Assembly: GCA_032595675.1 (NCBI GenBank)
Contig: JAVQMD010000002.1
Coordinates: 248,001-312,000 of the forward strand
DNA from: Candidatus Electrothrix rattekaaiensis
GTDB taxonomy: Bacteria > Desulfobacterota > Desulfobulbia > Desulfobulbales > Desulfobulbaceae
Length of the DNA: 64,000 nt
Direction of reading: 5' to 3'
Both the position numbers and the translations under genes were made by a program. Of the stretch, positions 1 through 64,000 are shown piece after piece; position 1 is the first letter of the stretch; every line of letters begins with the position of its first letter. Below the pieces are notes generated by a model that was not told the DNA's origin, ran no database searches, and was given only the letters and a program-made list of their open reading frames with translations.

Positions 1-1
1 A

Positions 2-574
2 ACTCCTGTTAAGATCACGGATAATAACGCCAATAATCTCCATCCGGTCCTTGAGACAGGGGCTGATGGAACAAAATGGCTTTTCTGGTCTGCGGTCCGC
101 CCCAGCGGAATATCTGTTCAATACGCAGTGATGCAAAATAATGAGTGGAGCGAACCGCAAACACTCCCGATAGAACAGCACTCCTCCATCACTCCAGCAG
201 CATTGGCTGACACAAAGGGCAGGGTCTGGCTGGTTTGGGCTGGCAATGACGGTGGCAATGATGATATTTATTTCAGTCGTTTTCAGGGAGAGAAGTGGAC
301 CGATCCCAAGATAGTTCATGCTCCTAATGAGGTTCCAGATATTAAACCGGAAATAGCCTATAACAAAGAGGGCCAAATAGAAGTCGATTGGATAGGGTTC
401 CGGGACAACACATACGAAAAACTTGCTTCTGTTTATACGGACAATACCGGCTGGTCTGCTGAGCAAGAAAAAATAGAGCCTGAAGAAGAGGATGTGCAAA
501 ACGAGGAAGAGCAAGAACCTGAGCTCCCCTCATTTCTGCCCAGTGACAGCCAGTTTTTTCTAAAAATTTATTAA
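2..574 (+). CDS. Repeat-containing protein, C-terminal part (BNR/sialidase-like repeats)
   Basis: The frame is open from the first bases, so this is the last 190 codons of a longer gene whose start lies outside the window. Three successive segments of about 50 residues each carry a Trp-rich strand followed by a W-(S/T) turn (for example [21 protein letters not shown], each followed by EWSEP, KWTDP or GWSAE). This spacing is typical of Asp-box/BNR-like beta-propeller blades, but no strict SxDxGxTW box is visible. The protein ends in a Glu-rich tail ([16 protein letters not shown]). It is probably exported or surface-located, by inference only. The GDSL hydrolase gene follows after 28 bases. 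Confidence 0.6.
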
Positions 575-602
575 CGAGATAAGCATAAGCAAGAGGGCTA
601 GA

Positions 603-1556
603 ATGAGGCTGTTCAGAATATTCTCAGTAGGAATCATAGCAGTATTATTCATCATTTCTCTCTCCCATGCAGACGTTATTGTCTGTTTTGGCGACTCTAT
701 CACTGAAGGGCATACGGCGACGCCCTATCCAACCAACCTGCAAAATATGTACGGCTCCTCCTCTGGTACGCAGGTCATTAATGCGGGTAAAGGAGGGGAG
801 AACACCTATGAGGGGGTTTACCGTCTTGAAGGGGTGCTTGCACAATATGCACCCAATTATGTGGTGATTATGGAAGGAGCCAACGACGTTATGTCTGGTA
901 TATCTTCTGAAACCACTGTGTTCAATCTGAATAATATGCTTGAACAGACCCTGACCGCTGGGGCCAAGCCCATCCTGTCCACCATCACGCCCAACATCAG
1001 CAGTTCAGGCTATCAGCCGGAAAATTATAATCCGGGTATCATCAATCTCGCACAAGGTGGTAACACTACTCTGGTTGACACCTATTCGAATGTGGTCTCA
1101 AATTGGTCAAACCTCACTGTTGACGGAATACATCCTAATGAAGCCGGGTCCACGACCATAGCCCAGGGCTTTTATTCGCAGCTGGTCAACAACCAAAATG
1201 CCAGTAGTAGTGGGGGAGGAGGCGGCTGCTTTATTGCCACAGCAGCCTACGGAACAGCCCTTGAACCGCAGGTTGTCCTGCTCAAAAAATTCCGTGACCT
1301 CTACCTGCTCACAAATCGTCCAGGCTCTTATTTTGTCCAACTCTATTATACCTATTCGCCGCCAATTGCTGATTTTATCCGCCAGCATGATATCATCCGT
1401 TTTATGGTGCGGATATTCCTCTTGCCCTTACTGACGGTCAGTTTTTTTCTGGTCGAATTTTCTCCTCTCCAACAGCTTATTATTGCCCTGATCGCGGTCT
1501 GTTCCTCCGGCCTGTTTTTGATCCGCTTAAGAAAACGACCATGGGCAAACAACTAA
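603..1556 (+). CDS. Exported SGNH/GDSL hydrolase with CFI-box C-terminus
   Basis: A likely signal peptide (residues 1-23, ending SHA) precedes the GDSL serine block, FGDSITEG at residues 29-36 with Ser32. The other SGNH blocks follow: Gly in NAGKGGEN, Asn in GAND near residue 92, and the Asp/His pair in DGIHP near residues 174-178. This predicts an esterase, lipase or polysaccharide deacetylase acting outside the cytoplasm. A Gly stretch leads into CFIATAAYG near residue 208, the CFI-box seen at the C-terminus of many exported deltaproteobacterial proteins. Two hydrophobic segments and a basic tail (RLRKRPW) follow, as in a sorting or anchoring signal. The substrate cannot be told from sequence. 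Confidence 0.85.
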
Positions 1557-1567
1557 GAAAGAGGGAT

Positions 1568-2674
1568 ATGATTCGCTCCCCATGCTTGCTCTTTTTGTGC
1601 TGCCTCTGCCTGCTTTCTTTGTGCTCTCCCCGTTCCGACGATATTAAGGAACAGCACTTTGTACGAGGTCACCGGACAAAGTGCCTAGTTTTTCCAGGAA
1701 AAGAGTGGGAGAAACAACCAGCTGAAGCCCTCTGCAGAAATGCAGGGGCATTGGAGCAATTCACCCAGAACGTTGGTGGCTCAGGGGTTATTATCAAAAA
1801 CGGCTACCTGATCAAGGCCTGGGGAAACCCAGCTGGCCGCACCATGTGGGCCTCAGCCACCAAACCGGTGCTCAGTACCCTTCTGCTCTTCGCTGCTCAG
1901 GAAGGCCGAGTAGAGATCGACGGGAAGATCCATCCATTTATGCCAGAATTGCTGGGGAAGGATCAAGAAATCACTTTTCATCATTTGGCGAATATGACCA
2001 GCGGCTATGCCCGGCGCGAGTGGCCAGGGCAGGCCTTTTCCTATAATGATTATGCGATAAAGCTCTATCATAACACGATGTTCAACAGGGTGTTTGCTGC
2101 TGATCCCAATCAGATCATCCAGAATAAGAACAGACTCGGTCCCCTGCAATTTCAGGACGGTGATGTCTTTGAGCCGATTGAAAAATGTGGCTGGGGTGTC
2201 CATACCTCGCCCAGGGATTTTGCCCGAATCGGCTGGTTCTGGCTCAATAAGGGCAACTGGAACGGAGAACAACTCTTGAGCAAGAGCTTCTTTGAGCGCT
2301 ATCTCAGAAATCAGGTACCAGAATCACTCCCCATTTCAAAAAAACCGGCCCGTGATTATTTGGGGATCGGGACCTATGGCAGCCGTAGCGGCAATCAGTC
2401 CCCCTTTGGACCTGGTAATTACGGGATGAACTGGTGGTTGAACACCGGCAAAAGGATCTGGCCCAGCCTGCCGGAAGACACCTTTCAGGCCAATGGGCAT
2501 TGGAATAAGGAAACCGTCACCGTAATTCCCAGCATGTCTCTGGTTGTCGCCGGTGTGGGTGATTTCGGCCTCTTTCAGCCCGGCCCCGGACCGGCAGACT
2601 CGCTCATGGGCCTCCTTGCTCAAGCCTGTGGGCAGGAGTCTCTGCCCCGCGATGCTCAGGGGGTTACCCCCTGA
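1568..2674 (+). CDS. Serine hydrolase, class C beta-lactamase/penicillin-binding fold, probable lipoprotein
   Basis: The SxxK nucleophile motif is SATK at residues 96-99, followed by family-like segments: a Tyr in FSYND near 158, GVHTSPRDFARIG near 210, and a C-terminal GHWN in place of the usual HxG/KTG. The family includes esterases, D-aminopeptidases and beta-lactamase-like proteins, so substrate is open. I chose the ATG at 1568 because AGAAAGAGGG precedes it; an in-frame ATG at 1541 lies inside the GDSL gene. From 1568 the protein starts with a hydrophobic leader ending LSLC, a plausible lipobox, so it may be a membrane-anchored lipoprotein. It lies 11 bases after the GDSL gene and is probably cotranscribed with it. 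Confidence 0.82.
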   Translation: MIRSPCLLFLCCLCLLSLCSPRSDDIKEQHFVRGHRTKCLVFPGKEWEKQPAEALCRNAGALEQFTQNVGGSGVIIKNGYLIKAWGNPAGRTMWASATKPVLSTLLLFAAQEGRVEIDGKIHPFMPELLGKDQEITFHHLANMTSGYARREWPGQAFSYNDYAIKLYHNTMFNRVFAADPNQIIQNKNRLGPLQFQDGDVFEPIEKCGWGVHTSPRDFARIGWFWLNKGNWNGEQLLSKSFFERYLRNQVPESLPISKKPARDYLGIGTYGSRSGNQSPFGPGNYGMNWWLNTGKRIWPSLPEDTFQANGHWNKETVTVIPSMSLVVAGVGDFGLFQPGPGPADSLMGLLAQACGQESLPRDAQGVTP

Positions 2675-2698
2675 GTATCCTCAACTAGCACTCAACCC

Positions 2699-5600
2699 TC
2701 ACCCGACCAGCCGGTGCTTTTTAAAATTCTCCGCCTGGGCAAAGATCTCCTGATAGACCTCGTCCCGGTCCACTGGCGGATAGCCATGTTTGGCCAGCAG
2801 GATGATTAGGTCAACCTTGAGTTCTGCCTTGATATCATCACGTTGGCTCCAGTCTGTATATTTTGCTTTGTCATCAACAACCTCTTTCACGACCTTGGCC
2901 AGGGCAAGGAGCTTATCTTCTGGGTAGGAAAACTCGTATTTTCGGGCCAGCCCCTTGAGGATGTCATAAAAGGCCTTTTCTTCCAAATCAATGCCGAGTT
3001 CTGCACAGGATTCCTTCTCCTTTTTCAAGGCCTGCAAGAGGTCGATAATTTCCTCGCTGAAATCCTCCAGCACCTTGCTGACCAGCACATCCTCTTCCTT
3101 GCGCTGGTTATAGCGTTCCACCAAGGACTTAAATTTCTTGCTGAAATCAAGCCCCTTGGCCCTGTTGACCTTTTTGAAATCATCAATGGCCCTGGCCAGT
3201 AGCTGTTGCAGGAGCTTGATCTTGGTATTGGGCAATTTTATTTTATCCAGCCGGGCCAGATAATCATCTGTAAAGATATCAATATGCTCTGCCTGATCCT
3301 CACCCAACCTGAAGATTTCCTCCACCCCCTCGGCTTGCAGGGCCTCAGCAATCATGGCCCGCACCCGGGCGTTCATCTGGGCAGTGTCCGGGGCATCGCC
3401 CTTGTTGAGTTTAAAGATGATGGAGCGGACCGCCAGATAAAAATGGATCTGGTCCCGTTCTTCTTGCCGTACTTCTTCGCTGCCGCAGCAGATATCATAG
3501 GCAGCCTTGAGTCGCTTGACCAGGGACATGCAGCGTTTTTCGATCTTGTCCGTGCGCATGGCATACTCAGCGGCCCGGTTCAGGCAGTTAAGCTGTTCCA
3601 CCGGGGTACCGGTGAAATAGGGTTGTGCATCAAACTGATGAAAAATTGTGCTCAGCAGATCCAAATGATCGCGAACCACGATCAGGGATTGGTCAATCTC
3701 TTCAATATTCTCCTGGTCAGCCTTGTTATACTGGGCCAGGGCCTGATTCATCTGCTTCTTGATCCCGATATAATCCACAGCCAATCCTTTTTCCTTGCCT
3801 GCAAAACGGCGATTCACCCGGGAAATGGTCTGGATCAGGTTATGGCGTTGGATGGGCTTATCAATATAAATGGTGTCGAGGAAGGGCACATCAAAGCCGG
3901 TGAGCCACATATCCACCACCAGGGCGATCTTGAAATTGGACGTGGAAAACTTAAACTGGCGGTCCAGCTCCTTGCGATACTCCTTGGAGCCCAGCATCTT
4001 GTAGAGTTCTTCCGGGTCATCCTTACCTCGGGTCATGATCATCTTGACCCGTTCCATGGGTTTGATCTTTTTTTCTTCCTCTGGACCCAGGTTGGCACCA
4101 TCCTCACAGGCCAAAACCTCGTTCCAGGCTGGTCGCAGAGCAATCAGCTCCTGCCACAGGGCATAGGCTATTTCCCGCTTGCTGCACACAAACAGGGCCT
4201 TGCCCTTAACCGTGGAGCCCTCTTCCAGACGCCGCTCATAATGGGCCACAAAGTCGGCAGCCAAGGCCTTGAGCCGATCTGGGTCACCAAGGATGGCATG
4301 CATCCGGGCAGTGGCTTTTTTGCTCTCATCAATCTGATACTCGCTGGCCCCTTGCTCAGCGCAACGGGCGTAGTACCTCTCAATCTCTTCCAGCTTGCTG
4401 TTATCCAGCAGGATTTTAGCAGCCCGGCCCTCATAGACAATGCGCACCGTGATCTCGTCCCGGACTGATTCGCTCATGGTGTAGGCATCCACCACCGGAC
4501 CAAAGACATCCAGGGTAGCATCAATGGGGGTGCCGGTAAAGCCCACATAGGTGGCATTGGGCAGGGAATCGTGCAGGTATTTGGCAAAGCCATAGCTGCG
4601 TCTGACCGTGCCTTGTGCCTCATCAATCACCACCTTCTGGTCCAAATTGATCTGGCTGCGGTGGGCCTCGTCGGAAATGCAGATGATATTTTCGCGCTCG
4701 CTGAGGAGCTGGGTGTCTTCGGTAAATTTATGGATGGTGGTGAGAAAAACTCCGCCGCTGCTCCGGTCCTTGAGCAGGTGACGCAGATGGTTGCGGCTTT
4801 CCACACTGACCACGATCTGATCGCCAATATAGTCCTTGGCCTTGGTGAACTGGCCCGACAACTGGCTGTCCAGGTCGGTGCGGTCAGTGATCAGAATAAT
4901 GGTGGGGCTGGCAAAATCCACGCTCTTCATCAGCAGTCGGCTGAGAAAAAGCATGGTAAAGCTCTTGCCGCAGCCCGTGGTCCCAAAATAGGTGCCGCCC
5001 TTGCCATCGCCTTGGGGCCTGCGATGGGCCTTGATATGGGCAAAGAGTTTGAGGGTGGCGTAGAACTGGGGATAGCGGCAGACCACCTTGACCTCCTCTT
5101 TGGAGGCGTCTGGAAAAAAGATGAAATGGCGGAGCATTTGCCGGAGTCGGTCCTTGTTAAACAGGCCCTGGAGCAGCGTGTGCAGAGAGTTGATGCCGTC
5201 CTGGATCTGGGGCTCGTAGCCCGTGACCTTACGCCAAGCCGAGAAATGCTCGTAGGCGGCAAAGAGGGAACCCAGGCGGGAGTTGACCCCGTCGCTGATA
5301 ATGCAGAGGGCGTTGTACTTGAGCAGCTCGGGGATATCACGGCGATAGCGGGTGGTGAGCTGCACATAGGCATCATGGATGGTGGCCTCTTCCCGGATGG
5401 CACTCTTAAACTCAAAGACCACCAGGGGCAGGCCGTTGATGTAAAGGATGGCATCTGGGATGCGGGTTTCCCGTCCCGCAATGGTGAGCTGGTTCACCAG
5501 TCGATAGCGATTCAGATCGTTATTATAGCCGGGGGAATCCTCAGCAGCGATATGGACCAGTTCCTCTGGTCGGGGTTGGTGTTGCTCAGGCAGGCCGCTG

Positions 5601-5935
5601 TAGTCAATGAGCTGGATGTAGAGGTCTTTTTGGGTATGATCTTCGCGTTTAAAGAGAAAACCGTCTGCCACTAATGTATGGATCTGCTTGTTGGAGGCGT
5701 AGAAATCAGCAGCAGGATAGGCCTCCAGGCGGCGGATGATGCTGGTGATTTCGCTGGCTGTGAGGTTTTCTTGGGCGTAGCGCCGGGTCAGGAAGGAGCG
5801 CAGGTCGTCCTTGAGCAGCACGTCTTCCGGTTCACGGGCTGGTAGGTCTGGGGAATCACCCTTGGTGTGGGGAAAGCCCTGTTCTGCCAGCAGGGTGATG
5901 ATGGCTTTTTCCAGCTGTGCTTCGGTGAATTTCAT
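2699..5935 (-). CDS. hsdR: Type I restriction endonuclease, R subunit
   Basis: This 1078-residue protein has the HsdR order. An N-terminal nuclease domain carries VVFEFKSA near residue 172 (the E-x-K of the PD-(D/E)xK core). A superfamily 2 motor follows with Walker A GTTGCGKS near 318 and DEAH near 420. Helicase motifs V/VI lie near 690 (TGFDVPFLDT, then QTISRVNR), and a long helical C-terminal region binds the HsdM/HsdS complex. It translocates DNA using ATP and cuts unmodified foreign DNA. It is the last gene of the minus-strand hsd locus and appears intact. Its stop is 24 bases from the convergent hydrolase stop and I see no terminator hairpin there. Confidence 0.96.
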   Translation of the reverse strand: MKFTEAQLEKAIITLLAEQGFPHTKGDSPDLPAREPEDVLLKDDLRSFLTRRYAQENLTASEITSIIRRLEAYPAADFYASNKQIHTLVADGFLFKREDHTQKDLYIQLIDYSGLPEQHQPRPEELVHIAAEDSPGYNNDLNRYRLVNQLTIAGRETRIPDAILYINGLPLVVFEFKSAIREEATIHDAYVQLTTRYRRDIPELLKYNALCIISDGVNSRLGSLFAAYEHFSAWRKVTGYEPQIQDGINSLHTLLQGLFNKDRLRQMLRHFIFFPDASKEEVKVVCRYPQFYATLKLFAHIKAHRRPQGDGKGGTYFGTTGCGKSFTMLFLSRLLMKSVDFASPTIILITDRTDLDSQLSGQFTKAKDYIGDQIVVSVESRNHLRHLLKDRSSGGVFLTTIHKFTEDTQLLSERENIICISDEAHRSQINLDQKVVIDEAQGTVRRSYGFAKYLHDSLPNATYVGFTGTPIDATLDVFGPVVDAYTMSESVRDEITVRIVYEGRAAKILLDNSKLEEIERYYARCAEQGASEYQIDESKKATARMHAILGDPDRLKALAADFVAHYERRLEEGSTVKGKALFVCSKREIAYALWQELIALRPAWNEVLACEDGANLGPEEEKKIKPMERVKMIMTRGKDDPEELYKMLGSKEYRKELDRQFKFSTSNFKIALVVDMWLTGFDVPFLDTIYIDKPIQRHNLIQTISRVNRRFAGKEKGLAVDYIGIKKQMNQALAQYNKADQENIEEIDQSLIVVRDHLDLLSTIFHQFDAQPYFTGTPVEQLNCLNRAAEYAMRTDKIEKRCMSLVKRLKAAYDICCGSEEVRQEERDQIHFYLAVRSIIFKLNKGDAPDTAQMNARVRAMIAEALQAEGVEEIFRLGEDQAEHIDIFTDDYLARLDKIKLPNTKIKLLQQLLARAIDDFKKVNRAKGLDFSKKFKSLVERYNQRKEEDVLVSKVLEDFSEEIIDLLQALKKEKESCAELGIDLEEKAFYDILKGLARKYEFSYPEDKLLALAKVVKEVVDDKAKYTDWSQRDDIKAELKVDLIILLAKHGYPPVDRDEVYQEIFAQAENFKKHRLVG

Positions 5936-5947
5936 GGAATTACCTGC

Positions 5948-6059
5948 CCTGGTTCCCAGCGTTAAAACACTGGGCTAGAAAGGGGCGTCCCTCCGGGACG
6001 GATTGCCTTGTCCCGGAGGGACAGCTGATAAGAGCCCCGTGATTTATCACGGGGTATCT
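5948..6059. repeat. Intergenic hairpin repeat A1
   Basis: The spacer between hsdR and the AlbA_2 gene is made of three short inverted repeats in a row: CCCAGCGTT/AACACTGGG, GTCCCTCCGGGAC/GTCCCGGAGGGAC and CCCCGTGATTTATCACGGGG. The same series recurs at 8110-8217, with shortened forms at 9645-9691 and 10965-10995. It looks like a REP/RAYT-type or other dispersed non-coding repeat; no transposase is nearby. Confidence 0.8.
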
Positions 6060-8089
6060 TTATCGGAAGAATGAAGCGTTGCAGCAGTATAAGCCTGCCT
6101 TGGATCATTCGGGGTTCTGGGGAAGGCTATTTCCAGCTCGCCGCCCCTGACCATCTGGGTCAAATATTGACGACGAAGTGTTACTGGCCCCCTATGAATC
6201 AGTGCGGCAAGACAGCTGATGGTGATAAACTGCCCGTTCAGCAATTCCAGCAGCACCGCCTTTATCACCTCCCGAGGAACCTTCTTCTTCCCCCTCGGTT
6301 CTTTAGCCATGCCTTTCAGGGTATCAAGGTAATCGGATTCCAGGCTATCAAGATCATCTACGAACGGTAATGCATGGGTGGGTGAGAGAAGTCGTCCTAA
6401 AGTGTCGCGTTTCAAATTACCGGAGCTTTCCTCCAGATTGCCGGAGCTCGAATCCAAATTGCCGGAGTTCTCCTCCAAATTACCGGAGCTCGAATCCAAA
6501 TTGCCGGAGTTCTCCTCCAAATTACCGGAGCTCGAATCCAAAAGAGGGGAGTCAAACACATCCTCCGGTCCTGGAATATTTGTCCCGGAGAGATGATATA
6601 CCACTCCGCGACTGCTTCCTGTCTGCTCCAGAAACCCTTGCTCCACCAAGCCATGCAGGATACGACTTGCGTCTGCCGGATGAAAGGTGCTGAGTGTGCA
6701 AAAGCGTTGGTGGGTGACCGTATTTTCCACAACAGCGATGGCCAGCGCAACCTGTTCTTCATGGGACAGGGAATCATAGTTTTGCCCAAAACGTTGTCGC
6801 AACTGAACCACCAATTCTTGGGGGAAAAGATCAATCATCCGCATCCGCATCATGGTTTGATCACGGGGCTCTCGGCTATCAAACAGCTCTGGAGCACGCC
6901 AATGGTACCTATGCCAACAAGAGAGGATTTTTGAAATACCGGAGCCGGATTGATCGCCGATCCCCACATAGCGAAACATCTGATGGAGTAAGCGGTTGCG
7001 GCAGTCTGCATAGCCCCCATGCAGGGCAAGTTCCACAGGAATACGCATCATGCCGGGGTTTCTGAACTCGAACATTGCAGGAGATTTCACCACCAGGACA
7101 GCAAGTCGGTCCGAGTAATCAGCATGGACCAGCACATTGCATAAGGCTTCCCGGAGCGCAACATGGATCGGGGATTCATCCAGCCGTCGGTCACCGTCTA
7201 ACTCAAAAGGTACCTTGACGCCCTCGGTCAGCTTGAGGAAAACTTTGCGGTAAAAATCGTAGAGATTCCCTGACCAGGTGCCGTCCAGGGTGAGCCGATC
7301 AAGCCAGCGTGGTTCCGTTTGTGTTGCCGGTCGCTCCTGATAATCAAGCATGTACAAGGGAAATGCTTCCTGAATGGTGGTGTGTTTCCCAAACATCAGC
7401 AGCCCGGCTGCTGTCAGCCCTTCCTGATCGCTCTCCCTGTCTTTCCGCCAAGCCCCGATCCTCTGGAGAAAGGAAAGCGTTTCCAGCTCGTTCCACGGAT
7501 GGCCTGGTTTCAGATTCGTGAAGATCTGCCGATAGACTCGGATGCTTTCGGTGTTCAAGTCATCCAGGCCAAAGCCCTTGAGAATACGTGCATCACGGCT
7601 GTCCTCGGCCTGCTCAGCCAGCATCCGCCTGACTGCCTCGTCAGACAGGCGTTGATCACCTTCATGCATGCGGACATAGCTGTTGCCCAGGGGATTACCG
7701 TTGAGATAGACCGGTCGTTGCTCGCGGTTGGCGCGGGGGATCTCCACTTGCAGCAGGGATCGACCGTCAATGGTCAGGAGACGTACTGAGGTGTTGTTGA
7801 GCAGATTGACGCTGACCTTGCCGGGGTTGTTTGCTGTATTGAACAAATCCTGTTTGACCTTATCGATCCGTTCGATGCCAGTCAGGTGAAACCGGGTTCC
7901 TTTCTGGCTGATCCCCAGTAACACCGTGCCGCCGTCGCTGTTGGCCATAGCCGAATAGGTTTCCCAGAAATCCTTGGGTAGCTCGCCGCGACCATCGCGA
8001 CCACCGGCTCGTTTGCATTCCAGGTCGGAGGTTTCGTGGAGCAGATTGATGTCTTCCAGGGTTTGGAGGTTAATTTTGTAGCTGATCAT
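6047..8089 (-). CDS. AlbA_2/Schlafen-type ATP-binding protein with SGNL tandem repeats
   Basis: The N-terminal ~130 residues match the AlbA_2 (Schlafen-like) pattern, with ETSDLECKRAGG, then FWETYSAMANSDGGTVLLGI. A GHKL-like C-terminal ATPase region follows (ALREALCNVLVHADYS near residue 315), the architecture of proteins annotated as RNA-binding or RecG-like ATPase regulators. Residues about 525-565 hold seven SGNL repeats, encoded by a nearly perfect DNA repeat, as a linker before a helical C-terminal domain. Such genes are often interposed in type I restriction loci (the rlo genes of Campylobacter are an example from the literature). A role in defence or in regulating the locus is likely but unproven. 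Confidence 0.8.
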   Translation of the reverse strand: MISYKINLQTLEDINLLHETSDLECKRAGGRDGRGELPKDFWETYSAMANSDGGTVLLGISQKGTRFHLTGIERIDKVKQDLFNTANNPGKVSVNLLNNTSVRLLTIDGRSLLQVEIPRANREQRPVYLNGNPLGNSYVRMHEGDQRLSDEAVRRMLAEQAEDSRDARILKGFGLDDLNTESIRVYRQIFTNLKPGHPWNELETLSFLQRIGAWRKDRESDQEGLTAAGLLMFGKHTTIQEAFPLYMLDYQERPATQTEPRWLDRLTLDGTWSGNLYDFYRKVFLKLTEGVKVPFELDGDRRLDESPIHVALREALCNVLVHADYSDRLAVLVVKSPAMFEFRNPGMMRIPVELALHGGYADCRNRLLHQMFRYVGIGDQSGSGISKILSCWHRYHWRAPELFDSREPRDQTMMRMRMIDLFPQELVVQLRQRFGQNYDSLSHEEQVALAIAVVENTVTHQRFCTLSTFHPADASRILHGLVEQGFLEQTGSSRGVVYHLSGTNIPGPEDVFDSPLLDSSSGNLEENSGNLDSSSGNLEENSGNLDSSSGNLEESSGNLKRDTLGRLLSPTHALPFVDDLDSLESDYLDTLKGMAKEPRGKKKVPREVIKAVLLELLNGQFITISCLAALIHRGPVTLRRQYLTQMVRGGELEIAFPRTPNDPRQAYTAATLHSSDKDTP
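6412..6543 (-). repeat. In-frame tandem repeat encoding SGNL units
   Basis: About three copies of a 42-base unit, each made of two related 21-base halves (core AAATTGCCGGAG and AAATTACCGGAG), lie inside the AlbA_2 gene. They encode alternating SSSGNLE and ENSGNLD heptads. The unit length is a multiple of three, so copy-number changes keep the frame and only alter linker length. Confidence 0.9.
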
Positions 8090-8109
8090 GACTCTGTTTT
8101 CTTTACCAA

Positions 8110-8217
8110 GTGCCCAGCGTTAAAACACTGGGCTATGAAAGGGGCGTCCCTCCGGGACGGGTTGTCTTGTCCCGGAGGGACAGCCGCGAATAGCCCCGTG
8201 ATTTATCGCGGGGGGCA
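8110..8217. repeat. Intergenic hairpin repeat A2
   Basis: This is a near copy of repeat A1 in the same orientation: CCCAGCGTTAAAACACTGGG, then the GTCCCTCCGGGAC and GTCCCGGAGGGAC arms, then CCCCGTGATTTATCGCGGGG. It fills the spacer between the AlbA_2 gene and hsdS. Confidence 0.8.
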
Positions 8218-8238
8218 GGGCGTTGTGGAGTGTCATCA

Positions 8239-9582
8239 TTATGCTGTCTCCCCAATTAATTTTTCCGCATCCGGGATGCGGAGTTGGCCGGAGAGGAGTT
8301 TTGGGAGGAGGGTGTCGCGGAGGTTAACGAGGTTAGCTGTCTCCTCAGAATGATGTCGAATCTTTGGGTAATACGGAGCAATCATATTAGCAAATTTTTG
8401 ATTAAGAGAGTCAGATGCCTTCAAGAAAGGAATGCTGTTCAAGTTTTTTTGATTTATCTTCTGTTGTACGGCACCTGTCACATATGCACTCACATTTTGA
8501 TACCTCATAAAAAGCATCAAATGTTCGGTTGCAACATCAGCAATTCCCTGTAAAACGTGTGCATGATTATTGACCCAAGTTTTCCCCCATATGTACTGAA
8601 TAAAAGGCGTGCCGTCTTCTTTTATTACCGATCCATCCTCTCCGACAAGCAAGTAGATATCATTAAAGATCCATTCATTTATGTAATCCATAACTGAAGT
8701 CGCCCCATAATAAGGAATATTCCCCGGTCTCTTCTCTTCACGCTGCTCTTTAGAAAGAGGAATCCTTTTTCGATCAAAACATCGAGACACTTTTCCTATA
8801 GTTGTCACCTTCCACCCCTTCGGCACCCAGCCCATTTCCTCGCTAAAGACAAAACGATCTGGGAAATGCTGCGCAATATCAACAGGCAGGGGCTTGCGCT
8901 TATCGCCCAAGGCTCGGCGGGCCTCAGCCCTTTTGTGCAACGGTTCGGGAATGGGATTACCTGCGGCCAAGGCCTTGTCGATGACCGGGTCAAAATCGAC
9001 AAACCAGCTTTTGAATAGGGCCTGGGCCATTGCTTCCAGAGTGGTGTTCATCTGGCGATTGAGCTGGATTTTGTCATCGAGACTGCCGAGGATGTGGGCT
9101 ATGGCTTTTTGTTCGGGGAGGGGAGGGATTGTTAACTCAAAGTTAGGAATATCAGCACATCTTAAACTGTCAAATACAGCCCCAACGTTCAGGAATTTGT
9201 TGGTTTGATTCCACCACTGAGAACCTTTCGTTAGCCACCGAAGAAACGGCGGATACACGTTCTTTGAGTCGGATCTCAATAAAACCAAGTTCTGGCCCAG
9301 CGCAAATCTAACTTTTGGAGGAACATGAGCAGTTTCCCCCGGATTACAACGCCGTGATAAAACAACATCGTTTTCCTGTGGATAAGCTTTTTTGGTCCAC
9401 TCAATGAAATCGCTTTCGCTTATAAGGCGTGGACTTGCATGAAAATCAATTTGCCCCGCTTTCATTTGGGGAATCGCGATATACGGGTATCCGTCTCCAG
9501 CGTCAGGTGGGGTCTTATGAACACAATCGATTAAAGAGACTCCCGCCTTTTTGAGAGTCATCAGTTCCCACTCACCCCCCAT
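8239..9582 (-). CDS. hsdS: Type I restriction-modification specificity subunit
   Basis: HsdS gives target recognition to the HsdM/HsdR complex. Two target-recognition domains are visible, each followed by a conserved helical spacer: IPPLPEQKAIAHILG...LDDKIQLNRQMN near the middle and NLVNLRDTLLPKLLSGQL at the end. The second recognition domain begins near WVPKGWKVTTIGKVS. I place the start at 9582, where GGAGGGG sits seven bases upstream of ATG; ATG codons at 9606 and 9561 are alternatives. The recognition sequence cannot be read from the protein. The recognition-domain DNA looks more AT-rich than the spacer helices, as expected for domain exchange. Confidence 0.93.
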   Translation of the reverse strand: MGGEWELMTLKKAGVSLIDCVHKTPPDAGDGYPYIAIPQMKAGQIDFHASPRLISESDFIEWTKKAYPQENDVVLSRRCNPGETAHVPPKVRFALGQNLVLLRSDSKNVYPPFLRWLTKGSQWWNQTNKFLNVGAVFDSLRCADIPNFELTIPPLPEQKAIAHILGSLDDKIQLNRQMNTTLEAMAQALFKSWFVDFDPVIDKALAAGNPIPEPLHKRAEARRALGDKRKPLPVDIAQHFPDRFVFSEEMGWVPKGWKVTTIGKVSRCFDRKRIPLSKEQREEKRPGNIPYYGATSVMDYINEWIFNDIYLLVGEDGSVIKEDGTPFIQYIWGKTWVNNHAHVLQGIADVATEHLMLFMRYQNVSAYVTGAVQQKINQKNLNSIPFLKASDSLNQKFANMIAPYYPKIRHHSEETANLVNLRDTLLPKLLSGQLRIPDAEKLIGETA

Positions 9583-9618
9583 AACCCAACCCCTCCAACG
9601 TACCACCTACGCCACACA

Positions 9619-9808
9619 ATCCATTCATCATATTTGTTGCCCTGTCCCTAAGGGACATCCGATTAGAGCCCCGTGATGTATCGCGGGGTGGAATTCACGC
9701 CATGATCTTGTCTTTCTCGCAGGGTGCCGTAAGGGCACGGCGTGCCGTGCCCCTACCGAATGCAAAATTTTCGGGCAGACACATGGGTCTGCCCCTACGG
9801 CGCACGAT
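9619..9808. repeat. Composite intergenic repeat between hsdS and the DUF1016 gene
   Basis: From 9619 a segment (ATCCATTCATCATATTTG then a CCTGTCC/GGGACA hairpin) is shared with the spacer at 10951-10995. CCCCGTGATGTATCGCGGGG follows, then GTGCCGTAAGGGCACGGC (9725-9757), identical over 33 bases to 11841-11873. A GGCAGACACATGGGTCTGCC hairpin ends it. No gene is seen here. Confidence 0.75.
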
Positions 9809-9811
9809 GAA

Positions 9812-10894
9812 TTAATCATCCTTATCCTCAATGCCTACCTGCTCAGGCAAGATACTCATCCGCTCCTTTGCCGATACCATCACACTGTGCAGCTTCTGCT
9901 CCAAAAGCTCACGCGGCGGCAGCTCGGTCAGGTATTCAGCAACATGAATTCCAGACTGCCCCAGCTCCAACAGCTCGACAAGCTCCTGCTTTTTGCCTGC
10001 GCACAGAATGATACCCAACGGTTCATTTTCCTGCGAACGGCGTTCGTACTTGTTCAACCAACGAAGATACAGCTCCATCTGCCCCTTGTACTCCGCTTTG
10101 AAATCACCCAACTTGAGATCAATGGCAATCAGCCGGTTCAATCCCCGATGATAAAAGAGCAGATCAATGTAATAGTCGTCGTTGTCCAGCTGAATGCGTT
10201 TTTGCCGGGCCATAAAAGCAAATCCACTGCCCAGTTCCAGTAGAAAATGTTCAAGTTCCCGCAAGATGGCGTCTTCTAGGTCTTTTTCCAGGTACCGATC
10301 TTTCAGCCCGAGGAAATCAAGAAAATAGGGGTCACGAAAAACCAGATCTGGAGAGAGACGGTCTTCTTCACGCAGTTGGCGGAGTTCGTGCTGAATCAAT
10401 TCGTCAGGCTTTTTTGACAGTGCTGTTCGCTCGTAGAGCATCCCGTTAATCTTTTGCCGCAGCGTACGAACACTCCATTTTTCTACGCGGCACATTTCAG
10501 CGTAGAATTCCCGTTGTAATGGCTTTTCCAGAGGAATCAGGGCTAAGAAGTGACTCCAGCTCAATTGTCGTGACAGTGTCACGACAATATTTTCTTCAGA
10601 AAAAAGACTCGCAAACTGGAGCATCCGACGCAGATTTTTTTCTGAAAAGCCTTTTCCGTATTCATCAATCAATTGTCGTGACAGTGTCGAGACAATCTTT
10701 TTACCGTAATCGGCACGTTTTTCAGCAAGAATCTCTTTATTGATTCGCGCACCGACCCGCCAATACAAAAAGGTCAATCCGGCATTGACAGTAACGGCAA
10801 CCGCTGACCGGGCTTCATCTATCAATTGCCGCAAATCAGCAATGAGCCCATCAACATCCGAATCCAGGGGTAGCTGAGCGTCCTTCTTGCTCAT
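9812..10894 (-). CDS. DUF1016 (YhcG-type) PD-(D/E)xK nuclease-domain protein
   Basis: The N-terminal half has the DUF1016_N signature: YGKKIVSTLSRQL, GFSEKNLRRMLQFA, LSWSHFLALIPL and REFYAEMCRVEKWSVRTLRQ. The C-terminal half has the nuclease-like signature YIDLLFYHRGLNRLIAIDLK, with Asp and Asp-x-Lys as candidate metal ligands. Proteins of this type are common inside type I restriction loci and defence islands and are related to recombination-promoting or nuclease functions; the activity here is not established. I favour the ATG at 10894 (AAAGGG upstream); an in-frame ATG at 10918 would add eight residues. Confidence 0.87.
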   Translation of the reverse strand: MSKKDAQLPLDSDVDGLIADLRQLIDEARSAVAVTVNAGLTFLYWRVGARINKEILAEKRADYGKKIVSTLSRQLIDEYGKGFSEKNLRRMLQFASLFSEENIVVTLSRQLSWSHFLALIPLEKPLQREFYAEMCRVEKWSVRTLRQKINGMLYERTALSKKPDELIQHELRQLREEDRLSPDLVFRDPYFLDFLGLKDRYLEKDLEDAILRELEHFLLELGSGFAFMARQKRIQLDNDDYYIDLLFYHRGLNRLIAIDLKLGDFKAEYKGQMELYLRWLNKYERRSQENEPLGIILCAGKKQELVELLELGQSGIHVAEYLTELPPRELLEQKLHSVMVSAKERMSILPEQVGIEDKDD

Positions 10895-10950
10895 GAATTT
10901 TTCCCTTTTATTCTTCATACTACCTCAACACCTCCAGCCTACGACCCAAA

Positions 10951-10995
10951 ATCCATTCATCATATTTGCTGTCCCTGTCCTGAAGGGACATCCGA
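10951..10995. repeat. Spacer repeat shared with 9619-9665
   Basis: The spacer upstream of the DUF1016 gene repeats the sequence found upstream of hsdS: ATCCATTCATCATATTTG, then a CCTGTCC...GGGACATCCGAT hairpin. Homology seems to extend leftward (CACCTCCAGCCTACG against CACCTACG), so the two genes may have been captured with, or placed into, the same spacer DNA. Confidence 0.7.
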
Positions 10996-11031
10996 TGTCT
11001 TCCCCTACAACGCACACTGAATGATACGTCA

Positions 11032-11364
11032 TCACGACGCTTCTCCATACATCTCGGAAATCAACTTTCGCAGCTGAGAAACATCTGCTTTAGACAAGCT
11101 ATCAATTTTCTGACGAAGACGAATCTTGCTGATCGTCCGTATCTGATCCACAGCTATTTCAGCCGTTTTTCCTGCACAAGAAATTTGCAGGCGACTTCTC
11201 CATGCCGGATGTAGCGATGAGGTCAGAGGACAGACAACAACTGTTTCCAAATTCTTGTTCATGGCATTCTGACTGACAACAACCACCGGACGAACCTTGC
11301 ATATTTCACTCCCCAATGTCGGATTCAGGTCTGCAAAATAAATTTCATAGCGTTGCACTTTCAA
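11032..11364 (-). CDS. mazF: MazF/PemK-family toxin (endoribonuclease)
   Basis: A 110-residue protein with the MazF/PemK pattern: YEIYFADLNPTLGSEICKVRPVVVVSQ at the N-terminus, VVVCPLTSS in the middle and VDQIRTISKIRL later. MazF toxins cut mRNA at short sequences and slow growth when their antitoxin is lost. The start is TTG at 11364, preceded by GGAGGAAGAAGG, and it overlaps the antitoxin stop (TTGA), the usual translational coupling. It sits inside the type I restriction locus, so it may act as an abortive back-up to restriction; that link is inference. Confidence 0.92.
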   Translation of the reverse strand: MKVQRYEIYFADLNPTLGSEICKVRPVVVVSQNAMNKNLETVVVCPLTSSLHPAWRSRLQISCAGKTAEIAVDQIRTISKIRLRQKIDSLSKADVSQLRKLISEMYGEAS

Positions 11365-11624
11365 CCTTCTTCCTCCAGTCCATCTTCCAACGTTACGTCA
11401 AAATCACTCCAATCTTCCTGCTCCTTAGACATGGCTTTATAGGTATCTTCCCATGACAGTTTTGCGTCCTCTTGTTTTCGTAGAAAAAGCCCGGAATCTG
11501 TCTCTTCAAGGATAAGCGAATCCATAAAGCCGTACTTCCGCAACACATCTTTCGGCAGTCGAATCCCTTGAGAATTACCGATGGGAACGATTTTAACCTT
11601 TTTTTTCCTGAGATTTTTTTCCAT
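11361..11624 (-). CDS. mazE: MazE/AbrB-type antitoxin
   Basis: The 87-residue product has an N-terminal AbrB/SpoVT swapped-hairpin DNA-binding domain (KIVPIGNSQGIRLPKDVLRKYG) and an acidic C-terminus that would bind MazF. I place the start at 11624, where CCGGAG lies eight bases upstream of ATG; an upstream ATG at 11651 lacks a site and would sit within the predicted promoter. It overlaps mazF by four bases. The palindrome at 11667-11687 is the likely operator for autorepression. Confidence 0.9.
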   Translation of the reverse strand: MEKNLRKKKVKIVPIGNSQGIRLPKDVLRKYGFMDSLILEETDSGLFLRKQEDAKLSWEDTYKAMSKEQEDWSDFDVTLEDGLEEEG

Positions 11625-11651
11625 AATTCTGCTCCGGTTATGAGTCTGCAC

Positions 11652-11687
11652 ATTATATCGGCGTGAATGTAATTACCGTAATTACAT
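11652..11687 (-). promoter_or_regulatory. mazEF promoter and operator
   Basis: On the minus strand a perfect -10 hexamer TATAAT lies at 11657-11652. Upstream is a perfect palindrome with ten-base arms around one base, ATGTAATTAC-n-GTAATTACAT (11667-11687), covering the expected -35 position. A palindrome over the promoter just upstream of an AbrB-type antitoxin is the classic layout for toxin-antitoxin autoregulation. Confidence 0.75.
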
Positions 11688-11753
11688 ATTACCCTGCCAA
11701 CACAAGAAATGCAAGAAAGTGCGCACGTTCTTGTCGTTCTCGCAGAATAATGT

Positions 11754-11873
11754 AGGGTGCGAACCCCCGTGTTCGCCCTTGTTTACCGGGCAGACACAGG
11801 GGGCTGCCCCTTGTATTATGAAATTGTCGTGTTCGCAGAGTGCCGTAAGGGCACGGCGTGCCGTGCCCCTACC
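11754..11873. repeat. Palindromic intergenic repeats between mazE and hsdM
   Basis: Three inverted-repeat units lie in a row: GCGAACCCCCGTGTTCGCCC, GGCAGACACAGGGGGCTGCCCC and GTGCCGTAAGGGCACGGC with its continuation. The last is identical over 33 bases to 9725-9757, and the first two recur in inverted form at 14656-14730. They are dispersed non-coding repeats that may also act as hairpins after hsdM. Confidence 0.75.
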
Positions 11874-11876
11874 AAT

Positions 11877-13472
11877 TCAAACGATCTCTTCCCCATGCCC
11901 CAACACCTCCAAATTCCGACGAATCACCGCGTCAAGCACCCCAGCCTCAGCCATCTGCTCATACAAGGCCTTGCTCAATTCCCCCATCTTTTCCTCAAAG
12001 GGAATCCCGTTATCCTCAATGGCAGCAGCCCCCACATAACGGCCCGGCGTGAGCACATAATCATTGGCCGCGATTTCCTCCAGGGTAGCAGCCTTGCAAA
12101 AGCCGGGTATATCCTCATAGCTGCCACCCTTGGCCTCACCTCGCCAGGCATGGTAGGTCTGGGCGATCTCTGCGATATCTTCTCCTGTCAGCTCCTTATG
12201 GGTGCGATCCACCATGCTTCCCATATTGCGGGCATCAATAAACAGGGTCTCGCCTTGACGGTTCCGGTGGTTGCTTTCTGTATGACCCTCAATCACCTGA
12301 GCCCCCTTGTTCTTGGTCAGGAACCAGAGGCAGACCGGAATCTGGGTGGTGTAGAAAAGTTGGCCGGGCAGGGCGATCATGCAATCCACCAGATCATTTG
12401 CAATAATCGCCTGCCGGATGCTCCCTTCCCCCTTGGTGTTGGTGGACATGGAGCCGTTGGCCAACACAAAACCAGCCACGCCCTGGTCTGAGAGCTTGGA
12501 GATCATGTGGAGGATCCAGCCGTAGTTGGCATTGCCCACCGGTGGCACTTCATAGCCTGCCCAGCGGGGATCGTCTGCCAGCTCCTCGCTGGCACGCCAG
12601 GCCTTGAGGTTAAAAGGGGGATTGGCCATGATAAAGTCGGCCTTGAGATCCGGGTGTTGATCCTTAAAAAAGGTGTCCGCAGGGATCTCGCCCAGATTGG
12701 CAGCAATACCGCGAATAGCCAGATTCATCTTGGCCAGCTTATAGGTGGTGGCGGTCAGCTCTTGCCCGTAGATGGAAACATCCTTGCGGTTGCCCTGATG
12801 GCTGTCAATGAACTTGAGCGACTGGACAAACATACCGCCTGAGCCGCAGCAGGGATCGTAGATCTTGCCCTGATAGGGTTCGATCATCTCCGCAAGCAGG
12901 TTGACCACGCATTTCGGGGTGTAGAACTCGCCCCCGCCCTTACCCTCGGTGGCAGCGAACTTGCCCAGGAAATACTCGTACACCCGGCCCACCACGTCCT
13001 CTTCCCGATCTGTCACTGTATCAATATTATCAATAGAGTCGATCAGGGCAGCCAACTTACTGGCATCCAGGCCCAGGCGGGAAAAGTAGTTATCCGGCAA
13101 GGCACCTTGCAAGGCCTTGTTTTTCTTTTCCACGGTGTGCAGGGCCGTGTCGATCTTGAGGGCGATATCGTCCTGTTTGGCTTGGGTGCGGAGAAAGGAC
13201 CAGCGGGATTCCTCAGACAGAAAAAAGATATTCTTCATGGTGTAGAACTCCACCATGTTCAGGTATTTTTCCTGCCCCTCAGCAATGAGCTCAGCCTGTC
13301 GTTCCTCAAACTTATCACTGACAAATTTGAGAAAGATGAGGCTCAGCACCACATGCTTGTACTCGGACGACTCCACGCTGCCGCGCAGTTTATCCGCTGT
13401 GTCCCAGAGGGTCTGTTCAAAGGATTTGTGTTTTTTAGCGGGTGCTTTTTTGGGTGCTGCTTTGCTGGCCAT
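11877..13472 (-). CDS. hsdM: Type I DNA methyltransferase subunit
   Basis: The 531-residue protein has an HsdM N-terminal helical domain (FEQTLWDTADKLRGS..., then YKHVVLSLIFLKFVSDKFE) and an N6-adenine methyltransferase domain. The SAM-binding motif DPCCGSGGMF is near residue 205 and the catalytic NPPF near 282. With HsdS it methylates adenine in the bipartite target site. It is the first hsd gene in transcriptional order, but mazEF and the DUF1016 gene separate it from hsdS. It is intact and of usual length. Confidence 0.96.
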   Translation of the reverse strand: MASKAAPKKAPAKKHKSFEQTLWDTADKLRGSVESSEYKHVVLSLIFLKFVSDKFEERQAELIAEGQEKYLNMVEFYTMKNIFFLSEESRWSFLRTQAKQDDIALKIDTALHTVEKKNKALQGALPDNYFSRLGLDASKLAALIDSIDNIDTVTDREEDVVGRVYEYFLGKFAATEGKGGGEFYTPKCVVNLLAEMIEPYQGKIYDPCCGSGGMFVQSLKFIDSHQGNRKDVSIYGQELTATTYKLAKMNLAIRGIAANLGEIPADTFFKDQHPDLKADFIMANPPFNLKAWRASEELADDPRWAGYEVPPVGNANYGWILHMISKLSDQGVAGFVLANGSMSTNTKGEGSIRQAIIANDLVDCMIALPGQLFYTTQIPVCLWFLTKNKGAQVIEGHTESNHRNRQGETLFIDARNMGSMVDRTHKELTGEDIAEIAQTYHAWRGEAKGGSYEDIPGFCKAATLEEIAANDYVLTPGRYVGAAAIEDNGIPFEEKMGELSKALYEQMAEAGVLDAVIRRNLEVLGHGEEIV

Positions 13473-13562
13473 ATGTTTCTATGTTTTTTTTAATCATATT
13501 ATCAGGGGGATCTGGGGAGGATCCCTTTATTTGTCGGGTTTTCGATCTGGTTCTTGGTCCGA

Positions 13563-14432
13563 TTATTGGTCCGATTTTTGGTCGTAGTCACTGGGATTGA
13601 ACACAAGCCTTGCCCGCTGCTCGCAGGTTTCAATGGCATCCTGTATCCTGTCTTCAAAATACTGGTCACTTGAAAAATCCAAGCTTTCTTGCAGATTCAT
13701 AAGATGGGGTATCAAATCAGGATCTGCCAGTTCTTCAGCTGCCTCAATACTTAATATGCTGATATCATGCAATGCCCATTCCTTGACCAGCGCAGCAAAA
13801 ACCCGTGCATCTTTTCGACGAGCTAAGCCCACCAGGGCCTCTCCGCGAATTTCCGCATCAGGATCCTGCAAGCCTGCGGCCAAGGCCTCGCGAATCTCTG
13901 GACCATCCATATCCGTCTGGGCGGCAAGAGCAAACATGGCCCAGTTGCGTGTATCATCATCATCATCGCGACTCAGCTGAATCAGGGCAGCAATGGCCTG
14001 CTCATCATCATGACAGCTGAGCCCAAAGGTGACCCCAAAGCGAATCAGCGGATCTTCATGCTGAGCCAGCTCCAGCAGCGGAGGAATTGCCCGTACATCA
14101 TTACGATGCCCTAAGCTGATTGCCGCATAATGGATGACATTATGATCAGGGTCGCTGAGTAGCTTGATCAGGATCTGAACCGATTCCTCATGAAATGATC
14201 GCTTCTCCCAACCCAGCTGGGCAAGAATATCCGCGCCAAGAGCGCGATCTTCAGGATTCTCACTCTCTGTGAGCTGCCTGCCAAGCTCAAATTCTTTCCA
14301 TCCCCCTCGGAAATGAAGAATACCTATGGCTTCACGGGTATCATATTCACCATTCATCTCTTGGCGATGGGCTTCAACCAATTCTTCTGAACTTCTCGGG
14401 TCTGCTGCACACTTCTTTGTTGTATCTTGCAT
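13563..14432 (-). CDS. HEAT-repeat protein
   Basis: The 289-residue protein contains about five HEAT-like repeats of ~32 residues from residue 55 onward (VIHYAAISLGHRNDVRAIPPLLELAQ, PLIRFGVTFGLSCHDDEQAIAALIQL, and so on), the pattern of PBS-lyase HEAT scaffolds. No catalytic motif is visible. The start has GAGGAATA directly before ATG. It lies 90 bases upstream of hsdM on the same strand and could share its transcript, but a link to restriction is only positional. The last codons and the DNA after the stop carry a TTGGTCCGAT-type direct repeat. Confidence 0.8.
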   Translation of the reverse strand: MQDTTKKCAADPRSSEELVEAHRQEMNGEYDTREAIGILHFRGGWKEFELGRQLTESENPEDRALGADILAQLGWEKRSFHEESVQILIKLLSDPDHNVIHYAAISLGHRNDVRAIPPLLELAQHEDPLIRFGVTFGLSCHDDEQAIAALIQLSRDDDDDTRNWAMFALAAQTDMDGPEIREALAAGLQDPDAEIRGEALVGLARRKDARVFAALVKEWALHDISILSIEAAEELADPDLIPHLMNLQESLDFSSDQYFEDRIQDAIETCEQRARLVFNPSDYDQKSDQ

Positions 14433-14734
14433 TATTCCTCACACAGCGTTTTGAAAAAGTTTCAATAATTATCGTATGGGCAACGAGAGAAAAATATTAT
14501 GTTCTGCCGATTATATCGGTCTTTTTGAAAACGTAATAGAAAAACAGACGGATTAAGGGAAAGAGGGAAAAAAGGGCGGGGGGCGTGTGCAATAGAGGGG
14601 GCAGGAGGAGACAAGCAGGATGCCCCAAAACAATACTCTCTTCGGTACAGGACTGTAGGGGCAGGCCCCTGTGCCTGCCCGTTTATACCGCACAGGACGT
14701 TCAGGGCGAACACAGGGGTTCGCCCCTACATCTC
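14433..14734. repeat. Intergenic region with inverted copies of the palindromic repeats
   Basis: No gene is seen in these 302 bases. From 14656 to 14730 they hold GTAGGGGCAGGCCCCTGTGC with CTGCCCG, then GGGCGAACACAGGGGTTCGC with CCCTAC: the same two hairpin units as at 11754-11815, in opposite orientation. Being just past the carboxylase stop, they could form hairpins at the end of that transcript. The left part (14440-14560) is AT-rich and could hold the promoter of the HEAT gene. Confidence 0.65.
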
Positions 14735-16639
14735 TTACTCTTCGTTTACCTCGACCTTCAAGAGCTTGTCACCGACCTTGAGGGTAGCACCCACCTTGAC
14801 GCTGATCGTCTTCACTTTGCCGGAAATTTCTGAAATAACAGGGGTCTGCATCTTCATGGCTTCGAGAACCATGACCTGCTCGCCTTCAGTAATCTCCTGC
14901 CCTTCCTTCACATTAATCGCACTGACGTTCCCGGCAAAAGGAGCTCGGATATCGCCCACACTGGCCAACTCGACAATCTCTTCTTTAGACAGAGTCGCCA
15001 CAACCTGGGTGCCAGCCACAGCCTCCGGCTCAAAGACATAGACCCGCTCATGGTGATCCACGTTCAGGTAGACATTGGTCTCGCCGTCGTCGTTCTTCTG
15101 AACAGGACCGACCTCCAACATATGTTCCTTGCCCGAGTGATCCTTGAAGGTGATACTCTCACCCAAATCAAAGCCGCCTTGGCGGAGGAAGATGGACGGG
15201 GGCAGCACATAGGATTTCCCGAATTTTTCTTCAAATTTAAAAAAGTTGACCGCATCGTTGGGATGCTGGAGATAGGTGACCAGCTGCTGTTCTGTAGGTT
15301 CGCAGCCCAAGCGTTCAGTCAAGGTCTCGCGCTCCTGCTCGATATCCATGTCTTCAATATCATCAATCCCGCCTTCTTCCTCAAGGATGGTCTTCCAGTC
15401 TGGGCCAAAGACCTTTTCAAAAATCCATTCATCTGGCTGGTAGAAGGGGAAAGGTCCGTACTTGCCAAGGAGGAGATTCTTCAGGTCTCCAGACGGCGAT
15501 TCATAGCGCCCATTCTCAACATTGGAAACCGCTGTTGTCCAGAGGATCTGGGAACCAGGGGTCACACTCCAGTAATTACCCAATTCCTTCTGGACCTTGG
15601 GCAGTTCCTTATGGAGGATGTCCGGCATCTTATCTAGGAAGCCGCCTTTCACAGCCTGCTCCAAGCTGGAGCCCATCGCGCCGCCAGGCAGTTTATGGAT
15701 CTGAACCGTGGGTTGGAAACCCTTGATCTGGGATTCAAACTGGGCATAATGCTGACGCTCGTCTTTGATAATATCCGAAGAGGCGATCACTGCTTCTTCA
15801 TCAATACCCACAGCGGTCTTGCCCAGATCCTTCAGGGTTTGGATAACGGTCAGGATGGGCGGAGGCCCGTAGAAGCCGGTAAAGGCATGATCCGAGGCAT
15901 CAACAATCTTGGCCCCGTTCATGACCGCCTCGACAATACGACCAACATCATTGCCGTCCGTATTATGACCGTGGTAATGAATAATAATATCTGGATATGC
16001 TTGCTTGATGGCATCCACCAGCTCACCGATGCGGCGCGGGGTACCTAAACCACCATGGTTCTTGATGCAGAGGGTGATCTCCTCGCCAGTAACATCCAAG
16101 ATATCCTGGACTTTTTTGACATAGTACTCGTTGGTATGCTCCGGTCCGGTGGAAAAACAGATGCAGGGCTCATTGATCTTGCCTGCCTTGGCCACCTCTT
16201 CAAATACGGCCTGCATGTTGGGAATATGGTTCATGAAGTCAAAGGTCCGCCAAACATCGACGTACTTAGCAAACTCCCGAACCGTAAAGCGGATCACATT
16301 CTGCGGGTAAGGGCGGTAACCGAACAGGTTTACACCCCGGCAGAGGGTCTGGAACATGGTATTGGGCATGGCCTCGCGCAACAATTCCAGCTTGAGAAAA
16401 GGATCCACCTGCTTGCGGAGAATATCCACATGCACTGAGGCACCACCGGTGATCTCCAAAGAAAAATATCCGGCAGCCTCTCTGGCTTTGGCAGCCATTA
16501 AGTCGGTATGCAGTAATATGCGGTTCTTATAATCGGACTGGGACATGTCCCGTGCCGTATTGGTGATATAATAGCCATCAGCCTCACGCAATGCCTTGAG
16601 CACTGCTGCTGTTTCCATATCTTGGGTAATTCGTGTCAT
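14735..16639 (-). CDS. Biotin-dependent carboxyltransferase with biotin carrier domain (pyruvate carboxylase subunit B/OadA-like)
   Basis: A DRE-TIM/HMGL-like carboxyltransferase barrel fills the N-terminal half. It has TNTARD in place of the usual TDTTLRD, EITGGASVHVD, AMPNTMFQTLCRGVNLFGYR, and a metal-binding HYHGHNTDG. A PYC_OADA-type region follows, and the C-terminal biotin/lipoyl domain has EAMKM with Lys596 as the predicted biotin site. It would move CO2 from carboxybiotin to an acceptor, most likely pyruvate to give oxaloacetate. The barrel is divergent at the motif just named, so the acceptor is not certain. The biotin carboxylase partner is encoded just upstream. Confidence 0.85.
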   Translation of the reverse strand: MTRITQDMETAAVLKALREADGYYITNTARDMSQSDYKNRILLHTDLMAAKAREAAGYFSLEITGGASVHVDILRKQVDPFLKLELLREAMPNTMFQTLCRGVNLFGYRPYPQNVIRFTVREFAKYVDVWRTFDFMNHIPNMQAVFEEVAKAGKINEPCICFSTGPEHTNEYYVKKVQDILDVTGEEITLCIKNHGGLGTPRRIGELVDAIKQAYPDIIIHYHGHNTDGNDVGRIVEAVMNGAKIVDASDHAFTGFYGPPPILTVIQTLKDLGKTAVGIDEEAVIASSDIIKDERQHYAQFESQIKGFQPTVQIHKLPGGAMGSSLEQAVKGGFLDKMPDILHKELPKVQKELGNYWSVTPGSQILWTTAVSNVENGRYESPSGDLKNLLLGKYGPFPFYQPDEWIFEKVFGPDWKTILEEEGGIDDIEDMDIEQERETLTERLGCEPTEQQLVTYLQHPNDAVNFFKFEEKFGKSYVLPPSIFLRQGGFDLGESITFKDHSGKEHMLEVGPVQKNDDGETNVYLNVDHHERVYVFEPEAVAGTQVVATLSKEEIVELASVGDIRAPFAGNVSAINVKEGQEITEGEQVMVLEAMKMQTPVISEISGKVKTISVKVGATLKVGDKLLKVEVNEE

Positions 16640-16723
16640 AACTCTGTATCCCTGAAATATTCGTTAATTATCCGTTTTCTTTTGATCCTCTGCTCGCGTC
16701 GTTCGTCCCGCCGATTGCAGCGA

Positions 16724-18166
16724 TTACGCTGCATAGGTATTTTCACCTTTTTGATGAATCTCGGCGATCAGACGAGCCAGCTTATTGACTTCACTGGTAT
16801 CCTCTTCGTAATCCAGCAAACCGTCATGGGTGTCAAGAAAAGAGGTATCAAAATGACCTGCTTGAAAATCAGGCTCGTCAAGCAGATTGAGAAAGAAAGG
16901 AATAGTTGTCTTAGGACCGCTGATAACAAAGTTATTCAGACAACGTCTGAGTCGATCCACGGTTTCGTGCCAGGACCAACCGAACACGGTCAGCTTGACC
17001 AGTAAGGAGTCATAGACCTGGGGAATGGTGTAGCCCTGGTAGCAGAAGCCGTCCAGACGTACGCCGTAACCGCCCGGTGAACGATAAACCCGAACCGTTT
17101 TTCCGCCTTCGGGCATGAAATCGTTTTTGGGGTCTTCGGCGTTGATGCGCAGCTCCACCGCATGGCCACGCAACTGGACCTCGTCCTGACCGAAGAGTAA
17201 TTCTTTGCCCAGGGCCAATTTAATCTGGGTCCGGACAATATCAATACCGGTGATCATCTCGGAGACCGTATGCTCCACCTGGATACGGGTATTGATCTCC
17301 ATGAAGTAATAACTGCCGTCGCTATCAAAGAGGAACTCTACCGTACCTGCATTGAAATAATTAGCCGCCTTGGCAGCCTGCACAGCGGTCTGGCTGATAT
17401 CTTCCTGCTGCTCCGGGGTCAGTTGGAAAGCCGGAGCGATTTCGACGAGCTTTTGGTTGCGGCGCTGAATAGAACAGTCCCGGGTCCCGAGATGGACCGT
17501 ATGTCCGGTGCTGTCGGCAATGATCTGGACTTCAATATGCTTGGGATTGACCACCACCTTTTCCAGGTACACGGAATCGTCGTTAAAAGCAGCCTGGGAC
17601 TCTGTACGGGCGATTTCGTACTGTTCCCCCAGCTCTTTCTCCGTCTCGACTCGTCGGATACCGCGTCCGCCGCCGCCAGAGGTTGCCTTGAGCATGATCG
17701 GGTAACCGTACTTCCTGCCGAATTCTCTGGCCTCTTCCAGCCCTTCTTTACCGGCCTTCAGATTCTGCGTACCCGGAACCATAGGGATACCAGCTTCAGC
17801 CATGATCTTACGAGCCATGACCTTATTGCCCAATTTATCAATGGCATCCGAAGAGGGGCCTATAAAAATAATACCCGCGTCTTCGCAGGCCCTGGCAAAG
17901 TCAGCGTTCTCGGCCAAAAAACCGTAGCCGGGATGAATCGCCACTGCACCACTCTTAATGGTCGCATTAATAACCTTATCAATGTTCAAATAATCACAAC
18001 GGGGGCCGTCGCCGAGCCAGATCGCTTCATCGGCAATGCGTATATGTTTAGAATCCTTGTCAGGCGTTTCATAAATAGCTACAGCTTCATAATTTAATTC
18101 CTGGATAGCTCGGATAATCCGTATAGCTATTTCCCCCCGGTTAGCAACAAGTATTTTTGTCTTCAC
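16724..18166 (-). CDS. Biotin carboxylase (pyruvate/acetyl-CoA carboxylase subunit A)
   Basis: An ATP-grasp biotin carboxylase of 480 residues: KILVANRGEIAIRIIRA at the start, the glycine-rich ATP loop KATSGGGGRGIR near residue 160, and the carboxylation-site segment EMNTRIQVEHTVSE near 290. It uses ATP and bicarbonate to carboxylate the biotin on the partner carried by the next gene. The true start is GTG at 18166 with AGAAAGG eight bases upstream. The reading frame stays open upstream, but that stretch is not family-like. The two subunits together match the split pyruvate carboxylase arrangement. Confidence 0.9.
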   Translation of the reverse strand: MKTKILVANRGEIAIRIIRAIQELNYEAVAIYETPDKDSKHIRIADEAIWLGDGPRCDYLNIDKVINATIKSGAVAIHPGYGFLAENADFARACEDAGIIFIGPSSDAIDKLGNKVMARKIMAEAGIPMVPGTQNLKAGKEGLEEAREFGRKYGYPIMLKATSGGGGRGIRRVETEKELGEQYEIARTESQAAFNDDSVYLEKVVVNPKHIEVQIIADSTGHTVHLGTRDCSIQRRNQKLVEIAPAFQLTPEQQEDISQTAVQAAKAANYFNAGTVEFLFDSDGSYYFMEINTRIQVEHTVSEMITGIDIVRTQIKLALGKELLFGQDEVQLRGHAVELRINAEDPKNDFMPEGGKTVRVYRSPGGYGVRLDGFCYQGYTIPQVYDSLLVKLTVFGWSWHETVDRLRRCLNNFVISGPKTTIPFFLNLLDEPDFQAGHFDTSFLDTHDGLLDYEEDTSEVNKLARLIAEIHQKGENTYAA

Positions 18167-18368
18167 TGGTTTAGCCTTTCTAAGATTTTTGATTAATGTA
18201 ATGTAATGACAGGTCAAGTTGAATAAAATTGGATACAGCAATCGTATTTTTTGAAAAAATATGAGGGAAGGTTGTAATGATAACAGAAATTCTTTTATTA
18301 GGCAAGTGAAAGGTCCAAAACGAGATGGCTTATCTCGCTTAAATACTGCCGAAACAACGGGTTGGAAC

Positions 18369-18402
18369 AAAAAGGGGCTGCTTGTTGAGCAGCCCCTTTT
18401 TC
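18369..18402 (-). terminator. Intrinsic terminator of the arsR-permease-ccdA operon
   Basis: A twelve-base perfect stem (AAAGGGGCTGCT / AGCAGCCCCTTT) with a five-base loop is followed by T-runs on both sides, so it can work in either direction. It lies between the ccdA-like stop (18533) and the divergent biotin carboxylase start. The rest of 18167-18532 holds no convincing gene. Confidence 0.85.
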
Positions 18403-18532
18403 AGAAGATATCCGAAGAAAGCGGGGGCAGGGGATCAGGTGTTACAGGAGAACCGGACGGTTGTTTGGATGCCCCAAAAAGATAGTTATTCATAAGCCCG
18501 ATCAACATGGCCAAGAAAGGATAGTTTTTTAT

Positions 18533-19234
18533 TCAGACAAAGGGAAGGACGATAAAATAAAGACCCAAACCAGTGATCACCACGCCTGCTCCCTTCCTGA
18601 ACCAGCTGGTTCCCTGACCGAAGGAGGAACTTTCCAGCAGTCTCCTGACCCTGGCGGTGGAACTGCCTGCCACAGCGATGGGGAGGCAATGACCGATACC
18701 GAAAAGGGTGATAAACATTATACCGGTGATGACTTTTGCCTGAACAGTGATAACAGCGAGAATAGGGGCGATAAAGCCAAAGGTGCAGGAGCCGGAGAGT
18801 ATGCCGTAAGCCAGCCCGAGAGTAAGGGCACCGAAAGATCCCTTTAACTGTAATTTCGACATCATGCTATTGCCGGGCATGGAGCACTTTGCCACGCCGA
18901 GCATATCGCCAGCCACCCAAAGCAGGATAACGCCGATAAGGATTGTCCAGTACGAGCCGATATCACCCAGCATTCTGCCCAGCAGAGAGCAGATAATCCC
19001 CACCGCCGCAATGGTGATAAACAGGCCGACGCTGAAGAACACGGCAAATTTGACGGCCCGTCTCCCTTCCACCAATTCGTCCTGACCACCGACATAGGCC
19101 ACGATCAACGGAATAGAGGCCAAGTGGCAGGGGCTGAATAGTACTGAAACCATTCCCCAGAGCAGGCAGCCAAAGGCAGCGATCCAGCCCCCGTTGGTCA
19201 TCCAGGTGTTGACGGTGATAAATACGCTGTCCAT
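18533..19234 (-). CDS. CcdA/DsbD-type transmembrane thiol-disulfide transporter
   Basis: The 233-residue protein has about six hydrophobic segments and the two conserved membrane cysteines of the CcdA family, in FSPCHLASIPLIVAYVGG near residue 34 and SGSCTFGFIAPI near 148. CcdA-like proteins carry electrons from cytoplasmic thioredoxin across the membrane to periplasmic thioredoxin-like proteins. The exported thioredoxin encoded immediately upstream (stop and start overlap as TAATG) is the obvious partner. Confidence 0.88.
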   Translation of the reverse strand: MDSVFITVNTWMTNGGWIAAFGCLLWGMVSVLFSPCHLASIPLIVAYVGGQDELVEGRRAVKFAVFFSVGLFITIAAVGIICSLLGRMLGDIGSYWTILIGVILLWVAGDMLGVAKCSMPGNSMMSKLQLKGSFGALTLGLAYGILSGSCTFGFIAPILAVITVQAKVITGIMFITLFGIGHCLPIAVAGSSTARVRRLLESSSFGQGTSWFRKGAGVVITGLGLYFIVLPFV

Positions 19235-19635
19235 TATTTCCCCTTGGCCGGTTGCTTAACACCCATTTTTGTAAATTGACTGACAATGTCTTCCTCAGAC
19301 AAAAAGCCTTGGTGTCGATAGACCTCTTTGCCTTGTGCATCAAAAAAAATCTGGGTCGGAATGGTGGATATCTTAAATTTCTTGCTCTGGCTCGGATCCT
19401 TCCAGACATCTATAAAAATAACGGCTGCCCGGCCTTCGTATTCGGCGGTCATTTTTTTCAGGATTGGAGCCATCATCTTGCAGGGAATACATTTATGGGC
19501 ACCCAAATCTACCATAGTGATCATGTTGGGCACCGGAACCTCAGCAGGAGTATCCGATGCTGTCACCGAAATTGCTGGAAGAAGCAGAGAGAACAGGATC
19601 AGGTTGAAAAAAATGAGTGAGGAAACTCTCTTCAT
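19234..19635 (-). CDS. Exported thioredoxin-family protein
   Basis: A 133-residue protein with an N-terminal hydrophobic signal (residues 5-27) followed by a thioredoxin fold. The active site is HKCIPCKMMAPIL near residue 53 and the cis-Pro region is STIPTQIFFD. It is predicted to reduce disulfides outside the cytoplasm, fed with electrons by the overlapping CcdA-like gene. The CIPC active site differs from CGPC of cytoplasmic thioredoxin and resembles SoxW/TlpA-like proteins. Confidence 0.87.
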   Translation of the reverse strand: MKRVSSLIFFNLILFSLLLPAISVTASDTPAEVPVPNMITMVDLGAHKCIPCKMMAPILKKMTAEYEGRAAVIFIDVWKDPSQSKKFKISTIPTQIFFDAQGKEVYRHQGFLSEEDIVSQFTKMGVKQPAKGK

Positions 19636-19648
19636 AGTGTTTTTTCTT

Positions 19649-20782
19649 TTAAATAATGAGGTTAAATAAAAAGCCAGTGAGCAGTATCCCGCCGCCTACC
19701 ACGGCGATAAACACCCCTATAAGTTTAGGCTTCAGCACCTTGCGAAGGATCACTATCTCCGGCAGGGACAGAGCGATAACACTCATCATAAAGGCCAGCA
19801 CCGTCCCGAGAGCAGCTCCTTTGCCGAGCAGGGCTTCAACGATTGGTACAATGCCCGCTGCATTGGAATACATCGGGATACCGACCAAGACTGCTCCAGG
19901 CACCGACCACCAAGCATCCTTGCCCATAACAGCGGCCATGAAGTCTTCAGGCACATAACCGTGGATGGTCGCTCCTACCCCGATACCGGCGATGACATAG
20001 GGCCAGACCTTGCCGACAATATCCCGCACCGCTTCTTTACCCTGTTCAATGCGATCTGTCCAGGTAAGCTTAATACCCATGTCCAGCTGTTCTCCGGCCC
20101 GTATTTCCCGCACCCAATCTTCAATAGAGGATTCCATATTAAAACGACCGATAATCCAGCCGGAAACAATGGCCACAGCAAGACCAGTCATCAGGTAAAG
20201 CCCAGCAATCTTCCACCCCAAGAGGCCGTAGAGAAGAACCAGGGCGACCTCATTAACCATAGGAGCGGCGATGAGAAAAGACAGGGTGACGCCCAAGGGT
20301 ACTCCTGCCTGGACAAAGCCGATAAAAAGCGGCACTGCGGAGCAGGAACAAAAGGGCGTGACAATTCCCAACGCCGCCGCCAGAATATTGCCGGTTGATT
20401 CCCTCTTTCCGGCCAGGAGGCTGCGAGTTTTCTCCGGGGTAAAAAAGCTACGAACTATTCCGACCGCAAAGACAATCAGGAGCAGGAGCATCATGACCTT
20501 GGGGGTGTCATAGACAAAGAATTGCACAGCCTCGCCAAGATGACCACCCGGAGTAAGGCCCAGTAGGGTATAGGCAAACCAATGAGAAAAAGGCAGAAGT
20601 TGCTTGTACAGGAGAAACCAGAGGGCGATCCCGCATATTCCCCATGCAGCCCGTTTTATCTTCTGTTCTTTTTGCTCATTATGCTCATTATGCTTGTTGT
20701 GCTCGCTTTGCTTTTTCTCATCAGTTATCTGATGGAGTTCAGCATCAGCTCCACAGCAGCCTGTCGGTTTAATGGGTTCCAT
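19649..20782 (-). CDS. ArsP_1/DUF318-family permease
   Basis: The 377-residue membrane protein has eight or more hydrophobic segments. It carries the family hallmark PFCSCSAVPLFIGFVQAGVP (with the CxC) and the second half repeat VPGAVLVGIPMYSNAAGIVP. Members of this family (PF03773) include ArsP organoarsenical efflux permeases and proposed Cu/Zn exporters. The cytoplasmic N-terminus has a Cys pair (GCCG) and a charged EHNKHNEHNEQKEQK stretch that could bind metal. It sits in an operon with an ArsR regulator and three thiol-redox proteins, so export of a thiol-reactive metalloid is the best guess. Confidence 0.85.
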   Translation of the reverse strand: MEPIKPTGCCGADAELHQITDEKKQSEHNKHNEHNEQKEQKIKRAAWGICGIALWFLLYKQLLPFSHWFAYTLLGLTPGGHLGEAVQFFVYDTPKVMMLLLLIVFAVGIVRSFFTPEKTRSLLAGKRESTGNILAAALGIVTPFCSCSAVPLFIGFVQAGVPLGVTLSFLIAAPMVNEVALVLLYGLLGWKIAGLYLMTGLAVAIVSGWIIGRFNMESSIEDWVREIRAGEQLDMGIKLTWTDRIEQGKEAVRDIVGKVWPYVIAGIGVGATIHGYVPEDFMAAVMGKDAWWSVPGAVLVGIPMYSNAAGIVPIVEALLGKGAALGTVLAFMMSVIALSLPEIVILRKVLKPKLIGVFIAVVGGGILLTGFLFNLII

Positions 20783-20805
20783 GTTGTCTTCCCAGCCTTA
20801 CTTTT

Positions 20806-21036
20806 TTATGCAATCCAAGATAAAATTTCTTTTTTAGAGGGAGCTTTCCCCACACATTTCACCTGGCCGTCAATAATGACCGCTGGCGTAGACAGCACTC
20901 CTAATTTAGCCATCTCGGCAAAATCAGATATTTTTTCAATTTCAGCCTCAAGCCCGGCCTCGGCAACAGCTTCTCGTACTGCTTCAGCAGTCTGCTCACA
21001 TTTTTTGCAACCGGGACCACAAATCTTAATGTTCAT
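20806..21036 (-). CDS. Small redox-active thioredoxin-like protein (MTH895 type)
   Basis: The 76-residue protein begins MNIKICGPGCKKCEQT, with C10/C13 as the CxxC pair plus an extra Cys6. It has the short beta-alpha-beta plan and cis-Pro segment LSTPAVIIDGQVKCVG typical of MTH895-like proteins. These small proteins are often found between an arsR gene and an ArsP-type permease. The start at 21036 follows the ribosome site AGGAGA. It probably passes electrons to, or binds, the exported substrate; direct evidence is lacking. Confidence 0.86.
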   Translation of the reverse strand: MNIKICGPGCKKCEQTAEAVREAVAEAGLEAEIEKISDFAEMAKLGVLSTPAVIIDGQVKCVGKAPSKKEILSWIA

Positions 21037-21052
21037 TCTGTTCTCCTTTCGC

Positions 21053-21397
21053 TTAGGCGGCGTAAGCCCGTTCCCGATCAACCTGGGGTAATCTGGCCAA
21101 AATTTCCTGAATTTGACAATCATCGTCCAGCCAGCCCGCAAGATTGTTCAGCATGGTTTCGGCATAGACTGATTCCTCCCCTGCGGCGAGCCGATAGTTC
21201 ACCCAGGAACCTTCCCTGCTTGATGCAACCAATCCGGCATCTTCAAGATTCTTCAGATGCTTGGACACTGTCGGCTGAGCCAGACCGAGCAACGCGGTCA
21301 TCTCGCAAACACAAAGTTCTTTTTGCTTCAGCAGCTTGATGATTTTCACCCTGTTCGGATCGGACAACGCCTTCATTATACGTATAAACGTTTTCAT
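21053..21397 (-). CDS. arsR: ArsR/SmtB-family repressor with CxC arsenic-type site
   Basis: The 114-residue winged-helix protein has ALSDPNRVKIIKLLKQKELCVCEM, in which C29 and C31 form the ELCVC metalloid site of arsenite-sensing ArsR proteins. The recognition helix is LAQPTVSKHLKNLEDAG. The start at 21397 has GGAG four bases upstream; an ATG at 21412 is an alternative. It is the first gene of the minus-strand operon with the small thioredoxin, permease, exported thioredoxin and CcdA-like genes, and most likely represses it. A candidate operator lies just upstream (21411-21438). Confidence 0.9.
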   Translation of the reverse strand: MKTFIRIMKALSDPNRVKIIKLLKQKELCVCEMTALLGLAQPTVSKHLKNLEDAGLVASSREGSWVNYRLAAGEESVYAETMLNNLAGWLDDDCQIQEILARLPQVDRERAYAA

Positions 21398-21410
21398 ATA
21401 ACTCCATGTC

Positions 21411-21438
21411 ATATAGATAGATGCGAATATGACTATAT
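21411..21438. promoter_or_regulatory. Candidate ArsR operator
   Basis: ATATAG (21411-21416) and CTATAT (21433-21438) form an inverted repeat 14 bases upstream of the arsR start, in an AT-rich stretch suited to a promoter. ArsR proteins usually bind such imperfect palindromes over their own promoter. Confidence 0.4.
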
Positions 21439-21482
21439 TGCCATTACCCTTCTCTTGTCAAGAATTTATTTTGACTCCTACC

Positions 21483-21613
21483 GGGCTTGGTTCTAAGTTC
21501 GGCCAATTGATTTACGACGGACATTTGATGCACAAATAAGAACATAAATTGAGCAGAATAGCCACTGGGGCACAGATTGTTTCAGCAAAATGGCCGAAGT
21601 TAGAACCAAGCCC
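21483..21613. mobile_element. MITE-like element, 131 bases with 23-base terminal inverted repeats
   Basis: The left end (GGGCTTGGTTCTAAGTTCGG + CCA, 21483-21505) and the right end (21591-21613) are inverted repeats matching at 22 of 23 positions. The 85-base interior has no reading frame. It lies in the spacer between arsR and the cold-shock gene. I see no clear target-site duplication. It looks like a non-autonomous miniature element or a solo remnant of an insertion sequence with these ends. Confidence 0.75.
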
Positions 21614-21916
21614 AGAAAAAATAACCGACCCTCTCTTTTTTAAAACGATGAAATTTTCTTGTGGCACAAAGAAAATTCTTGAAACCTACTGGGACTTCCC
21701 TTTGTTTTTGGGCGGTTACACTAAAATAATGCTTGTTTTTTTCCATCGTAACTTATATATGATGATTAGATCAGTACTGATGAATTGCGGCCTTGGCTGT
21801 AGTTAATATCGTAAACTGCAGACTGAGTTGCAGCCTGCACTAGGACTTCGTAACAGAAATCCGCTTTTTTTAAAAAAATGGTTTCACAAGGGAACCGCGT
21901 AGCAAGGAGTATCACG
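21614..21916 (+). promoter_or_regulatory. Leader region of the cold-shock gene with possible promoter
   Basis: No gene is seen in these 303 bases. A candidate sigma70 promoter is TTGTTT (21733-21738), 17 bases, then TATATG (21756-21761). If used, the mRNA leader would be about 150 bases, as is usual for cold-shock mRNAs whose long leaders act as thermosensors. An A/T-rich CTTTTTTTAAAAAAATGG stretch lies near 21863. Confidence 0.35.
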
Positions 21917-22117
21917 ATGGCAGAAGGAACAGTAAAATGGTTTAACGATTCAAAAGGATTTGGATTTATTGAGCAAGATGGCGGATCAGATGTTTTTGTC
22001 CATCATTCGGCAATTAAAGCCGATGGGTTCAGGAGCCTGCAGGAAGGTCAGCGAGTAACTTTTGATGTTGTCGACGGTGCCAAAGGGCCAGCAGCAGAAA
22101 ATGTTACTACCCAGTAA
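21917..22117 (+). CDS. Cold-shock protein, CspA family
   Basis: A 66-residue single cold-shock domain with both RNA-binding motifs: KGFGFI (RNP1) and VFVHHSAI (RNP2). The start at 21917 is set by AAGGAG seven bases upstream and by the family start [10 protein letters not shown]; the upstream in-frame ATG at 21878 would add unlike residues. These proteins bind single-stranded RNA and act as RNA chaperones in the cytoplasm. It stands alone, with its own leader. Confidence 0.95.
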
Positions 22118-22171
22118 TGCACCGTTTCTAACATAGAATCTTCTCTTTTTTCAGGGAGAAGTTTCGTTACG

Positions 22172-22198
22172 TCAAGAGTGCGTAATCTGCACTCTTGA
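22172..22198. terminator. Hairpin after the cold-shock gene
   Basis: TCAAGAGTGC / GCACTCTTGA is a perfect ten-base stem with a seven-base loop, 55 bases past the csp stop. The bases after it (TGATTTCTTG) are only moderately T-rich, so it is a plausible but imperfect terminator. Confidence 0.55.
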
Positions 22199-22411
22199 TG
22201 ATTTCTTGTATGAGCTCTATCCGTAAAATTTATTTCTCTTCCCTCCCCTTTTCTTGTCTTTCTTAAAGAAGAATATTTTTCTTTTATATCGAAAAATTCG
22301 ATAATCCTCTCCTTTTCTGTCTGGATTGTTTTTTTGGAATCAGTCTGTTATGCTGATGCCGTTTTCTTTTGAGTTGCCTCTTGAAATATTCTGCGAGGTG
22401 AATATTACCCC

Positions 22412-22445
22412 TTGACACAGTAATAATTCTTAATTACCTTAAGAA
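22412..22445 (+). promoter_or_regulatory. Promoter and Fur/PerR-like operator of the regulator gene
   Basis: TTGACA at 22412-22417 is a perfect -35 box. Over the expected -10 region lies TTCTTAA-TTACC-TTAAGAA (22427-22445), a perfect inverted repeat with seven-base arms in AT-rich DNA. It sits 30 bases before the start of the Fur-family gene, so autoregulation is likely. The rest of 22199-22411 holds nothing I can name. Confidence 0.6.
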
Positions 22446-22474
22446 AATAATAATAACTAACAGCAGGTGATCTG

Positions 22475-23134
22475 ATGAAAGATATCTTACGAATGACCCA
22501 CCAGCGTGAATTGATTCTTGAAGAGCTTGGGAATTGCCACAACCATCCTACTGCTGATGCTTTGTACGAGCGAATCAAAAAAAAATTACCACGTATCAGC
22601 TTGGCGACAGTATATAGGAATCTTGAGATTTTATCTGAAGCAGGAATGATCAGGAAGCTGGAAATCAGCGGGCGCCAAAAGCGATTTGACAAGGAAATTG
22701 AGCAGCACGACCATGTTTTTTGTGTGCAATGTCGTCGTGTTGATGATATTAAGTTAGATCAGAGTCGGTTAGTCTCCTTGAAGGAAGGGCAGAATCAAGG
22801 GTATAAGATTTCCGGCTGCCGCGTGGAGTTTTACGGAATTTGTCCGAAATGCCAGACCAAAAATCAGAAGAAACTGGCAAGCAAAGGGGACTGTAACGAG
22901 GGGTGCGCAAAGGGTTCTTGTAAAAAGAATGCATTGAGTGGTCGGCAGCGTGAGGTGCTTGAGGTGTTGGCAAAATCAGATGATGTCTGTGCCAATAAAG
23001 ATATTGCCGCTGTCACCTCGTTGGATCCCAAGCAGATCAGCTGTCAGTTGACCGCACTGAAAAAGAAAGGGTTTGTTGCCAGCCCGATCCGTTGTAAATA
23101 TGAAATAACAGAAGCTGGAAAAGCAGCACTTTAG
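22475..23134 (+). CDS. Fur/PerR-family regulator with extra C-terminal winged-helix domain
   Basis: Residues 1-130 are a Fur-family repressor: a winged helix (ISLATVYRNLEILSEAGMI), the metal-site segment HDHVFCVQC, and two CxxC zinc pairs at C83/C86 and C123/C126. Normal PerR proteins stop near residue 140-150. This one goes on through a Cys-bearing linker (C140, C144, C149) into a second winged-helix-like domain at 154-219 (SGRQREVLEVLAKS...LDPKQISCQLTALKKKGFV). It lies 21 bases before rubrerythrin and probably controls the peroxide and superoxide defence genes that follow. Confidence 0.88.
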   Translation: MKDILRMTHQRELILEELGNCHNHPTADALYERIKKKLPRISLATVYRNLEILSEAGMIRKLEISGRQKRFDKEIEQHDHVFCVQCRRVDDIKLDQSRLVSLKEGQNQGYKISGCRVEFYGICPKCQTKNQKKLASKGDCNEGCAKGSCKKNALSGRQREVLEVLAKSDDVCANKDIAAVTSLDPKQISCQLTALKKKGFVASPIRCKYEITEAGKAAL

Positions 23135-23155
23135 TAAAAAGGAGACAATATCATC

Positions 23156-23731
23156 ATGACCGCATTGCAAGGTTCCAGGACAGAAAAAAATATTCTTACC
23201 GCGTTCGCCGGAGAATCCCAGGCCAGAAACCGCTACTCATTTGCGGCAAAAGTAGCCAAGAAGGAAGGGTTGGTGCAGATTGCCAACATCTTTGAAAAAA
23301 CAGCTGAACAAGAGCGAGTCCACGCCAAGACACTGTTTAAGTTGCTTGAAGGCGGTGAAGTAGAAGTGCAGGCTTCCTTCCCTGCTGGAACCATCGGAAC
23401 CACAATGGAAAATCTGGAGGCTGCTGCTGCCGGGGAAGAGCACGAGTATATGGAGATGTATCCAGATTTTGCCAAGGTTGCCAAGGAGGAGTGCTTTTCT
23501 TCTATTGCCGATACCTTCATGGCCATTGCCAGAGCGGAGAAGCAGCATGCAAAACAGTACCGGGCTTTTATTGCTAACCTTAAAGAAGGCAAAGTTTTTA
23601 AGCGTAGCGAAACAGTGACTTGGTATTGTACAAAATGCGGTTTTTTACATGAGAGTCCAGTGGCTCCGCAGAAGTGCGCAGCCTGTTCCCACCCCCAGAG
23701 CTATTTCGAGCTTCTTGCTGAAAATTGGTAA
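23156..23731 (+). CDS. rbr: Rubrerythrin
   Basis: The 191-residue protein has the four-helix diiron domain (EKNILTAFAGESQARNRY, EQERVHA, GEEHEYMEMYPDFAKVAKEE, AEKQHAKQY). A C-terminal rubredoxin-like domain starts near residue 155, with WYCTKCG and KCAAC as the Fe(Cys)4 ligands. It reduces hydrogen peroxide to water in the cytoplasm with electrons from rubredoxin. The ribosome site AAAAGGAG precedes the ATG. It follows the Fur-family gene closely and is probably in the same transcript. Confidence 0.96.
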   Translation: MTALQGSRTEKNILTAFAGESQARNRYSFAAKVAKKEGLVQIANIFEKTAEQERVHAKTLFKLLEGGEVEVQASFPAGTIGTTMENLEAAAAGEEHEYMEMYPDFAKVAKEECFSSIADTFMAIARAEKQHAKQYRAFIANLKEGKVFKRSETVTWYCTKCGFLHESPVAPQKCAACSHPQSYFELLAENW

Positions 23732-23803
23732 TTCATCCACCTGTTTTTAAAGGAACGAATGTAAGTAGTTGAATTTATGCCACACAAAGGAGGGCGGTAT
23801 ATT

Positions 23804-24397
23804 ATGAGCAGATTGGTTACAAAGCAGGCCCCTGATTTTACAGCAACTGCGGTTATGGGCGACGGATCATTTAAAGAGGATTTCAAGTTGTCCGATTATC
23901 GCGGCAAATACGTTATTCTTTTCTTCTATCCCCTTGATTTTACTTTTGTCTGCCCCTCGGAGATCATCGCCTTTGATAAGGCCTTATCAACGTTTCACGA
24001 GAAAAACTGTGAAGTTATCGGCGTTTCCATTGATTCGCAATTCAGTCACTGGGCCTGGAGAAATACCCCTGTTAATAATGGTGGTATAGGTGAGATTAAA
24101 TATCCTTTGGTCGCGGACCTGGATAAAAAAATATCACGTCATTACGGAGTCCTGCTGGACATGGGAGTCGCCCTGCGAGGAACTTTCCTGATTGATAAGG
24201 AAGGTGTTGTTCGGCATGCAGTTGTGAATGATCTGCCCCTTGGTCGTTCTATTGATGAGGCTCTGCGTATGGTTGATGCCCTGATCTTTCATGAAACTCA
24301 TGGCGATGTTTGCCCGGCCAACTGGAAAGAAGGCGCAGATGCTATGACACCGACAGCAGAAGGGGTAGCGGAATATCTGAGCAAAAACGCTGACTGA
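23804..24397 (+). CDS. Typical 2-Cys peroxiredoxin (AhpC/Prx1 type)
   Basis: The 197-residue protein has the peroxidatic cysteine C50 in [14 protein letters not shown] and the resolving cysteine C170 in HGDVCPANW, the typical 2-Cys layout. It reduces hydrogen peroxide and organic peroxides, with reduction from a thioredoxin-like donor. The start at 23804 follows AAGGAGG; an upstream in-frame ATG at 23777 lies before that site and is unlikely. It sits between rubrerythrin and superoxide reductase. Confidence 0.95.
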
Positions 24398-24438
24398 CCC
24401 CTGATGACTCTTTGCTTCGATAATCTCAAGACAGGGTG

Positions 24439-24465
24439 TTGACAGGTCTCGGCTCGTTGTATACT
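24439..24465 (+). promoter_or_regulatory. Candidate promoter of the superoxide reductase-rubredoxin pair
   Basis: TTGACA (24439-24444) and TATACT (24460-24465) are separated by 15 bases, slightly short for sigma70 but with strong hexamers. It lies in the 144-base gap after the peroxiredoxin stop, the longest gap in the oxygen-defence cluster. Confidence 0.5.
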
Positions 24466-24541
24466 GTGTAACGGAGAATTTTGCAGGATGGACAATGGGT
24501 TCCCTGTAATTCCATAGCGAACAGAAAAAACGGAGATAATG

Positions 24542-24916
24542 ATGACCAAAAAGAACGAAGTCTACAAGTGTCCCTTATGCGGAAATATCGTTCAGGTGCT
24601 GCATACCGGTGCCGGTGAATTGGTATGCTGCGGTCAGCCTATGGAGCTGATGGCGGAAAACACCGTTGATGCAGCTCAAGAGAAGCACATTCCTGTCGTG
24701 GAAAAAACAGAGAACGGGTATAAGGTCACTGTCGGATCTGTTGAGCATCCTATGGAAGAAAAGCATTGGATTGAGTGGATTGAACTGGTGACGGATTATG
24801 CTGTTTATCGTGCAGACCTGAAGCCGGGAGATGCACCAGAAGCTGTTTTCTGTACAGAGGCTGATACCGTGACCGCACGGGCCTATTGCAATCTACACGG
24901 ATTGTGGAAATCATAA
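24542..24916 (+). CDS. dfx: Desulfoferrodoxin (2Fe superoxide reductase)
   Basis: The 124-residue protein has the N-terminal desulforedoxin centre (C10, C13, C29, C30 in CPLCG...VCCG) and the catalytic Fe(His)4Cys site, with H49, H69, H75, C116 and H119 visible in [12 protein letters not shown] and CNLHG. It reduces superoxide to peroxide without making oxygen and takes electrons from rubredoxin, which is encoded next. Two ATG codons are adjacent; the second (24542) has better spacing to GGAG. Confidence 0.96.
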
Positions 24917-24970
24917 TCGAAAATTATTTAATTTTTGGTAAACTGCACAATAAGAAGGAGGGACTGTTTA

Positions 24971-25129
24971 ATGGAAACATACACTTGCGAGGTCTGCGGG
25001 TATGATTATGACCCGAAGGTGGGCGATCCTGATAATAATGTTGCACCCGGGACAGCTTGGGAGCAGGTGCCGGATGAGTGGACTTGTCCGGTCTGCGATG
25101 CTGGTAAGGATGCCTTTGAAGTGGCATAA
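24971..25129 (+). CDS. rub: Rubredoxin
   Basis: A 52-residue protein with the iron ligands C6, C9, C39 and C42 in CEVCGY and CPVCDAG, the standard rubredoxin layout. The start at 24971 is fixed by AAGGAGG and by normal rubredoxin length. It supplies electrons to superoxide reductase just upstream and probably to rubrerythrin and the FprA flavodiiron protein 2 kb downstream. Confidence 0.97.
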
Positions 25130-25165
25130 TCTCGGTATTGCAATGATATCATAAAGATGGACAGT

Positions 25166-25194
25166 CGGGACGGTGATAAACTGTCCCGCATTTT
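25166..25194 (+). terminator. Terminator after rubredoxin
   Basis: CGGGACGGT / ACTGTCCCG (8 of 9 pairs) with a five-base loop is followed by CATTTTAT, 36 bases past the rubredoxin stop. It closes the oxygen-defence cluster. Confidence 0.75.
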
Positions 25195-25284
25195 ATGCTT
25201 GTCCCTTCAGGGAGAAATGCCGATTTAAAATTTCAGTTGTATTTATCCATTGGACATTGTTTCCAGCACAAAAAGGAAGAAAGA

Positions 25285-25542
25285 ATGCTTCAAAAAACAA
25301 TTACGCCGGAAATTTACAGTAAACTTGGTGAAATCGGTTTTGATAAAGACGAGATAAATACCATCCGGATAGTCCATGAATTAAAAAGCAGAAGCTACTC
25401 AATTGATATAGAAAAATTGATTCACCAACTTGCTTTTGAAAATTTGTCAAAAGGAATTGCCGAAACCTTTGAAAAAAATCAATGGAGCGAAGAAGATTTT
25501 TTTGAAATTGTTGAAGTTATCAGGGATGAGAAAAAAAAGTGA
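25285..25542 (+). CDS. Probable antitoxin of a PIN-domain pair
   Basis: An 85-residue, helix-rich, charged protein (MLQKTITPEIYSKLGEIGFD...) with no DNA-binding motif I can name. The start at 25285 follows AAAAAGGAAG; the earlier in-frame ATG lies in the preceding spacer. It overlaps the PIN-toxin start by four bases (GTGA). That overlap, the size and the gene order are the basis for calling it an antitoxin. Confidence 0.7.
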   Translation: MLQKTITPEIYSKLGEIGFDKDEINTIRIVHELKSRSYSIDIEKLIHQLAFENLSKGIAETFEKNQWSEEDFFEIVEVIRDEKKK

Positions 25543-25946
25543 GGCTGGTTATTGACACGAATATATTTTTTTCTGCCTTTAATCCGAAAAGTTATTATCA
25601 TCCGATAATAACAAATATATACTTGAAGAAGTACAGTTTATTAGTCTCAACCCCCGTTCTGCTTGAATACGAAGAAATTCTACAAAGAATTTTTCCAGAA
25701 GAACTGCTGGAACAGTTTTGGCTGTTTATTCTGAGTTCTGATAACGTGATTTTTGTCACTCCTACTTTCAACTTTCAGCTTCCTTTTGCTGATGAAGATG
25801 ATCAGAAATTTGTTGATTGTGCAGTTTGCGGAAATGCCTATTTTTTGGTCACTAATGATAAACACTATAATATGTTGAAAGATATAAAATTTCCGAAAGT
25901 CAAAGTGATCAGGGCGGTGCATTTATTGAAAGAATTGTCACTGTAA
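25539..25946 (+). CDS. PIN-domain toxin (COG1569-like)
   Basis: A 135-residue PIN ribonuclease-fold protein: MRLVIDTNIFFSAF with Asp6 as first acidic ligand, a Glu in TPVLLEYEEIL, and DEDDQKFVDCAVCGNAYFLVTNDKHY carrying the later acidic residues. These are toxins that cut RNA with bound magnesium. The start is GTG, overlapping the antitoxin stop. It is AT-rich next to its neighbours, which suggests acquisition. Confidence 0.87.
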   Translation: MRLVIDTNIFFSAFNPKSYYHPIITNIYLKKYSLLVSTPVLLEYEEILQRIFPEELLEQFWLFILSSDNVIFVTPTFNFQLPFADEDDQKFVDCAVCGNAYFLVTNDKHYNMLKDIKFPKVKVIRAVHLLKELSL

Positions 25947-25992
25947 TAAAAAAACGTCCTAAGGAGCGGGGTTTCAGCCCCCGAGCTTTGCA

Positions 25993-26823
25993 ATGAAACT
26001 GTCACGGCGTCAATTTATTAGAAAATTAGGCGTTGGTGCCGGGTTAACTCTTCTCGGCAGTTATCCCTTTTTCATTGAAGGTAAAATTCTTCAGGTAAAT
26101 GAATATAACATTCCGGTAAAAGGCTTACCCTCTCATTTTAACGGGTTCCGAATAGCGCATATAACCGATGTTCATTATGGTCCTCTGGTCAGCAGAGCAT
26201 TTGTACAAAAGGTTGTCAGGTTGGCAAATGATTGTGCGCCTGATGTTACGGTGTGTACCGGTGACTATGTACATGAAAGAAACGGAACCGGACAGATTGA
26301 TATTGTCTGGCCTCTACTTGCAGAGCTGAAAGCGAAATATGGAGTTTTTTCAGTTTTGGGGAATCACGATCACTGGGCTGATTTTGATCGATCAGAATAT
26401 TGGCTGAACGAAACAGGGCAGAATTTACGGCATCAATCTGTAAAGATTGTCAAAGGCGATCAGGAAATATGGCTTGGCGGTTCTGGAGATCTTTATGAAG
26501 ACACTCTGCAAATTGATACCGCTTTCAGGGGTATTCCCGACGATACATGTAAAATATTGCTGACGCATAATCCGGACGCTGTTGATCAGTATTATGCAAC
26601 AAAAATTAATTTGGCAATCGCTGGCCATACTCATGGCGGCCAAGTGAATATACCATTTGTCGGCCCTCCAATCTTGCCGGTACATAATAAGATGTACTCA
26701 AGCGGCTATGTAAAAACCTCGAAAACAAATATATTTATAAGCAGGGGGATCGGGTGGGCAATTCTTCCTGTACGGTTTAATTGCTTTCCTGAAGTGGCAA
26801 TATTACATTTGTTTGGCATATAA
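25993..26823 (+). CDS. Tat-signal metallophosphoesterase (YaeI/LpxG-like)
   Basis: The 276-residue protein starts SRRQFIRKLGVGAGLTLLG, a twin-arginine-type signal. It then has calcineurin-like phosphoesterase metal motifs: DVHYG, GDYVH, GNHDHW, and the late H in AGHTHGGQ. Such enzymes include membrane-linked lipid A precursor hydrolases and other phosphodiesterases. No strong ribosome site is next to the ATG; a GCGGGGTTTCAGCCCCCG hairpin precedes it. It is not obviously part of the redox cluster around it. Confidence 0.87.
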   Translation: MKLSRRQFIRKLGVGAGLTLLGSYPFFIEGKILQVNEYNIPVKGLPSHFNGFRIAHITDVHYGPLVSRAFVQKVVRLANDCAPDVTVCTGDYVHERNGTGQIDIVWPLLAELKAKYGVFSVLGNHDHWADFDRSEYWLNETGQNLRHQSVKIVKGDQEIWLGGSGDLYEDTLQIDTAFRGIPDDTCKILLTHNPDAVDQYYATKINLAIAGHTHGGQVNIPFVGPPILPVHNKMYSSGYVKTSKTNIFISRGIGWAILPVRFNCFPEVAILHLFGI

Positions 26824-26979
26824 ACGAAACGATATTCGATGTACAAGATTCTTTTGACCTGCAATCATATTTGAAATGCTTCCATGCTGTTTTTCTTCGA
26901 GCTTGAAGAAAAGTCGGTGAATGGCAGGTTGGCTCAACCACTTCTTTTTAAATCATTATCTTGTAATTTTAATTAGTAA

Positions 26980-27012
26980 GCTGACAGGTTGGCTGGTAAC
27001 CTCAGCTTTTTC
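26980..27012 (+). terminator. Terminator or attenuator before fprA
   Basis: GCTGACAGGTT and AACCTCAGC pair around a seven-base loop (two-base bulge) and are followed by TTTTTCTTG. The end lies only 50 bases before the fprA start, so it may end upstream transcription or work as an attenuator. The element shares CAGGTTGGCT with a smaller hairpin at 26925-26940. Confidence 0.5.
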
Positions 27013-27064
27013 TTGTTGCGCTTGAGAAACAGAAAAAAATAACATTCAACAGGAGAATTGACCC

Positions 27065-28285
27065 GTGAATCCCATTGAACTGACAAAAAACGTCTACTGG
27101 GTCGGTGCCATTGATTGGATGACCAGAGATTTCCACGGTTATTCCACTGAACGTGGTACGACCTATAATGCCTACCTGATTATCGATGAAAAGGTCACGC
27201 TGATTGACACGGTAAAGGAAGGCTACCGTCGTGAGCTGATGCACCGTATTCGTAATATTATTGATCCGAAAAAGATTGATTATATGGTGGTCAATCATGT
27301 GGAGATGGACCATTCCGGCGTATTGCCTGAAGTTATTCGGGAGATTGAACCGGAAAAGGTTATCTGCTCAAAAATGGGTCATAAGGCCCTGATGAAACAT
27401 TTTCACGAGGCAGACTGGCCCTATCATGTTGTCACCCCCGGCGAAGAACTGAGTCTGGGCGAAAAGACTTTGAACTTTATAGAAACCCGGATGCTGCACT
27501 GGCCGGATTCCATGTTTACCTACCTGAAAGAGGATCAGGTTCTTTTTTCTAGCGATGCCTTTGGCGAGCATCTTGCAACCAGTGAGCGTTTTGACGACGA
27601 GGTCAATCAGGATGTCCTCATGTATGAGGCGACCAAATACTATGCTAATATTCTGACCCTGTATTCGCCGCTTGTGAAAAAGCTGATCAAGCAGGTTGAG
27701 GATATGCACCTGCCTATCAAGATGATCGCCCCGGATCACGGCATCATCTGGCGAAAAAATCCTGGAAAAATCCTGGAAGCCTACTCCCGCTGGTGTGTAA
27801 ACGAGGGCAACGGCAAGGCCTTGATTATTTATGACAGTATGTGGCATTCCACAGAGATGATGGCAAAGTCCATTGCTGCTGGGCTTTTGGATAAAGGGAT
27901 TAGCTATAAGCTTTTGAACCTTCAGGTTAATCATCGTAGTAATGTTATGTGCGAGGTGCTTGAGGCCAGTGCCATTATTCTCGGGTGTCCGACCCTGAAT
28001 AACGGCATGCTCCCGAGAATGGCAGGCTTTCTGATGTACATGCGCGGCCTGCGTCCGACTAATAAAATCGGTGCTGCCTTTGGTTCCTTTGGTTGGTCCG
28101 GTGAAGCGGTCAAGCTGATGAATACAGCCATGACGGAAATGAATTTCACCTTGGTTCATAAGGGATTAAAGGTGCAGTATGTTCCTGAGCATGGTCATTT
28201 GCAGGAATGTGTGGAGCTCGGCCACACTGTGGGGCAGGCCCTGCTTGATATCAAAGAAGGGAAAGAGGTCGAAGCTGTTATCTGA
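27065..28285 (+). CDS. FprA-type flavodiiron protein (rubredoxin:oxygen oxidoreductase)
   Basis: The 406-residue protein has a metallo-beta-lactamase-like diiron domain with HxExDH (H78, E80, D82, H83) and further ligands in the first 250 residues. A flavodoxin domain follows from about residue 250 (ALIIYDSMWHSTEMMAKSIAAG for FMN). It reduces oxygen to water, or nitric oxide to nitrous oxide, in the cytoplasm with electrons from rubredoxin. The start is GTG after AGGAGA. It probably forms a transcript with the small desulforedoxin-like gene 39 bases downstream. Confidence 0.95.
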   Translation: MNPIELTKNVYWVGAIDWMTRDFHGYSTERGTTYNAYLIIDEKVTLIDTVKEGYRRELMHRIRNIIDPKKIDYMVVNHVEMDHSGVLPEVIREIEPEKVICSKMGHKALMKHFHEADWPYHVVTPGEELSLGEKTLNFIETRMLHWPDSMFTYLKEDQVLFSSDAFGEHLATSERFDDEVNQDVLMYEATKYYANILTLYSPLVKKLIKQVEDMHLPIKMIAPDHGIIWRKNPGKILEAYSRWCVNEGNGKALIIYDSMWHSTEMMAKSIAAGLLDKGISYKLLNLQVNHRSNVMCEVLEASAIILGCPTLNNGMLPRMAGFLMYMRGLRPTNKIGAAFGSFGWSGEAVKLMNTAMTEMNFTLVHKGLKVQYVPEHGHLQECVELGHTVGQALLDIKEGKEVEAVI

Positions 28286-28324
28286 TCACCCGTTATTATT
28301 CACTGCATAAACAGGAGAAATCGA

Positions 28325-28648
28325 ATGAAGATTGCAATAGATAAGAATATTGTTGAGTTCACGATGGACAATCCGCAGGAGACCGCTGATATGGAGGTTC
28401 TTTGGCGGCTGTTGGTGGATTGCGTGGCTGATAATAAACGGATGGAGCCCATTGGTGAATATATCCCGGTCAAGAGTAATGTTGCCCGGTTCATCATTGA
28501 AGGCGTTTCCGCAAAAACCGTGTACACGGATGATCAGGTGCAGGAAGAATGCACGGTCGTGTGCAGGATCTGCAATAAGTACTCCCATCTTAAGTCCGGT
28601 GATTCCGTGCCAGTCTGCTGCGGCAGGCCGATGGAAGAGGTTGACTAA
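28325..28648 (+). CDS. Small protein with desulforedoxin-like Fe(Cys)4 tail
   Basis: I do not recognise the first 70 residues as a known family. The C-terminus has C80-x2-C83-x14-C98-C99-G-R-P-M, matching the desulforedoxin centre at the start of superoxide reductase (C10-x2-C13-x15-CCGQPM) in this same window. A mononuclear iron centre, and a role as electron carrier or sensor for the flavodiiron protein just upstream, is a reasonable inference. The start has AGGAGA seven bases upstream. Confidence 0.75.
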   Translation: MKIAIDKNIVEFTMDNPQETADMEVLWRLLVDCVADNKRMEPIGEYIPVKSNVARFIIEGVSAKTVYTDDQVQEECTVVCRICNKYSHLKSGDSVPVCCGRPMEEVD

Positions 28649-28662
28649 AAAACGTTTTTCGC

Positions 28663-28699
28663 TCAGATTGTTCGGTTTTGAAAAGACCGGACAATCTGA
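28663..28699. terminator. Hairpin between convergent genes
   Basis: TCAGATTGTTCGGT and ACCGGACAATCTGA form a 14-base stem with one mismatch. It lies between the convergent desulforedoxin-like and TPR genes. On the minus strand it is followed by GCGAAAAACGTTTTTT, so it is most convincing as the end of the TPR gene transcript. Confidence 0.5.
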
Positions 28700-28730
28700 A
28701 CGAGTTCCCTTGGGAGATCCGATGATCCTC

Positions 28731-29963
28731 CTATAAGGTCAACCGCCCTCCTCCTTCGCCCCCTGTTGCCGCCTCCTGCTCTTCCATTACCCGTTGAAAA
28801 ATAGCTGAAGCCATTTCGTTGTATTGTTTTGCCACATCCATTTTTCGTTGCCGCTCAGAGAGCTTGGCCAGTTCCTGGTAAATACTGCCCACAGCTGGAT
28901 GCATCTTGCCCCGTAACTTTTGAGTTACAGCCAAGGCCTGCTTGTAATATTTTTCTGATTCTTCGTATTTACCGCAGACCCGGTATGCTTCCCCAACGTT
29001 ATTACAAATGATGATTATGCCGGCGAGGTCAGGGGCAGGAGAATTTTTCTTTATCTTGAGAAGCCGCTCAAGCAGAGGGATAGCCTCAGCCTCTCCTTCC
29101 AGCTCCATATGCAGGCGGGCCGATTTGTCGAGGATATCCGCCAAAATCATATCGTCACCGGCCTTATCCATGATGGCCAAGGCTTTTTTATAGGGTTCTT
29201 CCGCCTCTTCATAAAGCCCTTGACTTTCTTTCAGCAGACCAATCTGGTACCAGCAGATCCCCATTTCAGGATGATTTTTGCCGCCCAGCTTGGTCAGACT
29301 GTCCACCACCTTTTTATAATAGGCATCTGCCTGTTTATGCTGCCCGAACAGGGCTGCGCTGTAGGCCACTTCCCGGCGGGCCTTAGCCAGTTCCACCGAG
29401 TCCTTGCCCTGGCTGGCAAGCAGTTTTTCCAGGGCCATAAAGCGCACCAACCCCTTTTTATGCTGGTACATTTTGCGAGCAAGCAGGCCAGCAGCCCGGA
29501 GATAGTTGGGATTAGCACTGTCCAGCTCGACAGCCTTGTCAAAGCGGACCATAGCCCGGTTGAAATCCATGCGGCATTCTGCCAAGCGACCACTGTGAAA
29601 GGCGGCAAAGGCCCCGCCCTTGCCCCCTTTACCGATCACCTTATCAAGGATTTGTTCGGCATCCAAGGTACTGTCCTTGGTACACACGCTTTCTGCGGCA
29701 CGGGCATAGAGCGGCCCCAGCATTTTCTGCATCTTGTCAAGGGCCATCAGGGCACCTTTGCGGCAGACGACCTCATTTTTATAGCTCTGCTTGATAAAGG
29801 TCAGGGACTCCGTCAGGCTGACAACAACTAGTTGCAGCCGTTCCCGTTTGCTCTCCTCGTTGTTTTCCATTGCAGCAGTTACTGCCTGGAGAAATTTCTT
29901 TTTCTGGATAACCAATCGCTGGGTATACGCCTTGGGCGACAGTTCAACAGTATATTTCGACAC
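28731..29963 (-). CDS. Tetratricopeptide-repeat protein
   Basis: The 410-residue protein is all-helical. TPR-like units begin near residue 120 (AECRMDFNRAMVRFDKAVELDSANPNYLRAAG) and continue through ICWYQIGLLKESQGLYEEAEEPYKKALAI and NVGEAYRVCGKYEESEKYYKQALAV to near the end, in the kinesin-light-chain style. It starts at GTG with GAGGAGGG upstream. There is no signal peptide, so it is probably a cytoplasmic scaffold; its partner is unknown. Confidence 0.8.
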   Translation of the reverse strand: MSKYTVELSPKAYTQRLVIQKKKFLQAVTAAMENNEESKRERLQLVVVSLTESLTFIKQSYKNEVVCRKGALMALDKMQKMLGPLYARAAESVCTKDSTLDAEQILDKVIGKGGKGGAFAAFHSGRLAECRMDFNRAMVRFDKAVELDSANPNYLRAAGLLARKMYQHKKGLVRFMALEKLLASQGKDSVELAKARREVAYSAALFGQHKQADAYYKKVVDSLTKLGGKNHPEMGICWYQIGLLKESQGLYEEAEEPYKKALAIMDKAGDDMILADILDKSARLHMELEGEAEAIPLLERLLKIKKNSPAPDLAGIIIICNNVGEAYRVCGKYEESEKYYKQALAVTQKLRGKMHPAVGSIYQELAKLSERQRKMDVAKQYNEMASAIFQRVMEEQEAATGGEGGGRLTL

Positions 29964-30174
29964 AGTGTGAATCCCTCCTCAACTTCGGTAAAGGTTCCGA
30001 TCCAGCCGCTTGTATTGCTTCGGATGCACGTCGGAATTTGACGTTTCGGGTCGTATTATTTGATAAAATATGCATATACAGATATATCAGGCCTCCTGTG
30101 CAAGAACAAGGGAATCTTTTTCTGTTGACGCATTCCCCTGCACAGGCTAATCATTGGCGACCATGAAGATATAG

Positions 30175-31338
<1,164 letters not shown>

Positions 31339-31371
31339 CCACGAAAAAATTATCTTTGGAGGATTTATTCC

Positions 31372-31710
31372 ATGATTGGAGTCGCTTACGCGCAGGGAAC
31401 AGCCGCTGCACCGGCTGGTGGGGGCATTGCCCAGTTTATTCCGCTTATCCTGATTTTTATTGTTTTTTACTTTCTGCTTATCCGTCCCCAGCAGAAAAAG
31501 GCCAAGGAGCAGCAGGACTTTCTCACCAACCTGAAAAAAGGGGATAAAATCATGACCGGCGGTGGTATTCACGGGCAGATAACCGGCCTGACCGACAGTG
31601 CCGTGACCTTGGAGATCGCAGATGGGGTCAGGGTCAAGGTGCATCGCGGCTATGTTCTTGCTATTCCACCGGTAGAAGAGAAGCAGGCTGTCCCGGCTAA
31701 GAAGGGTTGA
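31372..31710 (+). CDS. yajC: Preprotein translocase subunit YajC
   Basis: A 112-residue protein with one N-terminal membrane helix (AQFIPLILIFIVFYFLLIRPQQ) and a soluble domain (NLKKGDKIMTGGGIHGQITG). It is the Sec accessory protein that joins SecDF. The ribosome site TTGGAGG precedes ATG. In many relatives secD and secF follow; here they are replaced by a Uma2 gene, so the usual cluster is cut short. Confidence 0.95.
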   Translation: MIGVAYAQGTAAAPAGGGIAQFIPLILIFIVFYFLLIRPQQKKAKEQQDFLTNLKKGDKIMTGGGIHGQITGLTDSAVTLEIADGVRVKVHRGYVLAIPPVEEKQAVPAKKG

Positions 31711-31761
31711 GGCGTGAACCGTTGTTGATGATCTTCATAGGCTATGAAGAACGTGAAGAAG

Positions 31762-31799
31762 GCCGCAGCCCTGTGAGGATACAGGATTGCGGCTTTTTC
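31762..31799 (+). terminator. Terminator of tgt-yajC
   Basis: GCCGCAGCCCTGT pairs with ATACAGGATTGCGGC (a few mismatches) and is followed by TTTTTCTTT, about 50 bases past the yajC stop. Confidence 0.8.
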
Positions 31800-31842
31800 T
31801 TTGGCCAAAATTTATTTTCTTCTCAACCAGCACAGGCCAACT

Positions 31843-32313
31843 ATGACATGGAAAAAAATATGTGACAGCGGCAACCTGAAAGATTTGCCCTTTAAGATCG
31901 AAACCAATCAGCAGGGACAGCTTCTGATGACTCCTGTCAAGGTATACCATTCTCTGTTTCAGGGAAAGATTATTGGTCTGCTGTATGCTCACCTGCGCGG
32001 AGGTGAGGCCTTGGCGGAATGCGCGATCCGCACTGCAAAGGGGACTAAAGTCGCTGATGTGGCCTGGGCTTCGACACAACGACTTCAGCGGATTCAAAAC
32101 GAAGTTGAGTGCTCCGTTGCCCCTGAAATCTGCATTGAGGTGATGTCATCGGCAAACAGCGAAGAGGAAATGCGCGAAAAAAGAGCCTTGTATTTCGCTA
32201 ACGGCGCGGAGGAAGTCTGGATTTGCGACCGAAATGGGCATTTCACTTTTTTTCTCAGTTCAGAGGAATCGAGAACATCTTTATTGGCCCCGAATTTTCC
32301 AGAGAGTATTTAA
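31843..32313 (+). CDS. Uma2-family (PD-(D/E)xK) endonuclease-like protein
   Basis: The 156-residue protein has the Uma2 order: an N-terminal strand region ending SLFQGKIIGLL, VADVAWAS (the Asp of the nuclease core), EICIEVMSSANS (E-x-V replacing E-x-K), and MREKRALYFANGAEEVWICD. Uma2 proteins are nuclease-fold, often selfish or repeat-associated genes. I start it at ATG 31843; an upstream TTG at 31801 would lie inside the terminator. Catalytic ability is uncertain because the Lys is not obvious. Confidence 0.8.
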   Translation: MTWKKICDSGNLKDLPFKIETNQQGQLLMTPVKVYHSLFQGKIIGLLYAHLRGGEALAECAIRTAKGTKVADVAWASTQRLQRIQNEVECSVAPEICIEVMSSANSEEEMREKRALYFANGAEEVWICDRNGHFTFFLSSEESRTSLLAPNFPESI

Positions 32314-32448
32314 GTGTGCTAGTTGTTTGTGTTTTTTCTTAAAGAAAAGAGCTGGTAATTTCCGGCAGGGCATATGCTGTTTGCAACGTGACATGCGGTA
32401 TTTCAAGCGTTCCGCAGAACATTTCACATTGAACAGAAGGTGTTAAAA

Positions 32449-32479
32449 ACCGGGCTATCGCGCTGAAGACGTACCCGGT
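32449..32479. repeat. ACCGGG hairpin, copy 1
   Basis: AAAAACCGGG and TACCCGGT flank a 19-base loop. A related hairpin with similar loop sequence is at 33346-33375. Both lie in the debris-rich spacer between Uma2 and the Panacea-type pair. Confidence 0.5.
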
Positions 32480-32510
32480 GTCGGAATTGTAAATTGCCGC
32501 TGATTGTTCG

Positions 32511-32711
32511 CTACTTGAAAGCTTTGGCAAAAAAGTCATCTTGATTCAGGCTGTCCTGCCAGCTTCTGTGCCTTGCAACAGATTCCATTCTCTTTCTTCT
32601 TTTAGGGAGGGAGAAAAAACGGATAGCCTCAACCTCTCCAAGTTTCTCAATAAGTATTTCAGCAGCTTTTCTTATAAGCTCCTCTTCGGCCAGAAAGGCA
32701 GCGGTTTTCAT
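32511..32711 (-). CDS. 66-residue small protein, partner of a lost PIN toxin
   Basis: The start has a near-perfect ribosome site (AAGGAGG, six bases, ATG), so I treat it as a real gene. The product is helical and basic at the end (LIEKLGEVEAIRFFSLPKRRKRMESVARHRSWQDSL). Proteins of this shape are found next to PIN-domain genes of the type now broken just upstream; the stop of that fragment overlaps this start (ATGA). It may be the surviving half of a toxin-antitoxin pair. Confidence 0.65.
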   Translation of the reverse strand: MKTAAFLAEEELIRKAAEILIEKLGEVEAIRFFSLPKRRKRMESVARHRSWQDSLNQDDFFAKAFK

Positions 32712-32870
32712 TGCAGATCCTCCTTCATAACAAACTCAATCGGGTTATAGACAGGCTCCCGGATATCTTCCTTTTGACTCTTTTTGATCAGCTTGTCGTC
32801 GCATGTAACAAATACATCAGCTTTCAGCCCAGCCGAATACGCATCATCTTCTATCAAGGTATAATTTCAT
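32708..32870 (-). pseudogene. PIN-domain toxin remnant with internal deletion
   Basis: An ATG at 32870 starts MKLYLD, the usual opening of a PIN domain, but that frame stops within a few codons. In a second frame, DDAYSAGLKADVFVTCDDKL and then IKKSQ...NPIEFV follow, which is the C-terminal part of a PIN domain. The whole middle of the domain is missing and the frame is shifted, so it is dead. It lies directly upstream of the intact 66-residue gene. Confidence 0.75.
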
Positions 32871-33036
32871 CCTTTCAAGTTGTTGCATCGTTGAAATGTG
32901 CTGCTGCTGACATGCAGCATGTCGTGAGATCTTAAGGCCAAATTGTATATTGCGATTTTTAAGTATGATGAAATGTATCAGCTTTAATACCTACCCATAA
33001 ATCCATGCCATGTCACGAAAAAAGAGACTTCCACAG

Positions 33037-33081
33037 TCTTTCCCCTTGAACTTTCCGAGAACATGCGATAGTTGTCTGTAC
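33037..33081. repeat. 45-base dispersed repeat, copy 1
   Basis: TCTTTCCCCTTGAACTTT then ACATGCGATAGTTGT, nearly identical to 35308-35352 in the same orientation. The two copies lie on either side of the Panacea-type module. No reading frame explains the repeat. Confidence 0.75.
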
Positions 33082-33096
33082 TTTCCCCACAAAAAG

Positions 33097-33273
33097 ACGG
33101 AACCTTCTGCTGAGGAATGGGTGATGGTCGGTACGGCCCTGGAAACCGAGGCACTGGAAACCGAGATTACCCTGAATAATCAGGAGCGCGGCAAGGAGCA
33201 CGAGTATCGGGTTATCGCGGTGAACAAGGCAGGCGAGAGTGAAGCGAGTAATACCGTGACTGCGGTGCTTTGA
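33097..33273 (+). pseudogene. Fibronectin type III domain fragment
   Basis: The frame encodes ITLNNQERGKEHEYRVIAVN then KAGESEASNTVTAVL and stop: the last strands of a fibronectin III domain (the EYRVxAVNxxGES pattern). The start of any such protein is missing; the frame instead runs back into the 33037 repeat. It is a 3' remnant of a larger surface protein gene and ends before a good terminator. Confidence 0.7.
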
Positions 33274-33288
33274 TGGGCTGAATTGATG

Positions 33289-33318
33289 GAGCCGGGATTG
33301 CCCGGCTCTGTTTCTTTC
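33289..33318 (+). terminator. Terminator after the fibronectin fragment
   Basis: GAGCCGGG / CCCGGCTC is a perfect eight-base stem with a four-base loop, followed by TGTTTCTTTCTG. It seems to have come with the lost gene. Confidence 0.75.
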
Positions 33319-33345
33319 TGTTGTCTTTCTTGGAGAGACGAAAAA

Positions 33346-33375
33346 ACCGGGTTACGCTCTGTACACGCACCCGGT
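33346..33375. repeat. ACCGGGT hairpin, copy 2
   Basis: ACCGGGT / ACCCGGT arms with a 16-base loop, related to 32449-32479. Confidence 0.5.
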
Positions 33376-33484
33376 CGCTGGCAATATAATTTTGTTGAAA
33401 GCAACTTACTGTTTGTGTTAAAGCACCCTTCTTGTATAATTAAAAGAAGAATAATTATTAGATAGCCCCAGCCGTACCAATAAA

Positions 33485-34255
33485 ATGAATACTCAGCGGA
33501 TAGAAAATTTAATCAAATATATGTTAACCGTTGCAAACCAGAATGAAGACTGGAGAAGACGTGAGCTCGGACCTATACATATAATTAAGTATTTGTATCT
33601 TGCTGATATGTACTATGCAAAAGAATCTAATGGAGATACGTATACCAGAATAAACTGGGAATTTTACCATTTTGGCCCTTGGAATCTTGAGTTATACAAG
33701 GATGCAATACCGAAAGCAGTTCAAAACATCGGTGCTATAGAGAGGATATTTTCAAGCCAATACACAAATGATGGTGTGCGTTGGTCAATAAAAGATGTAC
33801 ACCCGGATGAGGTAACAAGAACACTTCCGATCAAAATATATCCTCTTTTAAACAGGGACCTAAAAAAATTTAGTTCAGACACCTATGATCTTTTACACTA
33901 TGTATACGTAACACCTCCCATGACAAACGCACGCCCCGGAGAAAAATTGCAGTTTAGAAGTGTCGTAGTTCCGAAAGAGGATAAAGTTGAAACGTTCGAG
34001 AAAAAGACGACAATTCGAGAAAAAAAGAAGAAAAAAGAAAGGATTCTCAGTATAAGGGAAAAAATTAGACAAAGAAAAGAAAACAAAAAGACTATTGTAC
34101 CTACTCCGCCAAGATATGACGAAGTGTTTTTAAATGGCGTTATGGAAATGAATAATGATTTTTCTCTAAAAGAAATAGAAGACCATAAAGGTGTATTACA
34201 AGTTTCTCAAAGTGCCTGGAGCAAAGACTGGAGGAAAGATTGTGACCTACCCTGA
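33485..34255 (+). CDS. Panacea-type (SocA-like) putative antitoxin
   Basis: The 256-residue protein begins with the pattern of Panacea/DUF4065 domains: IENLIKYMLTVANQN...HIIKYLYLADMYYA then INWEFYHFGPWNLELY. Panacea domains are known antitoxin modules paired with many unrelated toxins. The C-terminal third is a highly charged helix (REKKKKKERILSIREKIRQ) then a short end domain. The DNA is clearly AT-richer than the genes around it. It overlaps the next gene by 14 bases, which fits a coupled two-gene module. Confidence 0.75.
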   Translation: MNTQRIENLIKYMLTVANQNEDWRRRELGPIHIIKYLYLADMYYAKESNGDTYTRINWEFYHFGPWNLELYKDAIPKAVQNIGAIERIFSSQYTNDGVRWSIKDVHPDEVTRTLPIKIYPLLNRDLKKFSSDTYDLLHYVYVTPPMTNARPGEKLQFRSVVVPKEDKVETFEKKTTIREKKKKKERILSIREKIRQRKENKKTIVPTPPRYDEVFLNGVMEMNNDFSLKEIEDHKGVLQVSQSAWSKDWRKDCDLP

Positions 34256-34994
34256 TGGTACGCTTCAGAAATTTTTTAATGATAATAGCTGGTGGGACGA
34301 AAGAACAGACAAAATCTTAACACCAGGACGATTGATATGGGCTTTTATTCCACACGTTGACATCATGCCCAAATCAATGATCCAAGCCGGAAGACTGGAA
34401 GATGAAGCCGGAAATCATAATAAAATTAATTATGAAATAGCCGATCTTCGCATAAGAAATTCTTACAATCCGATGAAAAATCTTCCAACGGCTATCCTGC
34501 CGTATTTCCGCGAGGAATGTTATACTGTACATAGATCCAAAAAAAGACCTGCATTAGTGCTTGGAGACGGCGGACCTGAAATACCCAAGGAATTAAGGTC
34601 AAGTATGAAACCAAGTTGGCACGTAAAACCTACAATAACTGTCGCGCCATACTACGGAGCTGAAAAAAAAGGACAAAACAAATGGTATGAGCCCTTTGTT
34701 GAACGAATAAAAAAGTGTGAATATCCACAATACATATGGGATATTCTTCCTATTCAGTCCGAAACAAAAACATCTATCTTAAGACTTGACCATATACAAC
34801 CAATAGGAAAACATTATAATTCTTATGAGTTGACAGATTATGTATTGCAACCTGAAGTCATGGACTTACTGGTTAATGAATGGTTGCCTTGGCTCTTTAC
34901 AGGAGTAATGGAAGTATGTGAAACAGAAGGATGCAAGAAGACTTACTTACTTAATGAAATCAGAGACGAATTACTGAGCGATCTATCAGTGTAA
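34242..34994 (+). CDS. Putative toxin paired with the Panacea-type gene
   Basis: I do not recognise this 250-residue protein with certainty. ILTPGRLIWAFIPHVD near the start, RPALVLGDGG near residue 100 and SILRLDHIQPIG near 180 resemble, in order and spacing, the beta-strands of PemK/MazF-like toxins. I place the start at GTG 34242, where GGAGGAAA lies four bases upstream; an upstream GTG at 34191 lacks a site. The start overlaps the end of the Panacea-type gene. Low-GC composition matches its partner. Confidence 0.6.
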   Translation: MTYPDGTLQKFFNDNSWWDERTDKILTPGRLIWAFIPHVDIMPKSMIQAGRLEDEAGNHNKINYEIADLRIRNSYNPMKNLPTAILPYFREECYTVHRSKKRPALVLGDGGPEIPKELRSSMKPSWHVKPTITVAPYYGAEKKGQNKWYEPFVERIKKCEYPQYIWDILPIQSETKTSILRLDHIQPIGKHYNSYELTDYVLQPEVMDLLVNEWLPWLFTGVMEVCETEGCKKTYLLNEIRDELLSDLSV

Positions 34995-35424
34995 AAAGCA
35001 ACTTACTTGAACATCCCGCCCTCTTTCTCTCCGCTACTATTTTTTACAAGCCCACCCTGCAAATTTTGCATACCTTTTCTATGGCTACAATAGACCTCCT
35101 CCTGCAAATCTAAAAAGTACGTCTCGCAACCACTTGATACACAGCGTATTTTGCAGGAAGTCTAATCTATGAAAAATACCCCTCTCGGTATCACAGGCAG
35201 AAATCAAACCGCGCCGTGATGGGATATAGAGATCGGGCTCGTAAACTCAAATCACAAACTCATTCAACTTCATTGCGGTCTTCTCCACTTTAAAGAAAAA
35301 ATTGCACTCTTTCCCCTTGAACTTTACAAAAACATGCGATAGTTGTTTGTAATTCTCTCAACTATCTCTTCCGCCCGTTCCGGTCGGAAAACGAATAATT
35401 AAATATAGCTCTTGCAACTCTATA
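34995..35424. other. Non-coding spacer with the second 45-base repeat
   Basis: No gene is seen in these 430 bases. Copy 2 of the dispersed repeat is at 35308-35352. TCCTGCAAAT and ATTTTGCAGGA (35099-35159) form a loose inverted repeat. The right end should hold the hisC promoter, but I cannot name one. Confidence 0.55.
35308..35352. repeat. 45-base dispersed repeat, copy 2
   Basis: Same sequence as 33037-33081 with a few changes (ACTTTACAAAAACATGCGAT in place of ACTTTCCGAGAACATGCGAT), same orientation, 2.27 kb apart. Confidence 0.75.
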
Positions 35425-36537
35425 ATGAAACTCAACATCCCGAAAAACATAGCCGACATCATCCCCTATCCCCCAGGCAAACCCCTGGAGGAACTGGAAC
35501 GCGAATACGGCATTAAAGATTCCATTAAGCTGGCCTCCAACGAAAATCCTTGGGGACCGTCCCCCAAGGCCGTGGCAGCGGCTCAGGAAACCCTGAACAA
35601 CCTGCACCGCTACCCGGACGGGTCCAGCTACCATCTCACCCAGGCCCTAGCCGAGTGGACAGGTGCGGCCCCGGAAGAGATCATTCTCGGTAACGGCTCC
35701 AACGAGGTGATTGAATTCCTGGTCAAGGCCTTTGTCCGGTCCGGCGACGAGGTGATCACCAGCCATCCCTCCTTTCTCATGTACCAGAAATTTGTGCAGG
35801 TACGGGGCGGCACCAACGTGGTTATCCCGCTCAAGGAGATGAACCATGATCTGGAGGCCATTGCCGCAGCCGTGACCGAGCGCACCAAGCTCATTTTTCT
35901 GGACAATCCCAACAATCCCTGCGCCACCCTGGTCGGCAAGGAGGACTTTGCTGTCTTCCTCCGCAAGCTGCCCGAAGACGTGGTTGTGGTGCTGGATGAA
36001 GCCTATATCGACTTTGTCGAGCCAGAACAACGGATTGATGTCCTCTCCCTGATCCGGGAACCGGAGGGCATCCCAGCAGTGGTGGCCCTGCGCACCTTTT
36101 CCAAGGCCTTTGGTCTTTCCGGCCTGCGGGCGGGTTTCGGCATCATGCACAGAGAGATCGCCTCTCTGCTCCATCGGGTCCGCCAGCCCTTTAACATCAA
36201 CCTGCCTGCCCAGGCAGGGGCCTTGGCCGCCCTGAGCGACAGCGAGCATTACGAAAAGACCATCAACGGCACCGCAGCGGGCCGAGAGTGGCTTTCGGAA
36301 CAAGTCCGCGCCTTGGGCTGCAAACCCTATCCTTCCTGCACCAATTTCTTTCTCATTGATGTGCAGGGCGATGCCACGACCCTCTACGATGCCATGCTCT
36401 ATAAAGGGGTGATTGTCCGTTCTATGAAGGCCTACGGCTATACCAATTTCATCCGCATCACCATCGGCACGGAGCAGGAGAACCAACGCTTTGTTGCTGC
36501 CTTAGGAGATTGTCTCAAGGAGCTGGCTTATGTCTGA
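35425..36537 (+). CDS. hisC: Histidinol-phosphate aminotransferase
   Basis: The 370-residue type I aminotransferase has LASNENPWGPSPKA at the start, GNGSNEVIEFLVKAF, LDNPNNPCATLV, DEAYIDF, and the PLP lysine in TFSKAFGLSGLRAGF. It converts imidazole-acetol phosphate to histidinol phosphate. No other his gene is nearby; related HisC-type enzymes can also act on aromatic amino acids. It overlaps cmk by eight bases, and the pair is probably coupled. Confidence 0.93.
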   Translation: MKLNIPKNIADIIPYPPGKPLEELEREYGIKDSIKLASNENPWGPSPKAVAAAQETLNNLHRYPDGSSYHLTQALAEWTGAAPEEIILGNGSNEVIEFLVKAFVRSGDEVITSHPSFLMYQKFVQVRGGTNVVIPLKEMNHDLEAIAAAVTERTKLIFLDNPNNPCATLVGKEDFAVFLRKLPEDVVVVLDEAYIDFVEPEQRIDVLSLIREPEGIPAVVALRTFSKAFGLSGLRAGFGIMHREIASLLHRVRQPFNINLPAQAGALAALSDSEHYEKTINGTAAGREWLSEQVRALGCKPYPSCTNFFLIDVQGDATTLYDAMLYKGVIVRSMKAYGYTNFIRITIGTEQENQRFVAALGDCLKELAYV

Positions 36538-37252
36538 ACAGGAACAGCGGAAAACCAACGCCGAGACAGAGAAGCTGCGGGTCGTCACCATTGACGGCCC
36601 CTCCGGGGTGGGCAAATCCACGGTCAGCCGGACAGTGGCGGCAAAGCTGGGTTTTACCTATCTGGACACCGGGGCCATGTACCGGGTTGTGGGCTATGCC
36701 TGCGCCCAAGCTGGTATTGTTGTGGATAATCCCGCCCATCAGGAGAAGCTGAATACGCTGCTGACCGAGCTGGACCTCCGCCTCCTCCCCTCAGAAAAGG
36801 AGGGCGACGAGGTGCGGGTTTTGCTCGGGGATGAAGATGTCAGCGCAGCCATCCGAATGCCGGAGATGAGCATGGCCGCCTCCAAGGTCTCCGCTGTTCC
36901 AGCGGTACGGAAGCGACTGACCGTGATGCAACAGGAGATGGGACAGGCCGGAGGTCTGGTGGCCGATGGACGGGATACCGGCACGGTGGTCTTTCCGCAA
37001 GCGGCCTGGAAATTCTACCTGGATGCCTCCCCGGAGGAACGATGCCGCCGCCGGGTGGCCCAACTGCGCAGACGGGGCCAGGAAGTGGATGAGCAGGAAA
37101 CCCTGGCCCAGATCATTGAACGCGATCGGAATGATCAGGAACGCACCCTTGCCCCGCTGGTCATGGCGGAAGATGCAGTCCTAGTTGATTCCTCCCACCT
37201 CAACGCAGATGAGGTTGTCGCCCGGATGCTTGAGGTTGTTTTATCGGGTTGA
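36530..37252 (+). CDS. cmk: Cytidylate kinase
   Basis: The 240-residue protein has the P-loop IDGPSGVGKSTVSRTVA near residue 20, LDTGAMYRVVG, the NMP-binding insert, DGRDTGTVVFPQAAWKFYLDAS, and the lid RCRRRVAQLRRRG. It phosphorylates CMP and dCMP in the cytoplasm. The N-terminus has a 15-residue charged extension before the first strand. It overlaps hisC. Confidence 0.95.
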   Translation: MSEQEQRKTNAETEKLRVVTIDGPSGVGKSTVSRTVAAKLGFTYLDTGAMYRVVGYACAQAGIVVDNPAHQEKLNTLLTELDLRLLPSEKEGDEVRVLLGDEDVSAAIRMPEMSMAASKVSAVPAVRKRLTVMQQEMGQAGGLVADGRDTGTVVFPQAAWKFYLDASPEERCRRRVAQLRRRGQEVDEQETLAQIIERDRNDQERTLAPLVMAEDAVLVDSSHLNADEVVARMLEVVLSG

Positions 37253-37381
37253 ACGACCTGCCCGATTACAGGTTGTGCTGTACTGCCTGACAGGACAAAA
37301 TGAGCCGTTTCTTCTTCCCGGCGTTAAGGTGCCGATCTGTTGACCAGAGACTTTTTCCGACAATTCAGCTCCCGCAAGACC

Positions 37382-38377
37382 ATGTATAAGAATTTCAAAA
37401 AACGACTCTTCCTCGTTCCCGCCCTCCTCCTTTTCCTGCTTTCCTCCTGCGCAACGCCCCCTCCTCTCCAGCCGCCGGACGAAAAAATTCTGCTCTACAC
37501 CATTGAAGATAACGAGATGCTCCTCAGCCGCTTTGCACCGGTTTTCGCCATAGAGGATGCCCAGGAAAGGTATAACAAGATCGGTACACCAAGCGCACAA
37601 CTCGGTCCAGATAACCAGGAGATCATTTCTGTAGATCCCGAGAAGACCACGATCTATGCTAGGCAGGATCAGTTTACAACAGAGAAAGGCAGCTACACCA
37701 ACCTGATCTATCGCATTCATTTTGAGGAAGTGCCGGGCGGCTTTTTTCCTTATCACCTTACGGAGGGCAAAAACGTCGGCCTGCTGTTCATCATCACCCT
37801 CAACAGCCGCAACGAGCCCATACTGTATACCTCGGTCCATACCTGTGGCTGTTATCTCGCCTTTGTCCCGACCTCGTACACGCCCCCGGATATGCTCCCC
37901 AAGGGCTGGCATAAAGAACGGCAGACGGTGTACTCCGAAAGCCTGCCCGGTCTGCTTGCTCACCGGAGTGACTCTCCTGAGCAGGACAAGGTGGTCTTCG
38001 TCATCCGAGGCGGTACCCACCGGGTCAAGGATATCTGGCTGGCAGATGGCGGATTCCTGCCTGACTACAAGAAGATCACAGCTGATCTGCAGCCCTTTGG
38101 TGCCTTGGAAATGCTTCCGCTGGGAGAGCAACGGGCGACTTCCTTCTACGAGACCACCGGACCGAGAAAGGGCTATGTGAAGGGGAGTTATAAGTCGCGG
38201 GAGAGGCTGTACATGAGTTGGTGGGCCTTTGATTGGCGGATTGGTGAGGATAAGAAACTGGGGAAGGATAAAGAGGACGGGGTTACCTTCTATACCAGTC
38301 TGAAACCGTGGGCCAGAGAGGCTTCTGATTTACGGGATTTTGTTACCTTTGCGAGGTATTGGGAATGGGATTTCTAG
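37382..38377 (+). CDS. Unknown lipoprotein
   Basis: The 331-residue protein starts MYKNFKKRLFLVPALLLFLLS then SCATPPP, a clear lipoprotein signal with lipobox LSSC. I do not recognise the mature part; it is rich in aromatic residues, with HTCGCYLAFVP in the middle and WWAFDWRIGEDKKLG near the end. Membrane attachment is well supported; function is not known. The start at 37382 is chosen for the signal peptide; a TTG upstream at 37340 is unlikely. Confidence 0.7.
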   Translation: MYKNFKKRLFLVPALLLFLLSSCATPPPLQPPDEKILLYTIEDNEMLLSRFAPVFAIEDAQERYNKIGTPSAQLGPDNQEIISVDPEKTTIYARQDQFTTEKGSYTNLIYRIHFEEVPGGFFPYHLTEGKNVGLLFIITLNSRNEPILYTSVHTCGCYLAFVPTSYTPPDMLPKGWHKERQTVYSESLPGLLAHRSDSPEQDKVVFVIRGGTHRVKDIWLADGGFLPDYKKITADLQPFGALEMLPLGEQRATSFYETTGPRKGYVKGSYKSRERLYMSWWAFDWRIGEDKKLGKDKEDGVTFYTSLKPWAREASDLRDFVTFARYWEWDF

Positions 38378-38401
38378 GGAAAGATACCTGATAAGGGGAG
38401 T

Positions 38402-38995
38402 ATGACCATGTCGCTATTGAGCAATCTTTTTGGTTGGAAGAAACCCTTGCCTGAGGCAAAGCAGAGGAAAATGGCGGACTCGCTTCTTCAGGAGGCACGA
38501 GCACTTGCAGCGAATAAGCCGAACAAGGCACTTTCCCTGCTCCGGCATAAAAGCAAACCTGCCTATGATGTACTGCGTATCGGAGGGCCGATGCATGACG
38601 AATTCCGCAGTCTGGTCGTGAGGATACGGTCACGGCGGGAGCAATGCCCATTCCTTCCCTCCACTGCGGTGGAAGTGATTTGCTGGGATACTTGGCAGAA
38701 TCCCATGTTCCGCGACATCGCTGATCGTGCCCGAAAAACAGAGGCCGAGGTCTTGTATATGACGCCAGCTCCCAAGCGAAACCCTAGAGACGCGATGGCC
38801 GAGCTTGAGGCTTTGCAGATGCTGTACGATCCAGAGGTGGGCGTGATGACCATTGGTGAAGAAGGGGTGTTCCTGCGCTGTTCTTTGATCTTGACAGCGG
38901 CAGGTAACCTGCCGGATGATGCTGAGGAAATCATTCAGGATATGTTGGATCAGGCCAAGGTTCAGGGGCTGAAGGTTGGGTGGGTTACGGTGTGA
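38402..38995 (+). CDS. Hypothetical protein whose 3' end is duplicated downstream
   Basis: The 197-residue protein (MSLLSNLFGWKKPLPEAKQR...) shows no motif I can name. It has a helical N-terminal third (Ala/Leu-rich), a Cys/Trp pair (VICWDTWQNP), and a C-terminal alpha-beta part. An ATG at 38408 is an alternative start after AAGGGG. The last 37 coding bases and about 70 bases past the stop are repeated at 40601-40700, so the ATPase gene lies between two copies of this gene end. Confidence 0.6.
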   Translation: MTMSLLSNLFGWKKPLPEAKQRKMADSLLQEARALAANKPNKALSLLRHKSKPAYDVLRIGGPMHDEFRSLVVRIRSRREQCPFLPSTAVEVICWDTWQNPMFRDIADRARKTEAEVLYMTPAPKRNPRDAMAELEALQMLYDPEVGVMTIGEEGVFLRCSLILTAAGNLPDDAEEIIQDMLDQAKVQGLKVGWVTV

Positions 38996-39066
38996 GTACA
39001 AGATGGCTTTTGGTAGAAATCCTCTTTGTCTGCACTCAGGCCAGTTGTGGCCGGATTCCAGATTAT
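38959..39066. repeat. Duplicated gene end, left copy
   Basis: GGTTCAGGGGCTGAAGGTTG and the next 18 bases (38959-38996) are identical to 40601-40638. Similarity continues through CTTTTGGTAGAAAT and CAGGCC-GTTGTGGCCGGAT. The left copy holds the stop codon of the upstream hypothetical gene. Confidence 0.9.
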
Positions 39067-39099
39067 CCACACTACTGACCCGCAAACAAGATCAATCCG

Positions 39100-39127
39100 T
39101 TGACTTTAACTGTAATTACATTATACT
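39100..39127 (+). promoter_or_regulatory. Promoter of the DUF4143 ATPase gene
   Basis: TTGACT (39100-39105), 16 bases, TATACT (39122-39127). The spacer includes TGTAATTACA, a ten-base palindrome close to the mazEF operator half-sites. Confidence 0.55.
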
Positions 39128-39158
39128 AAGATCAAGATAATGACCTTAGGTGAAAAAT

Positions 39159-40595
39159 ATGAAAAAAGTCTCAGAAAAACAAGTAATTAAACGTATCAAA
39201 ATTGAAAACCCTTGGTGGGAAACACAGAAAATACCAACGGCCTATCTTGCGTTTAAGCCTCGATCTTACCTTGAGCTTTTCTACCCTTTAGTTCAGACCA
39301 AAAAAATTCAACGAGCAACGGTCTTGATGGGGCCGAGACGAGTTGGCAAGACAGTAATACTCCACCATACTATACAGAACCTCATTGACAGTGGTTATGA
39401 CCCCAACAAAATAGGATATTTCTCTGTAGATCACCCCATTTACAATGGATTAGGCCTAGAGGAATTACTTGAACTTTTTTCTGCGGCTACTGAAACCAAT
39501 TATCACGAGGATGAGTGCTACATCTTTTTTGATGAAATACAATATCTCAAAAATTGGGAAAATCATCTTAAACTTCTTGTAGACCGTCAGCCAAACTTAA
39601 AATGTACCGTGTCTGGATCAGCTGCGGCAGCATTGAAATTAAAAAGCTCAGAATCTGGAGCAGGAAGATTTACAGATTTCCTGTTGCCGCCATTAACATT
39701 TCACGAATATCTTGAGCTTTTAGATAAAAATAATCTGGTTATACCACCAAGCGAAGCGAATGGTTTTTTCAAACCACGCAATATAGAAAAATTAAACGAA
39801 AGTTTTATTCACTATCTTAACTATGGAGGATACCCTGAAGTTATTTTCTCCGACATAATCCAATCAGACCCAGGTCGTTTTATCAAAAGTGATATTATCG
39901 ACAAAGTTCTTCTGAGGGATTTGCCGGGTCTGTATGGTATTCAAGATATACAGGAACTCAACTACCTTTTTACAACACTAGCTTTTAACTCATCAAACGA
40001 AGTGTCCTTGGAAGAACTATCCAAAGGATCAGGTGTCGCTAAAAATACGATAAAAAAATATATTGAGTACTTAGAAGCTGCTTTTCTTATTAGAACAGTT
40101 CATAGAATAGACAGAACAGCTAAGCGCTTTAAACGTGCCAATTTCTTTAAGGTTTATTTGACGAATCCGTCTATTCGAAGTGCCTTATTTTCTCCTGTTG
40201 CTCATTCTGATGAGGCTATAGGGGCTCTCTCGGAAACGGCTATATATTCTCAATGGTTTCATTCCGACACCTTACTCCATTATGCTCGATGGAAAAACGG
40301 AGAGGTTGACATCGTTCACTTGAACAAACAATTAAAGGTCTCATGGGCTATTGAGGTTAAATGGACGGATAGATTTTTCACCAGACCTCATGAACTGAAG
40401 AGTCTTATTCAATTTTGCCACTCAAATAATGTTACAGGGGCTGCTGTAACGACTATGACAAAATCAGGAAAAGTAACCGTTGAGAATGTTAATTTTGATT
40501 TCATCCCCACAAGTTTATATTGTTATACGGTCGGTTACAATATTGTGAAAGGTAAACAAAACATAAGAGAGGGACTAACCAGCGGAGCAACCTGA
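39159..40595 (+). CDS. AAA ATPase with DUF4143 C-terminal domain
   Basis: The 478-residue protein has Walker A GPRRVGKT at 58-65, Walker B CYIFFDEIQYL at 120-130, a sensor region (KCTVSGSAAAALK) and a DUF4143-type C-terminus with LLRDLPGLYGI, a winged-helix region and EVDIVHLNKQLKVSWAIEVKW (nuclease-like strand pair). Proteins of this class are widespread in bacteria and archaea with no settled function. The ATG at 39159 follows AGGTGA; a GTG at 39150 is possible. Composition is AT-rich next to neighbours and it sits between direct repeats, so it looks inserted. Confidence 0.85.
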   Translation: MKKVSEKQVIKRIKIENPWWETQKIPTAYLAFKPRSYLELFYPLVQTKKIQRATVLMGPRRVGKTVILHHTIQNLIDSGYDPNKIGYFSVDHPIYNGLGLEELLELFSAATETNYHEDECYIFFDEIQYLKNWENHLKLLVDRQPNLKCTVSGSAAAALKLKSSESGAGRFTDFLLPPLTFHEYLELLDKNNLVIPPSEANGFFKPRNIEKLNESFIHYLNYGGYPEVIFSDIIQSDPGRFIKSDIIDKVLLRDLPGLYGIQDIQELNYLFTTLAFNSSNEVSLEELSKGSGVAKNTIKKYIEYLEAAFLIRTVHRIDRTAKRFKRANFFKVYLTNPSIRSALFSPVAHSDEAIGALSETAIYSQWFHSDTLLHYARWKNGEVDIVHLNKQLKVSWAIEVKWTDRFFTRPHELKSLIQFCHSNNVTGAAVTTMTKSGKVTVENVNFDFIPTSLYCYTVGYNIVKGKQNIREGLTSGAT

Positions 40596-40600
40596 CCGCA

Positions 40601-40700
40601 GGTTCAGGGGCTGAAGGTTGGGTGGGTTACGGTGTGAGCCTAAGGTAGCTTTTGGTAGAAATATTATCTGTCATCAGGCCGGTTGTGGCCGGATATCAGG
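40601..40700. repeat. Duplicated gene end, right copy
   Basis: Second copy of 38959-39066, starting five bases after the ATPase stop. The first 38 bases are identical, the rest diverged by about one base in five. Confidence 0.9.
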
Positions 40701-40827
40701 TGGTTTCGGCTTGCTTTTCCTTGGGGTGGTGGTAATGTCTTGTTGTCGCGAAAAAATGAGAATTTGATAACCGAGAAAACAACTCCAGCTATAGGGTGAT
40801 ATCCTATATTGTTTCTAGATCAGTAGC

Positions 40828-40852
40828 TCCGCTTGAGTGAAACGAAAGCGGA
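40828..40852. repeat. Short hairpin repeat, copy 1
   Basis: TCCGCTTGAGTGAAACGAAA then GCGGA. The loop GAGTGAAACGA is shared with the copies at 40893-40919 (inverted) and 44168-44194, while the arms have changed together. Confidence 0.65.
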
Positions 40853-40892
40853 CAGCTTTTACACCTCGGATTAGGGAGAACCGGAACCATTT

Positions 40893-40919
40893 GTCTGATT
40901 TCGTTGCACTCAATCAGAC
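40893..40919. repeat. Short hairpin repeat, copy 2
   Basis: GTCTGATTTCGTTGCACTCA then ATCAGAC, the inverted form of 44168-44194. Confidence 0.7.
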
Positions 40920-41008
40920 CTACGCAACTAGCTCTGCATCCTGCGGGATAATGGAAACCTTTTTTTATGAGATGTCCGGTCTGAGCAAGGGGGTTATATA
41001 AGGTAGCT

Positions 41009-41869
41009 ATGTTTTCACAAATTGTCGGCATTTGCGTTGTAATCACGTTTTTTTCTTTTTTATCCCCCGAGCAGCCACTTTCGCTGACTAAAGAGGATGC
41101 CACAGCCCAATGGAATGCCGTAAAAGGAACACAGAAAGAGTCCGCTTTTATAATCGATTTTATTCTGAAAATAAATATGCCGGGCTCCTTTCCTCATATT
41201 TTAAAGGAAAGGTTTTACGATATTGCTACCCCTGAGGATGCTAAATACTTATTGGACAAGTTAGTTAATCCAAGGTTCAGGGAAAAAACTACTGCAATTA
41301 CTTTATTGAAAGGGTTGAATGGTGTTGGATTTACAGTTTTATTTAAAGAATATCTCTATATCACTTCCAGTGATAGAGTGCAAAGGAAGTTATATAATCT
41401 TATCTTGTATCAAGATTCACTAGTAGCATTCCACATCGCTGTAACCTATTTGAACTATTTGCTGGCAAATGGAAAAGAAGACAGGGTGTTTTTCCATTTA
41501 TCAGGTATGAGTGTATTTAAGAATCCAGATATTAGGCAAACAATTATTGCAGGCGTATCTTCAACGTCGGTTGTTACTAGGGCTGCAAGCTATGTGGCAT
41601 CAAGAAACTATCCAGATGAGGAGGTATTAGAGATAATCGACCATGCCTTAGCGACAGATACAGCACGTATTCTCGGAGAAGAAAACAGCCCTTACTATTT
41701 GGGACGTAGAGCAGGAACTGCTGGTCAACAAGATACCCTCATAGTACATTTCCTTAAAATTGCTAAAAAAGAAATCACCAGAACGAAAAAAAATCTTCAT
41801 AGTAAGAACTCTGCAGAGGGTATGAGGAGGAAAGGCAACACCGCTCCACCAAGTCCTCTGTCCCACTAA
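41009..41869 (+). CDS. Hypothetical exported helical-repeat protein
   Basis: The 286-residue protein begins with a hydrophobic segment (IVGICVVITFFSFL) that may be a signal or anchor. The rest is helical, with HEAT-like pairs such as TVLFKEYLYITSSDRVQRKLYNLIL and QTIIAGVSSTSVVTRAASYVASRNYPDEEVLEIIDHAL. I do not recognise a family. The tail is basic and low in structure (RTKKNLHSKNS). AAGG lies just before the ATG. Confidence 0.6.
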   Translation: MFSQIVGICVVITFFSFLSPEQPLSLTKEDATAQWNAVKGTQKESAFIIDFILKINMPGSFPHILKERFYDIATPEDAKYLLDKLVNPRFREKTTAITLLKGLNGVGFTVLFKEYLYITSSDRVQRKLYNLILYQDSLVAFHIAVTYLNYLLANGKEDRVFFHLSGMSVFKNPDIRQTIIAGVSSTSVVTRAASYVASRNYPDEEVLEIIDHALATDTARILGEENSPYYLGRRAGTAGQQDTLIVHFLKIAKKEITRTKKNLHSKNSAEGMRRKGNTAPPSPLSH

Positions 41870-41927
41870 GAACTTGGAGTTCTCCTTGCGTCCTATTAGT
41901 TCCTTTCCCGAATATTACGGTAAATAA

Positions 41928-42779
41928 ATGACACAAATCGATCAATTTGAAAGTGTATTTCGGGCAGCGGCACACGATGCTTTTGAGTACGATGTCGTCG
42001 CATTTAAACGTATATTATTTGTTACCGATGGCAATGCCGAACAAAGCAAGGCCTTTGTACAGCAGACGCTTGACTATGCAACCAATTTAAAAGAATCAGA
42101 AATCGAACTGGTGCATGGTGAAGAATTTCAAACCACCAGTGAGTTGCTGGAAAAAGTTACCGCCTATCGCCCAGACCTGATCTGCACCTATCGGAATCTG
42201 CACAGCAAAGCATGGAAATTTCAGCACAGCTTGGGGGAGCACCTGGATGTGCTCCTCCAACGGACTGATGCGCCAGTCCTGGTCATGCCGCATCCGGAAG
42301 CCGGATTTGCCAATCTTGATGCGCTCCGGGAGACAAAAACGGTCATGGTGATGACCGGTCAGCTGGCAAACAATCACGCATTGGTGAATCATGCCGTCAG
42401 CTTTGTCGCACCGGGCGGTGAACTCTACCTGACCCATATCGAAAATAAGGCTGTCTTTGAACGGTATATCAATGCCATCTCAAAGATCCCCTCTATTGAT
42501 ACCGATGATGCGCGAAAACATATAGCGCACCAGCTGCTCCAAGACCCCATCAATTACATCACCTCCTGTCAGGAGGTCCTTGAGGAAAAGGGACTGTCCC
42601 TCAAGGTCCATCCTCTGGTCAGCTTCGGTCATCACCTGACCGAATACCGGCAGGCTGTGGAATCGCATGCAGTCAACCTGCTGGTCATGAATACCAAAGA
42701 CAATGAGCAGCTGGCCATGCACGGTCTGGCTTATCCCCTGGCGGTTGAATTACGCCAACTCCCTCTGCTGATGCTGTAA
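41928..42779 (+). CDS. Universal stress protein-like, tandem domains
   Basis: The 283-residue protein has two alpha-beta segments of USP type: FKRILFVTDGNAEQSKAFVQQTLDYA...LLQRTDAPVLVMPHP and VMVMTGQLANNHALVNHAVSF...AVNLLVMNTKDNEQLAMHGLAYPLAVELRQLPLLML. The ATP-binding glycines typical of the family are not clear. It ends two bases before the ion permease gene, so it is probably a regulatory partner of that transporter. Confidence 0.75.
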   Translation: MTQIDQFESVFRAAAHDAFEYDVVAFKRILFVTDGNAEQSKAFVQQTLDYATNLKESEIELVHGEEFQTTSELLEKVTAYRPDLICTYRNLHSKAWKFQHSLGEHLDVLLQRTDAPVLVMPHPEAGFANLDALRETKTVMVMTGQLANNHALVNHAVSFVAPGGELYLTHIENKAVFERYINAISKIPSIDTDDARKHIAHQLLQDPINYITSCQEVLEEKGLSLKVHPLVSFGHHLTEYRQAVESHAVNLLVMNTKDNEQLAMHGLAYPLAVELRQLPLLML

Positions 42780-42781
42780 TC

Positions 42782-44158
42782 ATGGAACATGCCGTTACCC
42801 ATGCCTCGCATGGCACCACCATTTTTTTTACCGGTGTTCTTATCCTGCTGATTGCCTCCTTGGCACTAGAAGAAAAGTTACACGCAAAGAAATCCCTGAT
42901 TGTCGGTTTATTTGCCGCAGTCCTGTTGTTTCTGGACGGGGCACTGGGCCTGCTGCCCTTTGGCCCCATCACCCTGCCCAATGGTCATACCCTCAATATG
43001 CCGGTGTATATTGAAGCCATCGACTGGGGGGTGATCGCCATCATTATCGGCTCAAGTATCTTTGTCGATGTTACCTCCCGCTCCGGTCTGTTTACCTGGA
43101 TAGCCATTAAACTGACCAAGCTGTCCTGCGGTGATCCGCTGAAACTGCTGTGGTACTACGGTCTCATGACGGTGGTGTTCTCTGCCGTACTGAACAACGT
43201 GACCGCCATGATTATTATCGGCTCCTTATCAGCGGTATCCTTAAAGAGATTGCAGCGGGAAGAGCAGTTGCTGGGTTTTCTGCTGATCGAGGGCTTGCTC
43301 ACCAATATCGGCGGCTTGCTGACTCTGATCAGTTCTGTGCCAAATATTATTATTGGGACCACCGCCGGTATCAGTTTTATGACCTTCTTCCTCAAGGCCA
43401 GTCCTTACGTGGTGGTGGCTACTGCTGCGACCATCTGGTTGGGTGCCCGTCTCTTCAAAATCAACAGATTGAGTGATGCCGAGGAAATCGCCGCTGCCAA
43501 GCAGCATGTTGCTGGCTTTGATGAAAACGACGGTATCGAGAGCCAAGGATTCTTTTGGTTCGGTGCTGTTATGCTGGGTGCCTTTATTTTGGTGATCGCC
43601 ACCACCTCCATTCTGCCGGTGGTCAGCAGCTTGGGTATGGGCTACGTGGCCCTGACCTTTGCCCTTATTATGCTGATTCGTTACAAGCATGAAGTGGAGC
43701 AATTTTATAAAGCTGTGGACTGGGATCTGATCGGCTTTTTCATGGCCTTATTTGTTGTTATCCATATGCTGGAATACGCTGGCGTGCTGGACCTGATAGG
43801 GCAGGGGATTACCCGGATCATCGGTGAAGATGGCAATCGTTTTGGTGTCGGTGCCCTGCTTGTTTCTGCCGCAGGATTCAGCAGTGTCACGGATAATATT
43901 CCTCTGGCCGCCATGCTCGGCAAAATCCTCGCTGCCCAGGGAACCGCAGGTGACTCATCGCTCTGGTGGTCGGTGATCTTCGGTGCCAACCTCGGCGGCA
44001 ACCTAACCCCCATCGGCAGTGCATCCACCTTGGTCGCTGTCACCATTATTCATAAACATAAGCTCAAACTGTCCTTTGGCGGGTTTGTTGGCAAGGCCTT
44101 ACCCTTTGCGGCAATGCATATCGTCCTTGCGACTATATATGTGCTGGTATTTTTGTGA
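42782..44158 (+). CDS. SLC13/ArsB-type ion permease (NhaD or CitM-like)
   Basis: The 458-residue protein has about eleven hydrophobic segments. It has ion-transporter-superfamily motifs: WGVIAIIIGSSIFVDVTSRSG, NNVTAMIIIGSL (the first NxxT hairpin), LLTLISSVPNIIIGT, and the second-half AAGFSSVTDNIPLAAMLG then GANLGGNLTPIGSAST. The last motif, with two re-entrant loops, resembles sodium/proton antiporters and anion transporters. It moves ions across the inner membrane; the substrate is not set by sequence. Confidence 0.85.
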   Translation: MEHAVTHASHGTTIFFTGVLILLIASLALEEKLHAKKSLIVGLFAAVLLFLDGALGLLPFGPITLPNGHTLNMPVYIEAIDWGVIAIIIGSSIFVDVTSRSGLFTWIAIKLTKLSCGDPLKLLWYYGLMTVVFSAVLNNVTAMIIIGSLSAVSLKRLQREEQLLGFLLIEGLLTNIGGLLTLISSVPNIIIGTTAGISFMTFFLKASPYVVVATAATIWLGARLFKINRLSDAEEIAAAKQHVAGFDENDGIESQGFFWFGAVMLGAFILVIATTSILPVVSSLGMGYVALTFALIMLIRYKHEVEQFYKAVDWDLIGFFMALFVVIHMLEYAGVLDLIGQGITRIIGEDGNRFGVGALLVSAAGFSSVTDNIPLAAMLGKILAAQGTAGDSSLWWSVIFGANLGGNLTPIGSASTLVAVTIIHKHKLKLSFGGFVGKALPFAAMHIVLATIYVLVFL

Positions 44159-44167
44159 AATGGGTAG

Positions 44168-44194
44168 GTCCGATTGAGTGAAGCGAAATCAGAC
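44168..44194. repeat. Short hairpin repeat, copy 3
   Basis: GTCCGATTGAGTGAAGCGAA then ATCAGAC, directly after the permease stop. It is an inverted near-copy of 40893-40919 and may double as a transcript end. Confidence 0.7.
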
Positions 44195-44258
44195 AATCTG
44201 AGCAATGCTCATTGGCTAAGAATATCGGAAGAGGCAGGATCAAACAAGGTCAACGCAA

Positions 44259-45182
44259 ATGAACAACAAACTCCTCCAAAGCATCCTCGGCAAAAAACAG
44301 GCCCTTGACCGTTATCGCCCGCTCCCCTCGGCCATCGTCAAAAAACTCGAAGAGGAATTCTCCATCGCATGGACCTATAACTCAAATGCGATAGAAGGCA
44401 ACACCCTCACTCTTCAGGAAACCGAAATAGTTCTCAACGCCGGGGTGACTATCGGCGGCAAAACCGTCAACGAACATTTTGAAGTTATCAACCATAAAAA
44501 CGGGATCGACTTCGTCAAATCTCTGGTCGCCAAGAAAGAACCTCTGACAGAGGACACGGTCAAGCAACTGCACGCACTCATCCTGCAATCAATTGACGAC
44601 ACAGAGGCGGGTGATTATCGACGACAAAATGTCCGCATCCTCGGTGCCCGGCATATTCCCCCGCAATCCTTGAAAGTTCCTCGCCTGATGAGTGAATTCA
44701 TTGCTTGGTTTCATGAAAATGAATACACTCTTTCCTCGCCGGTGCTTGCCGCAGAAATCCATTACAGGCTGGTTATGATCCATCCCTTCATTGACGGCAA
44801 TGGTCGAGTTGCCCGCTTGCTCATGAATCTTATTCTGATGAAACAAGGCTATCCTCCGGCCATTATCCTCAAGGTGGACAGAAAAAGGTACTATCGAGTC
44901 TTAAACGAAGCAAACCTCGGCACGCCCGAACCCTATGCAGATTTTATCGGCAGAGCAATAGAACAATCCTTGATTCTCTACCTCAACAGTATTGAACCGG
45001 ATCAGAAAGAAGACAGGATGTTCATCTCCCTCAAGGAAGCGGCAACATATTGCGATTACTCCCCGGAATATCTGTCTCTGCTGGCCCGAAAAGGAAGAAT
45101 CGCAGCAGTAAAAATGGATAATAAAAAATGGATGACCACGAAAGAGGCAATAGAGGAATACGTGCAAACTACAAGGAAATAA
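44259..45182 (+). CDS. Fic-family AMP transferase with C-terminal helix-turn-helix
   Basis: The 307-residue protein has the Fic core HPFIDGNGRVARLLMNLI from H175 and the N-terminal inhibitory helix SNAIEGN (residues 42-48, with Glu46), the mark of an autoinhibited class II Fic enzyme. Residues 255-305 are an excisionase-like helix-turn-helix (SLKEAATYCDYSPEYLSLLARKGRI). It would AMPylate proteins when inhibition is relieved. The DNA-binding tail suggests autoregulation or targeting. All catalytic residues are present. Confidence 0.93.
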   Translation: MNNKLLQSILGKKQALDRYRPLPSAIVKKLEEEFSIAWTYNSNAIEGNTLTLQETEIVLNAGVTIGGKTVNEHFEVINHKNGIDFVKSLVAKKEPLTEDTVKQLHALILQSIDDTEAGDYRRQNVRILGARHIPPQSLKVPRLMSEFIAWFHENEYTLSSPVLAAEIHYRLVMIHPFIDGNGRVARLLMNLILMKQGYPPAIILKVDRKRYYRVLNEANLGTPEPYADFIGRAIEQSLILYLNSIEPDQKEDRMFISLKEAATYCDYSPEYLSLLARKGRIAAVKMDNKKWMTTKEAIEEYVQTTRK

Positions 45183-45207
45183 GACAAAGGAAACAGAAAC
45201 AATACCT

Positions 45208-45699
45208 ATGGACGCAGCAACCCAACGCTTTATACGCATCGGCACAGCCAGCATCGGCCTTATCGGCCTGGATATCGCTTTGAACACCATCGCCCGTCAA
45301 GAGGTGAGTGAAATCGAAGCAGTGGATTTCCTCTTTGCCGAAATCAGCCAACAAAACTATATCCCGCCGGGTAATCAGGAAAAATATAAACAGGCCCTCT
45401 TGACCGCCTATCGCAAACACTGCAATATAGCCACGGAGGAAGCCGGACTGGTCATTCGCATTTTCGGCACCGGCTGCGTCAGCTGCAACAGCCTTCAGAC
45501 CTTGGTTATCGAAATCCTTGACCGTCTGAAGCTGGCCGCTGATATTGAACAGATTCATGATCCTGATGAGATCGGTCGAGCCGGGGTAACCATGACACCC
45601 GCCCTGATGATCAACGGCACCATAAAAAGCACCGGCCTCATGCCCACTCCGGTACAGGTCGAACAATGGATAATGGATACAGATACAGGAGGCAGATAA
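45208..45699 (+). CDS. Thioredoxin-like protein with N-terminal extension
   Basis: Residues 85-155 match small MTH895-like thioredoxins: LVIRIFGTGCVSCNSLQTLVIEIL with CVSC, and GVTMTPALMINGTIKSTGLMP with the cis-Pro. The first 75 residues (FIRIGTASIGLIGLDIALNTIARQEVSEIEAVDFLFAEISQ) are helical and not part of the usual fold. It overlaps the MscS-type gene by one base (TAATG), so the two are coupled. Confidence 0.8.
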   Translation: MDAATQRFIRIGTASIGLIGLDIALNTIARQEVSEIEAVDFLFAEISQQNYIPPGNQEKYKQALLTAYRKHCNIATEEAGLVIRIFGTGCVSCNSLQTLVIEILDRLKLAADIEQIHDPDEIGRAGVTMTPALMINGTIKSTGLMPTPVQVEQWIMDTDTGGR

Positions 45700-46976
45700 T
45701 GCATGAACAACCCAATCTTTTGATTGCCTGGCTTGAACAGGCAGGTCTTTCCCGTACCTTCTCAGTCCCGATTACCTATACCCTGATTATTTTTTCGGTC
45801 TTTTTCACGGCTGTGCTGGCGACTTGGTTTGTCCGTCGTTTCCTGATCCGCTCACTCATAAAAGTCATCCGCAATAATCGTCTGAGCTGGGATAATGCCT
45901 TGACAGATCATTATTTTTTCACCCGTCTGTCATGGTTTGTCCCGGTGCTCATCTTCTATATTGCCCAGGACATTCTCCTTCCGCCGGATTCTCAATGGCT
46001 GGAACTGATTCCTCGCCTGATCTTCTGCGGTTTTATCCTGGCAGGAATCCGGTCAATCAGTGCCCTGCTCAAGGCCACAAACAGTATCTACCGCTCCCGC
46101 CACCTCCAAACCGGCAAGACCATTCGAGGCTATATTGATGCCATCAGAATCATTGCCTACCTCTTAGCTGCCATTTTCATGGCCAGCACCCTTACCGGCC
46201 ATTCTCCCTGGGGACTCCTTTCCGTTATGGGTGGCCTCACAGCCCTGATAATGCTCATCTTTCGGGATACTATTCTCGGCTTTATCGGTGCTATTCAGCT
46301 CACAACCAATGATATGATCAGAGTGGGCGATTGGATTGAGATGGAGTCACACGGTGCGGACGGCGATGTCATTGAGGTCTCCATTCACTCGGTCCGGGTA
46401 CGGAATTGGAATAAGACCATTACCACCATTCCCACCTATGCCCTGATCGCCAATCCCTTTAAAAACTGGCGCGGCATGACCGAATCCGGGGGACGCAGGA
46501 TTAAACGGGCCCTGCATCTTGACATGACCTCGATCCGTTTTCTGACTGAGGAGGAATTGGATAAACTGGAGGAGATTCGTATCCTGCGGGAGTATCTCCA
46601 TAGCAAAAGAGAGGAGATAAAGAAATACAACAGAGCACGCGGTGCAGAGGCGAGCGAGACAATCAACGGGCGTTGCCAAACCAATGCTGGCCTTTTTCGG
46701 GCCTATATTTCAGCATGGCTTCAGGAACATCCGAAAATTCATAAGAAGATGACCTTCCTCATCCGGCAACTGGAACCCGGTCCTACAGGCATGCCTATGG
46801 AGATTTACGTTTTCAGCAATGATCAGGTCTGGGCCAATTATGAGGCCTTGCAGGCGGACATCTTTGATCATCTGATCGCCATCCTGCCGTATTTTGATCT
46901 GCGCGTTTTTCAGCAGCCTTCCAGCTACGATTTCAGAACATTCTCCAAAAGCGAGACCCGGTCGATTGAACAATAA
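45699..46976 (+). CDS. MscS-family mechanosensitive channel (YbdG/MscM type)
   Basis: The 425-residue protein has four or five N-terminal membrane segments, a pore-lining segment rich in Gly/Ala (MGGLTALIMLIFRDTILGFIGAIQLTTNDMIRVGDWIE), the MscS beta domain and a larger C-terminal domain as in YbdG. It opens under membrane tension to release solutes. The start at 45699 has GGAGG six bases upstream. Confidence 0.92.
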   Translation: MHEQPNLLIAWLEQAGLSRTFSVPITYTLIIFSVFFTAVLATWFVRRFLIRSLIKVIRNNRLSWDNALTDHYFFTRLSWFVPVLIFYIAQDILLPPDSQWLELIPRLIFCGFILAGIRSISALLKATNSIYRSRHLQTGKTIRGYIDAIRIIAYLLAAIFMASTLTGHSPWGLLSVMGGLTALIMLIFRDTILGFIGAIQLTTNDMIRVGDWIEMESHGADGDVIEVSIHSVRVRNWNKTITTIPTYALIANPFKNWRGMTESGGRRIKRALHLDMTSIRFLTEEELDKLEEIRILREYLHSKREEIKKYNRARGAEASETINGRCQTNAGLFRAYISAWLQEHPKIHKKMTFLIRQLEPGPTGMPMEIYVFSNDQVWANYEALQADIFDHLIAILPYFDLRVFQQPSSYDFRTFSKSETRSIEQ

Positions 46977-47067
46977 GCGCGGCTTCACAGCCTGGGCAAA
47001 AAGCCGCGCTCCTGCAAGGATGAACGTTGAACAAATCGATAAACAAAAACCGATGAACAACTGCTCC

Positions 47068-47295
47068 TTACACTTCCTGCACAGTGTAACTGCACTCAGC
47101 AATAATATCCTCTCGATTGTGAGGACAATCATCCGGTTGCTTATTCGGGCACTCCGCATCGTACCATCTGTTTCCGGCAAGCGTCATTGCCGCATCCTTG
47201 GACTCGGCCTCCACAGTGTACCTCTGCTGCCCCATCTTGCAGGTACAGGCCTCGGCTCGTTTCCCCGGTTTAATCTTTACCGTGTATTTCGGCAT
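47068..47295 (-). CDS. Small Cys-rich protein, unknown
   Basis: The 75-residue product (MPKYTVKIKPGKRAEACTCK...) starts after a strong AAGGAGG site, so the short gene is likely real. It holds six cysteines (CTC, AECPNKQPDDCPH, IIAEC) in two clusters and a repeated YTV motif at both ends, which suggests a small beta protein with a zinc or disulfide knot. No known family is recognised. Confidence 0.65.
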   Translation of the reverse strand: MPKYTVKIKPGKRAEACTCKMGQQRYTVEAESKDAAMTLAGNRWYDAECPNKQPDDCPHNREDIIAECSYTVQEV

Positions 47296-47681
47296 AATCA
47301 GAACCTCCTTGCTTACATTTTCTCTGAAGAATATACTCTGCCTTGCAGCGGACAAAAACAGACCGCCTGCAACGCGAAATGTCCCAACATAACATTATCT
47401 TTGAGAAAGAAAAGGAAAAAAAGACCAAAAAGTACAATTTTGTATTATCCAAAAAATCTAAAAACCCCCCTCCGAGAGGATTTTGGGCAAATAAACAAGC
47501 GGGCGGAAGAACAAAGGAAATCCATTGGATTTAATTGGAATATCAGCTATCATCACATCATCATACGATCGAAATAAGACGAGAACATAGGCCTCCCAGC
47601 AGCAAAGGACACCGCAGGAATCAACCTATCGGATAACGTAGCGGGGCCACTGAAGAGATCCTTAGGATCGGAGAAAACAAC
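47296..47681. other. Spacer before the TIR-NACHT region
   Basis: No convincing gene is seen in these 386 bases. GATCCTTAGGATC (47657-47669) is a 13-base palindrome next to the ribosome site of the following gene. The middle part is A-rich on the plus strand. Confidence 0.5.
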
Positions 47682-48011
47682 ATGATGCTTGTCGGAAAAA
47701 TTATCGTCTTTCTTCTCGGGATGGGAGTGGCTGTCCAGGTTGTCGCTGCCTTTTACCGCATCATTGATCTCTGGTACACAATCCGTACTGAGTATCCACG
47801 GGTTATCCGAGGTATTGTGTTCTGGTGCGGTATCAGCAGCCTCATTGCCTTTCTGGTCGGAGACAACTTACGCAATACCTTTCTCGGGGGGATGATTTTT
47901 TATATTCCTTTTTATCTAGCCAACTTTTTTCTCCTTCAATCCATCATAAAATATCGTTACAAAAAGGCTGAACAAGATATACATGATGAACAGCAGGAAG
48001 AATCACACTGA
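47682..48011 (+). CDS. Small membrane protein, unknown
   Basis: The 109-residue protein has three hydrophobic segments (IIVFLLGMGVAVQVVAAF, GIVFWCGISSLIAFLVG, MIFYIPFYLANFFLL) and a charged C-terminal tail (KKAEQDIHDEQQEES). GGAG lies upstream of two adjacent ATG codons. It is 114 bases before the TIR gene on the same strand. A membrane partner for the TIR/NACHT genes is possible but rests on position only. Confidence 0.6.
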   Translation: MMLVGKIIVFLLGMGVAVQVVAAFYRIIDLWYTIRTEYPRVIRGIVFWCGISSLIAFLVGDNLRNTFLGGMIFYIPFYLANFFLLQSIIKYRYKKAEQDIHDEQQEESH

Positions 48012-48125
48012 TAATCTCCACAAGGGGATGATTGTTTCTTCCCGTTAATCGATCAGAAAATCTCTGATGGAAATGCTCATCATGCGCTCCGTACAGAGGC
48101 AACATAAAAAGGAAGGAGAACCAAC

Positions 48126-48509
48126 GTGGCAAACGTGTTCATAAGTCACCGCAAGGCAGACGTGGCCTTGGCGGCGCAGCTGGCACAGGAAGTCAAGGGG
48201 GCCGGGCATGAGGTCTGGTTTGACGACTGGAAGATTGACATCGGCGACTCAATTGTCGAGCGGATCAATGAGGGGCTGGTGGGCATGTCCTATCTCGTGC
48301 TCTGTTATTCCTCGTCCGGGATGTCGGACTGGGTGAATCGGGAATGGATGCCGACCCTGTCCCGGCAGCTGAGCGGCCAGCCGGTAAAGATTCTGCCGGT
48401 GCTGCTCAGCGGCGGCGAGTCTCCTGCCATCTTGGCGGACATCAAATACGCTGATCTGGTCAAGGACTGGAACCAAGGTGTGCAGGCCTTACTCAAGGCC
48501 ATCAGGTAA
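48126..48509 (+). CDS. TIR-domain protein (predicted NAD-consuming effector)
   Basis: The 127-residue protein is one TIR domain: VFISHRKADVALAAQLAQEV at the start, the BB-loop region WFDDWKIDIGDSI, and SDWVNREWMP, in which Glu73 is at the position of the catalytic glutamate of TIR NADases. The start is GTG after AAGGAGA. The NACHT gene follows after 15 bases with its own AAGGAGA site, so the two form a unit. Bacterial TIR effectors usually deplete NAD or make signal nucleotides upon phage sensing. Confidence 0.9.
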   Translation: MANVFISHRKADVALAAQLAQEVKGAGHEVWFDDWKIDIGDSIVERINEGLVGMSYLVLCYSSSGMSDWVNREWMPTLSRQLSGQPVKILPVLLSGGESPAILADIKYADLVKDWNQGVQALLKAIR

Positions 48510-48524
48510 GGGTAAGGAGAGGTC

Positions 48525-51500
48525 ATGAAGGTATTGATCGCACACGCAGAGGGGGAAGCCGAGCAGGCAAAAAAGTTGGATGCACCGCTGCGTGAGGCAG
48601 GGTACAAGCCGGTGCATTACGGTACGATCCTGGTCGGTGAGTCTCTGACAGAGGAAGCGGGTAAGGTGCTGAATAGCAACGGACCGGTGGTGCTCTGCGG
48701 CACGATCAAAGCCACAGGCACTCGTTTTGCCCGGCGTTTGGTCAATGCAGCCCGCAGTGGAAGCGGGGCTGTCCGGGTCTTTCCCGTGCGAATAGAAGAG
48801 GAAGCTGATCTGGAAGCCTTGACCTGGGATGGCAAGCCTGCCGAGTACTGGCAAAATCCGACCAAAGCCGCAGAGCAAGTAATTGAATCCCTCAAGCAAT
48901 ACTATCCCCTGAATGCCGATGCGCGGCAGGTGATCCGGCAGCATAGTCTGGAGGAACGCTACCGGGAGCTGGCCCTCAAATCCTGCGATATCGTTGATCT
49001 GACCAACCTGCCTGAAGACGACCGCCATCTGGCCTCACGGGAGCTGGAGCTGCGGCGGCTCTATGTGGCCCTGCGGATGCAACTGGAGATTAAGGCCGGG
49101 GATGAGGCGGACGAAAAGACCCTGCTGGCCTTGGAGGCCCTGGAAGAGCGTCGGAGCAAGGGCTGGGGCCGGACAGAAGGGTATCGCAGCGGGGAGGAAG
49201 AGCGTGTTGCCCTGGGGGAACGGTTGGCAGAGGTGCAGCGGCTGGTGGTCCTGGGTGATCCCGGTGCAGGCAAGAGCACCCTGTTGCGCTGGCTGGCCAC
49301 TGCCTACCTGCTCCGTTTGCAGCAGCATCCGGACTGGCGCGATCTGCCCGATGTTGCCAGCCTGCCGGATAAGGACTGGCTGCCGATCCTGATCCGCTGC
49401 CGTGATCTGCCGCCGGAGGCTGCCGACTGCCTGGAGACCATGCTCCAACACAGCCTGCGCAAGAGCGAATTCCCGCAACAGGAATGTGCGAATCTCTGTG
49501 CCCTGCTGCGCAACAAGCTGGAACAGGGCGAGGCCCTGCTGCTGGTGGATGGGCTGGACGAAATCACCGAACCAGGGGCACGGGCGCGCTTTGCCCAGCA
49601 GATCGAACAGATCAGTCGGGCTTATGAGCAGGCCCCGCTGATCGTGACTTCGCGCATTGTCGGGTATCGGGAGATGGGCTATCGTCTTCGGGCCGGGTTC
49701 GAGCATCTCACTGTGGCTGATCTGTCCAAAGAGGATAAAGACGACTTTGCCCGCCGTTGGTGTGCCCTGACCGAGCGGTCGGAACGCCGGGAGACGGCTG
49801 CTGAGGAGCTAATCCGGGACATGCACTCCAGTGACCGCATCGAACGGCTCACCGGCAACCCCATGCTCCTGACCACTATGGCCCTGATCAAGCGCAAGCT
49901 CAACAGGCTGCCCCAACGTCGGGTTGATCTTTATGAAAAGGCAGTGGAGGTGCTGCTCAACTGGCGCAGTGCGGTGGACGAGCCGCTCGACCCGCGCGAG
50001 GCCCTGCCGCAGCTGGAATATCTGGCCTACGCCATGTGCGTCCAAGGGATTCAGCAGATTCGGGAGGATCAGGTTTTGGATCTGTTGCGCCGGGTACGAG
50101 AGGAATACCCGAACATCCACCCCCTGCGCCAGCACAGCCCGGAGGAGTTCCTCGGCCTGCTGGAACGCCGCACCGGCCTGCTGATTCAGAGCGGCCACAC
50201 CCGGCATAAAGGGCGTTCTGAGCCGGTGTACGAATTCCGCCACCTCACCTTTCAGGAGTATCTGGCCGGGATTGCCCTGGTAGCCGGGCATTATCAGGGG
50301 CGAGACAAGAGTAAATCCTTGGCCGAGGTGATTGCGCCCTTGGCTGGGCAGATGGAAATGGATGGTGAAGACCACGAGAAGAAAGTGAAGGAGAATTGGC
50401 GGGAAGTACTGCGTCTATGTTTAGCAGCCTGCAACGATGATGATGTTGATGCAGCCCTGCTTGCTATTCTGCACCCCCTGCCTGATGAATTAGGAACCGT
50501 CCGTCCTCGTTCAGTGCAAGCCGCCTTATGCTTGGCCGATGAATCTAATGTGAGCGAAGTGGTAGCACAAGAAGTGTTGCTGAGCTTAGTGAAGCAGGTA
50601 ACAATAGACGATGGCAAGGCATTTCTAATAGATATATTATCTCTTTTGGATATTGCCATATTAGATATAGCCGCTTCCCGCTGGGCAAATTTGCTGAAAG
50701 AATATCTACTGGATGAATTTTTTCGATGTGATGATATTCTGGGGAAACGTTCTAATTTCGTCGGGCTTTATTGTATAGTTCAGAGAAGGCAAGTGCCTTC
50801 AGGAGAACCTGAATTTTCCTCTTGGTTGGCCGGACAGGCAATGCAGCTACAAAACGAAAACTGCGGCGAACGGGAGGCAGCGGCAATTGTTTTTTCTGTA
50901 ATAGATTTGGTCGTTATCGGGAAGAACTCTCAAACGCCGGGCATAATAAATGGCCTGATCCATTGTTTATCGGGCAGCTTAGCCTTGAGCCATGCGGCAT
51001 CTTGGGCTTTATACTGGATGAACAATGCAAGGCATAAGGAGTATATTTGGCATCCTTCTCCACAGCAGCTCCAACAGTTACTCACAATTGCAGCTAATCA
51101 AAATTGCGACAGTAAAACTCTATATTGGTTATTCAAAATATTTGGAAAAGAAAAATCAATTCAGTCGATTCCTATCCTTTTGTCACATCTACCTGTGAAT
51201 TCATCTAGAATCCGTCAAGCTATTATTGAGGCATTGATTACTATTGGTGGAGAAAAAACATTGGCCGCATTGAAGGTATATTTACAGGATAAGGATGAAG
51301 CTGTGCGGTGTGCTGTCTTGTGGGGATTAGCCAAAACTTGCGAAAATGAGATTGATCGTAAGTTGCTATCGAAAGGTCTATATGGATTCGGGCTGATGAT
51401 GTTAGACCCGCAAGCCCCCATCACCACCGCCCGCATTGCCGAGGCTGCCGAAGACCTAGAACAGCCTGAGGAAGAAATCGCCCGTCGGTACAAAGAACTG

Positions 51501-51557
51501 GCACAGCGATTCGATCTCATTCTGGAGCCGGAGGCGGCGGCAATGGCCGGAAAATAA
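48525..51557 (+). CDS. TIR-like/NACHT/HEAT STAND ATPase (NLR-like defence protein)
   Basis: Residues 1-125 are a second TIR-like domain (MKVLIAHAEGEAEQAKKLDA...VVLCGTIKATGT). The NACHT ATPase follows: Walker A GDPGAGKST at 243-251, Walker B LLLVDGLDEI near 338-347, sensor VTSRIVGYR near 375, then the winged-helix/superhelical region with RHLTFQEYLAG near 575. Residues 640-1010 carry HEAT-like repeats, the probable ligand sensor. NACHT proteins of this kind sense phage products and activate an effector. The sensor half is markedly AT-richer than both the NACHT core and the last 45 residues. Confidence 0.92.
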   Translation: MKVLIAHAEGEAEQAKKLDAPLREAGYKPVHYGTILVGESLTEEAGKVLNSNGPVVLCGTIKATGTRFARRLVNAARSGSGAVRVFPVRIEEEADLEALTWDGKPAEYWQNPTKAAEQVIESLKQYYPLNADARQVIRQHSLEERYRELALKSCDIVDLTNLPEDDRHLASRELELRRLYVALRMQLEIKAGDEADEKTLLALEALEERRSKGWGRTEGYRSGEEERVALGERLAEVQRLVVLGDPGAGKSTLLRWLATAYLLRLQQHPDWRDLPDVASLPDKDWLPILIRCRDLPPEAADCLETMLQHSLRKSEFPQQECANLCALLRNKLEQGEALLLVDGLDEITEPGARARFAQQIEQISRAYEQAPLIVTSRIVGYREMGYRLRAGFEHLTVADLSKEDKDDFARRWCALTERSERRETAAEELIRDMHSSDRIERLTGNPMLLTTMALIKRKLNRLPQRRVDLYEKAVEVLLNWRSAVDEPLDPREALPQLEYLAYAMCVQGIQQIREDQVLDLLRRVREEYPNIHPLRQHSPEEFLGLLERRTGLLIQSGHTRHKGRSEPVYEFRHLTFQEYLAGIALVAGHYQGRDKSKSLAEVIAPLAGQMEMDGEDHEKKVKENWREVLRLCLAACNDDDVDAALLAILHPLPDELGTVRPRSVQAALCLADESNVSEVVAQEVLLSLVKQVTIDDGKAFLIDILSLLDIAILDIAASRWANLLKEYLLDEFFRCDDILGKRSNFVGLYCIVQRRQVPSGEPEFSSWLAGQAMQLQNENCGEREAAAIVFSVIDLVVIGKNSQTPGIINGLIHCLSGSLALSHAASWALYWMNNARHKEYIWHPSPQQLQQLLTIAANQNCDSKTLYWLFKIFGKEKSIQSIPILLSHLPVNSSRIRQAIIEALITIGGEKTLAALKVYLQDKDEAVRCAVLWGLAKTCENEIDRKLLSKGLYGFGLMMLDPQAPITTARIAEAAEDLEQPEEEIARRYKELAQRFDLILEPEAAAMAGK

Positions 51558-51644
51558 TACGGCACTCTCCTCGTACCCCGCCACCCAAACCAAAGCAAAT
51601 TCGACCAAGTCCTGGAATGGGCCGAGAAGCAGCAGGTGAGATAG
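51558..51644 (+). pseudogene. In-frame 3' tail after the NACHT stop (tail-repeat copy 1)
   Basis: Directly after the NACHT TAA, and in its frame, the sequence reads YGTLLVPRHP then NQSKFDQVLEWAEKQQVR and TAG. Copy 5 at 55495-55662 reads KKYGTLLAPPSPNQSKFDQ in the same relation, so the stop (TAA) may replace a lysine codon (AAA). The repeat core is 51590-51636. Confidence 0.8.
51590..51636 (+). repeat. Tail repeat, copy 1
   Basis: 47-base core CCAAAGCAAATTCGACCAAG ... GGGCCGAGAAGCAGCAGG. Six copies lie between 51.59 and 56.50 kb, all in the same orientation. Confidence 0.93.
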
Positions 51645-51664
51645 GGGCGTTTCGCGAAACGCCC
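51645..51664. repeat. Perfect 20-base palindrome after tail copy 1
   Basis: GGGCGTTTCGCGAAACGCCC directly after the tail stop codon. A near-palindrome with the same centre follows copy 3 (52572-52591). It could act as a terminator-like hairpin or a recombination feature. Confidence 0.85.
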
Positions 51665-51757
51665 TTACTGTCGCCACGCAGCTCTTGCATCCTCATCTAT
51701 CACAGTGTATCATCCATATACGTACCCCTTCAATACTCCAATGAAAAAAGGTGGATT

Positions 51758-52009
51758 ATGCATACATTAAAAGCCTATGAAGAAGTGGTTGATTTCATAG
51801 CATCAGGTACAAATCCTGATACTGTCGCCGCCTTCAAACCCTCTGATGCTGTCAGAGAACGGGTAAGAGACCTTCTGTATTTTGAAAAAACAAAAGGTCT
51901 CACCCTGGAAGAAACATCTGAACTTGATCATTATATGCAGCTCGAACATTTAATGCGGCTAGCAAAGGCAAGGGCACGGAAATATGCCTCCGGCAAGCAG
52001 ATACATTAA
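51758..52009 (+). CDS. Small protein coupled to the HNH nuclease gene
   Basis: The 83-residue helical protein (MHTLKAYEEVVDFIASGTNP...LTLEETSELDHYMQLEHLMRLAKARARKY) resembles small antitoxin-like proteins often paired with HNH or PIN genes. The start at 51758 has AAAGGTGG upstream. Its end overlaps the HNH gene by 26 bases, so translation is coupled. An antitoxin or immunity role is inferred from layout. Confidence 0.72.
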   Translation: MHTLKAYEEVVDFIASGTNPDTVAAFKPSDAVRERVRDLLYFEKTKGLTLEETSELDHYMQLEHLMRLAKARARKYASGKQIH

Positions 52010-52424
52010 TCCCGATTTGCGGCAGTTTGTAGCGGAGCGGGCTGAACACCTCTGTGAATACTGCCTGATCCACGAAGACGACACCTACCTGGGTTGCGAA
52101 ATAGACCATATTATCAGCCTGAAACACGGAGGCATATCAGATGCCGACAATCTGGCTTATGCATGTACTTTCTGCAACCGCCATAAAGGAAGCGATGTCG
52201 GCTCTGTTCTCAATGATACGGAGTTTGTACGGTTCTACAATCCGAGGCAGGATCAATGGTCGGAACATTTTCACCTGGAAGGTCTCAATATCCGACCACT
52301 TACTTCTATCGGCGAAGCAACAGCAAAAATCCTGCTGTTCAATGCCGAGGAAAGACTCCTTGAACGGGAATCTTTGATTGAGATCGGCAGATATCCCTCC
52401 TTGTCCGCGATGAAGGTCTTGTGA
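51984..52424 (+). CDS. HNH endonuclease
   Basis: The 146-residue protein has a clear HNH site: CEYCLIHEDDTYLGCEIDHIISLKHGG, then DNLAYACTFCNRHKGSD, giving two zinc CxxC pairs and the His-Asn-His catalytic set. The C-terminal half is helical (GEATAKILLFNAEERLLERESLIEIGRYP). It may act on foreign DNA or as a toxin with the preceding protein. It lies between tail-repeat copies 1 and 2, forming one cassette. Confidence 0.88.
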   Translation: MPPASRYINPDLRQFVAERAEHLCEYCLIHEDDTYLGCEIDHIISLKHGGISDADNLAYACTFCNRHKGSDVGSVLNDTEFVRFYNPRQDQWSEHFHLEGLNIRPLTSIGEATAKILLFNAEERLLERESLIEIGRYPSLSAMKVL

Positions 52425-52441
52425 TCTCCCTTTCTCCCCAA

Positions 52442-52488
52442 CCAAAGCAAATTCGATCAAGTCCTGAAATGGGCCGAGAAGCAGCAGG
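52442..52488 (+). repeat. Tail repeat, copy 2
   Basis: 47-base core, preceded by a C-rich stretch (CTCCCTTTCTCCCCAA) as in other copies. Only 26 bases separate its end from the start of copy 3, so this interval holds no gene (an empty slot). Confidence 0.93.
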
Positions 52489-52514
52489 AAAATACTCGCG
52501 CCACCACCACCCGG

Positions 52515-52561
52515 CCAAAGCAAATTCGATCAAGTGTTGGAATGGGCCGAGAAGCAGCAGG
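52515..52561 (+). repeat. Tail repeat, copy 3
   Basis: 47-base core with GTGTTGG in place of GTCCTGG, followed by GTGAGAAATAAGAGTGTTTC then GCGAAACGCTC, the same downstream hairpin type as after copy 1. Confidence 0.93.
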
Positions 52562-52691
52562 TGAGAAATAAGAGTGTTTCGCGAAACGCTCCCTTACACC
52601 GCTACGCCCCCTCTTGCGTCCTGATTCATCGTGCTGTATCCTGCAATAAGACTCCCGATATCTTCACCTCGTAACAACAGGAGGAAAAAAC

Positions 52692-52931
52692 ATGGCAACA
52701 GCAACCGTCACAGCAAAAGGACAGGTAACTATACCGAAACAGATCAGAAAACTTTTACGTCTCGACAGAGGAAGTAAAGTTGAATTTATGGTGGATAAGG
52801 CCGGAGCGGTTTCCATCCTGCCGGTCACCTCTGACGTTACAGAATTAAAAGGAATGATTCCAAAGCCGAAAAAATACGTCTCAATAGAAGACATGAACAA
52901 TGCCGTGCAGGAACAAGGAGGCAAATTGTGA
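52692..52931 (+). CDS. AbrB/MazE-type antitoxin (VapB)
   Basis: The 79-residue protein starts MATATVTAKGQVTIPKQIRK, the AbrB swapped-hairpin DNA-binding domain, and ends in a toxin-binding tail. GGAGG lies upstream. Its stop overlaps the GTG start of a PIN toxin that is broken, so it survives as an orphan antitoxin. Confidence 0.9.
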   Translation: MATATVTAKGQVTIPKQIRKLLRLDRGSKVEFMVDKAGAVSILPVTSDVTELKGMIPKPKKYVSIEDMNNAVQEQGGKL

Positions 52932-53231
52932 CAGGCGTCGACACCAATGTGTTGGCAAGATACATTGCGCAGGATGACGAAATGCTACAAGCTCTCAAAG
53001 CTGAAAACCGTCGCTGTCCTAGAACGCGTTGTAAATACTTCACAGTTTGCTTTTGAGAATCCTCAGATTATCAGGCAGGCGTTAAACGATTATAAGGACG
53101 GGTCTGCCGACTTCTCTGATTATATTATCGGAAGAACAAATCAACATCACCGTTGTGTGAGAACAGTCACTTTTGATAGGGCTGCAGGCAAAGCAGAAGG
53201 TTTCGAGTTGCTGGCAACAGGAAAAAAGTAA
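52928..53231 (+). pseudogene. VapC-type PIN toxin, broken
   Basis: GTG at 52928 starts VTGVDTNVLARYIAQDDEML, the PIN N-terminus with the first Asp, but this frame ends at a TGA after about 40 codons. In another frame the C-terminal part follows (VLERVVNTSQFAFENPQI...YKDGSADFSDYIIGRTN...TVTFDRAAGKAEGFELL). A central segment is missing and the frame is shifted, so the toxin is inactive. Confidence 0.85.
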
Positions 53232-53270
53232 GTCAAACCGGATGAGCTTGATACTGCCGCTGCCCCCAGG

Positions 53271-53317
53271 CCAAAGCAAATTCGATCAAGTCCTGAAATG
53301 GGCCGAGAAGCAGCAGG
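53271..53317 (+). repeat. Tail repeat, copy 4
   Basis: 47-base core after a C-rich lead (CTGCCGCTGCCCCCAGG). It closes the AbrB/PIN cassette and opens the longest one (2.3 kb). Confidence 0.93.
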
Positions 53318-53442
53318 GGAAGTAAAGCATCCAACCCATAGTATACCCCTTTGACATATCCCGTATCCAGCAGTATAATACTGCTTGATGAACCGGCTAA
53401 CATAGTCAACCTTCCAAATACATTTCCCCCAAGAGGTGCCCC

Positions 53443-53679
53443 ATGAACTGCGCTCGAACCAAAATATTTAAAACCAACAGAAGCCAAGCAGTCCGCCTGC
53501 CAAAATCTGTCTCTTTTCCCGAATCAATTAAAGATGTTGAGATTGTAGCTATCGGCAATAAACGCATTATTGCTCCGGCAGATCAATCATGGGATGACTG
53601 GTTTGATGCACCGGGAGTTTCCGACGATTTCATGGAAGAGCGGGATCAGCCTAAAGACCAGATTCGAGAGACCCTGTAA
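53443..53679 (+). CDS. vapB: VapB antitoxin
   Basis: The 78-residue protein has an AbrB/SpoVT-type N-terminus (AKIFKTNRSQAVRLPKSVSF-like: TKIFKTNRSQAVRLPKSV) and a tail with DWFDAPGVSDDFMEERDQP, the usual VapB end that blocks VapC. It overlaps the toxin start by one base (TAATG). Confidence 0.92.
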   Translation: MNCARTKIFKTNRSQAVRLPKSVSFPESIKDVEIVAIGNKRIIAPADQSWDDWFDAPGVSDDFMEERDQPKDQIRETL

Positions 53680-54089
53680 TGTTGAAGTACATGCTGGATA
53701 CCAATATCGTTATTTATGCGATAAAAAATCGCCCGCAACAGATACGGAGCTGCTTTAAAAAGCACCAAGGACAAATGTGTATTTCCACAGTCACCCTTGG
53801 CGAGCTGATTTTCGGGGCAGAGCGTTCACAGCAGGTGGAACAAAATCTTGCTGATATCGAGGCAATGGTCGCCCGAATGGAGATACTGCCCCTAGACAAC
53901 GAAGCCGCCTACCATTTCGGCCAGATACGGGCAGAACTGTACCGGATCGGCCAGCCCATAGGACCATATGACATGATGATTGCTGCTCATGCCCGGTCAC
54001 TGGGGCTCATTGTGGTGACAAATAATACCAAGGAATTTAAACGGGTTTCCGGGCTGCGCCTAGAGAACTGGGTGGAAACGGATTGCTGA
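53679..54089 (+). CDS. vapC: VapC toxin, PIN ribonuclease
   Basis: The 136-residue PIN protein has the acidic set D7 (MLDTNIVIY), E42 (TLGELIFG), D98 (GPYDMMIAAHA) and the late TNNTKEF. VapC enzymes cut tRNA or rRNA. It appears intact and pairs with the VapB just upstream, so this is the one complete VapBC module in the array. Confidence 0.94.
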   Translation: MLKYMLDTNIVIYAIKNRPQQIRSCFKKHQGQMCISTVTLGELIFGAERSQQVEQNLADIEAMVARMEILPLDNEAAYHFGQIRAELYRIGQPIGPYDMMIAAHARSLGLIVVTNNTKEFKRVSGLRLENWVETDC

Positions 54090-54142
54090 GAATGCCCTCC
54101 CCGAAACATCCTGACGTAACAGCATTGTATTGCATCTTTGGG

Positions 54143-54162
54143 TATCCGGTTGTATCGTAAAA
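54143..54162 (+). repeat. 20-base repeat after VapBC
   Basis: TATCCGGTTGTATCGTAAAA matches 56385-56404 (TATCCGTCTGTATCGTAAAA) at 18 of 20 bases. Each copy lies a short way past a toxin-antitoxin pair. Confidence 0.55.
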
Positions 54163-54200
54163 ATCGAAGCGCAACATACATCATAACAGAGTGTGCTGAA

Positions 54201-54500
54201 ATGAAATTAGACAAGAAAGCATTACAGGGCATCAAGGAGTACCTCATCGGCCAACCGGTAAAAAAAGCATACCTCTTCGGCTCCCATGCACGAGGAACCG
54301 CCAATGCTGACAGCGATGTTGATATTCTTGTTGAATTGGATCACGCAAAGCCCATCGGGCTGCATTTTATCCGAATGAAACTTGAACTGGAAAGCCTTTT
54401 GCAAGTCAAGGTTGATCTGCTTTCCGACAAAGGCATGTCAAAATATATACGCCCGTATATAGAGCACGATAAAAAATTGATCTACGAAAAAAATGCTTGA
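54201..54500 (+). CDS. mntA: MntA-type minimal nucleotidyltransferase antitoxin
   Basis: The 99-residue protein has the nucleotidyltransferase site GSHARG (27-32) and DSDVDILVEL (Asp39, Asp41). In HepT-MntA modules this enzyme blocks the HEPN ribonuclease by adding AMP to it. I start at ATG 54201, where the family pattern begins; the ribosome site is weak. The partner toxin gene overlaps its stop by eight bases but is broken. Confidence 0.88.
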   Translation: MKLDKKALQGIKEYLIGQPVKKAYLFGSHARGTANADSDVDILVELDHAKPIGLHFIRMKLELESLLQVKVDLLSDKGMSKYIRPYIEHDKKLIYEKNA

Positions 54501-54749
54501 TGACAAAGCGCGATTACAGCATATCTTAGACGCAATCCTTGAGATTGAAGAGTACATGACAACTCACACGGAGGCTGATTTTTTCAGCAACTCGATGTTG
54601 TCTTCTGCATGTGTATCCGCCAGCTGGAGGTAATAGGTGAAGCGGCAGGCAGGGTGTCCGAGGAGACCAAAGCAGAATCAGCTGATATTCCGTGGAAGGA
54701 AGTCGTCGGCCTGCGTAATAAAATAACCGTAAAATTAATAACGTATTAA
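54493..54749 (+). pseudogene. HepT-type HEPN toxin (DUF86), frameshifted
   Basis: The first frame reads MLDDKARLQHILDAILEIEE then YMTTHTEADFFSN and runs into a stop. A second frame continues QLEVIGEAAGRVSEETKAES...DIPWKEVVGLRNKI, the DUF86 C-terminal half. After RNKI the sequence reads TVKLITY, so the catalytic Rx4-6H histidine is lost and the end is truncated. The toxin is inactive while its MntA partner is intact. Confidence 0.87.
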
Positions 54750-54803
54750 CAGCAGCACTCAGTTATCACACAGCCTGCTCATCAACAATGAGGCGAGAAA
54801 ACT

Positions 54804-55082
54804 ATGAACACATTAACTCCTGATCGCAGCCAATTAATTAAAGCAATAAACAAACTGCCTGTGGATGTCCTGCCGGAACTGGCTGATTATTTGGCCTACC
54901 TTCAGTTCAAAATCAAATCAGTCGCAAAACCTGAAAAAACGAAACAAAAAAGTAGTTTTTTATTATCAATTGCAGGGCTTGGAGAAGCGGAAGAAGACCT
55001 GTCGGAACGTGACGAAGAAATCTTGTCCGAGGAAATCGACCCTGTTCGCGGCTGGAGCTTGAACAGAGAAGAACAGGCGTGA
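54804..55082 (+). CDS. Probable antitoxin (DUF2281-like)
   Basis: The 92-residue protein has an N-terminal helical pair (LIKAINKLPVDVLPELADYLAYLQFKI) like small antitoxins of the DUF2281 kind, and an acidic tail. It overlaps the next PIN gene by four bases (GTGA). Confidence 0.8.
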   Translation: MNTLTPDRSQLIKAINKLPVDVLPELADYLAYLQFKIKSVAKPEKTKQKSSFLLSIAGLGEAEEDLSERDEEILSEEIDPVRGWSLNREEQA

Positions 55083-55492
55083 CCGCATTGCTTGACACCA
55101 GCTTTCTGCTGGCAATGACCAATACCAAAGACCGCAACCATCACCGTGTGCTGAATACAGCTGAACGCATTGATGATCAGCTTGTTCTGCCGGTGACAGT
55201 TCTGCCCGAAGTGAGTTACCTGATCGGCTCGCGATTAGGCCATAAGGCTATGCGACAGTTTCTGCAAAGAGTAGTTGTCAGTGATATCTCCCTTGAAACG
55301 CTGACAATCACCGATCTGAAACGAGTTGCAGAAATTCTGGAAGAATATGCCGACAGCCGATTGGATTTTGTTGATGCGACGCTTGTCGCTGTCGGCGAAC
55401 GGCTGAACATTACTCGTGTCCTGACGCTTGATCGGCGAGATTTTTCTATCATTCGTCCCTCACACTGCTCATATTTTGAAATATTGCCGTAA
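55079..55492 (+). CDS. PIN-domain toxin
   Basis: The 137-residue PIN protein starts at GTG: MTALLDTSFLLAMTNTKDRNHH with Asp6, a Glu in LPEVSYLIG, the DFVDATLVAVGERL block and LTLDRRDFSII. It appears intact with all acidic residues. It pairs with the overlapping gene upstream. Confidence 0.9.
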   Translation: MTALLDTSFLLAMTNTKDRNHHRVLNTAERIDDQLVLPVTVLPEVSYLIGSRLGHKAMRQFLQRVVVSDISLETLTITDLKRVAEILEEYADSRLDFVDATLVAVGERLNITRVLTLDRRDFSIIRPSHCSYFEILP

Positions 55493-55494
55493 AA

Positions 55495-55662
55495 TTCCTC
55501 TGGCAACTGGACGTACAAGGGCTTGGAGTTGTGCATAAGGAACGCACCCCGGCGGACCTGAAAAAATACGGCACCCTGCTCGCACCCCCGTCACCCAACC
55601 AAAGCAAATTCGATCAGGTCTCGAATATACTGGAATGGGCCGAGAAGCAGCAGGGGAAGTGA
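55495..55662 (+). pseudogene. 3' fragment of a lost gene, carrying tail repeat copy 5
   Basis: An open frame of 55 codons ending at TGA has no start. It reads FLWQLDVQGLGVVHKERTPA, DLKKYGTLLAPPSP, NQSKFDQVSNILEWAEKQQGK. The last part equals the in-frame tail after the NACHT stop. This is the longest piece of the parent C-terminus in the window and the best probe for identifying it. Confidence 0.75.
55599..55654 (+). repeat. Tail repeat, copy 5
   Basis: 56-base form of the core with a nine-base insertion (around TCGAATATAC) shared only with copy 6, so copies 5 and 6 form a subtype. Confidence 0.93.
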
Positions 55663-55780
55663 GGAAGCAAGAGGGCGATGATAAACACCCTCACTTCTGA
55701 CCGCAAGCTCCTTCTTTTGACTACCAAATTATACACACAATTTACTTGGCATTAGGATATAAACACGATACAATAAAGCA

Positions 55781-56050
55781 ATGCAATATGAATGGGACGA
55801 AAAGAAACGACGCAGAAATGTTGAAAAACATGGTGTTGATTTTACAGATATCAGCGAGTTTCAATGGAAGGATGCCCTTGAAGCTGTTGATGATCGGTTC
55901 GACTACGGAGAAGAACGGATCAACGCAGTCGGCTTTATCGGAACACGGATTGTTATTGTAACGTATGTCGAACGAGGAGAGGTCATTCGGGTAATAAGTC
56001 TGCGCAAGGCCACCAAAACAGAGGAAAAATTCTATCATGAGTACAGCTAA
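55781..56050 (+). CDS. brnT: BrnT-family ribonuclease toxin
   Basis: The 89-residue protein has the BrnT pattern: MQYEWDEKKRRRNVEKHGVDF, then RFDYGEERINAVGFIGTRIVIVTYVERGEVIRVISLRKATKTEEKFY. It is a RelE-fold ribonuclease toxin. The toxin comes first and overlaps the antitoxin by 14 bases, the usual brnTA order. Confidence 0.94.
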   Translation: MQYEWDEKKRRRNVEKHGVDFTDISEFQWKDALEAVDDRFDYGEERINAVGFIGTRIVIVTYVERGEVIRVISLRKATKTEEKFYHEYS

Positions 56051-56360
56051 ATACACAGCGGGCCAACTGAAGAAAATTAAATCGGAAACAGACTGGCGGC
56101 GGGTTGACGCAATGAGCGATGAGACCATTGTCGAGGCTGTGAAAATTGATCCGGACAGCAGACTCCTTAATGCGGATGACTTCAAAAAGATGCGACGCAG
56201 GGGGCCGCAAAAAGCACCGCTTAAAGACCGTGTCAATATCCGACTTTCTCCTGATGTTGTTGCTTTTTTCAAAAATCAGGGTATAGGTTGGCAGACGAGG
56301 ATCAATGAAGTTTTACAAAATTATGTGGAGTCACACAGGACTCCTTTGCAAAAAAAGTGA
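56037..56360 (+). CDS. brnA: BrnA-family antitoxin
   Basis: The 107-residue protein ends with a ribbon-helix-helix segment (KDRVNIRLSPDVVAFFKNQG then IGWQTRINEVLQNYV) that binds both the toxin and the operator. It overlaps brnT. The pair appears intact. Confidence 0.93.
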   Translation: MSTAKYTAGQLKKIKSETDWRRVDAMSDETIVEAVKIDPDSRLLNADDFKKMRRRGPQKAPLKDRVNIRLSPDVVAFFKNQGIGWQTRINEVLQNYVESHRTPLQKK

Positions 56361-56384
56361 AGCATGATTTTTGTGCCCTTCAAA

Positions 56385-56404
56385 TATCCGTCTGTATCGT
56401 AAAA
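56385..56404 (+). repeat. 20-base repeat after BrnTA
   Basis: TATCCGTCTGTATCGTAAAA, 18 of 20 bases equal to 54143-54162. Confidence 0.55.
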
Positions 56405-56444
56405 GAAAATACTTCAATGCTCTACTTACCGCTCCCCCCCCCAA

Positions 56445-56501
56445 CCAAAGCAAATTCGATCAGCTACTCGAATATACTGGAATGGGCCGAGAAGCAGCAG
56501 G
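56445..56501 (+). repeat. Tail repeat, copy 6
   Basis: 57-base form like copy 5. Here the frame that gives NQSKFDQLLEY is shifted relative to the EWAEKQQ end, so this copy no longer codes for the full tail. It marks the right end of the array. Confidence 0.93.
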
Positions 56502-56940
56502 AGAACGCAAAACAATCCCCTTGAGTTGCTTGGAGCACAGACGCATCACCGCATTCTGCACTCCGCTCTCCCCGTCTGCGCAGCCAAAAAAGCCCTCTCT
56601 CCTACCAAAACGGCAAGAAAACACTGGACAAACCCCGATCAGCTCATTATTCTACTATGAAATCAAGCAACAACCCCTGTCCTTCTGTTGCTTCTGCCAA
56701 GAAATTTCATTCAGCCCCAAAGAAAAACCAAGTAGCAGCGCAGCAAACTCATGCAGCAGGCAGGAAAAATCATTCAGTGCCGGGAAAAACAACCAAGGAG
56801 CACGGAAAAATGAGCGCGAAGTTCGGCAAAATGACCGAGGAGCAGTGAAAAACCAATAAGAAGCTCTCCTCTACCGTTTTTCCAGCCTGCACTCACCCTT
56901 TTCCGGCAATCTCTCCCATAACTCCAGCCAGGAGCGCACC
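56502..56940. other. Spacer after the array
   Basis: I see no gene I can support in these 439 bases. Short Lys/Ser-rich frames exist on the plus strand but lack ribosome sites and family features. Confidence 0.5.
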
Positions 56941-57603
56941 ATGACCAGCATCTCCCACCAATCTATTGACCACCGCCTCGACACCTACCACACCGGTTTG
57001 ATCAATGCCCGGGATGTTGCCGAACTGCAAAACCGTCTGGTCGTGTTCGGCTATACTCCAGACAAATTGAACCAACTCCTTGCCCTGTATCAGGAGGTCT
57101 TTAACCTCTATATAGCCCAAAGAACAGAATACAGTGAGCAATTCGCCGCCACTCATGACTTTAAAGAGACCTGGAAGACTGCCCATACCGACTATATCCG
57201 CCTGATCAAGTTGGGGCGGATCATCTTTAAGGGCGATTATGCCGCCTTTGTCAAACTCACCCTCAGCGAAGAGCGCAAGAAGTCCTTTTCCGGCTGGTTG
57301 ACCCAGGCCCGGACCTTTTTTAATGCCCTGCTGGCCGATGCTGCGCTTCTGTCCCGGTACGGTCAATACGGCACGGATCAGCATGCTGTTCAAGCCGCCT
57401 TTGCCCAAGTCGGGACAGCGGAACAGGCCCATACCGCCAAGATGAAGGAAACCGGCGAGGCCCAGCAGGCCACCAAAGAGCGTGATGCCCGCCTTGATGT
57501 GCTGGACAGCAGCATGGCGGAATTCTATGCCCTTGCCCGCTTGGCCTGCGAGGATGCACCCCAGCTCCTGGAGATGCTCGGGATTACAGTCAAGGCCGAT
57601 TGA
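56941..57603 (+). CDS. Hypothetical helical protein
   Basis: The 220-residue protein is helical throughout (MTSISHQSIDHRLDTYHTGL, LLALYQEVFNLYIAQRTEYSEQF, RDARLDVLDSSMAEFYALARLAC). AGGAG precedes the ATG. It has no signal peptide and only one Cys. It may be a structural or chaperone-like protein; no known family is recognised. It lies just outside the tail-repeat array. Confidence 0.65.
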   Translation: MTSISHQSIDHRLDTYHTGLINARDVAELQNRLVVFGYTPDKLNQLLALYQEVFNLYIAQRTEYSEQFAATHDFKETWKTAHTDYIRLIKLGRIIFKGDYAAFVKLTLSEERKKSFSGWLTQARTFFNALLADAALLSRYGQYGTDQHAVQAAFAQVGTAEQAHTAKMKETGEAQQATKERDARLDVLDSSMAEFYALARLACEDAPQLLEMLGITVKAD

Positions 57604-57653
57604 GCAAGTTGACGCAGCATTTATAATGATGAATATCCGTTATCAACAGGAAA

Positions 57654-58658
57654 TTATTTTTCCTCATACAATTCAGGATACAACTTTTCCGCACAATCAG
57701 GACAGATACCGTGACTGAATTCCGCCTCGGAATGCTTTCGTATATACGACTCAATCTGGTTCCAATATCCTTTATCGTCCCGTATTTTTTTGCAGGATGC
57801 GCATATCGGCAGGAAACCGCTTAATATTTTCACCTGAGACATTGCTTGCTGCAATTTTTCCGTTCGTTGCTCAACAAGCTCTTCCAGCTCATCCTTATAT
57901 TGATTAAGCTCTTGTTCAGCAGCCAACCGTTTTTTCATTCCAGCCAAGGAATTCATCACGATGTAGACAGAGAGGCAAAGAGTAGCCGTAATAATGACAA
58001 TGGAGATGCAGAGCAACCCCTTGGTCAGATGCACAATCTCATCGTTGATTTCCTCAAAAAAAATACCCGTACCGATAACCCATCCCCAGGGTTTAAAGAG
58101 TTTCACATAAGAAAGTTTGGGGATAATGCGCACAGGATCTTTTTGCCATCTCCAGGAATATTGCACATAACCGCCGTTATCTTCTCTTGCAAGGGCCACA
58201 AATTCCTGAAAAAGATACCGCCCTTCCGAATCGGTAAAATCCGTAAGATCTCTCCCCTCCATTCGCTGAAAACGAGAATGCATGAGCATGACAGGCTGTG
58301 TGTCGTTGATCCAGAAATATCCGCTGCCTTCAAATCCATAGCGGATTTCCCGTACCTGATCGATTGCCAGCTTCTGCCCTGTCTCTAAGGATATTTTGCC
58401 GGAGTTCACCAGTCGTTCATAATGTCCCAATATACTGAGCACGGTCTGAACTTCAGCGGCAATCAATGCCTTTTTTTGGGCCAGGAGATTATGTTTAAAC
58501 ACCGGTAGGGCGACAGCAAAAAGGGTCACCACAAAAAGGAGAATGGTCAGAACAGAGGGGAACACAATCCGTATCACCTCTTTTTTATAGAGTCGACCAG
58601 TCCCGTCAATCATGATGTGCTCGCGTACTCTGTCAACCACCGCTGTTATCTTCAACAC
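57654..58658 (-). CDS. sCache-domain sensor with Cys-rich C-terminal motif
   Basis: A membrane helix (IVFPSVLTILLFVVTLFAVAL) is followed by a periplasmic single-Cache domain (YGFEGSGYFWINDTQPVMLMHS, EGRYLFQEFVALAREDNGGYVQYSW, WGWVIGTGIFFEEIN). A second membrane helix, a coiled coil (LAAEQELNQYKDELEELVEQRTEKL) and a Cys-motif tail (GFLPICASCKKIRDDKGYW...GICPDCAEK) complete it. The tail is frequent on sensor proteins and may bind zinc. No kinase or cyclase domain is present. GTG at 58658 follows GGAGGAG; 334 residues. Confidence 0.82.
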   Translation of the reverse strand: MLKITAVVDRVREHIMIDGTGRLYKKEVIRIVFPSVLTILLFVVTLFAVALPVFKHNLLAQKKALIAAEVQTVLSILGHYERLVNSGKISLETGQKLAIDQVREIRYGFEGSGYFWINDTQPVMLMHSRFQRMEGRDLTDFTDSEGRYLFQEFVALAREDNGGYVQYSWRWQKDPVRIIPKLSYVKLFKPWGWVIGTGIFFEEINDEIVHLTKGLLCISIVIITATLCLSVYIVMNSLAGMKKRLAAEQELNQYKDELEELVEQRTEKLQQAMSQVKILSGFLPICASCKKIRDDKGYWNQIESYIRKHSEAEFSHGICPDCAEKLYPELYEEK

Positions 58659-58750
58659 GCGCTTCTCTCCTCCTCCGGAATATTTTGCCGACTGACGGAA
58701 ACTCCTCAGAGGCCGCTGCACTCCTGGCCGAAAAGAAGGTATTGGGAAAA

Positions 58751-59701
58751 TCAGCCCTTATTCGCTTTCAGAAGACAGTCAAGCTCACATGCCGCTGCAT
58801 AAGCGGTAATTTCCTCTTGCAGAAATTGTACATAAGGGCAATCGGTTACTGCAAGGAGAGAATTTCTCATCATATATTTTTTGCTCTGTTCCATCGGCCC
58901 AGACACTTCAAGCGGTTCAAGAATGTAGCCGAAAATCTGCGGACGGCGGCAGACTCGGGGACGTTGACTGTACACGCGGCAGCGTCCGTTTTTCTGCTCA
59001 AGGGCGGGACATGATGCATCCTTGGGCAGCATCATGCTCCAGCCGTTTCGCCAATGCACCAGCTCCGGGGTACCGGTACTGCATTGATCGGCATCAGCAC
59101 CGTGATAAAAAGGCTGCCCATTAATCTGCAAAACACCATCGTCTGTCGCCGAATCAAGGGCCAGCCTGCTCCGACTTTCGGAAGTGTCATGACGGGGCAG
59201 GGCAAAGAGTTCAGTTTCCGAAGCCTGTAAGGGAATCTCAAAAAATTCCTGGGTCATCCCTTGGTCCGGCCCAACACAGCAGAGCGTGCAGTTGCAGGGA
59301 GCACAGAGCCGGGAGTTGATCTCCTCCAATTCCGCTTCCAAAATGCGCTGATTGATCAAAGCAGTGCAGGCTGTTACCGCATCCACCGGCTGACCCGAGG
59401 CATCCACCACCTCAGCCTTCAGCTCATCCGGTTGCTGGTCGGTGCCCGCACCCCCCATAGTTCCCATTTTTTCAAGTAATTGCAGTTGGTCAAGGTATCG
59501 GCGCAGCAACTTATCCGGCTCCGTATAGACGGTGTAGGCAGTTTCAATCGGCTCGGTCATTTCGGCAATAATGTCTTCAACCTTTGCCTCGGGGCCGCTG
59601 AGCTGATACAGGAACTGCACCATAGAAGCCAGCGGCAGCACCGGCTGCATCAGCAAGGCCATTCCATCCTGAAGATCTTCTTTGTTCACCTTTCTCTTCA
59701 C
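58751..59701 (-). CDS. YkgJ-family cysteine-cluster protein
   Basis: The protein has the CxxxCxxCC-type cluster (CAPCNCTLCCVGPDQG near residue 155) and later cysteines (DASCPALEQKNGRCRVYSQR then PRVCRRP) of the YkgJ family, which is thought to bind zinc or an iron-sulfur centre. The first 110 residues are helical and acidic. The start is most likely GTG at 59701 after GAGGAG; the frame is open to 59968, but that part is not family-like. Function unknown. Confidence 0.75.
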   Translation of the reverse strand: MKRKVNKEDLQDGMALLMQPVLPLASMVQFLYQLSGPEAKVEDIIAEMTEPIETAYTVYTEPDKLLRRYLDQLQLLEKMGTMGGAGTDQQPDELKAEVVDASGQPVDAVTACTALINQRILEAELEEINSRLCAPCNCTLCCVGPDQGMTQEFFEIPLQASETELFALPRHDTSESRSRLALDSATDDGVLQINGQPFYHGADADQCSTGTPELVHWRNGWSMMLPKDASCPALEQKNGRCRVYSQRPRVCRRPQIFGYILEPLEVSGPMEQSKKYMMRNSLLAVTDCPYVQFLQEEITAYAAACELDCLLKANKG

Positions 59702-60022
59702 CTTCTGTTCTCCTCTTCTCCTGCATACATCAGAAATTTCCTTCCAAAGTACACAAGATTCAGACCGAACACAAGCAGGACCGATGTTTTTTCTATGCAC
59801 CCGAAATTGCCTTTCTCCTTTACAGCAGGCAAGAAAATTATTAGGTATCAGCTTGCGGAAAAAAGAGACGCAGTTACCCTGATGAAAATGCGCGGACTCC
59901 GCCCCAAAACGGCGAAGCACCACATCCGGGTATTTTTTTACGGGATGCCGCAAACAGCACAATATCATCCCCTCAATTTCGAAGAATAATTTTTCAAATT
60001 TACTTCTGACATACTTCCAATA
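59702..60022. other. Divergent promoter region between YkgJ-type and def genes
   Basis: No gene is supported in these 321 bases. It must hold promoters for both directions; I cannot single out hexamers with confidence. Confidence 0.4.
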
Positions 60023-60526
60023 ATGGCTATCAGAGAAATAATGACCTATCCTGCTCCGGTCCTCCGGGAAAAAGCAGTAAAAATAGAAGAATTTGATGAC
60101 GCGCTCCGAGAGCTGGCCGAGGATATGGCCGAGACCATGTACGATGCCCAGGGCATCGGACTGGCAGGCAACCAGATCGGTGTTGCCCGGCAGATCGTGG
60201 TTATTGACACATCAACCCAAGAGGATGAGTGCGAATACATCGTCCTTATCAATCCGGTTATCTCCGAGGGTGAAGGCACAGTGCCTGATCAGGAAGGCTG
60301 CCTGAGTGTTGTGGAGTACAGTGCCAAGGTGGACCGCTTTCAAAAGATCCGGGTCACGGCTCAGGATCCAGAAGGAAAAGACCTTGATTTCATAGCCGAA
60401 GACCGTTTTGCCCGGATCATCCAGCACGAGGTGGATCATCTGCACGGCACCCTGTTCATTGATCGGATAAGCAGCCTGAAACGGGGCTTGTACAAGAAAA
60501 AGCTGAAAAAAATCTTAAAAAAATAA
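60023..60526 (+). CDS. def: Peptide deformylase
   Basis: The 167-residue protein has the three motifs: GIGLAGNQIGV, EGCLSV (Cys metal ligand) and QHEVDHLHG (two His ligands and catalytic Glu). It removes the formyl group from new proteins. The first motif has GN where GA-Q is common (LAGNQ against LAAPQ), a mild change. fmt follows 16 bases later, the usual def-fmt pair. Confidence 0.97.
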   Translation: MAIREIMTYPAPVLREKAVKIEEFDDALRELAEDMAETMYDAQGIGLAGNQIGVARQIVVIDTSTQEDECEYIVLINPVISEGEGTVPDQEGCLSVVEYSAKVDRFQKIRVTAQDPEGKDLDFIAEDRFARIIQHEVDHLHGTLFIDRISSLKRGLYKKKLKKILKK

Positions 60527-60541
60527 GAGGAATATTAAGGA

Positions 60542-61483
60542 ATGAGTGATCCTCTGCGTATCATTTTTATGGGAACCCCCGAATTTGCCGTGCCCAGTCT
60601 TCATGCCCTGCTCGACTGCCCGGAACAGGTAGTGGGCGTGGTCTGTCAACCGGATTGTCGGCAGGGACGGGGAAAAAAACTCTGTCCGCCGCCGGTGAAA
60701 GTCCTGGCGGAAGAGGCGGGGCTTCCTGTCCTTCAACCGACCTGCATCTGTAATAATGCGTTCTTTGAAGCGATCAACGCCTTGCAACCGGACCTGATTG
60801 TGGTCACAGCCTACGGCAGAATTCTGCCGGGCCACCTGCTTAACCTGCCTCGCTTAGGCACCATTAATGTCCACGGCTCGCTTCTGCCTAAATATAGGGG
60901 TGCCGCACCTATTCAATGGGCCGTCATCAACGGTGAAACCGAGACCGGGGTCACTATCATGCAGATGGATGAGGGTGTGGATACCGGTGATATCCTCCTG
61001 CCGATCAAGCTGCCGATTACAGAAGAAGACACCAGCGGCAGCCTGTTCACCAAACTGGCTGATCTGGGCGGTCAGGCCCTGTTTGAGGCGATTTCTCGAA
61101 TCAAGAAAGGCGACCTCCCCCGGACTCCGCAGGACGACGCACAGTCCTGCCCTGCCCCTATGCTCAAAAAAGAGATGGGGCAGCTGGACTGGAGCAAATC
61201 TGCAACCGAGCTGCATTGCCTGATTCGCGGCCTTGATCCTTGGCCTTCAGCCTACAGTTTTATCGATAAGAGACGTTTCCGCTTCTTCAAACCGCAGGTC
61301 ATTGAAGGCGAGGTCAAGGAACAACCCGGTACCCTCTGTCGGGCGGACAAAAACGGTGTTCTGATAGCCACAGGCAAGGATTATCTGCTGATTCGGGAGA
61401 TCCAGCCGGAGGGCAAAAAGCGAATGTGTGTCCAAGCCTGCATCTGCGGGATGAAACTGCCCCTTGGGGAACAATTTATCTGA
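60542..61483 (+). CDS. fmt: Methionyl-tRNA formyltransferase
   Basis: The 313-residue protein has MGTPEFAVPSLHALL at the start, the folate/formyl site HGSLLPKYRGAAPIQWAVING with the catalytic Asp in MDEGVDTGDIL, and the C-terminal OB-like domain from about residue 205. It formylates initiator Met-tRNA. Its last codons (MKLPLGEQFI) are duplicated 350 bases downstream at 61803-61840. Confidence 0.97.
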   Translation: MSDPLRIIFMGTPEFAVPSLHALLDCPEQVVGVVCQPDCRQGRGKKLCPPPVKVLAEEAGLPVLQPTCICNNAFFEAINALQPDLIVVTAYGRILPGHLLNLPRLGTINVHGSLLPKYRGAAPIQWAVINGETETGVTIMQMDEGVDTGDILLPIKLPITEEDTSGSLFTKLADLGGQALFEAISRIKKGDLPRTPQDDAQSCPAPMLKKEMGQLDWSKSATELHCLIRGLDPWPSAYSFIDKRRFRFFKPQVIEGEVKEQPGTLCRADKNGVLIATGKDYLLIREIQPEGKKRMCVQACICGMKLPLGEQFI

Positions 61484-61489
61484 GGTTGC
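61451..61489 (+). repeat. fmt 3'-end duplication, original copy
   Basis: ATGAAACTGCCCCTTGGGGA then ACAATTTATCTGAGGTTGC, including the fmt stop. It is repeated at 61803-61840 with about five changes and one deletion. Confidence 0.88.
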
Positions 61490-61520
61490 ATACTCCCCTT
61501 GTAACGATTATATTTTCCCC

Positions 61521-61819
61521 ATGAGCACAACGGAAAATCCTCATGACAGCGTGGTCAGGCAGACCTTGGGACGCCCCGAGGTGACACGATGAAATCATTT
61601 CTGAAAAAATACTTTGATCAGGGTCGTCAGGAAGGAGAACTTCGGGTGCTGCTCCGGCAGCTGCGGAGACGTTTCGGCGAACTGCCCAGCTGGGCCGAAG
61701 AGCGTTTGCGACAGGCTTCTTCCGCGATGCTGGAGACTTGGTCGGAACGGATCCTGACCGCCTCCACTCTGGACGAGGTGTTTTCCGAAGGAGGGGCGCA
61801 AAATGAAACTGCCCCTTGA
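61521..61819 (+). pseudogene. Rpn/YhgA-type nuclease gene reduced to its ends (with DUF4351)
   Basis: ATG at 61521 starts MSTTENPHDSVVRQTLGRPE, the typical start of Rpn-family (PD-(D/E)xK) recombination-promoting nucleases, and stops after 23 codons. At 61589 a 76-codon frame begins, KYFDQGRQEGELRVLLRQLR then RRFGELPSWAEERLRQAS, the DUF4351 C-terminal domain of the same proteins. The whole nuclease domain in between is missing. The remnant lies between the two copies of the fmt gene end. Confidence 0.82.
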
Positions 61820-61840
61820 AGAACAGGTTACCTGAGTTGC
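61803..61840 (+). repeat. fmt 3'-end duplication, second copy
   Basis: ATGAAACTGCCCCTTGAAGA then ACAGGTTACCTGAGTTGC. It would encode MKLPLEEQVT and stop, a degenerate copy of the fmt C-terminus, immediately before larC. Confidence 0.88.
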
Positions 61841-61851
61841 CGGAACAACCG

Positions 61852-63063
61852 ATGTCCTTTCCTGACAAAAAAATCTGCTTCTTGGACTGCTTTTCCGGAA
61901 TCAGCGGCAATATGCTTCTGGGTGCCCTGCTCAATGCCGGGCTGTCGCAGGAAGCTCTCCAAGAGACACTCAGCTGCCTCAAACTTCCGGGCTGGGAATT
62001 GCGCTGCACCCCCGTCACCATCTCCGGTTTGCAGGCCGCCTCGGTTCAGGTTCAGATTGAGGCTCAAGAAAATGAGACCGGAACGCATCGCCATTTATCG
62101 GATATCCGCACCATCTTGGAGCACTCAGAGCTGGAGCCGGTTATTGTGGAGCGTGCCCTTGCTGTCTTCACCCGCTTGGCCGAGGCAGAGGCCCATGTCC
62201 ACGGCACGGTTCCTGAAAAAATCCATTTCCACGAAGTAGGTGCCTTGGATGCGATCATTGATATTGTGGGAGCGGTTGCTGGCTTCCATCTTCTTGGCAT
62301 AGAAGAGGTCATCTGTTCTCCCCTGCCCATGCCGGGTGGCGGCTGGGTCCGTTGCCAACACGGGGAGATTCCCCTGCCTGCCCCGGCGGTCTGCGAACTG
62401 CTTAAAGGCCTTCCTGTCTACGGGGACAGCCTGCAACAAGAGCTGGTCACTCCCACAGGTGCGGCCTTGGCTGCCGAACTGAGCAGCTCTTTCGGGACCA
62501 TGCCGCCTATGACCCTGGAGCAAATCGGTTACGGCGCAGGCACTATGCAACGCCGGGACGGGCGTCCTAACCTCTTGCGCCTGATGATTGGGTACAACGA
62601 GGCCGTGCAGGAAGCGCAGCAGGTGGAGGTCATTGAAACCCATCTGGATGACTGGAACCCTGAACTCTGGCCCCATGTTGCGGCCAAGCTGATGAAGCAA
62701 GGCGCATTAGATATCAGCCTTGTGCCCATTCAGATGAAAAAAGGCCGCCCCGGTTTTCTCCTCCGCCTGCTTGCTGACCCGGCCCAGGCCCGTCATCTCA
62801 AAGATGCCATCCTCAACGAAACCTCGGCCATAGGGCTCCGCTTTCACACGGTTCAGCGCATGACCCTGCCCAGAACAAATATTGAGCTGACAACCCCCTG
62901 GGGGACAGTGCGAGCGAAAAAAGTAACAACCTCTGAGGGTGTTAGGATTACCCCGGAGTATGAGGATTGCGCAAAACTGGCAGAAGAACAGAACATCCCC
63001 TTACAAAAAATTTATACTGCGGTTGCAGCGTTGATCGGCACGGTTACTGCTCATCCCCACTAA
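61852..63063 (+). CDS. larC: Nickel-insertion protein LarC (pincer cofactor synthesis)
   Basis: The 403-residue protein matches LarC: ICFLDCFSGISGNMLLGALLNAGL at the start, HFHEVGALDAIIDIVGAVAG, PLPMPGGG, and TPTGAALAAEL in the N-terminal half. The C-terminal half (VIETHLDDWNPELWPHVAAKL then MKKGRPGFLLRLL) is the metal-handling domain. It inserts nickel into the cofactor of lactate racemase-like enzymes. It is one open frame, without the frameshift seen in some species. larA and larB are not in the window. I start at ATG 61852. Confidence 0.92.
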   Translation: MSFPDKKICFLDCFSGISGNMLLGALLNAGLSQEALQETLSCLKLPGWELRCTPVTISGLQAASVQVQIEAQENETGTHRHLSDIRTILEHSELEPVIVERALAVFTRLAEAEAHVHGTVPEKIHFHEVGALDAIIDIVGAVAGFHLLGIEEVICSPLPMPGGGWVRCQHGEIPLPAPAVCELLKGLPVYGDSLQQELVTPTGAALAAELSSSFGTMPPMTLEQIGYGAGTMQRRDGRPNLLRLMIGYNEAVQEAQQVEVIETHLDDWNPELWPHVAAKLMKQGALDISLVPIQMKKGRPGFLLRLLADPAQARHLKDAILNETSAIGLRFHTVQRMTLPRTNIELTTPWGTVRAKKVTTSEGVRITPEYEDCAKLAEEQNIPLQKIYTAVAALIGTVTAHPH

Positions 63064-63102
63064 AACCGCCTCTACAAGATACCAAGACACTCTTATATAA
63101 TC

Positions 63103-63561
63103 ATGGATAAACTCTTCATGTTCATAGCCACCGGGGCCTACAGCGGCTACCTGCCCAAGGCACCGGGCACTTGGGGATCTCTGGTCGGGGTTCTGCTCTG
63201 GGCTCTGGGATTGCACCGAGTTGCGCCCACTGCCTATGCCGGTATACTAGCAGGAATTCTGCTGATCGGCACGGTAGCAGCCGGGGCAGCAGAAAAAATC
63301 GTTGATCAAGGCGATCCCGGCTTGGTGGTCATTGATGAGATCCTCGGTCAGCTCATTGCGCTATCCTTGGCACCTTCACATCCCCTGGCCGCTGTTGCTG
63401 GCTTTGCCCTGTTTCGCTTCTTTGATATTCTCAAGCCCTTTCCGGTGAGCTGGCTTGATCAGCATATTCACGGCGGCTTAGGTATCATGCTGGACGATGT
63501 TATGGCTGGCATCTATGCCCTTCTGGTCTTGCAAGGCCTAATCTGGTTGGTGGGAAACTAA
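63103..63561 (+). CDS. pgpA: Phosphatidylglycerophosphatase A
   Basis: The 152-residue membrane protein has ATGAYSGYLPKAPGTWGSLVG at the start, VVIDEILGQLIAL (metal-binding Asp-Glu) and FDILKPFPVSWLDQHIHGGLGIMLDDVMAG, all PgpA motifs, plus four hydrophobic segments. It removes phosphate from phosphatidylglycerophosphate to give phosphatidylglycerol. Confidence 0.95.
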   Translation: MDKLFMFIATGAYSGYLPKAPGTWGSLVGVLLWALGLHRVAPTAYAGILAGILLIGTVAAGAAEKIVDQGDPGLVVIDEILGQLIALSLAPSHPLAAVAGFALFRFFDILKPFPVSWLDQHIHGGLGIMLDDVMAGIYALLVLQGLIWLVGN

Positions 63562-63568
63562 AAAACTC

Positions 63569-64000
63569 ATGAATGATACTGATATAGGGTCTGAAGAAAA
63601 CGTAACCATTCAGTCCTCCTCCAACTCTTTTGACTTTCAGGGTAAAATTTCAGATAATACCTCTCAAGATAGTGGAGATGCAGCTGGAGAGGATGAACAG
63701 CCAAGAGAGGGACAGGTAATGCCCTCTCTGCTTGAAGTAAAGAACATGACCCATTATTTTGGGGGACTACGTGCGGTACATGGCTTTAATCTCAGCATTG
63801 AGCCGGGGCAGATTCACGGGCTGATCGGCCCCAATGGGGCAGGCAAGACCACGGTCTTCAACCTGATCACCGGGGTGTATACGCCCACAGAAGGTACCCT
63901 CACCCTTGAGGGGAAAAATATCCGAGGCAAGGAACCGCATCACATCGCCTCAATGGGGATCGGCAGAACCTTTCAGAACCTGCTCCTCTGGCGGCACATG
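63569..64000 (+). CDS. livG: LivG-type ABC transporter ATP-binding protein, N-terminal part
   Basis: The frame runs off the window end after 144 codons. From residue 51 it matches branched-chain amino-acid ABC ATPases: LLEVKNMTHYFGGLRAVHGF, Walker A LIGPNGAGKTTVFNLITGVY, the Q-loop GIGRTFQNLLLW. The first 50 residues (63569-63718) are a Ser/Glu/Asp-rich extension without family likeness. An ATG at 63719 would give a normal N-terminus, so the true start is open. pgpA lies seven bases upstream. Confidence 0.88.
   Translation, partial: MNDTDIGSEENVTIQSSSNSFDFQGKISDNTSQDSGDAAGEDEQPREGQVMPSLLEVKNMTHYFGGLRAVHGFNLSIEPGQIHGLIGPNGAGKTTVFNLITGVYTPTEGTLTLEGKNIRGKEPHHIASMGIGRTFQNLLLWRHM

Follow-up and report, generated by a model that had tools for sequence, protein, structure and literature searches.

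The window analysed here is a stretch of 64,000 nt from Candidatus Electrothrix rattekaaiensis (contig JAVQMD010000002.1, positions 248,001 to 312,000). It holds an AAA_14-DUF4143 ATPase gene that lies behind the 3' end of a gene encoding 197 residues, which we call gene A, and between two copies of that gene's end. The features of the locus are as follows.

38402..38995, + strand: gene A, an ORF of 197 aa without a named family; the intact gene, with the inserted unit at its 3' end
38958..39061, + strand: repeat copy 1 (cargo side), the final 38 nt of gene A including the stop codon, plus a tail of ~66 nt
39085..40599, + strand: inserted unit, comprising the operators, the promoter, and the ATPase ORF together with a few bases beyond its stop codon, delimited by DNA alignment with genome G333
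39088..39107, + strand: operator-like palindrome 1, AAGATCA-N6-TGACTTT, recognized by sequence; overlaps the -35 box
39100..39127, + strand: sigma-70-like promoter, TTGACT-16-TATACT, recognized by sequence
39126..39149, + strand: operator-like palindrome 2, CTAAGATCA-N6-TGACCTTAG, matching the core at 13 of 14 positions (at all 14 in G333)
39150..40595, + strand: ATPase with AAA_14 and DUF4143 domains, 481 aa; the likelier start is the ATG at 39159
40600..40699, + strand: repeat copy 2 (orphan), 38 to 39 nt of the gene A 3' end followed by the native tail, which runs on into the native flank downstream
41009..41869, + strand: second accessory ORF, 286 aa, without a Pfam match; located after the native tail and before a conserved gene at 41928

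The repeated end of gene A and the ATPase unit

A repeat search detected two direct-repeat blocks, 38958-39030/40600-40672 (73 nt, 88%) and 39026-39061/40664-40699 (36 nt, 81%), with a spacing of 1638 to 1642 between the copies. In a gapped alignment, copies 1 and 2 match in 86 of 100 columns, and their initial 39 nt (38958-38996) are without mismatch. This identical stretch consists of 35 coding bases, the TGA stop codon at 38993-38995, and 1 further base. The original prediction that the end of gene A, its stop codon, and further bases recur after the ATPase gene is borne out, with the stop codon and ~66 nt of tail present at 40600-40699. Its figure of 37 repeated coding bases is 2 too many, however, and the identical stretch, which it gave as 38 bases, extends over 39 nt. 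The predicted difference in composition is also seen, with a GC fraction of 0.38 in the inserted unit versus 0.47 in the flanks.

The local alignment score of the focal repeat is 127. When 300 random pairs of 450-bp segments, taken from the window at an equal distance, were scored, 2 pairs overlapped the focal repeat itself (115 and 58), the top others scored 88, 88, and 72, all stemming from other repeats inside the window, and the remainder scored 29 or less. The focal repeat is far above chance, yet the window holds further repeats. It has exactly 2 matches in its own genome (G000), a single match in each of the congeneric genomes G006 and G005, and no match in 5 of the 7 other congeneric genomes (E≤0.001). 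The presence of 2 copies only in its own genome rules out a dispersed element, and an integron cassette is rejected on this copy number together with the conserved gene end that the repeat contains. The anatomy, an accessory insert between ~100-bp direct copies of a target segment, is that of an insertion with long target duplication (ITLD), which was reportedly described for restriction-modification genes by Nobusato et al. in 2000 and by Furuta et al. in 2010.

The top Pfam match of gene A is under the cutoff, and there is no NCBIfam match at E≤0.01. Its orthologue is 92% identical in G006, a genome of one 4.8-Mb contig, and is a contig-end fragment in G005, while the 5 remaining congeneric genomes have no match to gene A (E≤0.001). 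Both G006 and G005 are empty sites: they carry gene A and one repeat copy with no ATPase, and the single copy continues into sequence collinear with the window flank after copy 2. Thus, single-copy relatives that lack the ATPase were found, as had been anticipated, and the occurrence of both copies in all relatives irrespective of the ATPase was not observed. Downstream of the native tail, G006 and G005 contain ~1.2 kb and ~0.8 kb of unmatched DNA, respectively. Because the window, G006, and G005 differ downstream of the repeat, we regard this interval as open to insertions.

Window positions 39085 to 40600 align with DNA from G333, and the right edge of the unit coincides with the first base of copy 2. 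G333, which belongs to another family of the same order, encodes the nearest relative of the ATPase (85% amino acid identity) among the matches listed from 395 sampled genomes of the phylum; no repeat was found around the G333 ATPase (L037) in 19 kb. The focal protein matches Pfam AAA_14 (5.1e-31) and DUF4143 (8.9e-23) and has Walker A (GPRRVGKT), Walker B (FFDEIQ), and C-terminal (GEVDIV...EVKW) motifs, the residues of which, including D387 and E402-V-K404, are invariant across 6 homologues. We take the GEVD...EVK residues to be a PD-(D/E)XK-type site. An AlphaFold2 model (mean pLDDT, 78.7) resembles Orc/Cdc6, clamp loaders, and STAND ATPases; the 50 PDB matches listed are all AAA+/STAND proteins, with no stand-alone nuclease among them. 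The PADLOC model PDC-S01 matches the ATPase at 3.2e-58, and among records of mobile DNA there are 2 plasmid matches (E≤1e-30) and 3 distant phage matches (E≤1e-10). A single ORF, that of the AAA_14-DUF4143 protein, fills the unit, and there is no recombinase gene between the repeats. The focal module appears to be self-contained and to consist of a single gene, a candidate defense gene of the PDC-S01 type, from a family suspected of protecting bacteria from viruses.

As had been claimed, the ATPase gene has a promoter of its own, with TTGACT at 39100-39105 and TATACT at 39122-39127. In 35 of 84 loci from several phyla, the region upstream of the ATPase contains the palindrome AAGATCA-N6-TGATCTT with 12 or more of its 14 core bases; the 84 include the focal, G333, L219, and L221 sequences from which the palindrome was defined. 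The spacer is 6 in all 35 of these loci, and the mean best score in shuffled upstream regions is 9.6. One of the two sites in the window lies over the -35 box and the other just past the -10 box. This layout fits an autorepressed promoter, and the module is probably autoregulated. Downstream of the ATPase, a palindrome with a score of at least 13 is present in 2 of the 83 loci scored there, and two Zixiibacteriota loci have the palindrome on both sides of the gene. The idea that the palindromes are element ends on both sides of the ATPase was rejected, since they are seldom found downstream.

Repeats around other accessory genes

A flanking direct repeat was counted if its score was at least 50, with flanks of 1000 bp in the scans of DUF4143 genes, HipA genes, the control, and window and G006 ORFs and flanks of 800 bp in the scan of the focal ATPase's own subfamily. 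The subfamily set is the best 80 of 523 matches, from named genomes; the other samples are best-scoring loci, up to 30 from each match list. Four short-flank loci were dropped from each ATPase set. One HipA locus was also dropped, as was L073, which is a second copy of L020. Flanking repeats were found at 16 of 76 DUF4143 loci, a count that is for the best-scoring loci among the matches listed and includes repeats other than gene-end duplications. The housekeeping control, EPSP synthase, has flanking repeats at 0 of 30 loci (P = 0.005 versus DUF4143). The rate for HipA genes, 4 of 29 loci, is similar to that for the best-scoring DUF4143 loci (P = 0.58), and we therefore rejected the idea that this mobility is peculiar to DUF4143 genes. 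In the ATPase's own subfamily, 9 of 76 loci have repeats, again including types other than gene-end duplications, versus 5 of 118 neighboring ORFs (P = 0.08). Other ORFs of 300 to 560 aa pass at rates of 2 of 17 in the window and 1 of 28 in 100 kb of G006.

These counts bear on whether the ATPase-nuclease is itself the enzyme that mobilizes a one-gene element. Such an enzyme would fit the combination of an ATPase and a nuclease motif in one protein, the conserved palindromes at the left edge of the unit (on both sides in the two Zixiibacteriota loci), and the repeats at the best-scoring DUF4143 genes. However, unrelated modules, namely HipA genes, methylases, and VapBC, have the same kind of repeats, the closer subfamily (best 80 of 523) differs from neighboring ORFs at P = 0.08, and apart from the few downstream occurrences the palindrome is at an operator-like position. 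We consider this explanation very unlikely.

Some of the repeats were also inspected by eye. Rpn-like paralogues form an array at L020, the repeats of L063, L056, and L067 look dispersed, and those of L053, L069, and L072 are ambiguous in type. At L041, an intact hsdM is preceded by a 42-nt fragment of hsdM, and L018 adjoins a duplicated ATPase fragment. In the subfamily set, L210, L255, and L272 look dispersed or of low complexity.

The search for further DUF4143 genes between duplicated gene ends, proposed together with the original prediction, was successful at both gene and tRNA ends. Several repeats plainly derive from their targets. L012/L159 repeats the final 202 nt of an HtrA-like gene, L203 (an Elusimicrobia genome) a upp-like gene's end, and L244 (a Gemmatimonadetes genome) a gene 3' end. 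Target-derived repeats at tRNAs comprise tRNA-Gln, present twice in whole (L059), the 3' end of tRNA-Asn (L039/L157), and the end of tRNA-Leu (L079); at the HipA locus L142, the repeat is tRNA-Sec. The repeat at L094 looks tRNA-like by eye, and ARAGORN found no gene there.

We also surveyed 272 kb of the source genome, G000, and 320 kb of G006, in which 30 and 8 repeat pairs, respectively, passed the filter. After 16 and 3 multicopy pairs were set aside, 14 and 5 were left. Of these, 257606 and 257702 were removed as dispersed, 299547 and 299590 as an array, 320482/3819864 as common to both genomes, and 340047 as represented by two rows; 3970133 was removed as well. We assigned the names dnaX, lyase, fabG, HtrA, upp, hisC, and Rpn-like by reading translations, and murD, murG, the methylases, VapB, PIN, and AAA_21 were named by Pfam. 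At the murD locus, an orphan murD 5' end is followed by an Eco57I-type methylase and an HTH protein and then by intact murD. Before murG lies an AAA_21 ATPase that is divided between two ORFs; a C5 methylase precedes the dnaX-like gene; and VapBC lies between 166-nt repeats. The 495-aa lyase-like gene has its 3' end duplicated, with a 137-aa ORF behind the gene. The fabG-like locus has a transposase-like set at the gene, with the repeat single copy in G000, and the hisC-like locus has an ORF pair before the gene, with the repeat single copy in G006. This ORF pair has no NCBIfam or PADLOC match.

The 213 to 302 nt preceding the murD orphan align with the region upstream of murD in G001, G002, G003, G004, and G007, 5 of the 6 other genomes with murD; in the sixth, G006, the upstream region does not align, and part of the cargo side is common. 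Second, partial copies of the start of the dnaX-like gene are present upstream of it in G004, G007, and G001 as well. The lyase orphan is native by position, since the 500 bp that follow it correspond to the flanking sequence in both G000 and G003. For the HtrA-like gene of G001, all 7 other genomes have a single copy with no ATPase within ~1.5 kb downstream. The downstream flanks of these single copies are not collinear with that of the orphan, which was not found in other genomes, and calling this orphan native is an assumption. The two HtrA copies are 95% alike, and each is about 79 to 86% like those of other species.

The pattern that the original prediction described, accessory DNA between duplicated gene ends, is shared by several further modules of G000 and G006. 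It is a property of many accessory modules and not of the focal ATPase in particular. The same loci weigh on site-specific integration, in which a recombinase acting in trans would use the gene end as an attachment site with the identical 39 bp as the crossover core. An identical core followed by diverged tails is consistent with this, and the DUF4143 loci at duplicated tRNA ends (L059, L039/L157, and L079) resemble att sites. Against it, the unit lacks a recombinase ORF, the homology extends beyond the core, and the repeats differ between loci, ranging from ~30 to 270 nt and lying also at the 5' ends of murD, murG, and the dnaX-like gene. We judge site-specific integration to be improbable.

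Differences between the repeat copies

If a repeat arose by duplication of its target, the orphan should decay neutrally. For a codon test of this, we chose 9 cases in which the intact gene is assignable. The coding part of the focal repeat has 0 differences, which makes the test uninformative at the focal locus and leaves 8 cases; L018 was excluded for indels. In the 8 cases, there are 68 synonymous versus 33 nonsynonymous differences, over 257 and 808 sites, respectively, which is a pN/pS ratio of 0.155. The synonymous/nonsynonymous counts are 24/3 for lyase, 7/1 for upp, 3/0 for murD, 6/4 for HtrA, and 4/3 for dnaX, and they are near neutral for murG (9/7), L244 (9/7), and the fabG-like gene (6/8). 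In the six gapless cases, there are 53 synonymous versus 18 nonsynonymous differences, a nonsynonymous share of 0.254. Simulated duplication followed by decay gives a share near 0.6, and in each of 4 settings 0 of 1000 runs were as low as the observed value. When each case was left out in turn, P was always <0.001, with the weakest value (0.00094) obtained without lyase; the addition of L044 (4 versus 3) afterwards leaves P near 1e-7. Duplication followed by decay is rejected as the null for the pooled cases, in which the copies differ as functional alleles do. The pooled result leans much on lyase, and some orphans are clearly decayed. Because the differences are mostly synonymous, we read these repeats as a donor allele plus a remnant of the recipient's allele rather than as a target duplication. 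The gene profiles of lyase, murD, and HtrA show no sharp mosaic breakpoint.

The polarity of the differences was determined with the majority of other genomes as the outgroup, or with G005/G006 for the focal tail. Derived sites on the cargo side versus the native side number 14 versus 9 for lyase, 2 versus 0 for murD, 5 versus 2 for HtrA, and 3 versus 4 for dnaX, whose intact gene is the one joined to the native promoter. These four loci together give 24 versus 15 (P = 0.20). In the focal tail, copy 2 has the G005/G006 state at 9 substitutions versus 2 in reverse (P = 0.07), or 11 versus 2 with two sites just outside the repeat (P = 0.02); copy 2 also carries a 4-nt deletion, and counting it gives 9 versus 3 (P = 0.15). 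Over all five loci, the cargo copy is derived at 33 sites versus 17 for the native-flank copy (P = 0.03, or P = 0.05 with the deletion counted), with none of the loci firm when taken singly. Polarized against G003 alone for three loci (7 genomes for HtrA), the count is 43 versus 12, whereas other single-genome outgroups reverse the polarity of murD (G001), lyase (G002), and HtrA (G004 and G007). The direction speaks against plain duplication because a constrained intact gene should gather fewer changes than an orphan; the polarity leans weakly this way and depends on the outgroup. In five columns, copies 1 and 2 agree with each other against both outgroups, G005 and G006, so a donor would be closer to the source genome than these are. 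At the focal locus, duplication within the lineage with unequal rates may be the alternative.

These results also bear on a literal ITLD, in which a wide staggered cut or repair synthesis would copy ~100 bp of the target and the copies, identical at the start, would later diverge. The anatomy is as reported for restriction-modification genes in the accessible text of earlier studies (PMC3874152, PMC1643837, PMC3031569). The five shared focal columns, the 95% likeness of the HtrA copies in the face of their greater distance from other species, and the lack of significance of the four-locus majority polarity are all consistent with it. On the other hand, neutral decay of the orphan is expected and synonymous-rich differences were found, and the unconstrained orphan is not richer in changes than the constrained intact gene, the five-locus counts being the reverse. 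Such a duplication is possible, but we are doubtful of it.

A proposed route and known systems

We propose instead that gene A received the accessory module at its 3' end by one-sided homologous recombination with a related donor, a reading to which we assign a probability of roughly 55%. In this donor, of a related lineage, the module would already have followed the donor's version of the gene A end. Homologous recombination inside the gene end would have joined one side, and the other side would have been joined without homology, either directly, by homology-facilitated illegitimate recombination, or by circularization of the fragment and entry through a single crossover. Gene A would then remain whole and carry the tail of the donor, and the gene end native to the recipient would persist as an orphan behind the cargo. 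This donor-allele reading would explain why the neighboring gene is intact. At the focal locus it rests on about a dozen tail sites, which are only suggestive, and no donor carrying both gene A and the focal ATPase was found. ComEC is encoded, which by itself is no proof of competence.

As a tentative extension, long target duplications around defense and selfish modules might generally be junctions of donor and recipient alleles at conserved gene ends. If this is true, core-gene ends would be ports through which one-gene defense modules such as PDC-S01 pass between species without a recombinase of their own. The focal PDC-S01 copy moves without its own transposase or integrase, and the anatomy offers a route. 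The codon test is a cheap means of asking whether a long target duplication, the classical restriction-modification cases included, is a duplication or an imported allele.

According to the accessible text of a recent survey, PDC-S01 is an ATPase fused to a PD-(D/E)XK member and is the fourth most common defense system or candidate across prokaryotes, and most such candidates are without experimental validation (PMC12988326). The focal protein is likewise an AAA ATPase with DUF4143 and with Walker A and B motifs. Gene-end duplications are not mentioned in the accessible parts of this account (PMC12988326). In the literature searched, which leaves most subscription papers outside, there is no report of duplicated gene ends around DUF4143 genes and no allele test of long target duplications.

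Integrative elements at tRNA and gene 3' ends have the gene 3' end directly repeated on both sides. Direct repeats of a gene 3' end flank the focal unit in the same way, but the unit has no integrase, the length and site of the repeats vary between loci, and 5' ends are used too. Homology-facilitated illegitimate recombination, according to the accessible text of the studies consulted, occurs in Acinetobacter, Pseudomonas stutzeri, and Streptococcus pneumoniae, is rare in E. coli, and has been proposed to account for 3' regions displaced within the T6SS immunity arrays of Vibrio (PMC3240628, PMC5361080, PMC2884548). It shares with our proposal one homologous anchor and one nonhomologous join; unlike in the known cases, the anchors would be core-gene ends and the cargo would be defense-like modules.

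The closest counterpart is ITLD, in which, as far as the accessible reports go, a restriction-modification module lies between ~100-bp direct repeats and relatives have one copy (PMC3874152, PMC1643837, PMC3031569). The focal accessory module likewise lies between ~100-bp direct repeats that are single in G005 and G006, and we group the focal locus with ITLD, with a candidate defense ATPase as the cargo. It differs in that the cargo described here also includes the PDC-S01 ATPase and toxin-antitoxin modules and in that the copies resemble two alleles more than one duplicated target. What is new here is that the differences between copies are mostly synonymous, as they are between functional alleles.

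Methylase genes beside murD and a dnaX-like gene

G000 C2:378029-381960 (L172, window's own genome): Eco57I-type methylase and HTH protein
G006 C1:3749605-3751908 (congeneric genome): C5 DNA methylase

The first of these features is flanked by an orphan murD 5' end of 93 nt (a second, partial copy of the gene end lying beside the accessory cargo) and by intact murD, and native upstream sequence adjoins murD in 5 of the 6 other genomes that carry this gene. The C5 DNA methylase has an intact dnaX-like gene, so named from its translation, on one side and an orphan copy of that gene's 5' end on the other. Since other partial copies of the start of this gene were found upstream in G004, G007 and G001, it is a repeated target.

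Repeats in the window and in G006

33034-33083 and 35305-35354: direct repeat, 50 nt, 88%
33485-34255 and 34191-34994: two ORFs inside the repeat pair
51575-56505: array, 4 to 6 related repeats of 39 to 65 nt, spacing 73 to 3184 nt
G006 C1:3478372-3480320 (L160 373-2321): long tandem array, 144-nt units, ~97% alike

The repeat search in the window detected the 50-nt pair, whose two ORFs are upstream of a hisC-like gene, and genome comparison shows one copy of this repeat in G006. Judged by eye, positions 33097-33273 resemble a fibronectin-type 3' end. The same search detected the array at 51575-56505, which is possibly the tail array of the original prediction.

DUF4143 ATPase loci in other genomes

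L158 5705-5746 and 7466-7507: identical 42-nt repeat

This repeat reads as hsdM coding sequence, and the order at L158 is 42-nt hsdM-like piece, DUF4143 gene, intact gene. In contrast with the remaining ATPase loci, L219 and L221 (Zixiibacteriota) have an AAGATCA-N6-TGATCTT palindrome on both sides of the ATPase homologues, within direct repeats of 95 to 170 nt.
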